This document shows positions 1 to 37,538 of a stretch of DNA of 37,538 nt, in pieces. The stretch is from Parcubacteria group bacterium GW2011_GWC1_36_108 (GTDB lineage Bacteria; Patescibacteriota; Minisyncoccia; Moranbacterales; GWC2-37-73): NCBI GenBank assembly GCA_000991245.1, contig LBRD01000007.1:1-37538 (forward strand). The letters are read 5' to 3'. The translations under genes and the position numbers were made by a program. Position 1 is the first letter of the stretch. The number at the start of each line of letters is the position of its first letter. The notes below the pieces were generated by a model, which searched no databases, had not been told where the DNA came from, and saw only the letters and a list, made by a program, of their open reading frames with translations.

Positions 1-250
1 CCATATCTTAGCAGATTTAGCCCCTTCAAGCTCATCTTGCGTTAGAATGGGTATTCATTTCAAGCTCATGTTGCATTGGAGTAGACTCGGGGTTGACAAG
101 AAAACAATACTTTGTTAAGATTGCTATACGTTTTAGAAAAACTTAATAGCAAACACTGATTAGAGGAACTTACTATTTGAATTTCAAGAATGAGGATAGT
201 GTGTTGGAAGTAAATCCCCTCTATTTTTATGTTGTAATTGAAAGTAAAAT

Positions 251-475
251 ATGGCCCCAAAACAGGAAAAAGAATTGATAAAACTTGAGGGAACCATTAT
301 TGAAACGTTGCCAAGCACGACGTTTCGAGTGCGTTTGGACAATGGCCATGAAGTGCTTGCACATATTTCAGGAAGAATGAGAGTGAACTATATCAGGTTA
401 CTCCCCGGTGATCGTGTACTTATGGAAATGAGTCCATATGATCTAACAAAGGGACGAGTAACTCAAAGAATGTAA
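251..475 (+). CDS. infA: Translation initiation factor IF-1
   Basis: 74-aa ORF with the IF-1 S1/OB-fold pattern ([32 protein letters not shown]...[21 protein letters not shown]). Confidence 0.97.
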
Positions 476-566
476 TAACTAATAACTAAAGACTCACAAC
501 TAATGACAATTGCCACATTGGTGATTGGAGAAAAAGTTATAAGTAGTTGGGTAGTGGATAAATTTT

Positions 567-680
567 ATGAAAGTACGAGCATCAGTTAAAAAAATGTGTG
601 CTAAATGTAAAATCGTTAGACGTAGAGGGCGAGTCTATGTGGTTTGTTCTACGCCAAAACATAAACAACGACAAGGATAA
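567..680 (+). CDS. rpmJ: 50S ribosomal protein L36 (bL36), zinc-ribbon form
   Basis: Not in the ORF track (too short). Read by eye: [37 protein letters not shown], between infA and rpsM as in the canonical operon. Confidence 0.96.
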
Positions 681-684
681 AAAT

Positions 685-784
685 GATACGAATACGCGAA
701 TTAATGCGAATGTTGCAAATATGCAAATGACGCGAATGATTAGCATATTCGTGTATTAGCATAAATTCGCATAATTAGTATTAT
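685..784. repeat. Intergenic 'GCGAAT' palindromic repeat, copy 1 (before rpsM)
   Basis: gatacgaatacgcgaattaatgcgaat...attcgtgtattagcataaattcgcataattagtattat. Confidence 0.85.
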
Positions 785-790
785 AAAAAT

Positions 791-1177
791 ATGATAAGAA
801 TTGCCGGAATAAATCTTCCTGATGAAAAAAGAATAGAAATTGCTTTGACATATGTCTTTGGAATTGGACCTTCAACTAGCCGTAAGCTTTTGAAGCTTCT
901 TGAAATTGATATGACCACTCGCACGAAAGATCTTTCAGCTGAAGATGCGAACAGACTTCGCGACGAAATTGAAAAAAAATATAAAGTTGAAGGAGAATTG
1001 AAGCACGAAGTGAAAATGAATATTAAGCGACTTAAAGAAATCGGAAGTTATCGCGGAAGTCGACATCAAAAAGGACTTCCAGTGAACGGTCAGCGAACAA
1101 AGACCAATAGTAGAACAGTTCGAGGAAATGTTCGAAGAACTATGGGAAGTGGACGAAGATCAGAATCAAAGACATAG
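791..1177 (+). CDS. rpsM: 30S ribosomal protein S13
   Basis: RIAGINLPDEKRIEIALTYVFGIG... with C-terminal RTKTNSRTVRG; operon context. Confidence 0.97.
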   Translation: MIRIAGINLPDEKRIEIALTYVFGIGPSTSRKLLKLLEIDMTTRTKDLSAEDANRLRDEIEKKYKVEGELKHEVKMNIKRLKEIGSYRGSRHQKGLPVNGQRTKTNSRTVRGNVRRTMGSGRRSESKT

Positions 1178-1181
1178 TAAA

Positions 1182-1290
1182 TAGCTTTTTAGGCATTAGC
1201 TTGTTAGCTTCTTAGCCTGAAGAGGAAATAAATTATAAACATTTTATAAAAAGCTTAAAAGCTGAGAAGCTAAGAAGCTAAAACCTGATT
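1182..1290. repeat. Intergenic 'AAGCTAA' palindromic repeat, copy 1 (rpsM-rpsK gap)
   Basis: agctttttaggcattagcttgttagcttcttagcctg...gctgagaagctaagaagctaaaacctgatt. Confidence 0.75.
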
Positions 1291-1293
1291 AAT

Positions 1294-1773
1294 ATGGCAG
1301 ATGAAATTAAAACAACTGAAGAAGTGATGGCTGAAGTTTCTTTGGAAACTGAGGTTGTTGGTGCTGCTGAGGCTGAGCAAGCTACAGAAGCTGAAACAAA
1401 GAAGAAGAAAAAGAAACTAAAAAGACAAATCTTAAAAGGTCAAGCTCATATTAAATGTACCTATAACAACACAATGGTGATGATTTCTGACGCCAATGGC
1501 GCAATGCTTGGATGGTCAAGTTCTGGATTATTGGGATTTAAGGGCGCAAAAAAAGCAACTCCATATGCAGCAACGCAAGTTGTGCATGATGTTTCAGAAA
1601 AAGTTAAGAAATATGGTATGCATGAATTGGATGTTTTCGTTAGAGGTGTTGGTAGCGGTCGTGAATCATCAATTCGATCATTAGCAAATAAAGGTTTTGA
1701 ACTTACTGCAATTAAAGATGTGACCCCAATTCCTCATAATGGATGCAGAGCGAAAAAACCAAGACGAGTATAA
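1294..1773 (+). CDS. rpsK: 30S ribosomal protein S11 with an N-terminal acidic/Lys-rich extension
   Basis: AHIKCTYNNTMVMISDANG...GVGSGRESSIRSLANKGFELTAIKDVTPIPHNGCRAKKPRRV; about 45 extra N-terminal residues. Confidence 0.96.
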   Translation: MADEIKTTEEVMAEVSLETEVVGAAEAEQATEAETKKKKKKLKRQILKGQAHIKCTYNNTMVMISDANGAMLGWSSSGLLGFKGAKKATPYAATQVVHDVSEKVKKYGMHELDVFVRGVGSGRESSIRSLANKGFELTAIKDVTPIPHNGCRAKKPRRV

Positions 1774-1780
1774 TTTTAAC

Positions 1781-1863
1781 AGCTTATTAGGCATTAGCTT
1801 CTCAGCTTCTCAGGAAATTATTTTTTCCTAAAAAGCTAAAAAGCTAAAAAGCTAAAACCTGAT
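1781..1863. repeat. Intergenic 'AAGCTAA' palindromic repeat, copy 2 (rpsK-rpsD gap)
   Basis: agcttattaggcattagcttctcagcttctcagg...cctaaaaagctaaaaagctaaaaagctaaaacctgatt. Confidence 0.75.
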
Positions 1864-1866
1864 TTT

Positions 1867-2502
1867 ATGGCACGAGATTTATTAGGATCAAAATGTAAGA
1901 GATGTCGCAGAGCTCAAGAAAAGCTTTTCTTGAAAGGTGACCGATGTAATAGTGCAAAATGCGCTATTTCGCGTCGTCCATATGCACCGGGTGTTCATGG
2001 TAAAAACATTTCTCGAGGATTGAGCGAATTTGGAAAGCAACTCGCGATGAAACAACGTATTAAGAGAATGTATGGAGTCTTGGAAAGACAGTTTCGTAAG
2101 CACTATGATGAAATTAGCAATAAGCCAGGTGTTACTGGAGACTTGCTGATGACACGACTTGAAATGCGATTGGATAATGTTGTTCGCAAAATGGGACTAG
2201 CATCTTCTCCAATTCAAGCCAGACAACTGGTAACTCACGGAGCATTTCTGGTTAACGGCAAAAAACTTACAATTCCTTCTTGTTGGGTTAAGGTTGGCGA
2301 CGTTATTTCAGTTAAAGAATCAAAGAAAGGAAACGCATATTTTGTAAATCAGATTCAGACTCTCGCTAATAAGAAAGATTTTCCGCGCTGGATTCAGTTT
2401 AATCAATCAAAGTTGGAAGGCACAGTTATTTCATTGCCAACCCGCGAAGATGTGGGAGTGCATGTTGATCCGCAAATGGTTGTTGAATCATATTCACGTT
2501 AA
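1867..2502 (+). CDS. rpsD: 30S ribosomal protein S4
   Basis: S4 pattern with C-x2-C region and S4 RNA-binding domain (RLDNVVRKMGLASSPIQARQLVTHGAFLVNGKKLTIPS). Confidence 0.97.
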   Translation: MARDLLGSKCKRCRRAQEKLFLKGDRCNSAKCAISRRPYAPGVHGKNISRGLSEFGKQLAMKQRIKRMYGVLERQFRKHYDEISNKPGVTGDLLMTRLEMRLDNVVRKMGLASSPIQARQLVTHGAFLVNGKKLTIPSCWVKVGDVISVKESKKGNAYFVNQIQTLANKKDFPRWIQFNQSKLEGTVISLPTREDVGVHVDPQMVVESYSR

Positions 2503-2597
2503 TATTGTTTTTGTTTAGAGCTTTATTTAACTTTTTTAATTGAAAAACGCTTTTCTTGTTCCGCCCAGCGGGATGATTAATGTGTTAGAAAGAGGAT

Positions 2598-3563
2598 ATG
2601 CAAATAGTGTCGCTTCCTCAAAAGCCAAAATACACCCCAATTGATCAGAATAGTGGGAAATTCGAAATTATGGGATGTTATCCGGGTTATGGTATGACCC
2701 TTGGTAATGCGCTTAGGCGTGTTCTTTTAGCATCTCTAGAAGGTGCAGCAGTTACATCAGTAAAAATCAAAGGTGTTTCTCATGAATTTTCAACTCTCGA
2801 TGGAGTTATGGAAGATGCAGTGCAGATCATTTTGAATCTTAAGAAGATTCGTTTTAAAATGCACAGCGAAGAACCTGTAAAAGTTAGTCTTAAATTCAAA
2901 GGAGAAGGAAAGGTTACTGCAAAAGAAATTAAATGTCCTTCAAGTGTGGAAGTTGTTAATACTGATCAGATCATTGCTACTGTTACTGATAAGAAAGTTG
3001 AATTTGAGATGGAATTGGAAATTTCCCGTGGTTTGGGATATGTGCCGATTGATCAACAAAATAGACCAGAAAAGGAAATTGGTGTTATTGCGATTGACGC
3101 AGTTTACACACCGATTCGTCGAGTGAATTATGAAGTTGAAAATATGCGCGTTGGAAAAAGAACTGATTATAACAAAATTACGCTCGAAGTTGTTACTGAT
3201 GGAAGCATTACTCCTGAAGAAGCATTCAAAAAAGCTGTTGTTATCTTGGTAGAACAATTTTCAGTGCTTGGTGGTATTGAAGTGATTGAAGAAGCTAAGG
3301 AAGTTGAAGTAAAAGAGGCTGTGATTGTTGAAGAAAAAGCTGCTGTAGAAGAAGCTGTTGATCCTTTGAAGATCAAAGTCACTGAATTGAAAAATCTTTC
3401 AACAAGAACGCTTAATGTGCTTGAAGCAAGTAAAATTGCTAAAATCAAGGATATTGCAAAATTAAACGAAGAAGGATTGCTCGCATTGGAAGGTATGGGC
3501 GACAAGGGAGTAAAGGAAATTAAAAAAGCTATAGGAGAATTTGGAATAACATTAAAACAGTAA
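2598..3563 (+). CDS. rpoA: DNA-directed RNA polymerase subunit alpha
   Basis: GYGMTLGNALRRVLLASLEGAAVTSVKIKGVSHEFSTLDGVMED; C-terminal HhH alpha-CTD after a Glu/Ala/Val-rich linker. Confidence 0.97.
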   Translation: MQIVSLPQKPKYTPIDQNSGKFEIMGCYPGYGMTLGNALRRVLLASLEGAAVTSVKIKGVSHEFSTLDGVMEDAVQIILNLKKIRFKMHSEEPVKVSLKFKGEGKVTAKEIKCPSSVEVVNTDQIIATVTDKKVEFEMELEISRGLGYVPIDQQNRPEKEIGVIAIDAVYTPIRRVNYEVENMRVGKRTDYNKITLEVVTDGSITPEEAFKKAVVILVEQFSVLGGIEVIEEAKEVEVKEAVIVEEKAAVEEAVDPLKIKVTELKNLSTRTLNVLEASKIAKIKDIAKLNEEGLLALEGMGDKGVKEIKKAIGEFGITLKQ

Positions 3564-3570
3564 AGTGTAA

Positions 3571-3664
3571 GGTTATAAAGTCGAAAGTTATAAAGTCAAA
3601 TAGAGTCGCTTTAGCGACATGCAAAGCAACTTTATGAACCTTAAAACTTTATGAACTTTTAACT
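3571..3664. repeat. Intergenic 'TTATAAAG' palindrome with inner GTCGCTTTAGCGAC hairpin (rpoA-rplQ gap)
   Basis: ggttataaagtcgaaagttataaagtc...gtcgctttagcgac...actttatgaaccttaaaactttatgaac. Confidence 0.7.
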
Positions 3665-3671
3665 AATAGAT

Positions 3672-4037
3672 ATGAATCATCTCGGAAGAACTAGAAAATT
3701 TAGTAGAGTGAAAAAACAACGAGTAGCGCTTCTTAAAACGCTCTTGGGTAGTTTTATTATGAAAGAAAAGATAACAACCACAGAAGCAAAAGCAAAAGAA
3801 ATCAAGCCAATGATGGATAAACTTATCACAAAAGTGAAAAAGATTTCCAATGATGAGACGAAAAAGGTTGCTGTGCTTAGAGATTTGAGAAAAAACCTTC
3901 CTTTGGTTGCTGTTAAAAAACTTTCTGGTGAGTTTGCCCAGAAGTTTTCTCAGCGTCAAAGCGGTTATACTCGAATTTTGAAAATCGCACAACGAAAAAG
4001 CGATGGAGCACAAATGGCAGTAATAGAATTCGTTTAA
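3672..4037 (+). CDS. rplQ: 50S ribosomal protein L17
   Basis: MNHLGRTRKFSRVKKQRVALLKTLLGSFIMKEKITTTEAKAKE. Confidence 0.96.
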   Translation: MNHLGRTRKFSRVKKQRVALLKTLLGSFIMKEKITTTEAKAKEIKPMMDKLITKVKKISNDETKKVAVLRDLRKNLPLVAVKKLSGEFAQKFSQRQSGYTRILKIAQRKSDGAQMAVIEFV

Positions 4038-4040
4038 AAC

Positions 4041-4140
4041 GATACGAATACGCGAATCAATGCGAATGATGCAAATATGCAAATGGAATTCGTATTCGCA
4101 TATTCGTGTATTAGCATAAAATTCGCATTATTAGTATTAT
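4041..4140. repeat. Intergenic 'GCGAAT' palindromic repeat, copy 2 (before rplM)
   Basis: gatacgaatacgcgaatcaatgcgaatgatgcaaatatgcaaatgg...catattcgtgtattagcataaaattcgcattattagtattat. Confidence 0.85.
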
Positions 4141-4146
4141 AAATTT

Positions 4147-4539
4147 ATGAACAGACAATATCACCTCTTTGATGCTCAGGGAAAAGTGCTAGGTAGACTG
4201 GCAACTGAAATTGCAAAGATATTAAGTGGCCGAAATAAAGTTGACTACGTTCCTCATATTGATGGAGGGGATTTCGTTATCGTCATCAATGCGGACAAGA
4301 TTCGTGTTACTGGTAACAAAATGGAAGGAAAGATATATCACAAATACAGCGGATATCCTGGTGGAATTTCATCAATTGCGCTCAAAGACTTGTTGGTTAA
4401 GGATGCTGGTAAGGTTATCCAAAACGCTGTATATGGAATGCTTCCAAAAAACAAGCTTAGAGACAAAATGATGCTTCGATTGACTGCTGTTGCTGGAGAA
4501 GATCATGGATGTAAAACGACTATTAATATAACGCACTAA
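4147..4539 (+). CDS. rplM: 50S ribosomal protein L13
   Basis: DAQGKVLGRLATEIAKILSGRNKVDYVPHIDGGDFVIVINADKIRVTGNK. Confidence 0.96.
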   Translation: MNRQYHLFDAQGKVLGRLATEIAKILSGRNKVDYVPHIDGGDFVIVINADKIRVTGNKMEGKIYHKYSGYPGGISSIALKDLLVKDAGKVIQNAVYGMLPKNKLRDKMMLRLTAVAGEDHGCKTTINITH

Positions 4540-4548
4540 TTTAAAAAT

Positions 4549-4664
4549 AATACGAATACGCGAATTTATGCGTATGATGCAAATATGCCAATGACGCGAA
4601 TGCATGACTCAAAATGATTCGCATATTCGCGTATTAGCATAGGGATTCGCATCATTAGTATCAT
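4549..4664. repeat. Intergenic 'GCGAAT' palindromic repeat, copy 3 (before rpsI)
   Basis: aatacgaatacgcgaatttatgcgtatgatgcaaatatgcc...gcatattcgcgtattagcatagggattcgcatcattagtatcat. Confidence 0.85.
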
Positions 4665-4669
4665 AATAT

Positions 4670-5260
4670 ATGGCAGTAAAAAAAGTAGAGAAAACTGAAA
4701 AAGTTGTAAAACCTAAGGCAGTCAAGGTTGTAAAACCAAAAGCTGAAAAGGTTGTTAAGGTTGCAAAAAAAGTTGTTAAAAAAGAAATAGCTCCAAAGAT
4801 TGAAAAGGAAAAGGTTGCTGCTGAACCAGTTGTTAAGGAAAAGGTTGCAAAAAAGATTGCCGGTGTTTATTTTTATGCTGTTGGACGAAGAAAAACTTCT
4901 GTTGCTCAGGTACGATTATATGAAAATGACAAGGCTACTGAAAATGACATCATTATCAATGACAAAAAATTGAAAGATTATTTTCCAACAATTTCACTTC
5001 AAAACAATTTGCTTTCACCACTTAAGGCTGTTGGAATGCATAACAAATTTTCAATGACAGTATTGGTGCGAGGCGGTGGTGTGACTGGTCAAGTCGAAGC
5101 AGTTCGCTTGGGAATCGCTCGCGCATTGGTTGTTTTTAATGCTGAACTTAAAAAGACCTTGAAAGATTTGGGACTTATGACTCGCGATGCTCGTGAAGTT
5201 GAACGAAAGAAAGCCGGACTCAAGAAAGCCCGAAAAGCTCCACAGTGGGCAAAACGATAA
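4670..5260 (+). CDS. rpsI: 30S ribosomal protein S9 with a long Lys/Ala/Val/Pro-rich N-terminal extension
   Basis: YAVGRRKTSVAQVRLYEN...GLGIARALV...LTRDAREVERKKAGLKKARKAPQWAKR core; about 60-aa low-complexity extension. Confidence 0.96.
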   Translation: MAVKKVEKTEKVVKPKAVKVVKPKAEKVVKVAKKVVKKEIAPKIEKEKVAAEPVVKEKVAKKIAGVYFYAVGRRKTSVAQVRLYENDKATENDIIINDKKLKDYFPTISLQNNLLSPLKAVGMHNKFSMTVLVRGGGVTGQVEAVRLGIARALVVFNAELKKTLKDLGLMTRDAREVERKKAGLKKARKAPQWAKR

Positions 5261-5275
5261 CAAAAATATTTACGA

Positions 5276-5303
5276 AACACCTCCTTTGCTGGGGGTGTTT
5301 TTT
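5276..5303 (+). terminator. Rho-independent terminator after rpsI
   Basis: aacacctcctttgctgggggtgtttttt hairpin plus T tract. Confidence 0.8.
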
Positions 5304-5377
5304 GTTGCTCTATTGACTTTTTTTATTGTTGCTATACCATTAACTCAAGTTCATATTATCTAAAGGAGGGATGGCTA

Positions 5378-5641
5378 ATGTTAAAAGAATTTCGAGTTAC
5401 ATTTAGGATCCATCAATTTGGACGCGAGAAAATACAGGTTCCAGAGGGTGCTTTGTTTATTCGCCTTTATTATGATCCTGAAAGCTGGAATTTAACCCTT
5501 TATTTCATGTATCAGGATCCACAAGAAGTATTGGAAGAGCGTACTATTATTTTCAATAATAAGACCCCTTATCGCAATGTTGATTACTATTTGGGTAAAT
5601 TCATGGCGAAAACAACTTCGTGGTATGTTTATTATGAGTAA
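5378..5641 (+). CDS. Hypothetical small protein (87 aa)
   Basis: ORF with strong SD (aaaggagggatggctaATG) followed by a double terminator; no recognised family. Confidence 0.7.
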   Translation: MLKEFRVTFRIHQFGREKIQVPEGALFIRLYYDPESWNLTLYFMYQDPQEVLEERTIIFNNKTPYRNVDYYLGKFMAKTTSWYVYYE

Positions 5642-5650
5642 TACGCCATC

Positions 5651-5730
5651 GGCTTGTGAATTGTCTAGAAACCTAGACTTTTCGCAAGCCTTTTTTAATA
5701 CCAAAAAACGCATTTCACAATGCGTTTTTT
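5651..5730 (+). terminator. Tandem double terminator (two consecutive hairpins with T tracts)
   Basis: ggcttgtgaattgtctagaaacctagacttttcgcaagccttttttaataccaaaaaacgcatttcacaatgcgtttttt. Confidence 0.75.
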
Positions 5731-5977
5731 GTCATTCCGGACTTGATTAGGAATCCAGGATTTCACACAAGACCAATTTCCACATTTCTTTTTCCCGCAA
5801 AAAGAAACCTGGAGGAAAGAAAAGCTCGCACCGGATGAAGATACTGTGGCAAAAACTTCTTGTCATTCCTGCGTAGGCAGGAATCCAGGATATTACCTGA
5901 AATAAAAAAAGAAACAGGAAACCTTTTGCTGGTAGAGATAAATCCTGGATCCCGGGTCAAGCCCGGGACGACATTGA
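5731..5977. repeat. Cluster of three dRS3-like 'GTCATTCC...GGAATCCAGGA' palindromic repeats in mixed orientations
   Basis: gtcattccggacttgattaggaatccagga (5731), tgtcattcctgcgtaggcaggaatccagga (5861), inverted aatcctggatcccgggtcaagcccgggacgacattg (5941). Confidence 0.75.
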
Positions 5978-5998
5978 TATGTCGATTTCTTAACGCTC

Positions 5999-6014
5999 TC
6001 CGCCAGCTGGCGGA
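5999..6014. repeat. Perfect 16-bp GC-rich palindrome TCCGCCAGCTGGCGGA
   Basis: Read directly; a near-identical copy lies at 6861-6876 (TCCGCCGGCTGGCGGA). Confidence 0.8.
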
Positions 6015-6131
6015 ACTTGTTTTTGCCTACGTACTTCATATGCCAAAAAAATACAGATACAAAATTCATAAGATTTTGATGTGCAAATAATGCCTAAAGC
6101 AAGGCGTTTTTTGTATGTGGAAAATTTACTA

Positions 6132-6160
6132 TTGACTTTTTGCTGGAAAAGGAGTATAAT
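6132..6160 (+). promoter_or_regulatory. Sigma70-type promoter upstream of the 6233 ORF
   Basis: TTGACT, 17-nt spacer, TATAAT. Confidence 0.8.
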
Positions 6161-6232
6161 TTAATATCTGGCTGAAATAGTGCCAGAATATTAAAACAAG
6201 GGTCGTAATGAACCCTCTCAAAGGAGAAAATC

Positions 6233-6571
6233 ATGAATTTAAAAAGAGTTAGTATTGTTCACGGAAACAAGTTGCGCGAGTTCATTGATAAAAATTCTGA
6301 AATAAGAACATCTAAAGGAATGATTGCTGCTACTGAGCGCGCGTGGGAACTTCAATGGGATGCTGTATCAGGAGGTGATCAACTCTTGTTTGATCACAAG
6401 ATTGTTAAACTTTTGCATGATGCCGCAAGGATAAGTTTTTATTTTTCAATGCAGGGTGGAGACGCGATAACATTGTCAATGTGCACATTTAATAGTAGAG
6501 AGCGTGAAGCTTCCTGCATCTATCATTGTGCATTTGGAATCATGAGTGGCAAGGAAGTATCTTATATTTGA
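6233..6571 (+). CDS. Hypothetical small protein (112 aa)
   Basis: ORF with SD (aaaggagaaaatcATG), own promoter and a double terminator; no recognised family. Confidence 0.7.
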   Translation: MNLKRVSIVHGNKLREFIDKNSEIRTSKGMIAATERAWELQWDAVSGGDQLLFDHKIVKLLHDAARISFYFSMQGGDAITLSMCTFNSREREASCIYHCAFGIMSGKEVSYI

Positions 6572-6603
6572 GAATATAAAGTTGACGAACTTATACGCAG
6601 ATT

Positions 6604-6684
6604 TGGCTTGTGAATGTCTGGAAACTCAGACTTCATAAGCCTTTTTTTATACCAAAAAACGCATCTCATAATGCGTTTTTCTTT
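6604..6684 (+). terminator. Tandem double terminator, homologous to the one at 5651-5730
   Basis: ggcttgtgaatgtctggaaactcagacttcataagcctttttttataccaaaaaacgcatctcataatgcgttttt. Confidence 0.75.
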
Positions 6685-6686
6685 TG

Positions 6687-6806
6687 TGCCATTCTCAGCT
6701 TGCTGTGCCCGCCTTTGGAGGGACTGGGAATCCAGCCGTACTAAGTATCATAATTCTAGCAATAAACACGTAACCTGGATTCCCGTTTTCACGGGAATGA
6801 CAATGT
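6687..6806. repeat. Pair of inverted dRS3-like repeats
   Basis: gccattctcagcttgctgtgcccgcc...gggaatccag and inverted cctggattcccgttttcacgggaatgacaatg. Confidence 0.6.
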
Positions 6807-6883
6807 GGATGCGTTTTTCTTTTTGTGTATTTTCCTAAGAAGCTATAACCTACAACCTAATCCGCCGGCTGGCGGACTAGCAC

Positions 6884-8386
6884 CTAATTTTGCGCTGTTG
6901 TTGTTTCGGTTGTTGGGAAGAAGTTTTGCAGAAAAGTTGTGCGTTCGGGGAAGTAGATGGCGTGAAGGGAATTTTGTCCAAGGTCATTTTTTTCGGTGTA
7001 ATATAGTTTGCCGTCTGTGAAATTGTTAACCAAAAGGGAAGTGTTGTCATTGAGTGAAAGCACGTCCATCATATTGCGATGATCGCGGTTGTCAATTTCG
7101 ATTAATTTGATTTTGTTGTTGTTTGTGAAGAGTATATGTTCATAATCTCTGGTCCATTGAACATTTCCAATTGTGTCTGAAAACTTGGTAATGGACATTG
7201 TTTCATCTTCATTTCGAATCGGTTGCACTTCCCATTTTCTGACAAAGTAGGCAGAAATTTCATTGTTGTTCCAAAAGAGTAATTTTTTTCCATCGTCGGA
7301 AAATTGGCTGCCCGTGGCATTATCGGAGAGTTGTTTGAAATAAACATCGCCTTCTTCGCCTTTGTTGTATATGTATAAATCGTTACTTTGGTTGAGCAGC
7401 ACAATGCGGTCTTCGTCGTATATGATGATTTGATATGATGAATCGCTCATATTTGCAGGACCAGAAGTGGTAATTTGAGTTGGAATGTCGCTGGCATCAA
7501 AACTTGTTTCATATATGATTCCTTCAGGCAATTGGAAATAGAAAAGATTTTTTGGTGTCAGGTCATAGCTGGCAATATTTTGAGCTACAAGTTTTTTGCT
7601 GGGCAAATCATTAAGATCCAGCCGATACAGATTGTTTTCTGACATATAGAAAAGCACATCTTTGTTTTTTGGATCCCAACGCGAATGAGAAAGATTGTTG
7701 TCTCCGGTCAAATCTCTGAGATTGACAGTATCTTGCGAATTATCGACTGAGGCGATGAAATAATTTTTTTCATTTTCTTTATTGATAGCGGGAATGATAA
7801 GTCTGTGTGCTTCAGGAGACCATTCAATGTTTTCTTTTTCATTGGTTGTAAAAATGTAATCATCTGCGGCAAAAACCTGAGTCATTGCAAGTGTTTCAGG
7901 GTCAAAAATTTTAACAAAAAAGATGTTTTCAACTTGTTGGGAAAATGCTGCCAAGTTTTTGCGAGGGGAGATGAAAAATTTTTGAATACCAGCGGATTCA
8001 TAGTCTTCACGAGCATAAGAATCTTGAGCAAGAACAATGTTCCAAAATTCCGTGGAAATTCCACTGTGCACTGATACTTTTTTTGACCAACTTTTATAAC
8101 CAGGAGATTTTATTTCAAGCAGGTAATTTCCGGGGTTCACGCCTCCTATGTGATAAGAATTGTTGATGCGATTGAATGATTTTGAAGGCATTAATATTCC
8201 ATCTACATATACATCGACTTGTTGAGGGGTTGTTTTCATTGTAATAGAGCCGGCATACACAAAAATTCCACTATCAAAATTGAAGCGGTAGCCAAAGGCA
8301 TAACCTATAATAGAGGCTGCAGTAAGCCAAAAAAGGACCACAAGTGTCCAGAAAAAGATTGTTTTAGGCATTTCTGATTTGTCCAT
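6884..8386 (-). CDS. PEGA-domain, WD40/TolB-like beta-propeller protein, membrane anchored
   Basis: N-terminal TM segment, PEGA-like YVDGILMPSKSFNRINNSYHIGGVNPGNYLLEIKSPGYKSWSKKVSV, then repeated propeller-like blades. Confidence 0.75.
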   Translation of the reverse strand: MDKSEMPKTIFFWTLVVLFWLTAASIIGYAFGYRFNFDSGIFVYAGSITMKTTPQQVDVYVDGILMPSKSFNRINNSYHIGGVNPGNYLLEIKSPGYKSWSKKVSVHSGISTEFWNIVLAQDSYAREDYESAGIQKFFISPRKNLAAFSQQVENIFFVKIFDPETLAMTQVFAADDYIFTTNEKENIEWSPEAHRLIIPAINKENEKNYFIASVDNSQDTVNLRDLTGDNNLSHSRWDPKNKDVLFYMSENNLYRLDLNDLPSKKLVAQNIASYDLTPKNLFYFQLPEGIIYETSFDASDIPTQITTSGPANMSDSSYQIIIYDEDRIVLLNQSNDLYIYNKGEEGDVYFKQLSDNATGSQFSDDGKKLLFWNNNEISAYFVRKWEVQPIRNEDETMSITKFSDTIGNVQWTRDYEHILFTNNNKIKLIEIDNRDHRNMMDVLSLNDNTSLLVNNFTDGKLYYTEKNDLGQNSLHAIYFPERTTFLQNFFPTTETTTAQN

Positions 8387-8598
8387 ACTGGTAAGTATTA
8401 TATCTTTTATTTATAATTTTGTCCACCTTGGTGAATTGCTAAATTGTTACATTGTTGAATTGTTAACAAGCGCAAAGATGTGGCTATTGAAAGCCATTTA
8501 GCAATAAAGTCATTTAGCATTTGCCCATACTTGCTCGGACTCTGAAATAAGGATAAACTAAACCTATGGAAAACAATTTAAATTAAAGACATAATCTT

Positions 8599-9096
8599 AT
8601 GCAATTGGACAAACTTTTTTCAAATTTTGGGCTGGCGAGCAGTGCTGCTGAGTTGGTAACTTTAATATTGGTTCTCTTGGTTCTGAGCACACTTTTCTGG
8701 CTTTTGGTTGGACGGTTCCGTTTGCACAATTTTTTGATTAATATGTATATTTCTTTGGCAATTTTGCAAGTTATTCCAAAAGACGTGATGGCTTTTTCTA
8801 AAAATTCTTCCATTTTAGTTTTCCTTATTTCCGTTGTTTTGCTTACTTTGCTGAACAAATATTTGTTTGATATTCATCAGTCAGGCAGTGGTCTTGCGCT
8901 TTGGCAAGTTTTTGTGATGAGTTTTTTTGAAGTAGTGCTTTTGCTCAGCATCGTCATTTCCTTTTTGCCAGCCAAGGAAGTTACGCTATATATTTCTAAG
9001 AATTCCTTGAGTTATTTCATTGATCCCTTGTGGCGCTTGGTCTGGATGATTGCACCCTTAGCCTTTCTGGTGTTTGTGAGAAAAAGAGAAAAATAG
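8599..9096 (+). CDS. Hypothetical multi-pass membrane protein
   Basis: 165-aa hydrophobic ORF with several TM-like segments. Confidence 0.7.
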   Translation: MQLDKLFSNFGLASSAAELVTLILVLLVLSTLFWLLVGRFRLHNFLINMYISLAILQVIPKDVMAFSKNSSILVFLISVVLLTLLNKYLFDIHQSGSGLALWQVFVMSFFEVVLLLSIVISFLPAKEVTLYISKNSLSYFIDPLWRLVWMIAPLAFLVFVRKREK

Positions 9097-9104
9097 AGTA
9101 GGGG

Positions 9105-9133
9105 TTGACCTTAATTTTTATATCAGATATAAT
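9105..9133 (+). promoter_or_regulatory. Sigma70-type promoter for tRNA-Lys
   Basis: TTGACC, 17-nt spacer, TATAAT, about 34 bp upstream of the tRNA. Confidence 0.75.
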
Positions 9134-9166
9134 TAACAGCGTTGACTTAATATTTCAAAAATGTGC

Positions 9167-9239
9167 GGGCACATAGCTCAGTTGGTAGAGCAGCGGCCTT
9201 TTAAGCCGATGGTCGGGGGTTCGAATCCCTCTGTGCCCA
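9167..9239 (+). tRNA. tRNA-Lys (anticodon TTT)
   Basis: Acceptor GGGCACA/TGTGCCC, D-arm AGCTCAGTTGGTAGAGC, anticodon loop CTTTTAA, T-arm GGGGGTTCGAATCCCTC. Confidence 0.96.
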
Positions 9240-9246
9240 CAAAAAC

Positions 9247-9271
9247 GAAAATCCCTTTTGGGATTTTTTTG
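9247..9271 (+). terminator. Terminator after tRNA-Lys
   Basis: gaaaatcccttttgggatttttttg. Confidence 0.8.
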
Positions 9272-9373
9272 TTTTTGTGCACAGAAGGATTCGAACGGGC
9301 CATTCTATGGATTTTTTCTATTTTCTTTGCTATAATTTAGATATTGAATAGAAATTATAAACATCAAAATAAT

Positions 9374-10435
9374 ATGATAAGAAAAATATTAGCGGTAGTT
9401 CCAATTTTTGTGGCAGTTTTTTTTCTGTCTGGTTGTGGTCTTTCTGATACCGTCGCACCTAAGGCTACGATGGCTAATGCAACTTTTATAAAAACTGAGG
9501 ATGGTGGTACAAGTTGGAATCCGAAAATGAAAATCGATGATAAACAACTTATTTCAGGTATTGATGTTTTATCTATGGCGATTCACCCAACTGATCAAAA
9601 TATTATTTATATTAGTACGGATTCTAATGGTTTATTCGTAACAAAAGATGCGGGAGAGACATGGGCTGCAGTTAAATATCCAGACAAAGCCTATGGTTTA
9701 GTTTTTGATCCTAAAAATGGTGACATTATGTATGGCAGTGGTGTTTTTGAAGGACGAGCAAAAATTTTCAAACGACTGGCTGAGGGTCAAGAATGGAAGG
9801 AAATTTATACTGAGCCGGCAGATGGAACTATTATTTCTTCACTTGCAATTAGCAGCGTTAATTCAAACGTTCTTTATGCTGGAACAAATGCGGGGATTAT
9901 TATAAAAACAACTGATGGTGGACAAACCTGGGTTAATTTAAAAATTAATCAAGATATTAACGCACCTATAACAAGTATTGTTTTTGATAAGGTAAATGAT
10001 CAACACGTTTTATTTGCACTTTTTCAAGGGGGAATATTGGAAACAAAAAATGCTGGTGCTAGTATTGAAAATATTACCGATCAAATTGACACAAAAGGTA
10101 ACACCACAAGTGTATATAGTCTTGTGGCTGATCCATATCTGGGTGGTGTTGCTTATGCTGGAACGGGAACTGGAATTTTTCGTAGAAATACTGATGGATC
10201 TTGGAATTCTTTGAATTTAATTGAGAGTTCTAAGGCTTTTGCTATTAGATCAATTGCAATAAATCCAAAAAATTCAAGGGAAATTATGTATTCTTCCGCT
10301 AAAGCTATTTATAAATCAACAGACGGTGGAGTTAAATGGGCAACATTTCAATTAGACACTTCTAAGGATATTAGCATCTTAAAATATGATCAAATGGATC
10401 CTGCTAAAATTTATGCAGGCATGAGAAGTTTTTAA
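9374..10435 (+). CDS. Lipoprotein with BNR/sortilin-like (Ycf48-like) propeller repeats
   Basis: ORF track starts at TTG 9344; ATG 9374 gives MIRKILAVVPIFVAVFFLSGCG, a lipobox signal. Repeated 'TxDGGxxW' motifs (TEDGGTSW, TKDAGETW, TTDGGQTW, STDGGVKW). Confidence 0.85.
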   Translation: MIRKILAVVPIFVAVFFLSGCGLSDTVAPKATMANATFIKTEDGGTSWNPKMKIDDKQLISGIDVLSMAIHPTDQNIIYISTDSNGLFVTKDAGETWAAVKYPDKAYGLVFDPKNGDIMYGSGVFEGRAKIFKRLAEGQEWKEIYTEPADGTIISSLAISSVNSNVLYAGTNAGIIIKTTDGGQTWVNLKINQDINAPITSIVFDKVNDQHVLFALFQGGILETKNAGASIENITDQIDTKGNTTSVYSLVADPYLGGVAYAGTGTGIFRRNTDGSWNSLNLIESSKAFAIRSIAINPKNSREIMYSSAKAIYKSTDGGVKWATFQLDTSKDISILKYDQMDPAKIYAGMRSF

Positions 10436-10485
10436 TAATATCCATAACCTAAAACCTAATAACTAAAACCTAATAACTAAAAAAT

Positions 10486-11043
10486 ATGTACAACGAAATT
10501 ATAAATTTACATAAAGAAGATCTGGAAAAATCAATAGAACATTTTAAAGGTGAAGCTGGAAAAATAAGAACCGGTCGAGCCAACCCTTCTTTGGTAGAGG
10601 ATTTATTAGTAGATTATTATGGCGTTAAAACTCCGCTTAAGCAAATTGCTAGTATTAATACGCCTGAACCGAGAACAATTGCTATTCAGCCGTGGGATAG
10701 GGGAGCACTAGCAGCCATTGAAACAGCTATTCGTAATTCTGATTTGAATATGAATCCGACTAATGATGGAGTATTGGTGCGAATTAATATACCAATGCTT
10801 ACAGAGGAAAGAAGAAAAGAGATGGTGAAAATGCTTAATCAAAAAGGCGAGGAAGCGCGCATTGCTATTCGCTCAATTCGCGAAGAAATTTTGAAGGAAA
10901 TTAAAGATGCTGAAAAAGCAGGTGAAATTTCTGAGGACGATGAGTTTGCTGGCAAAGAAAAATTGCAAGTAATTGTTGATGAATATAACAAAAAAATTGA
11001 AGAACTCCGCGCCAAAAAAGAAGTGGAGATAATGACAGTATAA
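10486..11043 (+). CDS. frr: Ribosome recycling factor
   Basis: GKIRTGRANPSLVEDLLVDYYG...PWDRGALAAIETAIRNSDLNMNPTNDG. Confidence 0.97.
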   Translation: MYNEIINLHKEDLEKSIEHFKGEAGKIRTGRANPSLVEDLLVDYYGVKTPLKQIASINTPEPRTIAIQPWDRGALAAIETAIRNSDLNMNPTNDGVLVRINIPMLTEERRKEMVKMLNQKGEEARIAIRSIREEILKEIKDAEKAGEISEDDEFAGKEKLQVIVDEYNKKIEELRAKKEVEIMTV

Positions 11044-11211
11044 AAGCCGCTGCGCGAATTTGAAATTTAAAATTTGAAATTTGAATTGAAAAACAAAAAA
11101 TGTTTAAAAATTCAATTATTAAAAATTAAAAAATTGATTAAAAATTAAAAATTAAAAATTAAAAATTATAAGTCGTAATCAATGGCTACAGTTTTTTATT
11201 TTATTTAAATC

Positions 11212-12345
11212 ATGTTGACTTTAATAGTGTTTTTGATAATTCTTGGTCTTTTGGTTTTCGTTCATGAACTGGGTCATTTTGTGGTGGCACGCAGAAATGG
11301 TATTAAATGTGAAGAATTTGGTTTTGGTTTTCCACCCCGCGCTGTCGGTTGCTATTTTAATGAGAAAAATAAAAAGTGGGAAATTGTTGCTGGCAATAAA
11401 CATATTGAATCAAAAAATACCATTTATTCTTTGAACTGGTTTCCGTTGGGAGGTTTTGTTCGCATTAAAGGCGAAGATGGCACGGGAAAAGTTGACAAGG
11501 ATAGTTTCGCAAGCAAATCAGCATGGATTAGGATTAAAGTTTTGGCTGCTGGTGTGATTATGAATTTTATCTTGGCTTGGGTTTTGTTTTCATTCCTTTT
11601 ATTTTTGGGTATAAATCAAGAAGTTGATCAAAATGACACAACAATAAAAGACGCTAAAATTCAAATTGTTACTGTCGCGCCAAAAAGTCCTGCCTATGAA
11701 ATGGGGATTCGTGAAGGGGATACGGTGGTTAAATGTGTTGGCGATGATTCCAGATGCGCTCAAGCATTTTCCAATATTGCTCAGCTGCAGAATTTTGTGA
11801 TTGACAATAAAGGCAAGCAAATTACTTTTGAAGTTTTGCGTGGAAGCAAGACTTTGAATTTAACTGGCACTCCAAGAATTGAATCACCTGTCGGAGAAGG
11901 ACTTTTGGGTGTTGGTCTTGCGCAAACAATTTTTGTGAAATATTCACTATGGGAATCGATTAAACAGGGACCATCTGTTATGTGGAATGTGATGTTGATG
12001 ATGGGGGTTGTAATCGGAAGTCTTTTTGCGGGAGACACTTCAAACATTGGAGGACCACTGGCGATTGCACATTTCACAAAGCAAGCCACAGCCCTTGGGT
12101 TTGCTTCGCTTGTGCAGTTGGCAGCACTTTTGAGTATAAACCTTGGAATTGTGAATATTTTGCCAATTCCAGCGCTTGATGGTGGTCGCATCTTGTTTAT
12201 TTTGATTGAAAAAATAAAGGGCTCTCCCGTTAGTCAAAAAACTGAAAACGCGCTGCATACTACTGGTTTTTTCTTGTTGATGATGTTGATGGCATATTTG
12301 GTTGTTAATGATTTGATGCGTTATGGTTTTGGAGGCATATTTTAG
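11212..12345 (+). CDS. rseP: RIP metalloprotease RseP (site-2 protease, M50)
   Basis: HELGH zinc motif, PDZ region, C-terminal NILPIPALDGGR. Confidence 0.95.
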   Translation: MLTLIVFLIILGLLVFVHELGHFVVARRNGIKCEEFGFGFPPRAVGCYFNEKNKKWEIVAGNKHIESKNTIYSLNWFPLGGFVRIKGEDGTGKVDKDSFASKSAWIRIKVLAAGVIMNFILAWVLFSFLLFLGINQEVDQNDTTIKDAKIQIVTVAPKSPAYEMGIREGDTVVKCVGDDSRCAQAFSNIAQLQNFVIDNKGKQITFEVLRGSKTLNLTGTPRIESPVGEGLLGVGLAQTIFVKYSLWESIKQGPSVMWNVMLMMGVVIGSLFAGDTSNIGGPLAIAHFTKQATALGFASLVQLAALLSINLGIVNILPIPALDGGRILFILIEKIKGSPVSQKTENALHTTGFFLLMMLMAYLVVNDLMRYGFGGIF

Positions 12346-12360
12346 CCTGCTGATATGTTT

Positions 12361-12504
12361 TTGCAATGCGAGAATATATTCTTTTTGGCACGCTTTTGGA
12401 TGAATGTTTACCCCGTCAAATCCAGCAAGGCTGGTGTTCACTGCTGTGAACAATTTGACGGGGCGAGTATCCAAAAGCAAAAAGAAAATATTCTCGCATT
12501 GCAA
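12361..12504. repeat. Large palindromic element with nested hairpins, 'CCCCGTCAAAT' family copy 1
   Basis: 17-bp perfect outer inverted repeat ttgcaatgcgagaatat/atattctcgcattgcaa; inner cccgtcaaat/atttgacggg; nested ccagcaaggctgg and gttcactgctgtgaac hairpins. Confidence 0.85.
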
Positions 12505-12653
12505 AGCGTGATTAACAGTGTTTTTTTTGAAAATTCTCAAACCTTGACAGGCATCATTTTTTCAGATATCATATACGTGGTTTACTGTTAATATAGATGT
12601 AAAACTACGCCGCTTGAGCGGTATTTTTTAATCACTAAAACACAAGAATTGTT

Positions 12654-13109
12654 ATGGTACGATTTATTACTAAAGAAGGATTAAAAAAATTGAATGAGGA
12701 GCTTGATGAGCGAAAAGGTAAATTGCGACAAGAAATTGCCCAAGCTATTAAGGAAGCCAAGGAGCAGGGTGATTTGAGCGAAAATGCTGAATATGCCGAA
12801 GCAAAATCACAACAAAATGAAAATGAATCACGCATTGGAGAACTTGAAATGGTTATCAAAAATTCTCAAGTTGTTGAAAGAGATGATTCTCAAAAGGGAG
12901 CGCAAATGAGTAGCACCGTCAAGGTTAAATTTAATGGAAGTGAAATGGAATTTACGATTGTTGGTTCCAACGAAGCTGATCCTGCAAATTTCAAAATCTC
13001 AAACGAATCTCCACTTGGAAAAGCATTTATGGGACACAATGCCGGAGACACTGTTGATGTGACAACTCCAAAAGGTGTTATTACTTATAAAATTATTAGC
13101 GTCAAATAG
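12654..13109 (+). CDS. greA: Transcription elongation factor GreA
   Basis: ITKEGLKKLNEELDERK...EAKEQGDLSENAEYAEAKSQQ...ESPLGKAFMGHNAGDTVDVTTP. Confidence 0.96.
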   Translation: MVRFITKEGLKKLNEELDERKGKLRQEIAQAIKEAKEQGDLSENAEYAEAKSQQNENESRIGELEMVIKNSQVVERDDSQKGAQMSSTVKVKFNGSEMEFTIVGSNEADPANFKISNESPLGKAFMGHNAGDTVDVTTPKGVITYKIISVK

Positions 13110-13122
13110 TTTTTAAATTTCT

Positions 13123-13152
13123 AAAAAAATCCTGCCAAGGCAGGATTTTTTG
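13123..13152 (+). terminator. Terminator after greA
   Basis: aaaaaaatcctgccaaggcaggattttttg. Confidence 0.85.
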
Positions 13153-13182
13153 TTATTTTAAAAAGAATGTTATAATTGTTCA

Positions 13183-14802
13183 ATGCTTGAGAAGGAATTA
13201 GAAAAATATTTTTCGTTCTCACAATTTCGTCCTGGGCAAAAAGAGGTTGTCGAGGCTATTATTGATGGGAAAGATGTCGTGGCGCTGATGCCGACAGGGG
13301 GAGGAAAGTCCCTTTGTTTTCAACTCCCGGCTATTTTGAGTGAGAAAATTTCAATCGTGATTTCGCCGCTCATTGCTTTGATGCAAGATCAAGTTGATGC
13401 TCTTAACGCTCGAGGAATTGCAGCGACATATATAAACAGCTCGCTTGATCAATATGAAATTGCTGAGCGTTTTGATGATATTAAAAATGGTAAAACCAAA
13501 ATAGTATATATCGCACCTGAACGTTTTGGCAATCGTGAGTTCCAATCACTTTTTTCAAAGCTTGATGTATATTTGTTGGCAGTGGATGAGGCGCACTGTG
13601 TTTCGCAGTGGGGTCATGATTTTCGTCCAGATTATTTGGCAGTGAAAGAATATATCGCAATGCTTCCAAATCGTCCAATTGTGGCGGCTTTTACTGCGAC
13701 AGCAACTCCAGAAGTAAAAGATGACATCATAGAGCGTTTGGCTTTAAGCGAGCCAGCTGTTTTTGTGCGTGGATTTGACAGACCAAATTTGAAATTTTTT
13801 GTGCGCGCAAATCTTAAGAAAAAAGAAAGAATAGAAGAAGCTCTGCGAATTGTAAAATCAATTGAGGGTTCTGGCATTATATATGCTATTACGCGTAAGG
13901 AAACCGAAGAAGTCGTCAGATTTTTCAAGGAAAACGGAATCAAGGCGGCAGCATATCACGCTGGAATGACAGGGGACAAGAGAAGTAAAATCCAAAATGA
14001 CTTTATGGAAAATAAGTTTAAGGTTATTGTGGCGACGATTGCTTTTGGGATGGGCGTGGACAAAGCTGACATACGCTACGTGATTCACGTCGGGATGCCA
14101 TCGAGTCCGGAAGGATATTATCAAGAAGCTGGAAGGGCTGGGCGCGATGGAGAAAATGCTTTTTGTATTTTGTTACATTCTAAGAGTGATGCAAGTCTTC
14201 ATCATTTTTTCATTATGACAGGTAGAAGTGAAATGTCTGCACAAGGAAAAAATTGGGCTGATGCAAAGGTTGTTACTGATATTAAATATGCGCGCCTAGA
14301 TAAGATGAAGCAATACGTTAATTTGGATTCATGTCGCAGGCTTTTGCTGCTTGAATATTTTGGCGATCCTGCAGTTAAAAATCATTCCGGCAATTGCAAA
14401 GGTTGTGACGTATGCTTAAATTACAAATGGGAAAAATCTGAGGTTGCTGTTGATGGCATCAAGAAAAAAATAAGAATAAAAAAATCCCCAGGCTTTCTTG
14501 GCGGGACAATTTTAGAAACTGCAAATTTGTATAAGCAAAAATATTCTCCAGAGAAAATCGCCAAAATCCGTTCTCTTGGGATTAGTACTATCTTCAATCA
14601 TCTAACCGAATGGTATATTAATGGTGGAGAATTTGTGATTGATGATTTTTTAAATAAAAATGAAGAGGATAAAATATTACAAGCCATTAATGAAGTTGGA
14701 AATTTTGAAAAATTAAGCCCGCTTAAAAATATTTTGCCACCCGAAATAAGTTATGAAAAAATACGTATGGCAATTGCAAAAATGCAGCGTGAGAAATTAT
14801 AA
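13183..14802 (+). CDS. recQ: ATP-dependent DNA helicase RecQ
   Basis: FRPGQKEVVEAIIDGKDVVALMPTGGGKSLCFQLPA, DEAH (VDEAHCVSQWGHDFRPDY), QEAGRAGRDG, RecQ zinc-binding Cys. Confidence 0.95.
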   Translation: MLEKELEKYFSFSQFRPGQKEVVEAIIDGKDVVALMPTGGGKSLCFQLPAILSEKISIVISPLIALMQDQVDALNARGIAATYINSSLDQYEIAERFDDIKNGKTKIVYIAPERFGNREFQSLFSKLDVYLLAVDEAHCVSQWGHDFRPDYLAVKEYIAMLPNRPIVAAFTATATPEVKDDIIERLALSEPAVFVRGFDRPNLKFFVRANLKKKERIEEALRIVKSIEGSGIIYAITRKETEEVVRFFKENGIKAAAYHAGMTGDKRSKIQNDFMENKFKVIVATIAFGMGVDKADIRYVIHVGMPSSPEGYYQEAGRAGRDGENAFCILLHSKSDASLHHFFIMTGRSEMSAQGKNWADAKVVTDIKYARLDKMKQYVNLDSCRRLLLLEYFGDPAVKNHSGNCKGCDVCLNYKWEKSEVAVDGIKKKIRIKKSPGFLGGTILETANLYKQKYSPEKIAKIRSLGISTIFNHLTEWYINGGEFVIDDFLNKNEEDKILQAINEVGNFEKLSPLKNILPPEISYEKIRMAIAKMQREKL

Positions 14803-14836
14803 TTTTTACTATAAACATTTTAATTATTTACAAACT

Positions 14837-14957
14837 TGTCATTCCCGCGTAGGCGGGAATCCAGGATATTATCACAAAATTTAATTAATATAATTTGTTG
14901 TTAATTAATATCTCGTGTGCTAATCCTGGATTCCGGGTCAAGCCCGGAATGACATTG
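14837..14957. repeat. Composite of two inverted dRS3-like repeats
   Basis: tgtcattcccgcgtaggcgggaatccaggat ... atcctggattccgggtcaagcccggaatgacattg. Confidence 0.8.
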
Positions 14958-14968
14958 AAACTAAGCAT

Positions 14969-15169
14969 ATGGACGAAGTACTAAAAAAACTTGAAGAGCA
15001 ACAAATAAAAATAGACGCGATGTATGTGTCTGTAGAAAAACTCAGAAAATATTTTCTTTGGACACTTATTGTAACGATTGTAACAGTGGTGGTGCCGCTA
15101 ATAATATTGGCGATTGCTTTGCCGTTTATGATAAGTACGATCAGTGGAATGTATAGTGGTCTTTTATGA
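14969..15169 (+). CDS. Hypothetical small single-TM protein with N-terminal coiled coil
   Basis: 66 aa: MDEVLKKLEEQQIKIDAMYVSVEKLRKYFLWTLIVTIVTVVVPLIILAIALPF; terminator downstream. Confidence 0.65.
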   Translation: MDEVLKKLEEQQIKIDAMYVSVEKLRKYFLWTLIVTIVTVVVPLIILAIALPFMISTISGMYSGLL

Positions 15170-15207
15170 AAAGTATATTTAGTATAACTTTACCCTGTGC
15201 ATAACTT

Positions 15208-15240
15208 AAAAAAGAGGCTAAAGACAGCCTCTTTTTTGTT
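15208..15240 (+). terminator. Terminator
   Basis: aaaaaagaggctaaagacagcctcttttttgtt. Confidence 0.8.
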
Positions 15241-15253
15241 GTTTAAAAATGTG

Positions 15254-15282
15254 TTGACTCTTGGAGCGCTGTGGAGTAATAT
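15254..15282 (+). promoter_or_regulatory. Promoter of the division cluster
   Basis: TTGACT, 17-nt spacer, TAATAT. Confidence 0.7.
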
Positions 15283-15288
15283 TACATT

Positions 15289-15318
15289 AAAGTGTGGCTA
15301 AGTGGGGAGATGTGTGGA
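15289..15318 (+). promoter_or_regulatory. Putative MraZ box (three direct repeats, 10-nt period)
   Basis: AAAGTGTggcTAAGTGGggaGATGTGTgga between the promoter and mraZ. Confidence 0.65.
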
Positions 15319-15462
15319 ATTTGAAGTATCTGTTAGGGCAATTCGAATATATTTTTATTTTTGTCACAGAAAAACAATTGCAACTTTTGACATAACACCA
15401 AAGAGACTTGTTTTAAGTGAAAAAATAAAAAATATTCTCATTGCTTTTCAAAAATTAAAAAT

Positions 15463-15897
15463 ATGTTTATTGGAGAATACCAACATAATATTGATCCTAA
15501 AAAGCGACTAGCGCTTCCTTCAAAGTTTCGTAAGGAGCTTGGAACGAAAGTTGTGGTAACTCGCGGACTGGATAAATGTTTGTTTGTGTATCCTGCCAAG
15601 ATTTGGAAAGAGTTGGCGGAAAAACTTGGAACATTGCCGATGGGGGAATCGACAACGCGAAGTTTTGTCCGCTTGATGCTTGCAGGTGCAGTTGAGGGCG
15701 ATATGGATAGTCAGGGAAGAGTGCTTTTGCCGGAATATCTGAAAGAATATGCTGGTTTGGACAAGAATGTGACTGTGGCTGGACTTTTCAATCGTTTGGA
15801 AATTTGGGATGAAAAGAAATGGAATATATATAAAACAAAGGCTGAAGAAAACACCGATGAAATTGCTGAACAATTGGGAAAACTGGGAATATATTAA
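15463..15897 (+). CDS. mraZ: Transcriptional regulator MraZ
   Basis: MFIGEYQHNIDPKKRLALPSKFRKELG...VTRGLDKCLFVYP...DSQGRVLLPEYLKEYAGLDKNVTVAGLFNRLEIWD. Confidence 0.96.
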   Translation: MFIGEYQHNIDPKKRLALPSKFRKELGTKVVVTRGLDKCLFVYPAKIWKELAEKLGTLPMGESTTRSFVRLMLAGAVEGDMDSQGRVLLPEYLKEYAGLDKNVTVAGLFNRLEIWDEKKWNIYKTKAEENTDEIAEQLGKLGIY

Positions 15898-16015
15898 GAA
15901 ATAATTTTGTAATTTTTAATTTTATAATTTTTAAATAATTTCTTAATTCTAAAATGTTTAAACATTAAAAATTTTGATTTATTTATAAAATTAAAAATTT
16001 GAAATTAAAAATTTA

Positions 16016-16966
16016 ATGCAAAGCGTACACAAGACCGTACTATTGATGGAAACGATTGAGGCTTTGCAGTTAAAACCTGGCATGATTGTTGTTGATGCAA
16101 CATTGGGTGGTGGTGGACATAGTTTGGAAGTTCTTAAAAAAATTGGAAAAACAGGAAAGCTCATTGCATTTGATCGCGACATTGACGCCATTGATCGCTT
16201 TAAAAAAAGAATTGAAGTTGGGAGTGCTGAGGTTCATGATGAAAACATTAAATTGTTTCATGACAATTATTCAGCCCTAAAAGATAGACTAACTTCAATC
16301 GATATTTTTTCAGTCGATGCAATCTTGGCGGATTTGGGAATTTCATCTGATCAACTTGTTGATGAAAAAAGAGGGATCAGTTTTCAAGGCGACTCTCCTT
16401 TGGATATGCGAATGGATATGACAAAGGGAATAACCGCTGCAGAAATTGTTAACACATATGATGAGCAGGATTTGATTAGAGTGCTCAAAGAATTTGGGGA
16501 TGAAAAATATGCAAGCTCAATAGTGAGGAATATTATTGCTGAGCGCAGTATAAAACCATTTTCTTATACAGCTGAATTGGTGGAAATAATTGAAAGATCT
16601 GTTCCGGGAATGTATAAAAGAAAAAAAATACACCCAGCAACAAAAACATTTCAAGCGCTAAGGATAGAAGTGAACAAGGAGCTGGAAGCACTGAGTTCGT
16701 TTCTTTCTCAGGCAGTTGAAATTTTGAAAACAAATGGTAGGTTGGCGATCATCACTTTTCATTCAGGTGAAGATGCATTGGTAAAATGGACACTGCGGGA
16801 AAATGCAAGGGGATGCATTTGCCCACCGGAATTTCCAGTGTGTCGTTGCCAGCAAAAGCCAATTGTTGAATTGATCACGCGAAAGCCAATTGTGCCTAGC
16901 GAGAATGAAGTTTTGTCCAATCCTCGCGCTCGAAGTGCGAAGTTGCGAGTTGCGGAGAGGGTATGA
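16016..16966 (+). CDS. rsmH: 16S rRNA (cytosine(1402)-N(4))-methyltransferase RsmH
   Basis: HKTVLLMETIEALQLKPGMIVVDATLGGGGHSLEVL...ILADLGISSDQLV...RARSAKLRVAER. Confidence 0.96.
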   Translation: MQSVHKTVLLMETIEALQLKPGMIVVDATLGGGGHSLEVLKKIGKTGKLIAFDRDIDAIDRFKKRIEVGSAEVHDENIKLFHDNYSALKDRLTSIDIFSVDAILADLGISSDQLVDEKRGISFQGDSPLDMRMDMTKGITAAEIVNTYDEQDLIRVLKEFGDEKYASSIVRNIIAERSIKPFSYTAELVEIIERSVPGMYKRKKIHPATKTFQALRIEVNKELEALSSFLSQAVEILKTNGRLAIITFHSGEDALVKWTLRENARGCICPPEFPVCRCQQKPIVELITRKPIVPSENEVLSNPRARSAKLRVAERV

Positions 16967-17096
16967 ACATGACAACTGACAACTAACAACTGACAACGAG
17001 AAATTGATATTGATTTCTAATTTAAAAATGTTGTAGGTTGTACGTTGTAGGTTGTGAGTAATTAATTTTTTATTTCTCTGGGGGGAACCATGAGAA

Positions 17097-17504
17097 ATGA
17101 TGAAAAGAACTGTTGTTATCAGGAAAAATTCCTGTATTTGGCAACCAAAAACAAAAAGAAAAATAGAGCTGCTTAAAGTGGCTTCAAAATCCAACACCGC
17201 TGGCTTTATCAGTCCGGTGCTTGTTGTGCTTGTTTGCACGGCATTTTCTGGATTATTCTATATTTATTCAGTAAATCAAACAGCTGTTAAGGGTATTTCT
17301 ATTCGTAACGCTGAAAAAGAACTTTCAAGTCAGAAAAAAAATAATGAATCGCTCAAAATTAAAGAAGCAGAATTGAAATCTTTGTATCGCATTGAAGAGG
17401 CTTCAACACAATTGAATATGTCTCCAGCTGTCAGTGTGCGATATCTTGAAGAAAGTCCGTCTGTTGCCTATGTTGATGTGACGAAAGATCGAAAAATTGA
17501 GTAG
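17097..17504 (+). CDS. FtsL/DivIC-like division protein
   Basis: Single TM plus coiled coil, located between rsmH and the PBP gene as ftsL is in dcw clusters. Confidence 0.6.
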   Translation: MMKRTVVIRKNSCIWQPKTKRKIELLKVASKSNTAGFISPVLVVLVCTAFSGLFYIYSVNQTAVKGISIRNAEKELSSQKKNNESLKIKEAELKSLYRIEEASTQLNMSPAVSVRYLEESPSVAYVDVTKDRKIE

Positions 17505-17532
17505 TTAAATGATACGATAGAAATAGGCTGAT

Positions 17533-19431
17533 ATGAATAAGGCAAAAGTAATACAACACAGAAATCCAAATCACAAAACTTCAGAAAAAAACTGGAGGAT
17601 TAATGGTTTGGTTTTTTTTATTTTATTTTTTGCGGCAGCTATTCTTGGAAAGTTGTATATACTGCAGGTTGCAAGGCACAGTGTATATGTCGCAATAGCT
17701 GAAAATCAACACAATAGCAAGACGAAACTTCAAGCAATGCGCGGAGAGATTTTTCTGCAAGATGAAAACGAGCCATATCCCGTGGCTGTGAACAGGGAAT
17801 TGCAAATGGCATATGCTGTTCCACGTGAAATGAAAGAATTGGAAAGTGCAACTGAAAACTTATCATCAATCTTGAGTTTGGATAAAAATATGCTTAAGGA
17901 CAAATTGGATAGTCCTGAGGATATGTTTGAAATTCTCAAACACAAGCTTTCGGAAGATGAGGTTCAAAAAATCAGGGATGCAAAAATTGCCGGAATATAT
18001 TTGATTGGAGAAAATTTTCGTTATTATCCAGCAGGCGAGCTTGCCGCACAAACGGTTGGTTTTGTTGGTTCAAATGGCGAACTCCAAAAAGGAATGTATG
18101 GTCTTGAAGCAGCATTTCAAGAACGGTTGGAAGGAATCTCTGGCTCTCGCAGTCAAGAAGGAGATGCGCGCGGAAGGTGGATACCTGTTTCAGATAGAGA
18201 AGTGCAAGAAGCTCAAAATGGTGGCGATCTTATTTTGACAATAAATCACACGGTGCAGTTTGAGGTGGAAAAAATTCTAAAGGAAACGATGGAAAAGTTT
18301 AGTGCGGACAAGGCAACCGCAGTTGTGATGGATCCAAAAACCGGAAAAATTTTAGCACTGGCAAATCAACCAAGTTTTAATCCAAATGATTTTTCTTCCA
18401 CGGAAGACATTTCTCGCTTTGTTAATCCTGCAGTAAGCGAACCATATGAATCAGGATCAGTTTTCAAGGCCTTCACTGAAGCGATAGGCATAGATGATGG
18501 AAAGATAAATGCAGACACCACATATGTTGACACGGGGGTCGTGGTTGAGGCTGGATATGAAATTCATAATTCTGATATGAAAGCCAATGGTGTTCAAACA
18601 ATGACAGAGGTTTTGGAGAAGTCATTGAATACTGGCGTTATTTATATCGAGAAACTTGTTGGTAACAAGAATTTTGCTGATTATGTCGAAAGATTTGGTT
18701 TTGGACAAAAAACCGGCATTGAATTGCCGGGGGAGGTTCCAGGGAATACTAGAAATTTGCTTAATCCAAAAACGACAATCAATTTTTTCACAGCTTCTTT
18801 TGGGCAAGGTATTTCAGTAACACCAATTCAACTTGCTGCGGCATTTGGCGCTCTTGCTAACAAGGGCACATTGATGAAACCTCAAATTATTGATGAGATT
18901 CGTTATTCTGATGGGCGTAGCGAAAAAATCGAGCCAAAAGAAGTGCGCCAAGTTGTTACTGAAAATTCTGCTGAGCAAGTTTCAAAAATGCTTAGATCAG
19001 TTGTAGTAAACGGTCACGGCAAACAGGCTGATGTCCCAGGATATTTGGTTGGAGGAAAAACTGGAACAGCTCAGGTTGCCAAATCTGGTTCAAAAGGTTA
19101 TGAAGAAGGAATGAATATTGGTTCGTTTGCTGGCTATGCTCCAACAAATGATGCTAGATTTGTTGTGTTGGTAAAAATCGTAAATCCAAAAGGCGTGCAA
19201 TGGGCGGAAACATCAGCGGCTCCTGCCTTTGGAAAGATTATGAAATTTTTGTTGGAATATTATAAAGTAAAGCCGACAGAAGATCCGACAACCAGTTCGA
19301 TGTATAAAACATATCAAACTGAAATTAAGCCGGTGGAAGCTGCTGCGCCGCCAACTCCTGAACCTAGCGATAAAAAGAAAAAATCGGATAATAAAAAAGA
19401 TTCAGATAAAGTAATTACATCCACAGACTAA
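17533..19431 (+). CDS. ftsI: Penicillin-binding protein 2 / FtsI transpeptidase
   Basis: N-terminal TM, PBP dimerisation domain, SxxK (YESGSVFK), KTGTAQ; dcw position. Confidence 0.93.
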   Translation: MNKAKVIQHRNPNHKTSEKNWRINGLVFFILFFAAAILGKLYILQVARHSVYVAIAENQHNSKTKLQAMRGEIFLQDENEPYPVAVNRELQMAYAVPREMKELESATENLSSILSLDKNMLKDKLDSPEDMFEILKHKLSEDEVQKIRDAKIAGIYLIGENFRYYPAGELAAQTVGFVGSNGELQKGMYGLEAAFQERLEGISGSRSQEGDARGRWIPVSDREVQEAQNGGDLILTINHTVQFEVEKILKETMEKFSADKATAVVMDPKTGKILALANQPSFNPNDFSSTEDISRFVNPAVSEPYESGSVFKAFTEAIGIDDGKINADTTYVDTGVVVEAGYEIHNSDMKANGVQTMTEVLEKSLNTGVIYIEKLVGNKNFADYVERFGFGQKTGIELPGEVPGNTRNLLNPKTTINFFTASFGQGISVTPIQLAAAFGALANKGTLMKPQIIDEIRYSDGRSEKIEPKEVRQVVTENSAEQVSKMLRSVVVNGHGKQADVPGYLVGGKTGTAQVAKSGSKGYEEGMNIGSFAGYAPTNDARFVVLVKIVNPKGVQWAETSAAPAFGKIMKFLLEYYKVKPTEDPTTSSMYKTYQTEIKPVEAAAPPTPEPSDKKKKSDNKKDSDKVITSTD

Positions 19432-19443
19432 AAATGCTATAAT
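19415..19443 (+). promoter_or_regulatory. Promoter for murF with almost no 5' UTR
   Basis: TTACAT, 17-nt spacer, TATAAT; ATG starts 6 nt after the -10 hexamer. Confidence 0.55.
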
Positions 19444-19449
19444 AAAAGT

Positions 19450-20745
19450 ATGAAATCAAAGAAAATAATTTATTTGGAAAAGATTTTGCGCGCAATGGCG
19501 GTGGTTGTCTTAAAAAGGCATAAGCCCAAAATTGTCGCAATCACAGGTTCGGTTGGAAAGTCATCCACCAAGGCTGCTGTTTTTGCTGTGCTTTCTTCCA
19601 AATTTTATGTTCGTGAGAATCAAAAAAATTATAACAATGAAATAGGCATACCACTGACCATTATCGGAGCGGATAGTGGCGGCAGGAATATTTTCAAGTG
19701 GCTCTGGATTTTTTTTAAGTGGATTTTGGTAATTATTTTTCCCAAATATCCTGAAATATTAATATTGGAACTTGGCGTCGATCGCGTGGGGGATATGAAA
19801 TATTTTATGTCTTTTATAAAGCCGACAGTCGGCGTGGTTACAAATGTTTCACTTAGTCATATTGAATTTTTTAAAACTGTTGAAAATATTGCCAAGGAGA
19901 AAAGGGTTTTAATAGAATCAGTTGATAGTAATGGTTGGGCCATTTTGAATCAGGATGATGAAAACACAATTAAAATGAGTCAGAATACTGACGCGCAAGT
20001 TATTTCTTTTGGACAAAGTGAAGATGCAAAAGTAAACGCTTCTAATCTTGTTTATAATTATCAAGAAAACAAGCCGGAAGGAATAAGTTTCAAATTGAAT
20101 TATGAAGGAAAAAATATTCCAATCAGATTGAAAAATATTTTGGCAGGGCATTATGTGTATGCAGCTTTGGTTGGCGTGGCTGCAGGAATTGTTTTTAAGA
20201 TTAATTTGGTTGATATTGCTAATGCTCTTGAAAAATTTCGTTCTCCGCAGGGGAGAATGAATTTGCTTGATGGAAAATCTGGCAGCTATATTATTGATGA
20301 CACATATAACGCTTCGCCAATGTCTATGCTTGCAGCGCTCAGTGTGCTTGAGCAATTGAAGGCGCAGCGCAAAATTGCAGTGCTGGGTGATATGCTGGAA
20401 TTGGGAGATCTGACTGAATCTGGTCATCGTGAAATTGGCAAAAAAATATCTTCAGCCAAAATCGATATTCTTGTTGCTGTTGGTCAGCGTATGAAATTTG
20501 CTGTGGCTGAGCTTGTGGCGCTTGGATTTCCGCCAGCAAATATTTTTCAATTTGATGATCCAATAAGCGCTAGTGAAAAAGTTTTGGAATTTTTAACGGC
20601 AGATGATTTTGTGTTGATTAAGGGTTCGCAGGGAATGCGAATGGAAAAGATAACCGAAAAAATCTTGGCAAATACGCAAAATTCAGAAAATCTTTTGTGC
20701 AGACAGTCAAAACAATGGCGAAATATTCCTTTTGTTAAGCCATAA
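19450..20745 (+). CDS. murF: UDP-N-acetylmuramoyl-tripeptide--D-alanyl-D-alanine ligase
   Basis: AITGSVGKSSTKAAV, NYNNEIGIPLTI, ELGVDRVGDM, DDTYNASPMSMLAALSVL, LGDMLELG. Confidence 0.92.
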   Translation: MKSKKIIYLEKILRAMAVVVLKRHKPKIVAITGSVGKSSTKAAVFAVLSSKFYVRENQKNYNNEIGIPLTIIGADSGGRNIFKWLWIFFKWILVIIFPKYPEILILELGVDRVGDMKYFMSFIKPTVGVVTNVSLSHIEFFKTVENIAKEKRVLIESVDSNGWAILNQDDENTIKMSQNTDAQVISFGQSEDAKVNASNLVYNYQENKPEGISFKLNYEGKNIPIRLKNILAGHYVYAALVGVAAGIVFKINLVDIANALEKFRSPQGRMNLLDGKSGSYIIDDTYNASPMSMLAALSVLEQLKAQRKIAVLGDMLELGDLTESGHREIGKKISSAKIDILVAVGQRMKFAVAELVALGFPPANIFQFDDPISASEKVLEFLTADDFVLIKGSQGMRMEKITEKILANTQNSENLLCRQSKQWRNIPFVKP

Positions 20746-20777
20746 ATTTTGAGTTATCCACAGGTCATCAATTCCAA

Positions 20778-20806
20778 TTGACTTTTTGTCAAAAAAGGAG
20801 TATAAT
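20778..20806 (+). promoter_or_regulatory. Sigma70-type promoter of the small-ORF cassette
   Basis: TTGACT, 17-nt spacer, TATAAT; 25 of 29 positions identical to the 6132 promoter. Confidence 0.85.
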
Positions 20807-20986
20807 AAAAATATAGAGGTAGGAGAAAAATAAAGAGAACAAAGCAGAACAAAATAGGGGTTGTTCAAAGTTTGGTGTAAGTCTGCACTTTGAAAACAGA
20901 AGACAGTTTCCGGATGGGAGTTGTCTTCTGTTTGTTAAAGAAGTTATTTGTCAACAAAATATTTCACAAGAAAGGAGGTGAGTACG
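20807..20986 (+). promoter_or_regulatory. Structured 5' leader
   Basis: Hairpins TTCAAAGT(20864-20871)/ACTTTGAA(20887-20894) and CAGAAGACA(20897-20905)/TGTCTTCTG(20922-20930), then SD aaaggaggtg. Confidence 0.6.
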
Positions 20987-21205
20987 ATGACTGCAAGCAG
21001 GCGAGAATTTTTCAGAACTTCGAAAAATTTGGCAAGGGAATTGGGAGTTGGGAAAACAGCGTTTCGCATGTTTCTCCTTGGTTACCCAAGATTGTCGCTG
21101 GCTAATACTAACAATGATGACATCAGAAGGTCTTTGAAGTATGCTGATGAAGTTGTTAGTAAAAAAGAGCACAAGTCCGTTATTCCATATCTTCTTATGA
21201 TATAG
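20987..21205 (+). CDS. Hypothetical small basic protein (72 aa)
   Basis: ATG at 20987 preceded by strong SD (aaaggaggtgagtacgATG): MTASRREFFRTSKNLARELGVGKTAFRMFLLGYPRLSL...; the tracked start at 20948 is less likely. Confidence 0.65.
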   Translation: MTASRREFFRTSKNLARELGVGKTAFRMFLLGYPRLSLANTNNDDIRRSLKYADEVVSKKEHKSVIPYLLMI

Positions 21206-21286
21206 CCCTTGGCGCATTCAAATGAATGCAATTTATTTTTCGGTTAATATAACTGAAATTATAAATGTGCCAAGGGTTTTTTCTTT
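21206..21286 (+). terminator. Multi-branched terminator
   Basis: Outer cccttggcgca...tgtgccaaggg stem plus T tract, with internal gcattcaaatgaatgc and ttcggttaatataactgaa hairpins. Confidence 0.65.
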
Positions 21287-21409
21287 GTCTTGATTATTTT
21301 GTTATTTATGTTAAACTGGCTACTGTTGCGGTTTTATGTTAACTGATTATTTCTTTTTGTTTGGAAATTGTAAATTAGAAATTGGAAATTACATGCGTAG
21401 CATGTGCAT

Positions 21410-21481
21410 GTCGCTATCGTCTAACGGTTAGGACATCAGGTTCTCATCCTGGAAATCGGAGTTCGATTCTCCGTAGCGATA
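21410..21481 (+). tRNA. tRNA-Glu (anticodon CTC)
   Basis: GTCGCTATCGTCTAACGGTTAGGACATCAGGTTCTCATCCTGG...GGAGTTCGATTCTCCGTAGCGATA cloverleaf. Confidence 0.93.
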
Positions 21482-21776
21482 CAATATAATTTAAAAACTC
21501 CCCATAAGGGAGTTTTTAAATTGTTCTTATTTTCTACGGAGAATCGAAGGGTCATCTCGTATGTGAACGAGATGACGGGCAGAAGTGAATGTTGAGCGGA
21601 GGCGAAACAAATGAACGTAGATAAATGTGACCATAGGAACATTTAGCTCTGCCCAGGGCAACGAACAATTAGTAAATTGTGAGGCGAAAATTAGATACGA
21701 GCTTTCTGTGTGTAGCACCCCGACTGCGAGTCGGAGCGAGCAGGATTCTCCGTAGCGATACAATATAATTTAAAAA
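21465..21776. repeat. 34-bp direct duplication of the tRNA-Glu 3' end plus flank, bracketing about 245 bp
   Basis: gattctccgtagcgatacaatataatttaaaaac occurs within 21465-21498 and again within 21743-21776; an inverted ctacggagaatc lies near 21534. Confidence 0.8.
21490..21520 (+). terminator. Terminator after tRNA-Glu
   Basis: tttaaaaactccccataagggagtttttaaa. Confidence 0.8.
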
Positions 21777-22108
21777 CAAATAAAACAAAAATCCCTGCGT
21801 AAGTGGGGATTTTTGGTATGAAAAAGGGAAATCTCGGCGGATGCCATCGGGAAGTTTTCAGCGTGAACTGTTACAATGTCCTCGCTGAATTCTATTTTGA
21901 GCTTGCACGCTTTTCCGCAGCAATGCAAATCTTCAAAAGCCTTTTTTAATAATTCAATCGCACGCGGGCTAAATCTTATTTTTGTTAATCCTGCGTGCTT
22001 GATGAATTCTATCTGCCGTTCCTCCTCGTTGAGTCCGAGACCTTTAAGGAAGAATATCCAAGATTTCCTCATTGTTTCAATAACTTCCTTCAAATGACTT
22101 TGCGGCAT
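21770..22108 (-). CDS. Hypothetical small protein (about 112 aa)
   Basis: SD ggaggtaacaaaATG; promoter TTGACA-17-TACTAT upstream on the minus strand; no recognised family. Confidence 0.7.
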   Translation of the reverse strand: MPQSHLKEVIETMRKSWIFFLKGLGLNEEERQIEFIKHAGLTKIRFSPRAIELLKKAFEDLHCCGKACKLKIEFSEDIVTVHAENFPMASAEISLFHTKNPHLRRDFCFICF

Positions 22109-22165
22109 TTTGTTACCTCCATTTATTTGAGTGATAAGAACAGCAGCTTATTTAAGCCATTTGTA

Positions 22166-22194
22166 ATAGTACTCTAAAAGGGTTGTTTTGTCAA
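22166..22194 (-). promoter_or_regulatory. Sigma70-type promoter of the minus-strand small gene
   Basis: Reverse complement reads TTGACA-aaacaacccttttagag-TACTAT (17-nt spacer). Confidence 0.75.
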
Positions 22195-22277
22195 GTCCAA
22201 TTCTTGCCTTTTTTGTTTATAATGATACAATTAAGAAATTGAAATGGTTTGAATTTAAGCAATATTTTAGATATACT

Positions 22278-23348
22278 ATGAATTTTCAGCAAATGCTGGG
22301 CGGGTTAAAAGTTGCCATTGATAAGGAAATTGAGCATTATTTTGATATTGCCATTAAAGAGGCTCAAAAAAGCGATAAACTTATTGCTGAGGCTTTGACG
22401 CATACGAAAAAAATAGCACTTGCTGGAGGGAAAAGAATTCGCGGTGCTCTTTTGTGTCAGGCATATTTTGGTGTAGGAGGTAAAGAAAAAAAGAAAATAT
22501 TAAAAGTTGCTGCTGCAATTGAGCTCGTGCATCTTTTTTTGCTGGTACATGACGACATTATTGATCGTGGAGATTTGCGTCATAATCAGGATACTTTGCA
22601 CAAAATGCTTGAAAAGAAATATCAGAAAAAGATATCCGACGAGAATGCTCTTCATTTTGGTGAGTCAGTAGCAATTATTACAGGAGAGATGTTGCATACA
22701 ATCGCTAATAAAATAATTCTAGAAGCTGAATTTCCTTTGCAAGAAACGATGCGAGCGCTTGTGCAATTGCAAAAAATTGTGGCTCTTACTATTATTGGAC
22801 AATCGCAAGATATTGGAATTGAATATAGAAAAAATGCAACTGAAAAAGAAGTTTTGGATATGTATGAAAATAAAACAGCGAGGTACACCTTTGAAGGGCC
22901 ATTACATCTAGGTGCTATGCTTGGTGGCTGTATTAACAAAAAAACGTTACAATCATTAAGTGGCTATGCTGTGCCACTTGGAATTGCATTTCAAATTCAA
23001 GATGATATTCTTGGCGTGTTTGGCAGCGAAAAGAAAATGGGTAAGTCGGTTGCATCTGACATTGAAGAAGGGAAGCAATCACTTTTAGTTATAAAAGCCA
23101 GACTGTTGGCAACAAAAACAGAAAAAAAACAGCTGAATTCAATTTTAGGAAAAAACAAATTGACGCAAAAAGAAATATTGACGTTTCAAAATATTTTAAA
23201 ATCAACAGGCGCATTGGAATATGCTGAAAAACTAGCTGCACAATATTTGGATAAAGGGAAAAAAGAAATTGAAAAAGCAGTTCTTTTGCCTCAGTCCAAA
23301 GAATTTCTCGTTGGGTTGGTGGAATATTTGGAAAAAAGAGAAGTATGA
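22278..23348 (+). CDS. Polyprenyl (isoprenyl) diphosphate synthase
   Basis: GGKRIRGALLC, LVHLFLLVHDDIIDRGDLRH (DDxxD), FQIQDDILGVFG; internal ATG 22278 preferred over 22188. Confidence 0.92.
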   Translation: MNFQQMLGGLKVAIDKEIEHYFDIAIKEAQKSDKLIAEALTHTKKIALAGGKRIRGALLCQAYFGVGGKEKKKILKVAAAIELVHLFLLVHDDIIDRGDLRHNQDTLHKMLEKKYQKKISDENALHFGESVAIITGEMLHTIANKIILEAEFPLQETMRALVQLQKIVALTIIGQSQDIGIEYRKNATEKEVLDMYENKTARYTFEGPLHLGAMLGGCINKKTLQSLSGYAVPLGIAFQIQDDILGVFGSEKKMGKSVASDIEEGKQSLLVIKARLLATKTEKKQLNSILGKNKLTQKEILTFQNILKSTGALEYAEKLAAQYLDKGKKEIEKAVLLPQSKEFLVGLVEYLEKREV

Positions 23349-23506
23349 GCTCGCTTTGCGAGAATTCCTAATTTCTAATTACTAATTTCCAATTAATATC
23401 TAATGAATTAATTCAAAATTTTTTCATTGAGATTTGGTTTTTTGTTAGATATTAGAAATTAGATATTAGAAATTTGATCGTATAAATAGTTTCAAAAAAT
23501 ATCAAT

Positions 23507-24232
23507 ATGACACAGAGTTTTATAAAAGAAAACAATAGTCTTCCTTCACACATCGCTATCATTCCTGATGGAAACAGGCGATGGGCAAAAGAAAAAAATC
23601 TTGAGCCGTGGGAGGGTCATAAGGCTGGTGCGGAAAAATTGGAGCAATTGGCGCGCTGGGCTTTTGATAATGGGATTTTCTGTCTTTCCTTCTGGGGGTC
23701 TTCTTTGAAAAATCTTGAAAAGAGACCACTTAGGGAAAAACAGGAATTATTAAAAATTTATGAAGAATATTTCGAAAAATTAATTGTGGATGAAGATATT
23801 CATCGCAACCGCGTAAGAATAAATGTGATTGGGAAATGGGAAAGTCAGTTTCCAACATCTTTAAAAAAGATTATACTTGAGGGAGTTGAAAAAACAGCTC
23901 ATTATGATCAGCACGAACTCAATTTCTTTTTGGCTTATAGTGGCGATGATGAAATGTTGGATGCTGTTCGAGCAATTGCCGGAAGCGGAATTAATCCTAA
24001 AAAAATCACAGCTGAGACGATTAAACAAAATTTGATGACTAACAAATTGCCAGCAGTTGATTTGTTGATTCGAACAGGCGGCGAACCTCATTTGAGTGTA
24101 GGGTTTATGATGTGGGATATTGCTAATTCATATTTATATTTTTCAAAAAAATATTTTCCCGATTTTAATGAAACTGAATTATCCGAAGCTATAAATGAAT
24201 ATGCTGCTAGTGGGAAGAGGAACGGGAAATAG
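23507..24232 (+). CDS. uppS: Undecaprenyl diphosphate synthase
   Basis: HIAIIPDGNRRWAKEKNLEPWEGHKAGAEKL...DLLIRTGGEPHLSVGFMMWDIANSYLYFS. Confidence 0.93.
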   Translation: MTQSFIKENNSLPSHIAIIPDGNRRWAKEKNLEPWEGHKAGAEKLEQLARWAFDNGIFCLSFWGSSLKNLEKRPLREKQELLKIYEEYFEKLIVDEDIHRNRVRINVIGKWESQFPTSLKKIILEGVEKTAHYDQHELNFFLAYSGDDEMLDAVRAIAGSGINPKKITAETIKQNLMTNKLPAVDLLIRTGGEPHLSVGFMMWDIANSYLYFSKKYFPDFNETELSEAINEYAASGKRNGK

Positions 24233-24245
24233 TCATACAACATAC

Positions 24246-24291
24246 AACCCCAGTTAAATATTGTGGAGTACCACAATTTAACGGGGTAAAC
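24246..24291. repeat. 'CCCCGTnAAAT' palindrome family, diverged copy
   Basis: aaccccagttaaatattgtggagtaccacaatttaacggggtaaac. Confidence 0.7.
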
Positions 24292-24322
24292 ATATAACAT
24301 ATAACAAGAGCCAGATTATATT

Positions 24323-25435
24323 ATGAAAAAGTTTTTATTTGTATTTTTTGCGTTATTTTTATTTTTTCCCTTGGCGACTTTTGCGCAAGAGAAAAAGCAA
24401 GCTGTTTATTTTTATGCGACTTGGTGTTCACATTGCCAGAAGGTGGATTCTTTTTTGAAAGAAAATGACTTTTATGATAAATATGACATTAAAAAGTTTA
24501 ATTTTGATGAAAGAGAAAACAAAATTCTTTTGAAAAATGTGCTTGATGGAAAAATGATTGCGGACGGTGGAATTCCGGCGATGATTATTGATGAAGAAGT
24601 TTTTATGGGAGACGTTCCTATCATTGATGCTTTTGAGAAAAAAATGGAAGCTTCAAGCGGAACAGCGCTGCAATATGTTGAAAAGTTTGGAATTGGAAAG
24701 CAAGATGCAATTAAAGAATCTCCAAAACCGAAAAAGGAGGAATTAAAAAATAATAATGAAGGCGTGGCTTTGCCATTACTCTTAGGTGCAGCACTAAGCG
24801 ATGCTATTAATCCCTGTGCCTTTGCAGTTCTTATTTTGCTCGTGGGGACCGTGCTGAGGGCGCAAGGCAGGCGCAGGGCACTTTGGGCGGGACTTTTGTT
24901 TTCTTTGGCGATTTTCATTTCATATTTCCTGATGGGATTGGGACTTTATAGGGCGATTACGATTTTTAATATTCCAAAATATTTCTCATTGGTTGTTGGA
25001 TCATTGGCTATTTTGATTGGACTGGCAAATTTTAAGGATGTTTTCTGGTATGGAAAATTGTTTGTTATGGAAGTGCCATTGTCTTGGCGTCCAAGAATGC
25101 AAACCATTTTGAGACACGCTACCAGTCCTTTTGGTGCGTTTACGAGCGGACTTTTAGTTAGTTTGTTTTTGCTGCCTTGTTCTAGTGGTCCATATATTGT
25201 GATCGTGGGGTTATTGGCAGAAAAAGTTAATGTGGCAGTTGCAACTTCGCAGCTTGCTTTGTATAATTTTATTTTTATTTTGCCAATGCTTGCGATAACC
25301 TTGGGAATGTATTTCTTTAATTTTCAAATGGCTGAATTGGAAAAAATGCGCAGAAGTAATCTGAAAGTTTTGCATGCGATCGTGGGAACGATTATGGTTT
25401 TGATGGGGTTGTATTTGATACAGGGATGGCTGTAA
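24323..25435 (+). CDS. Thioredoxin-domain plus DsbD/CcdA-like multi-TM thiol-redox protein
   Basis: Signal peptide, YATWCSHCQKV, then CcdA-like NPCAFAVLILLVGTVL ... LLPCSSGPYIVIVGLL. Confidence 0.88.
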   Translation: MKKFLFVFFALFLFFPLATFAQEKKQAVYFYATWCSHCQKVDSFLKENDFYDKYDIKKFNFDERENKILLKNVLDGKMIADGGIPAMIIDEEVFMGDVPIIDAFEKKMEASSGTALQYVEKFGIGKQDAIKESPKPKKEELKNNNEGVALPLLLGAALSDAINPCAFAVLILLVGTVLRAQGRRRALWAGLLFSLAIFISYFLMGLGLYRAITIFNIPKYFSLVVGSLAILIGLANFKDVFWYGKLFVMEVPLSWRPRMQTILRHATSPFGAFTSGLLVSLFLLPCSSGPYIVIVGLLAEKVNVAVATSQLALYNFIFILPMLAITLGMYFFNFQMAELEKMRRSNLKVLHAIVGTIMVLMGLYLIQGWL

Positions 25436-25506
25436 TAAGTTATAAAGTTATAAAGTTGTAAAGTTTGCGAGGTATTAAATTTTTTTAATTTTTAATTTTA
25501 AAAAAT

Positions 25507-25824
25507 ATGGAAATGGAATTTACAGACCAGAATTTTGAACAGGAAGTTATCAAGAGTGATGTGCCAGTGTTGGTTGATTTTTGGGCACCTTGGTGTGGAC
25601 CGTGTCAGATGATGGGACCAATTGTGGAAGAATTGGCAAAAGAAATGGGCGACAAGGCAAAAGTTGGGAAACTTAATGTTGATGAAAACGGAGAAATTTC
25701 ATCAAAATTCGGCATTATGTCTATTCCCGCTATCAAAATCTTTAAGGGTGGAGTTGTCGTGAAAGAATTTGTGGGAGTTCAATCTGCGGAAAATCTTAAA
25801 AAAGAATTAGAAACACTTGCTTAA
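25507..25824 (+). CDS. trxA: Thioredoxin
   Basis: VLVDFWAPWCGPCQMMGPIVEELA...FGIMSIPAIKIFKGG. Confidence 0.96.
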   Translation: MEMEFTDQNFEQEVIKSDVPVLVDFWAPWCGPCQMMGPIVEELAKEMGDKAKVGKLNVDENGEISSKFGIMSIPAIKIFKGGVVVKEFVGVQSAENLKKELETLA

Positions 25825-26053
25825 GAAAAACTTTAATAAAAACAAGTCTGTAATTTATTCGGGCTTGTTTTTTTTATTTTCACTAAAATGCTTTTTGAAT
25901 CCATATATCCATTTATGGATATGTAATCATACCTGTATTTATGTCTATAATTTCTTAAAAAAAACCACAAATCAGCGGTCGTATGTTACTTGGTTTTTTG
26001 ATGATTACATTTTTTTTATTCACAATTAAGTATTTTTAGTATACAATTAAGTT

Positions 26054-27007
26054 ATGTCAGAATGTCAACAACTCAAATCCGAATACGCACAACTTGAAAC
26101 CCTCAAACAAGAATTTGAGACGGCTTTTGATGACGCTGTAAAAAGTGGAAACACGGAGAAAGCAAAACAACTGAAAACTGAAATTCAAGAAAAATTGGCA
26201 AGCCTCAAAGAAAAGATTGTGCCTAGAGAAATTAAGGCAATTTTCATAAATCCCGAAACCAGCGAGCAAAAAGAAATCAAAATCAATATTCAAGAAAAAA
26301 TCCAAGAATTTCAAGAATTTTACAAAAAACATAATCTGCCAATTCCAAATGAGCAGGAAATAATGTCAGTTTGGAGGAAAAATCATAAGGAAATCAAAGA
26401 AGAAATTGAAAAATATGGTTATGATAATGTTTTGATAATCCCAGAAAATTTGCCAGATACTGAAAATCTTAATGGAATAATGACTGAAGGATATGGAAAT
26501 GCGACATATCAATCAAGCAATTTCACGGGTGGCGGAGGATTTTCTGGCGCTAAACACACTGAAAACACAAAAGCTAAAATCATTCTATGTCACAATGACC
26601 AGGATATTTATGACAATGTGAATGCTAATGCTTTCGAAAAAGCTACTTTGAATAAGAACATCCTGCAACTTTCTGGATTGACTCAATCTGAGCTTGAAAA
26701 GAAAATTCAAAATCAAGAAAACATCCCAATCAATTTTGAAATTCAAATCAATAATCAAAAAATTCAAATCGAAGCTGAAGGACTTTCTCTTAATGAATAC
26801 CTAATTTTCCAAAGGCAATATTTTGAGAAAAATCAAAAACATTTAGATGAAAAAGGGTATACATGGTTACTTAAAACATTCTCCGCTTCGCGCGTCGTGT
26901 TCTCCTTCTGGCATTCTGACGATGCTCGGCTTCGCGTGCATGCTACTGCTCTCGGTGCGTCGCGTGGCGATCTTGCGTGCCGCCTCTCCCGTAGTTTTTC
27001 AAATTAA
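26054..27007 (+). CDS. Putative DGR-diversified (variable) protein: coiled-coil N-terminus and short C-type-lectin-like C-terminal tail
   Basis: 317 aa; C-terminus YTWLLKTFSASRVVFSFWHSDDARLRVHATALGASRGDLACRLSRSFSN encoded by adenine-depleted, GC-rich DNA. Confidence 0.6.
   Translation: MSECQQLKSEYAQLETLKQEFETAFDDAVKSGNTEKAKQLKTEIQEKLASLKEKIVPREIKAIFINPETSEQKEIKINIQEKIQEFQEFYKKHNLPIPNEQEIMSVWRKNHKEIKEEIEKYGYDNVLIIPENLPDTENLNGIMTEGYGNATYQSSNFTGGGGFSGAKHTENTKAKIILCHNDQDIYDNVNANAFEKATLNKNILQLSGLTQSELEKKIQNQENIPINFEIQINNQKIQIEAEGLSLNEYLIFQRQYFEKNQKHLDEKGYTWLLKTFSASRVVFSFWHSDDARLRVHATALGASRGDLACRLSRSFSN
26879..26998 (+). other. Candidate DGR variable region (VR)
   Basis: 26881-26990 has 6 A in 110 nt (71 G+C), versus 46 A in the preceding 110 nt. 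Codons at presumptive variable sites nearly all end in C or T. Confidence 0.6.
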
Positions 27008-27066
27008 CTTAGGCTTTGAGTCTTTTTGATTTTATTTTGAATTTATTTTATTTTTTATAAACGATT

Positions 27067-28860
27067 ATGGAAAACTTAAATTGGGCACCTATTGAAAAAA
27101 AAGTGAATGAAGCCGAAAAGAAAAAGAGGCAGCAGCTTGGAGCTTCTCGTGTTTTGTATGGCGAAACAAAAATGCCAAAACAGGAAAGAAATGAAAAAAC
27201 TGACTCAGAAATTTTGGAAAGCTCGCAAAGAAAACGGGTCGCGCAAAAAGCTATTGAGCGAGAAACTGCTTTTAATGATGAAGCAGAGGGAATTTTGGGT
27301 GCGGATGAGTCATCAGAAAGAACACTGGTCAATTTCCGAAAAGAAAATCTTGCAAAGGCACTTCGTTATGAAAAAGCGCTTGAAATTCAACGTCAGCAAC
27401 TCTTGAATGAGGAATCTCAGATTTTGAAATCATTCAATGGTGCTCCACACGGGGAAGAGTTAGAGGCCTTGGATGAAATTCGAGAGGAATTAAGAAAAAA
27501 TAATGAGCTTGGGGAGAAATCACTAGAACTTAATCCCGAAGCATATTTTGGATTGAACTTGAAAAAACTTAAGGAATACAAAAATGAACTTAGTGAGGGA
27601 AGAATCGTTGAAACCCAATATGTTAAAGAAAAAATGGAAGATATTTGCTTGCATCTTGCTGCAAATAAACCAATTTTAATTTATGGACATTTGGGAAGCG
27701 GAAAATCTGAATTGGCTATGCATACGTCCAAAAAATACTCAAGCAAAGATCCACTTATTATTTCTGGTTCAAAAAATATTTCTCAATCAGAGTTTTATGG
27801 ACATCAAGTTTTAACTGTGGATGAAGAGTCTGGCTCAACAGTCTCTGATTTTTATATGGGACCAATATATCAAGCCATGGAAGACGGTAGACCTGTTATT
27901 ATTGATGAAGTGAATGCTATCCCGCACGAAGTTTTAATTAGTTTGAATCATATTTTGACCAGAAAAGTTGGAGACAAAATTAATATTCAGCAAGACAGTG
28001 GACGGGAGGTTGAAATTAAAGAGGGCTTTGGAATCATTATGACTGGAAATCTTAATCAAGGGCAAGAAAAGTATGTTGATCGTCAAGATATGGATCCCGC
28101 ATTTCTTTCGCGTATTCATAAAATAGAATACGATTACCTTCCACAAGACACTGAGGGTAGTTTGGAAAGTGAAGCTGGAAAGGAAAATGAACAGTTTCAT
28201 CTTGTGCTTGCTAGCATTATGGATGGACATGGAAATATTGAAGCACCCGAAGACAGTGTTAAAAAGCTGTGGAATCTGGCAAAAGCCGCGCGCGTCGTTC
28301 AGAATGTGTTTGCAGGAAAAGAAATTGAAAGCGCTTATTATCTCAAAGAAGCTGGAGGTCGCGCCACAAAATATCTGCTTAAAGAAAGCGTGCTTTCGCT
28401 TCGTGGAATTGAGAATATTGTTTCGCAGTGGAAAGCCGAAGGATATGATAAAGAACTTGATTATTATGTTTGGAATAATTTCATCAAAGAAGGAACAGTC
28501 GCTTCTGACAGAGCGTATTTGTATCAGTTGATGAAAGATCAGTTTAATTTTTTCAAAAGTGATGGTTGGGAACAAAGTCCAAATTATGGAAGCGGTGGAG
28601 TTGTGAATTCCTTTGATATTTCGGCGCCTAAAAATGTTTCTGCTAAGCGAAAATTTTTTGGACCACGCGAAGTTGTTGAATTTGCATTTGGAAAAGCGCC
28701 AGAGAGAGCCCAGTGGCCGGAAGCTTCAATTGAAGGAGCAGAGCAAGAGAATATTATTAATCCAGAAATCATGGAAATGGAAGAGTTTAAAGATGAATTA
28801 CAAAAAGAAATGGAAGAAATTTGGAATGAAATTGGAGAAGTTTGCGAGATGGAGAAATAA
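27067..28860 (+). CDS. AAA+ ATPase (MoxR/AAA_5-like) with a long coiled-coil N-terminus
   Basis: Walker A GHLGSGKSE, Walker B PVIIDEVNAIPHEVL, sensor-like IIMTGNLNQG, DPAFLSRIHKIEYDYLP. Confidence 0.85.
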   Translation: MENLNWAPIEKKVNEAEKKKRQQLGASRVLYGETKMPKQERNEKTDSEILESSQRKRVAQKAIERETAFNDEAEGILGADESSERTLVNFRKENLAKALRYEKALEIQRQQLLNEESQILKSFNGAPHGEELEALDEIREELRKNNELGEKSLELNPEAYFGLNLKKLKEYKNELSEGRIVETQYVKEKMEDICLHLAANKPILIYGHLGSGKSELAMHTSKKYSSKDPLIISGSKNISQSEFYGHQVLTVDEESGSTVSDFYMGPIYQAMEDGRPVIIDEVNAIPHEVLISLNHILTRKVGDKINIQQDSGREVEIKEGFGIIMTGNLNQGQEKYVDRQDMDPAFLSRIHKIEYDYLPQDTEGSLESEAGKENEQFHLVLASIMDGHGNIEAPEDSVKKLWNLAKAARVVQNVFAGKEIESAYYLKEAGGRATKYLLKESVLSLRGIENIVSQWKAEGYDKELDYYVWNNFIKEGTVASDRAYLYQLMKDQFNFFKSDGWEQSPNYGSGGVVNSFDISAPKNVSAKRKFFGPREVVEFAFGKAPERAQWPEASIEGAEQENIINPEIMEMEEFKDELQKEMEEIWNEIGEVCEMEK

Positions 28861-28893
28861 AAAAATAAGAAATATTGAGACTAATAAATAGAC

Positions 28894-29925
28894 ATGGAAA
28901 AACTCAATTCGCAAATTGTTATATACAAAGCTAAAGATGGGCAGACTAAACTTGATGTTCGTTTTGATGGTGAAACCGTTTGGCTTTCGCAAAGGCAAAT
29001 GGCTGAGCTTTTTGATTGTAGTATCGACAATGTTAGTTTGCATCTAAAAAATATCTTCAAAGAGGCTGAATTAAGCGAAAAATCAGTTGTCGAGGAATTC
29101 TCGTTAACTGCGACGGATGGAAAAAATTATAGCGTGAAGCATTATAATCTGGATGCAATAATTTCGGTTGCCTATAGGGTGAATTCCATGCGTGGAACGC
29201 AATTTCGAATTTGGGCAACTCAGAAATTGCGGGAATATATTGTTAAAGGTTTTGTTTTGGATGATGAACGATTGAAAAATCCCGATTTGCCGTTTGATTA
29301 TTTTGAGGAACTTGAAAGTACAATTGCGGATATTCGCACTAGTGAAAAAAGATTTTATCGTAAAATTACTGATATTTATGCAACAAGTGTGGATTATGAT
29401 CCAACAAATGACCAAAGCATTGTTTTTTTCAAAACAGTGCAAAACAAAGTTCACTATGCAGTTACAGGCAGCACGGCAGCAGAAATTGTAGCCAGCAGGA
29501 TAGATGTGAGTAAGAAGAATTTAGGACTTACTAATTTCAGAGGAATAAAGCCAAAAAAAGAAGAAGTTGTTATTGCAAAAAATTATTATAATAAAGAGGA
29601 ATTGACTCAGTTGAATGCGCTTGTTGAACAATATTTGATATTTGCCACAGAACAGGCTCGTCGCAGAATTCCTATGAAAATGAGTGATTGGAATGAAAAA
29701 CTTCATGGTTTTTTGACAATTAATGATAGAAATATTCTGCAAGACGCGGGTAAAATTTCTCATGAATTAATGGTGGAGATTGCAGAAAAGAAATTTGATG
29801 AATACAAGAGTATTGAAGCAAGGCAAGATGTGGATTTTGATGAGATTGCACTCAGTGCAATTGAAAGTGTAAAAAATAGTGGTAGAGTAAAAATAATAAA
29901 CATTAAAAAAGTAAAATTAAAATAA
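28894..29925 (+). CDS. RhuM-family protein
   Basis: VRFDGETVWLSQRQMAELFDCSIDNVSLHLKNIFKEAEL...TDGKNYSVKHYNLDAIISVAYRVNSMRGTQFRIWATQKLREYIVKGFVLDDERLKNP. Confidence 0.9.
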   Translation: MEKLNSQIVIYKAKDGQTKLDVRFDGETVWLSQRQMAELFDCSIDNVSLHLKNIFKEAELSEKSVVEEFSLTATDGKNYSVKHYNLDAIISVAYRVNSMRGTQFRIWATQKLREYIVKGFVLDDERLKNPDLPFDYFEELESTIADIRTSEKRFYRKITDIYATSVDYDPTNDQSIVFFKTVQNKVHYAVTGSTAAEIVASRIDVSKKNLGLTNFRGIKPKKEEVVIAKNYYNKEELTQLNALVEQYLIFATEQARRRIPMKMSDWNEKLHGFLTINDRNILQDAGKISHELMVEIAEKKFDEYKSIEARQDVDFDEIALSAIESVKNSGRVKIINIKKVKLK

Positions 29926-29929
29926 AATT

Positions 29930-30856
29930 ATGTATGACTTGCTAATTATAGGTGCGGGTCCTGCGGGATTGGGAGCATCAATCTATGCTTCACGTTATAA
30001 GCTTAATCACATTGTGATTGGTGGAGAAATTGGCGGGCAAGTGGTGGAGGCTTGGGAAATTGAAAATTATGCAGGAATAGAATCAATCTCAGGCAAAGAT
30101 TTGATGGAAAAATTTGTGAAACAAACAAAGGATTTGGGAGGTGTGATTGTGCAAGGTTCTGTAAATAGTATTGCTAGGTTGCAAGATGGATTTGAAATCG
30201 TTGTTGGCGACGGTAAAAAATATGAAGCAAAGACGGTCATTCTTGCTCTTGGTATGAAGGCCAGAAAAATGAACATTCCCGGAGAGGATAAATTTCTTGG
30301 CAAAGGTATTTCATATTGTGCAACGTGCGACGCGATGTTTTTTCGAGGCAAAGATGTGGTTGTGCTTGGTGGTGGCGATAGCGCAGCAACCGCAGCGATT
30401 CATTTGGCAGAATTTGCCAATAGTGTGCAACTTTTGTATAAAGAGGGCACAAAATGTTTTGAACCAGCTTGGGATCAAAAAATGGCTGAAACAAAAAAAA
30501 TCGCTTGTGGTTCATTTGAAAAAATAGATGAAATTATGGGCAATGAAAAAGTTGAAGGCATTGTGTATGAAACAAAAGATGGTCAAAAGAAAGAGCTTGC
30601 GATTCAAGGCGTATTCATTGAGATAGGCTCTGTCCCAGGAGTGGTTGTTGCACAAAACCTTGGGGTACGAACTGACGAGCAGGGCTATATTTTTGTTAAT
30701 CAAGATCAAAGCACGAATGTTGAAAATGTGTTTGCAGCAGGTGATGCTACAACCGGTTCTAACAAATTTCGTCAGATCATCACAGCTGTGGCTGAAGGAG
30801 CAGTGGCTGCAGGAAGCGTTTATAAAAAATTAAAATTAAATACTAGTAAGAAATAA
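29930..30856 (+). CDS. trxB: Thioredoxin-disulfide reductase
   Basis: IIGAGPAGLGASIYASRY, GISYCATCDAMFFRGKDVVVLGGGDSA, VFAAGDATTGSNKFRQIITAVAEGAVAA. Confidence 0.95.
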   Translation: MYDLLIIGAGPAGLGASIYASRYKLNHIVIGGEIGGQVVEAWEIENYAGIESISGKDLMEKFVKQTKDLGGVIVQGSVNSIARLQDGFEIVVGDGKKYEAKTVILALGMKARKMNIPGEDKFLGKGISYCATCDAMFFRGKDVVVLGGGDSAATAAIHLAEFANSVQLLYKEGTKCFEPAWDQKMAETKKIACGSFEKIDEIMGNEKVEGIVYETKDGQKKELAIQGVFIEIGSVPGVVVAQNLGVRTDEQGYIFVNQDQSTNVENVFAAGDATTGSNKFRQIITAVAEGAVAAGSVYKKLKLNTSKK

Positions 30857-31009
30857 AGAATTGATGCAGTTTTGAGTTTTGTGAGATTAAGAATATTTTT
30901 TAAATTTCCAATTTCCAATTTCCAATTTCCAAATAATTTCCAATTTTTCAGTTTACCAATAATTGAAAATTCAAGTATTGAAAATTAAATGTGAATTGTA
31001 AATTGATCA

Positions 31010-32152
31010 TTGGTCATTGTTGCTATGGATGCGATTGAATTGTCGAAAAAAATTGGTGGGAAGATTGAAATAAGATCAAAGAAGAAATTGACGAAAGAAA
31101 ATTTGTCGGTTTTGTATACCCCTGGGGTTGCAGATGTTTGCAGGGCGATTGCGAAAAACAAAAAACTTTCTTTTGAATATACAATCCGTAAAAACACGGT
31201 GGCTGTTGTTTCTGATGGAAGCGCAGTTTTGGGTCTTGGCAATATTGGTCCCGAAGCAGGATTGCCTGTGATGGAGGGAAAAGCACTTTTGTTTAAGGAA
31301 CTTGGCGGTGTGGATGCGATTCCTATTGTTTTGGCAACGCAAGATACTGAAGATATTATCAAAATTGTAAAAGCATTGGCGCCAACTTTTGGAGGAATTA
31401 ATCTGGAAGATATTTCTGCTCCTCGTTGTTTTGAAATCGAAAGACGGTTGAAGGATGAATTGGACATTCCTGTTATGCATGACGATCAACACGGAACAGC
31501 TATTGTTGTTTTGGCGGGGTTGATTAACGCACTTAAGGTTGTCAAAAAAGACATCAAAAAAATTAGAATTGTTATTTCTGGTGCAGGTGCTGCGGGAACT
31601 GCAATTATGAATCTTCTGATGAATTATGGTGCCAAAGATATCATTATGGTTGATAGCACTGGTATTATTTATAAAGAGCGTCAAAGCGGAATGAATGATT
31701 CCAAAATGGAGATTGCAAAAATAACCAATCCTAAGAATTTGCAGGGAACGTTGCAAGATGCCTTGTTGGAAGCGGATGTTTTTATTGGTGTGAGCGCTCC
31801 AAGCTTGATTAATCATCTTGATATTCGCAGGATGAATAAAGATGCGATTGTTTTTGCGATGAGTAATCCTATTCCTGAAATTATGCCAGATGAAGCTAAA
31901 AAGGGTGGAGCGGCAATTGTGGCAACAGGAAGATCTGATTATCCAAATCAAATTAATAATGTTTTGGTATTCCCTGGTATTTTTCGTGGAGCGCTTGATA
32001 CGCAAACAAAAAAAATTACAGAAATTCATAAACTGAAAGCAGCCAAGGCTCTTGCTTCTTTGATAAAAAAACCTACTCGTGATAAAATAATAATAGCCGC
32101 GCTTGATAAACGCGCAGCAAAAGTTGTTGCTAATGTTTTCAAAAAAGCATAA
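31010..32152 (+). CDS. NAD(P)-dependent malic enzyme
   Basis: LYTPGVADVCRAIAKN, DGSAVLGLGNIGPEAGLPVMEGKALLFK, HDDQHGTAIVVLAGL, ISGAGAAGTAI, FAMSNPIPEIMPDEA. Confidence 0.93.
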   Translation: MVIVAMDAIELSKKIGGKIEIRSKKKLTKENLSVLYTPGVADVCRAIAKNKKLSFEYTIRKNTVAVVSDGSAVLGLGNIGPEAGLPVMEGKALLFKELGGVDAIPIVLATQDTEDIIKIVKALAPTFGGINLEDISAPRCFEIERRLKDELDIPVMHDDQHGTAIVVLAGLINALKVVKKDIKKIRIVISGAGAAGTAIMNLLMNYGAKDIIMVDSTGIIYKERQSGMNDSKMEIAKITNPKNLQGTLQDALLEADVFIGVSAPSLINHLDIRRMNKDAIVFAMSNPIPEIMPDEAKKGGAAIVATGRSDYPNQINNVLVFPGIFRGALDTQTKKITEIHKLKAAKALASLIKKPTRDKIIIAALDKRAAKVVANVFKKA

Positions 32153-32221
32153 ATCATAAAACATAGAACATGGAACAAAACTGGAGCATTGAAATGCTTC
32201 ATGATCCATGCTTCATGATCC

Positions 32222-32677
32222 ATGACTATGAATAATATAAAAATACACAAACAAAAAATTGACCTGGAGAGTAAAAATCAAATCGAATTTTTTGACATCA
32301 CTGAGAAAGTGCAAGAAATTGTTGAGGCTTCGGGAGTTAGAGATGGAAACGTTGTTGTTTTTGCTCCGCACACCACAATGGGTGTGATTATAAATCATAA
32401 TGAGCCGATGCTTATTCAGGATTTTATGCGCGTTTTGTATAAACTTGCGCCAATGGATGATCGTTATTCTCATGACTTGTTTGAACTTCGCAGGAGTTCA
32501 AAATCAGATGGTAGAAGCAATGGGCACTCGCACTGCAAATCATTTTTAATTGGAGTCAGTCAAACTGTTCCAATTGAAAAAGGAAAATTGTTAATAACCG
32601 AAAAGCAAAGTATTTTCGCAGTGGAGTTTGATGGTGCTCGCAAACGCGACGTTACCATTCAAGTAATGGGAATTTAA
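32222..32677 (+). CDS. YjbQ family (UPF0047) protein
   Basis: VVVFAPHTTMGVIINHNEP...NGHSHCKSFLIGVSQTVPIEKGKLLI. Confidence 0.88.
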   Translation: MTMNNIKIHKQKIDLESKNQIEFFDITEKVQEIVEASGVRDGNVVVFAPHTTMGVIINHNEPMLIQDFMRVLYKLAPMDDRYSHDLFELRRSSKSDGRSNGHSHCKSFLIGVSQTVPIEKGKLLITEKQSIFAVEFDGARKRDVTIQVMGI

Positions 32678-32777
32678 ACATACAACATAAAACATGTAAC
32701 ATGTAACAAAAATGCAAAATGCGTAATGATTCGTATTTGCATGAATGTTATATGCTGTATGTTATATGCTACATGAT

Positions 32778-33398
32778 ATGGGGAGACTTGTTGATGATTT
32801 GGTTCGAAATGGTTATTTGCGCACCAATAATATTGTTGATGCTTTTTCTGAAATTCCTAGGACCGAATTTGTTCCGAAAGATTTGGAAAATCAAGCTGAG
32901 GCAAATATACCTTTGCCAATAGGATATGGTCAAACAATTTCTCAGCCGCTTACTGTAGCATTGATGCTGGAGCTGCTTGATCCTCAGAGTGGTCAAAACA
33001 TTCTTGATATCGGCGCTGGCAGTGGTTGGACAACAGCACTTCTGGCTCACATTGTTGGCGGCGCTGGCAATGTCACAGCACTGGAGGTTATTCCTGAACT
33101 TTGCAAAAGTGGAGAAAAAAATGTTAGCAAATTTAGTTTTATAAAAAAAGGAATAGTGCAATTTCACTGTCAATCTGCTGAAAATGGATTTGAAAAAAAA
33201 GCACCTTATGATAGAATTTTGGTTTCAGCTTCAGCTGAAGAAATTCCCAAAGCTTTCAAAGAACAATTAAAGATTGGAGGTAAGATGGTTATTCCGGTTA
33301 GAAATGAAATTTGGTTTGTGGAGAAAAAGGGACAAGATGAATTTAATATTGAAAAATTTGCGGGGTTTTCTTTTGTGCCTTTTATTGAGAAAAACTAG
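32778..33398 (+). CDS. pcm: Protein-L-isoaspartate O-methyltransferase
   Basis: TEFVPKDLENQAEANIPLPIGYGQTISQPLTVALMLELL...ILDIGAGSGWTTALLAHI; ATG 32778 preferred over tracked 32745. Confidence 0.92.
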   Translation: MGRLVDDLVRNGYLRTNNIVDAFSEIPRTEFVPKDLENQAEANIPLPIGYGQTISQPLTVALMLELLDPQSGQNILDIGAGSGWTTALLAHIVGGAGNVTALEVIPELCKSGEKNVSKFSFIKKGIVQFHCQSAENGFEKKAPYDRILVSASAEEIPKAFKEQLKIGGKMVIPVRNEIWFVEKKGQDEFNIEKFAGFSFVPFIEKN

Positions 33399-33453
33399 CC
33401 CGTGAAAGTAATAATCTTTCTGGGTGTATTTTAGTGTGTGATTAATTTAGGAT

Positions 33454-33652
33454 TTACGCTTTTTCTCAACTATTTCTTATTTGGCACGCTTTTGGATAAA
33501 TATTTACCCCGTCAAATCCAGCAAAGCTGGTGTTCACTGCTGTGAACAATTTGACGGGGCGAGTATCCAAAAGCTCAAAGAGTCGCTGTCGCCAACCTGC
33601 CTACCGGCAGGCAGGCAATTGGCCAAAAAAGAAATGTTTCGAAATGCGTAAC
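33454..33652. repeat. Large palindromic element, 'CCCCGTCAAAT' family copy 2, with an insertion in the 3' arm
   Basis: 92-bp core 33483-33574 matches 12387-12478 with 3 mismatches; outer arms ttacgc...atttctt / aagaaatg...gcgtaa. Confidence 0.85.
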
Positions 33653-33678
33653 TGCTTTAATTGTTAAAATATTCCATT

Positions 33679-34701
33679 ATGTTGACTATTCGAAGAAAAA
33701 TTAGTGTTATAATTTTCGGTTTGATGCTTGTTGTTGGCGGATTTTTTTATGTGTATGATCAAGTTTATTTGGCTTCCGGCGTTAATGTTGAGAAAAAGAC
33801 GATTGTTATTGAAAAAGGAGACAATGCTTTGGTGGTTGGGGAAAAATTAAGCAATGATGGAATTATTACTGGAAAGTATTTTTTAGCTTATTATCTTTGG
33901 AAAAAAAATCAGCTTCATAATTTGGTGGCCGGAGTGTATACATTTTCAGCTGGTATGAAAATTCCAGAGGTTGCACGTATGATTACGGGCGGAGAAATAA
34001 CTTCAACAGCTGTTCCTGTGACATTTCCCGAAGGTTGGACAATCAGCCAGATGGCTGAGAGATTGGACGCAAACGGTTTTTCAAAAAATGATTTTCTTTC
34101 AATTGCAAATAATCCCAGCTCGGAGCTGAAGGAGAAGTATAAGTTTTTAAATGAAATCCCAAAAGAAAAGTCACTCGAAGGATATCTTTTTCCAGATACA
34201 TATTATTTCGCCAAAGATGCTAGCGCGCAGGATATTATTGAAAAAATGCTCAAGAATTTTGATGCAAAAATAACTGAAAAAATGCGAGCTGATGTTGCAC
34301 TGCAAAAAAAATCTCTTTATGATGTTGTGACAATGGCAAGCATTGTTGAGGGAGAGGTTAAGAGTGATGATGATAGAAAAATTGTGGCAGGATTGTTTTG
34401 GAATAGATTTGAAAATGGAATGCCGCTGCAGAGTGACGCTACTTTGGAATATATTCTTGGTGATAACAAATTCCAACATTCAATTGCGGAAACGAAAATA
34501 AATTCTCCGTATAACACTTATCAAAACAGGGGGCTTCCCCCTGGACCAGTTTCTAATCCTGGACTGGCTTCAATTCTGGCAACGCTTAATCCTGAAAAAA
34601 CAGATTATGTGTATTTTTTGACTGATCCAAAAACAGGAAATACTGCTTTTGCAAAAACTTTTGAGCAGCACATTGCCAACAAGGCAAAGTATGGACTGTA
34701 A
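33679..34701 (+). CDS. mltG: Endolytic transglycosylase MltG (YceG-like)
   Basis: TFPEGWTISQMAERL, LEGYLFPDTYYF, MASIVEGEVKSDDDRKIVAGLFWNRFENGMPLQSDATLEYILG, SPYNTYQNRGLPPGPVSNPGLASI. Confidence 0.94.
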   Translation: MLTIRRKISVIIFGLMLVVGGFFYVYDQVYLASGVNVEKKTIVIEKGDNALVVGEKLSNDGIITGKYFLAYYLWKKNQLHNLVAGVYTFSAGMKIPEVARMITGGEITSTAVPVTFPEGWTISQMAERLDANGFSKNDFLSIANNPSSELKEKYKFLNEIPKEKSLEGYLFPDTYYFAKDASAQDIIEKMLKNFDAKITEKMRADVALQKKSLYDVVTMASIVEGEVKSDDDRKIVAGLFWNRFENGMPLQSDATLEYILGDNKFQHSIAETKINSPYNTYQNRGLPPGPVSNPGLASILATLNPEKTDYVYFLTDPKTGNTAFAKTFEQHIANKAKYGL

Positions 34702-34772
34702 AATAGGTTTTAGGTTTTAGGTGTTAGGTTCTAGGTTTTAGGGATTAGTTTAATAAAAAAGTGATTACTTTT

Positions 34773-34797
34773 AAAAACGGCTGTGTGTAGCCGTTTT
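34773..34797 (+). terminator. Terminator-like hairpin after mltG
   Basis: aaaaacggctgtgtgtagccgtttt. Confidence 0.65.
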
Positions 34798-34846
34798 GTG
34801 CTTTTTGAATTTAATTATATTTTACTTTATGAACATTATAAACTTT

Positions 34847-34900
34847 ATTTACCCAGTGAAATCCGGCTTCGCCGGTGCGAAGCAATTTCACGGGGTAAAC
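34847..34900. repeat. 'CCCCGTnAAAT' palindrome family, copy upstream of mreB
   Basis: tttacccagtgaaatccggcttcgccggtgcgaagcaatttcacggggtaaac. Confidence 0.75.
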
Positions 34901-34993
34901 CTTATGAACTTGTTTATTTTTGACATTTTGGCTTAGCTAAGCTATGATATCAGAAGGTAAAAACGTTAACTTGAAGTGATATTTCATACAATT

Positions 34994-36079
34994 ATGAGGG
35001 AGAAAATAAAAGGTTTTTGGCAAAAATTTTTCGGAAATTTTTTTGGTAATATCTCTAGAGATATTGGTATTGATTTGGGAACTGCCAATACATTGGTGTA
35101 TGTTAAGGGGAAAGGAATCGTAATTAACGAGCCATCAGTAGTTGCAATTAATAAACGCACCGGACAGGTTTTGGCGATTGGGCGAGATGCCAAAAGAATG
35201 GTTGGAAAAACTCCGGGGCATATTGTGGCAACTCGTCCTTTGGTGGATGGGGTGGTAAGCGATTTTGAGGTGACCACACAAATGCTAAAATATTTTATTG
35301 AAAAGGTTAATAAAGATTCTTTTGCATTTTCACCAAAGCCTCGAGTTTTAATTGGAATTCCATCGCGCATAACAGAAGTTGAAAAAAAGGCAGTTATAGA
35401 CGCTGCGATGAGTGCTGGAGCTCGCGAAGCATTTCTTATTGAGGAACCAATGGCTGCTGCAATCGGAGCGAGATTGCCGGTTACAGACGCTAAAGGGAAT
35501 ATGGTTGTTGATATTGGTGGAGGAACTTCTGAAATCGCTGTTATTTCTTTGGGTGGCATTGTTAGTGCACGTTCTTTGCGAGTGGCTGGGGATGAGATGA
35601 ATGAAGATATTATTCGTTATTGTAGAGATGAATTCAATTTGCTTATTGGGGAAAAAAGCGCAGAAGATGTTAAAATTGCAATTGGAAGTGCATATCCGCT
35701 CAAGGAACAAATGAAAGTTACAGTTCGAGGTCGCGATCTTGTGAGTGGTTTGCCAAAGGAGGTTATTGTGAATGATGAGCAGATCAGAGAAGCAATTTCA
35801 CGTTCGATTCGCATTATTGTGAATAATGTTAAAACAGTTATTGAAGAAACGCCGCCAGAGCTTTTGTCTGACATTATGCAAAGAGGAATCATCCTTGCGG
35901 GTGGAGGAGGGTTGATTAGGGGTCTTGATAAGTTGGTTGCTAATCAAACAGAAATGCCGGTTCGAATGATGGAAGATCCTTTAACAGCGGTTGTTAGAGG
36001 GGTTGGGATTGTGCTTGAAGATTTGGAAAGTCTTAGTGATGTACTTGTTGAAGATCAACGTGAGAAGTCTTTTAAATAG
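34994..36079 (+). CDS. mreB: Rod shape-determining protein MreB
   Basis: DIGIDLGTANTLVYVKGKGIVINEPSVVAIN...DIGGGTSEIAVISLGGIV; ATG 34994 preferred over GTG 34976. Confidence 0.96.
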   Translation: MREKIKGFWQKFFGNFFGNISRDIGIDLGTANTLVYVKGKGIVINEPSVVAINKRTGQVLAIGRDAKRMVGKTPGHIVATRPLVDGVVSDFEVTTQMLKYFIEKVNKDSFAFSPKPRVLIGIPSRITEVEKKAVIDAAMSAGAREAFLIEEPMAAAIGARLPVTDAKGNMVVDIGGGTSEIAVISLGGIVSARSLRVAGDEMNEDIIRYCRDEFNLLIGEKSAEDVKIAIGSAYPLKEQMKVTVRGRDLVSGLPKEVIVNDEQIREAISRSIRIIVNNVKTVIEETPPELLSDIMQRGIILAGGGGLIRGLDKLVANQTEMPVRMMEDPLTAVVRGVGIVLEDLESLSDVLVEDQREKSFK

Positions 36080-36094
36080 TGAGAAAATCAATAA

Positions 36095-36904
36095 ATGCAA
36101 AGATTGGCAAAAACTAAATTGTTTAAAGTTTTTTTTCTTGCGATATTGTTATTGTTGCTTGTTTTTTTAAATCCCTATGGTTTTTTTAATCCTTTTCGCA
36201 GCATAGTTGGCGCTGTTTTCTTGCCCTTTCAAAAGGTTTTTTATTCCGTGTCTGTTGGCATAGAAAATGGCAGTGATTTCTTGGGTTCAATCGGGCAGCT
36301 TAAAAGTGAAAATGAAAAATTGTTTCAGGAAAATCAGGAGCTACTGGCAAAAAACGCGATGCTTAATGATATGCAAAATGAGAACACAAATTTGCGTGAT
36401 CAGTTAAAATTGCTTCCTAGAAACAATTATGAATTAGTAGCGGCGACAGTTGTTAGTCAGGATCCTCACAGTATGGGAAATTGGCTGGAAATCGACAGGG
36501 GTAGTGATGATGGTATCGTTAATGGGATGCCCGTAATTGTTTCAAAAAGTATTTTGATTGGAAGAATTCAAGATGTTAGCGCAAAAAGATCAAAGATTAT
36601 GCTTTTAACAAATTCAAAAAGCACAATTAATGTGATGACTTCGCAAAACAGTACAAAGGGTGTTGCTAAAGGCGAATATGGGTTAGCCATTATTTTTGAT
36701 ATGATTTTGCAAACCGATACTGTTGCGGTTGGGGATGATGTTGTTACTTCTGGAATCGGAGGAGAAATGCCAAGAGGATTATATATTGGATCAGTACAAG
36801 AAGTTCATATTTCGTCAGACGGCTTGTTTCAACAGGCCGTGGTTGCGGCTCCACTTTCAGTTTCAAAACTACAAACCGTTTTTGTTATCAAAGCTGTGAA
36901 ATAA
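36095..36904 (+). CDS. mreC: Rod shape-determining protein MreC
   Basis: TM plus coiled coil, then VAATVVSQDPHSMGNWLEIDRGSDDGIVNGMPVIVSKSILIGRI. Confidence 0.92.
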   Translation: MQRLAKTKLFKVFFLAILLLLLVFLNPYGFFNPFRSIVGAVFLPFQKVFYSVSVGIENGSDFLGSIGQLKSENEKLFQENQELLAKNAMLNDMQNENTNLRDQLKLLPRNNYELVAATVVSQDPHSMGNWLEIDRGSDDGIVNGMPVIVSKSILIGRIQDVSAKRSKIMLLTNSKSTINVMTSQNSTKGVAKGEYGLAIIFDMILQTDTVAVGDDVVTSGIGGEMPRGLYIGSVQEVHISSDGLFQQAVVAAPLSVSKLQTVFVIKAVK

Positions 36905-36917
36905 TTTCAAATAGCAA

Positions 36918-37430
36918 ATGAAGAAAAAAATTATTTATTGTCTGCTTTTATTTTGTGCAATTGTTTTGCAAACAAGCGTGCTGCCTTTGATATCTCCTTT
37001 GCATATAGCGGGCGATGTTGTGTTGATGCTTATTCTGGCTGGATCAGTTTTGGATGGTTTCTTTGCATTTTTTTGGTGGGCTATTTTTGCTGGAATTGTT
37101 TATGATCTTGCCAGTTATACAACTGTTGGAATTCACGCTCTTATTTTTCTTTTAGTTGTTTATTTTGTGAGTTTTTTTTCCAGACGTTTTTCTGTTGAAA
37201 TAAAGGGTGTTGGTGTGGCGCTGTTCGTTATTTTTGTTGCAGTTGCTACGCTGCTTTCTCGCGGGATTATCGCACTGTCTGTTGCTTGGGATTTGCAGAC
37301 ATTCAATGGATATTTTGAAGAGTTTGGCAATTGGAAGATTATTATTTTTCAAATTTTGTTTAATACCTTTTTGTTTTTGTTTTGTTTTTTTGTTCTTAAA
37401 AAAGTGAAGAAGTTTTTTGTAATTGAATAG
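36918..37430 (+). CDS. mreD: Rod shape-determining protein MreD
   Basis: Multi-TM ORF directly after mreC. Confidence 0.8.
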   Translation: MKKKIIYCLLLFCAIVLQTSVLPLISPLHIAGDVVLMLILAGSVLDGFFAFFWWAIFAGIVYDLASYTTVGIHALIFLLVVYFVSFFSRRFSVEIKGVGVALFVIFVAVATLLSRGIIALSVAWDLQTFNGYFEEFGNWKIIIFQILFNTFLFLFCFFVLKKVKKFFVIE

Positions 37431-37435
37431 AAATT

Positions 37436-37538
37436 ATGTTTAAAAGAAAACAAAAAATACCAAAAAAATTCTCAGGAATGGAGATTGAAGACTATGTCCT
37501 TACAGCGACAGAGAAAGAAGCTTCACGAATGGAAAAAC
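37436..37538 (+). CDS. Start of a probable PBP2/MrdA (truncated by window end)
   Basis: MFKRKQKIPKKFSGMEIEDYVLTATEKEASRMEKN...; assigned mainly by mreBCD synteny. Confidence 0.4.
   Translation, partial: MFKRKQKIPKKFSGMEIEDYVLTATEKEASRMEK

Follow-up and report, generated by a model that had tools for sequence, protein, structure and literature searches.

The question raised by this locus is how a gene came to end in some 40 codons that are strikingly poor in adenine, and what the protein that carries this tail may do. A first-pass annotation, made from the sequence alone, had taken the gene for the target of a diversity-generating retroelement (DGR), in which a variable region (VR) is rewritten from a template repeat (TR) with changes at the template adenines. 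The window considered here is the stretch of 37,538 nucleotides formed by bases 1-37538 of contig C7 (110 kb), which belongs to a genome (G000) of 1.05 Mb in 10 contigs that is 99% complete. Templates were sought in 143 relatives of this genome. The positions of the features are collected in Table 1.

Table 1. Features of the target locus in the window and of the related DGR loci (positions are those of the sequence named in the second column).
Feature	Sequence	Position	Strand	Remarks
Intergenic 5′ flank, thioredoxin gene to target	window	25825-26053		229 bases; 93% identity with the G002 target 1 flank
DGR target gene	window	26054-27007	+	intact ORF, 317 aa, coordinates include the stop codon
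N-terminal helical pair, residues 3-55	window	26060-26218	+	model helices 3-31 and 35-55
VR, 115 bp	window	26883-26997	+	homologous to the TR at L020 2635-2749 (-)
3′ invariant block, IMH-like	window	26970-26997	+	3′ of the last mutated adenine; identical to the G002 TR
Short spacer, target to ATPase	window	27008-27066		TR, Avd, RT and vWA genes absent here, compared with L026 and L020
MoxR/CobS-type AAA+ ATPase, 597 aa	window	27067-28860	+	PF07728 (AAA_5), E=1.3e-13; phrog_249, E=8e-23
RT of the second, complete DGR	G000 contig C4 (L019)	799-1854	-	
Avd of the second DGR	G000 contig C4 (L019)	1901-2263	+	
TR of the second DGR	G000 contig C4 (L019)	2270-2391	-	
Target of the second DGR	G000 contig C4 (L019)	2773-3339	-	188 aa
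Avd in a DGR locus	L020	2258-2629		
Avd in a DGR locus	L021	762-1133		
Avd in a DGR locus	L026	8463-8816		
Avd in a DGR locus	L027	2810-3163		
Avd in a DGR locus	L105	2491-2865		

Origin of the Adenine-Poor Tail

The composition of the gene flips near position 26879, as the first-pass annotation had reported. Its base counts are exact (46 A in 26771-26880; 6 A and 71 G+C in 26881-26990), and the ORF and the tail are as it quoted them. Among all 37,428 segments of 110 bp in the window, only five hold six adenines or fewer; they overlap one another, with starts at 26879-26883, and the G+C maximum of the window lies at the same spot.

The VR, which occupies the C-terminal end of the intact ORF, is matched twice, about 390 bases apart, on a contig of 8791 bases in the same-genus genome G002 (Moranbacteria GW2011_GWE2_36_40). 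Within G002, TR and VR differ at 15 of the 25 template adenines and agree at all 92 other bases. When the window VR is compared with the same TR, differences are found at 18 of the 25 adenines and at 3 of the 92 other bases (117-column alignment, p=8e-13). All 24 template adenines of the 115-bp block are placed at codon positions 1 and 2, and the window carries nearly even bases there (7 A, 7 C, 6 G, and 4 T), which approaches full randomisation. The three changes at other bases all fall on third codon positions, as would be expected if the template of this lineage had drifted in the ordinary way. The same pattern recurs in G118, where one TR differs from two VRs at 15/25 and 17/25 adenines and at 0/96 other bases, and in G011, where one TR differs from three VRs at 14-18 of 27 adenines and at 0-2 of 94 other bases.

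The sharp composition change at 26880 might also be read as a compositional island, an insertion, or a chance open frame that owes nothing to a DGR. The mismatches to the TR of the ortholog, which lies beside a reverse transcriptase (RT) and Avd, are adenine-restricted, the pattern recurs in G118 and G011, each with more than one VR, and tail and reading frame are kept across all aligned relatives; this account is left with practically no probability, and the TR-VR pattern refutes it. The adenine-restricted differences to the G002 TR, together with the repeats of G118 and G011, show at the level of sequence that the tail is a DGR-made VR, with the orthologous G002 template taking the place of the one that is missing. 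The assignment of the gene as a DGR target is thus supported, and in this case an A-poor C-terminal tail alone sufficed to recognise a VR without its TR.

The finer claims of the annotation were mostly borne out. The TR differing only at adenines that it called for exists at the orthologous G002 locus and, independently, in G118 and G011, but is missing from the assembly of the window genome. The presumptive variable codons that it listed are nearly all correct, as judged from non-synonymous changes relative to the G002 template; the codons so changed start at 26900, 26906, 26912, 26927, 26933, 26939, 26945, 26948, 26954, 26957, 26963, 26966, and 26969. The extent proposed for the VR, 26879-26998, is narrowed to the homologous block. 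The invariant block at the 3′ end of the VR would be the initiation site, and its core is common to genomes of family f7, with matches of 27-46 bases (query 91-136) in G103, G118, and G131.

Between the window and G002, dN/dS is about 2 in the VR versus 0.11 in the constant part of the target; in the neighbouring ATPase it is 0.07 relative to G011, with dS near saturation. The ATPase and the constant part of the target therefore read as being under constraint. The dS between window and G002 amounts to 0.08 in the VR part (26879-27004 compared with L020 3025-3150) and to about 1 in the rest of the target gene and its neighbours. Since the VR value is about ten-fold below that of the rest of the gene, the non-adenine VR/TR positions appear unusually conserved, owing either to constraint on the template or to recent conversion or transfer. 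The upstream intergenic flank is also better conserved towards G002 than the adjacent coding DNA (80-84%).

DGR Machinery in Relatives and in the Window Genome

Complete TR, Avd, and RT lie beside the target at the orthologous loci of G002, G118, and G011. In G002 the order is thioredoxin and DsbD-like genes, target ortholog, TR, Avd, RT, and a large protein, cut short where the contig stops, with homology to the G118 vWA protein; the thioredoxin and DsbD-like genes are those that precede the window target. The G002 RT matches RVT_1, and its closest solved relative is 8ub7, which we take for the DGR complex of a Bordetella phage. The motifs LGNxTSQ and YxDD are present in the RTs of G118, G011, and contig C4, and also in the G002 translation. 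The Avd of the relatives matches bAvd, DivGenRetAVD (79.0 bits, cut-off 80), and “Avd protein of DGR”. Avd in each of the six DGR loci is squeezed between TR and RT and runs antisense to the RT, so that a transcript from the TR into the RT would carry Avd in antisense.

The window genome contains exactly one RVT_1 match, on contig C4, where it is part of a second, complete DGR whose TR and VR differ at 18/32 adenines and at 1/90 non-A bases. This DGR was considered as the cognate system of the window VR and rejected, as the C4 TR is unrelated to that VR. No cognate TR for the window VR was found in the genome assembly, the only match with a useful E value being the VR itself, and no cognate RT and Avd were found there either, the sole RT belonging to the C4 DGR. 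The absence of a TR or of a DGR-type RT from a complete genome is what the first-pass annotation had named as evidence against a DGR; locally, the TR and an RT of its own are indeed missing, and either loss of the cassette or a gap in the assembly accounts for this. It might also be supposed that the C4 RT diversifies the window VR in trans, given that trans activity is described in other genomes (PMC10907252) and that the C4 RT and Avd are intact. Such action would require a TR homologous to the VR, which the assembly lacks, the C4 TR being unrelated, and it is considered very improbable.

Locus Architecture and Probable Loss of the Cassette

The full arrangement is seen on a single contig of G118, which carries target 1, TR, antisense Avd, RT, a vWA/HExxH protein, target 2, and a MoxR-type ATPase. 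The contigs of G011, G015, and G002 stop inside or beside target copies, as expected of near-identical repeats. On its 5′ side the window locus has the flank of target copy 1, and on its 3′ side it has the ATPase found after target 2 in G118 and after a target copy in G011 and G015; the ATPase after the G011 target is 76% identical to that of the window. In G103 the end of a VR is found at the contig start, followed by the ATPase. Recombination between the copies would be expected to yield just this, one target that joins the left side of copy 1 to the right side of copy 2. The vWA protein, a second RT, and a matching TR were not found in the window genome, a 99% complete draft. The cassette of TR, Avd, RT, and vWA genes was therefore probably deleted by recombination between the target copies, and the window VR is probably frozen.

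Alternatively, the cassette could still be present, with the second target and the TR-Avd-RT-vWA genes collapsed or unbinned in the assembly and the VR actively diversifying. The contigs of G002, G011, and G015 that end at target copies indicate that such loci are hard to assemble, and a draft in 10 contigs leaves gaps. Conversely, the window contig is continuous from the thioredoxin gene across the target and the ATPase and onwards, over 110 kb, and no fragment of a TR, RT, or vWA gene of this type occurs anywhere in the 99% complete genome, which makes a hidden cassette somewhat unlikely. If the deletion took place, the window offers a naturally “frozen” orphan VR that can be set against relatives whose cassettes are complete, and would be of use in telling mutagenesis apart from the function of the variable protein.

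Two further observations concern the surroundings of the target copies. A RhuM-family gene (28894-29925; Pfam RhuM, E=2e-101; PADLOC candidate PDC-S05) sits in the window between the ATPase and a thioredoxin-reductase-like gene, which in G011 is directly preceded by the ATPase. Contig C59 of G011 (L022, 463-1671) bears a further target copy, then another type of ATPase, and then the next target copy; G011 has, therefore, at least three targets.

The Target Protein and Its Distribution

The AlphaFold2 model of the target (pLDDT 90.2, pTM 0.83; pTM 0.90 for the C-terminal 262 residues) consists of two N-terminal helices, an α/β middle part, and C-terminal strands that hold the variable positions. 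Foldseek gave no significant match for the full-length model against the PDB and viral models, nor for the C-terminal 262 residues against the PDB; a C-type lectin appears among the matches only at a non-significant E=1.5. The C-type-lectin character suggested earlier for the tail is not confirmed, since the model is confident but its fold has no significant structural match. A sequence search of the PDB gave no match for the target, which is also without a family in PHROGs and Pfam, and PADLOC has no model for the target or the vWA protein and returns only a weak mad8 match for the ATPase. In fused homologs an AAA ATPase module takes the place of the N-terminal helical pair, and the fusion in L027 can be aligned only from about residue 57.

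Target orthologs were found in G002 and in 12 further relatives or loci. The distribution of the family is patchy (13/143 relatives; 9/387 genomes in the class sample; 5/384 in the phylum sample), and apart from the window genome itself the phylum sample gives only weak, partial matches. No relatives of the target were found in viral contigs, and phage records give merely matches of 22-28 bases; with no target relative in the viral contigs, nothing points to a phage tail protein. An Rfam match to STnc630 (22 bits; gathering score 55) was set aside as chance. G114 (L004, L067) carries tandem target-like genes with several types of C-terminal tail, some of them very unlike the window VR.

MoxR-Type ATPase and vWA Proteins as Candidate Partners

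A separate MoxR-type ATPase lies beside the target in the window, G011, G015, G118, and G103, and ATPase and target are fused into one protein in G131, G309, and G097, which represent three divergent lineages. With 7-12 AAA_5 matches per genome, chance adjacency to the target is roughly estimated at about 2% per locus, assuming about 1000 genes and two neighbours; the evidence from fusions is independent of this estimate. The vWA genes found next to the target or in the same cluster in G118, G011, and G002 are mutually homologous. Types differing from that of G118 are found in G097, G124, and L086. The G097 vWA protein near the target has Pfam VWA and CobT_C matches; those directly upstream of targets in G124 and in a Komeilibacteria genome are 71% identical to each other and show a MIDAS-like DLSGSM motif without a Pfam vWA match. 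A possible vWA gene near the G309 target was read by eye in a partly masked stretch. The vWA proteins of the G118, G097, and G124 types have no detectable relatedness over their length, which may reflect separate recruitment. Beyond the genes named above, nothing conserved was noticed in the G118 operon.

The window ATPase is CobS-like (phrog_249) and the G097 vWA protein is CobT-like, i.e., judged by these matches, a MoxR-vWA type of pair. The recurrence of the target beside or fused to MoxR-type AAA proteins and vWA proteins in several Patescibacteria lineages suggests a DGR-diversified sensor in a MoxR-vWA machine. The diversified target could instead work on the cell surface and serve to attach the cell to a host, as host interaction has been suggested as a possible role of CPR DGRs in a review (PMC10907252) and as some distant homologs lack such neighbours (within the stretches read, no AAA or vWA gene adjoins those of G033, G023, and G472). 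The fusions of target and AAA in three divergent lineages, the adjacent vWA genes in others, and the lack of any secretion signal or membrane segment evident by eye in sequence or model argue against a surface role, which is deemed unlikely. Operon structure and repeated fusion thus give a CPR DGR target concrete candidate partners, a MoxR-type ATPase and a vWA protein.

Proposed Mechanism and Relation to Known Systems

Taken jointly, the best explanation, which we hold to be fairly probable, is that the target was rewritten by a DGR, that the cassette between two ancestral target copies was deleted, and that the protein is an intracellular ligand sensor working with an AAA ring and a vWA protein. 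RT and Avd would copy a G002-like TR with random bases at adenines, and the cDNA would replace the VR, i.e., the last 40 or so codons. In the ancestor, two target copies would have flanked the TR-Avd-RT-vWA/HExxH cassette, followed by the MoxR-type AAA ATPase. From one TR the DGR would diversify at least two targets. An exchange between the two copies by recombination would have removed the cassette and left a single target, with its VR frozen, beside the ATPase. The variable C-terminal sheet would bind a changing ligand, the N-terminal part would couple binding to the AAA ring, and the ring would act on or with the vWA protein; the ligand, the direction of the signal, and its output are, like the deletion and the sensor role, part of this proposed scheme.

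CPR genomes are rich in DGRs, whose targets are mostly without known domains and of a function left open (PMC8144416). The loci described here share TR, VR, Avd, and RT with CPR DGRs (RT clade 2 of Roux et al. 2021, PMC8144416, citing Paul et al. 2017), as well as adenine-specific mutagenesis, a C-terminal VR, and a cellular rather than viral setting; the likeness is judged from these features. Unlike those DGRs, the window genome has no cognate TR or RT, and the single TR of its relatives serves at least two targets that bracket the RT and a vWA gene.

DGR-diversified domains have been described in MoxR-vWA ternary systems of cyanobacteria and gammaproteobacteria (Kaur et al. 2020, PMC7159879), and such systems have been proposed as antigen sensors (Dore et al. 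2024, PMC10907252). CLec-AAA fusions are cited in the latter review as the most frequent kind of CPR target, and it reports no conflict-system domains with CPR/DPANN RTs of clade 5F (PMC10907252). The operons of G118 and G011, which unite a MoxR-type ATPase and a vWA protein with a C-terminal domain diversified by a DGR, resemble the MoxR-vWA(-VMAP) ternary conflict systems, proposed immune systems of bacteria (PMC7159879, PMC10907252). In those with DGR-diversified FGS/CLec domains the VR is fused to the vWA protein, whereas here it lies on a protein of its own or is fused to the ATPase; they are described in cyanobacteria, gammaproteobacteria, and other multicellular bacteria, and the present loci in Patescibacteria. 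Measured against the MoxR-vWA-VMAP systems, the window has the MoxR-type AAA ATPase and its genome no vWA protein. There is also a likeness to the CobS-CobT or MoxR-vWA chaperone pairs, through the CobS-like window ATPase and the CobT_C match of the G097 vWA protein, from which the present loci differ by the linked DGR target and by having no chelatase subunit in the loci read.

The linkage of target, ATPase, and vWA protein ties CPR DGRs to the MoxR-vWA systems proposed elsewhere as antigen sensors. Our broader proposal, put forward tentatively and with slightly more doubt than trust, is that Patescibacteria run DGR-diversified MoxR-vWA sensors, built from separate genes or as AAA-target fusions, in which one TR serves at least two targets bracketing RT and vWA genes, and that such loci, like that of the window, collapse through recombination of their target copies to frozen remnants with a single target. 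If true, antigen-sensor-like MoxR-vWA systems would extend from multicellular bacteria to ultra-small symbionts. A full-text literature search, with the primary 2017 CPR paper outside its scope, returned no description of a MoxR-vWA operon combined with a CPR DGR, and priority for this link is not established.

Repeats Elsewhere in the Window

A 111-nt repeat is present at 12360-12505 and 33471-33581, with copies 92% identical, and the first copy is flanked by near-perfect inverted repeats of 28 nt in a MITE-like manner. Two pairs of intergenic repeats, 5859-5977/14835-14958 and 21465-21498/21744-21777, contain inverted-repeat parts and are 89-100% identical.
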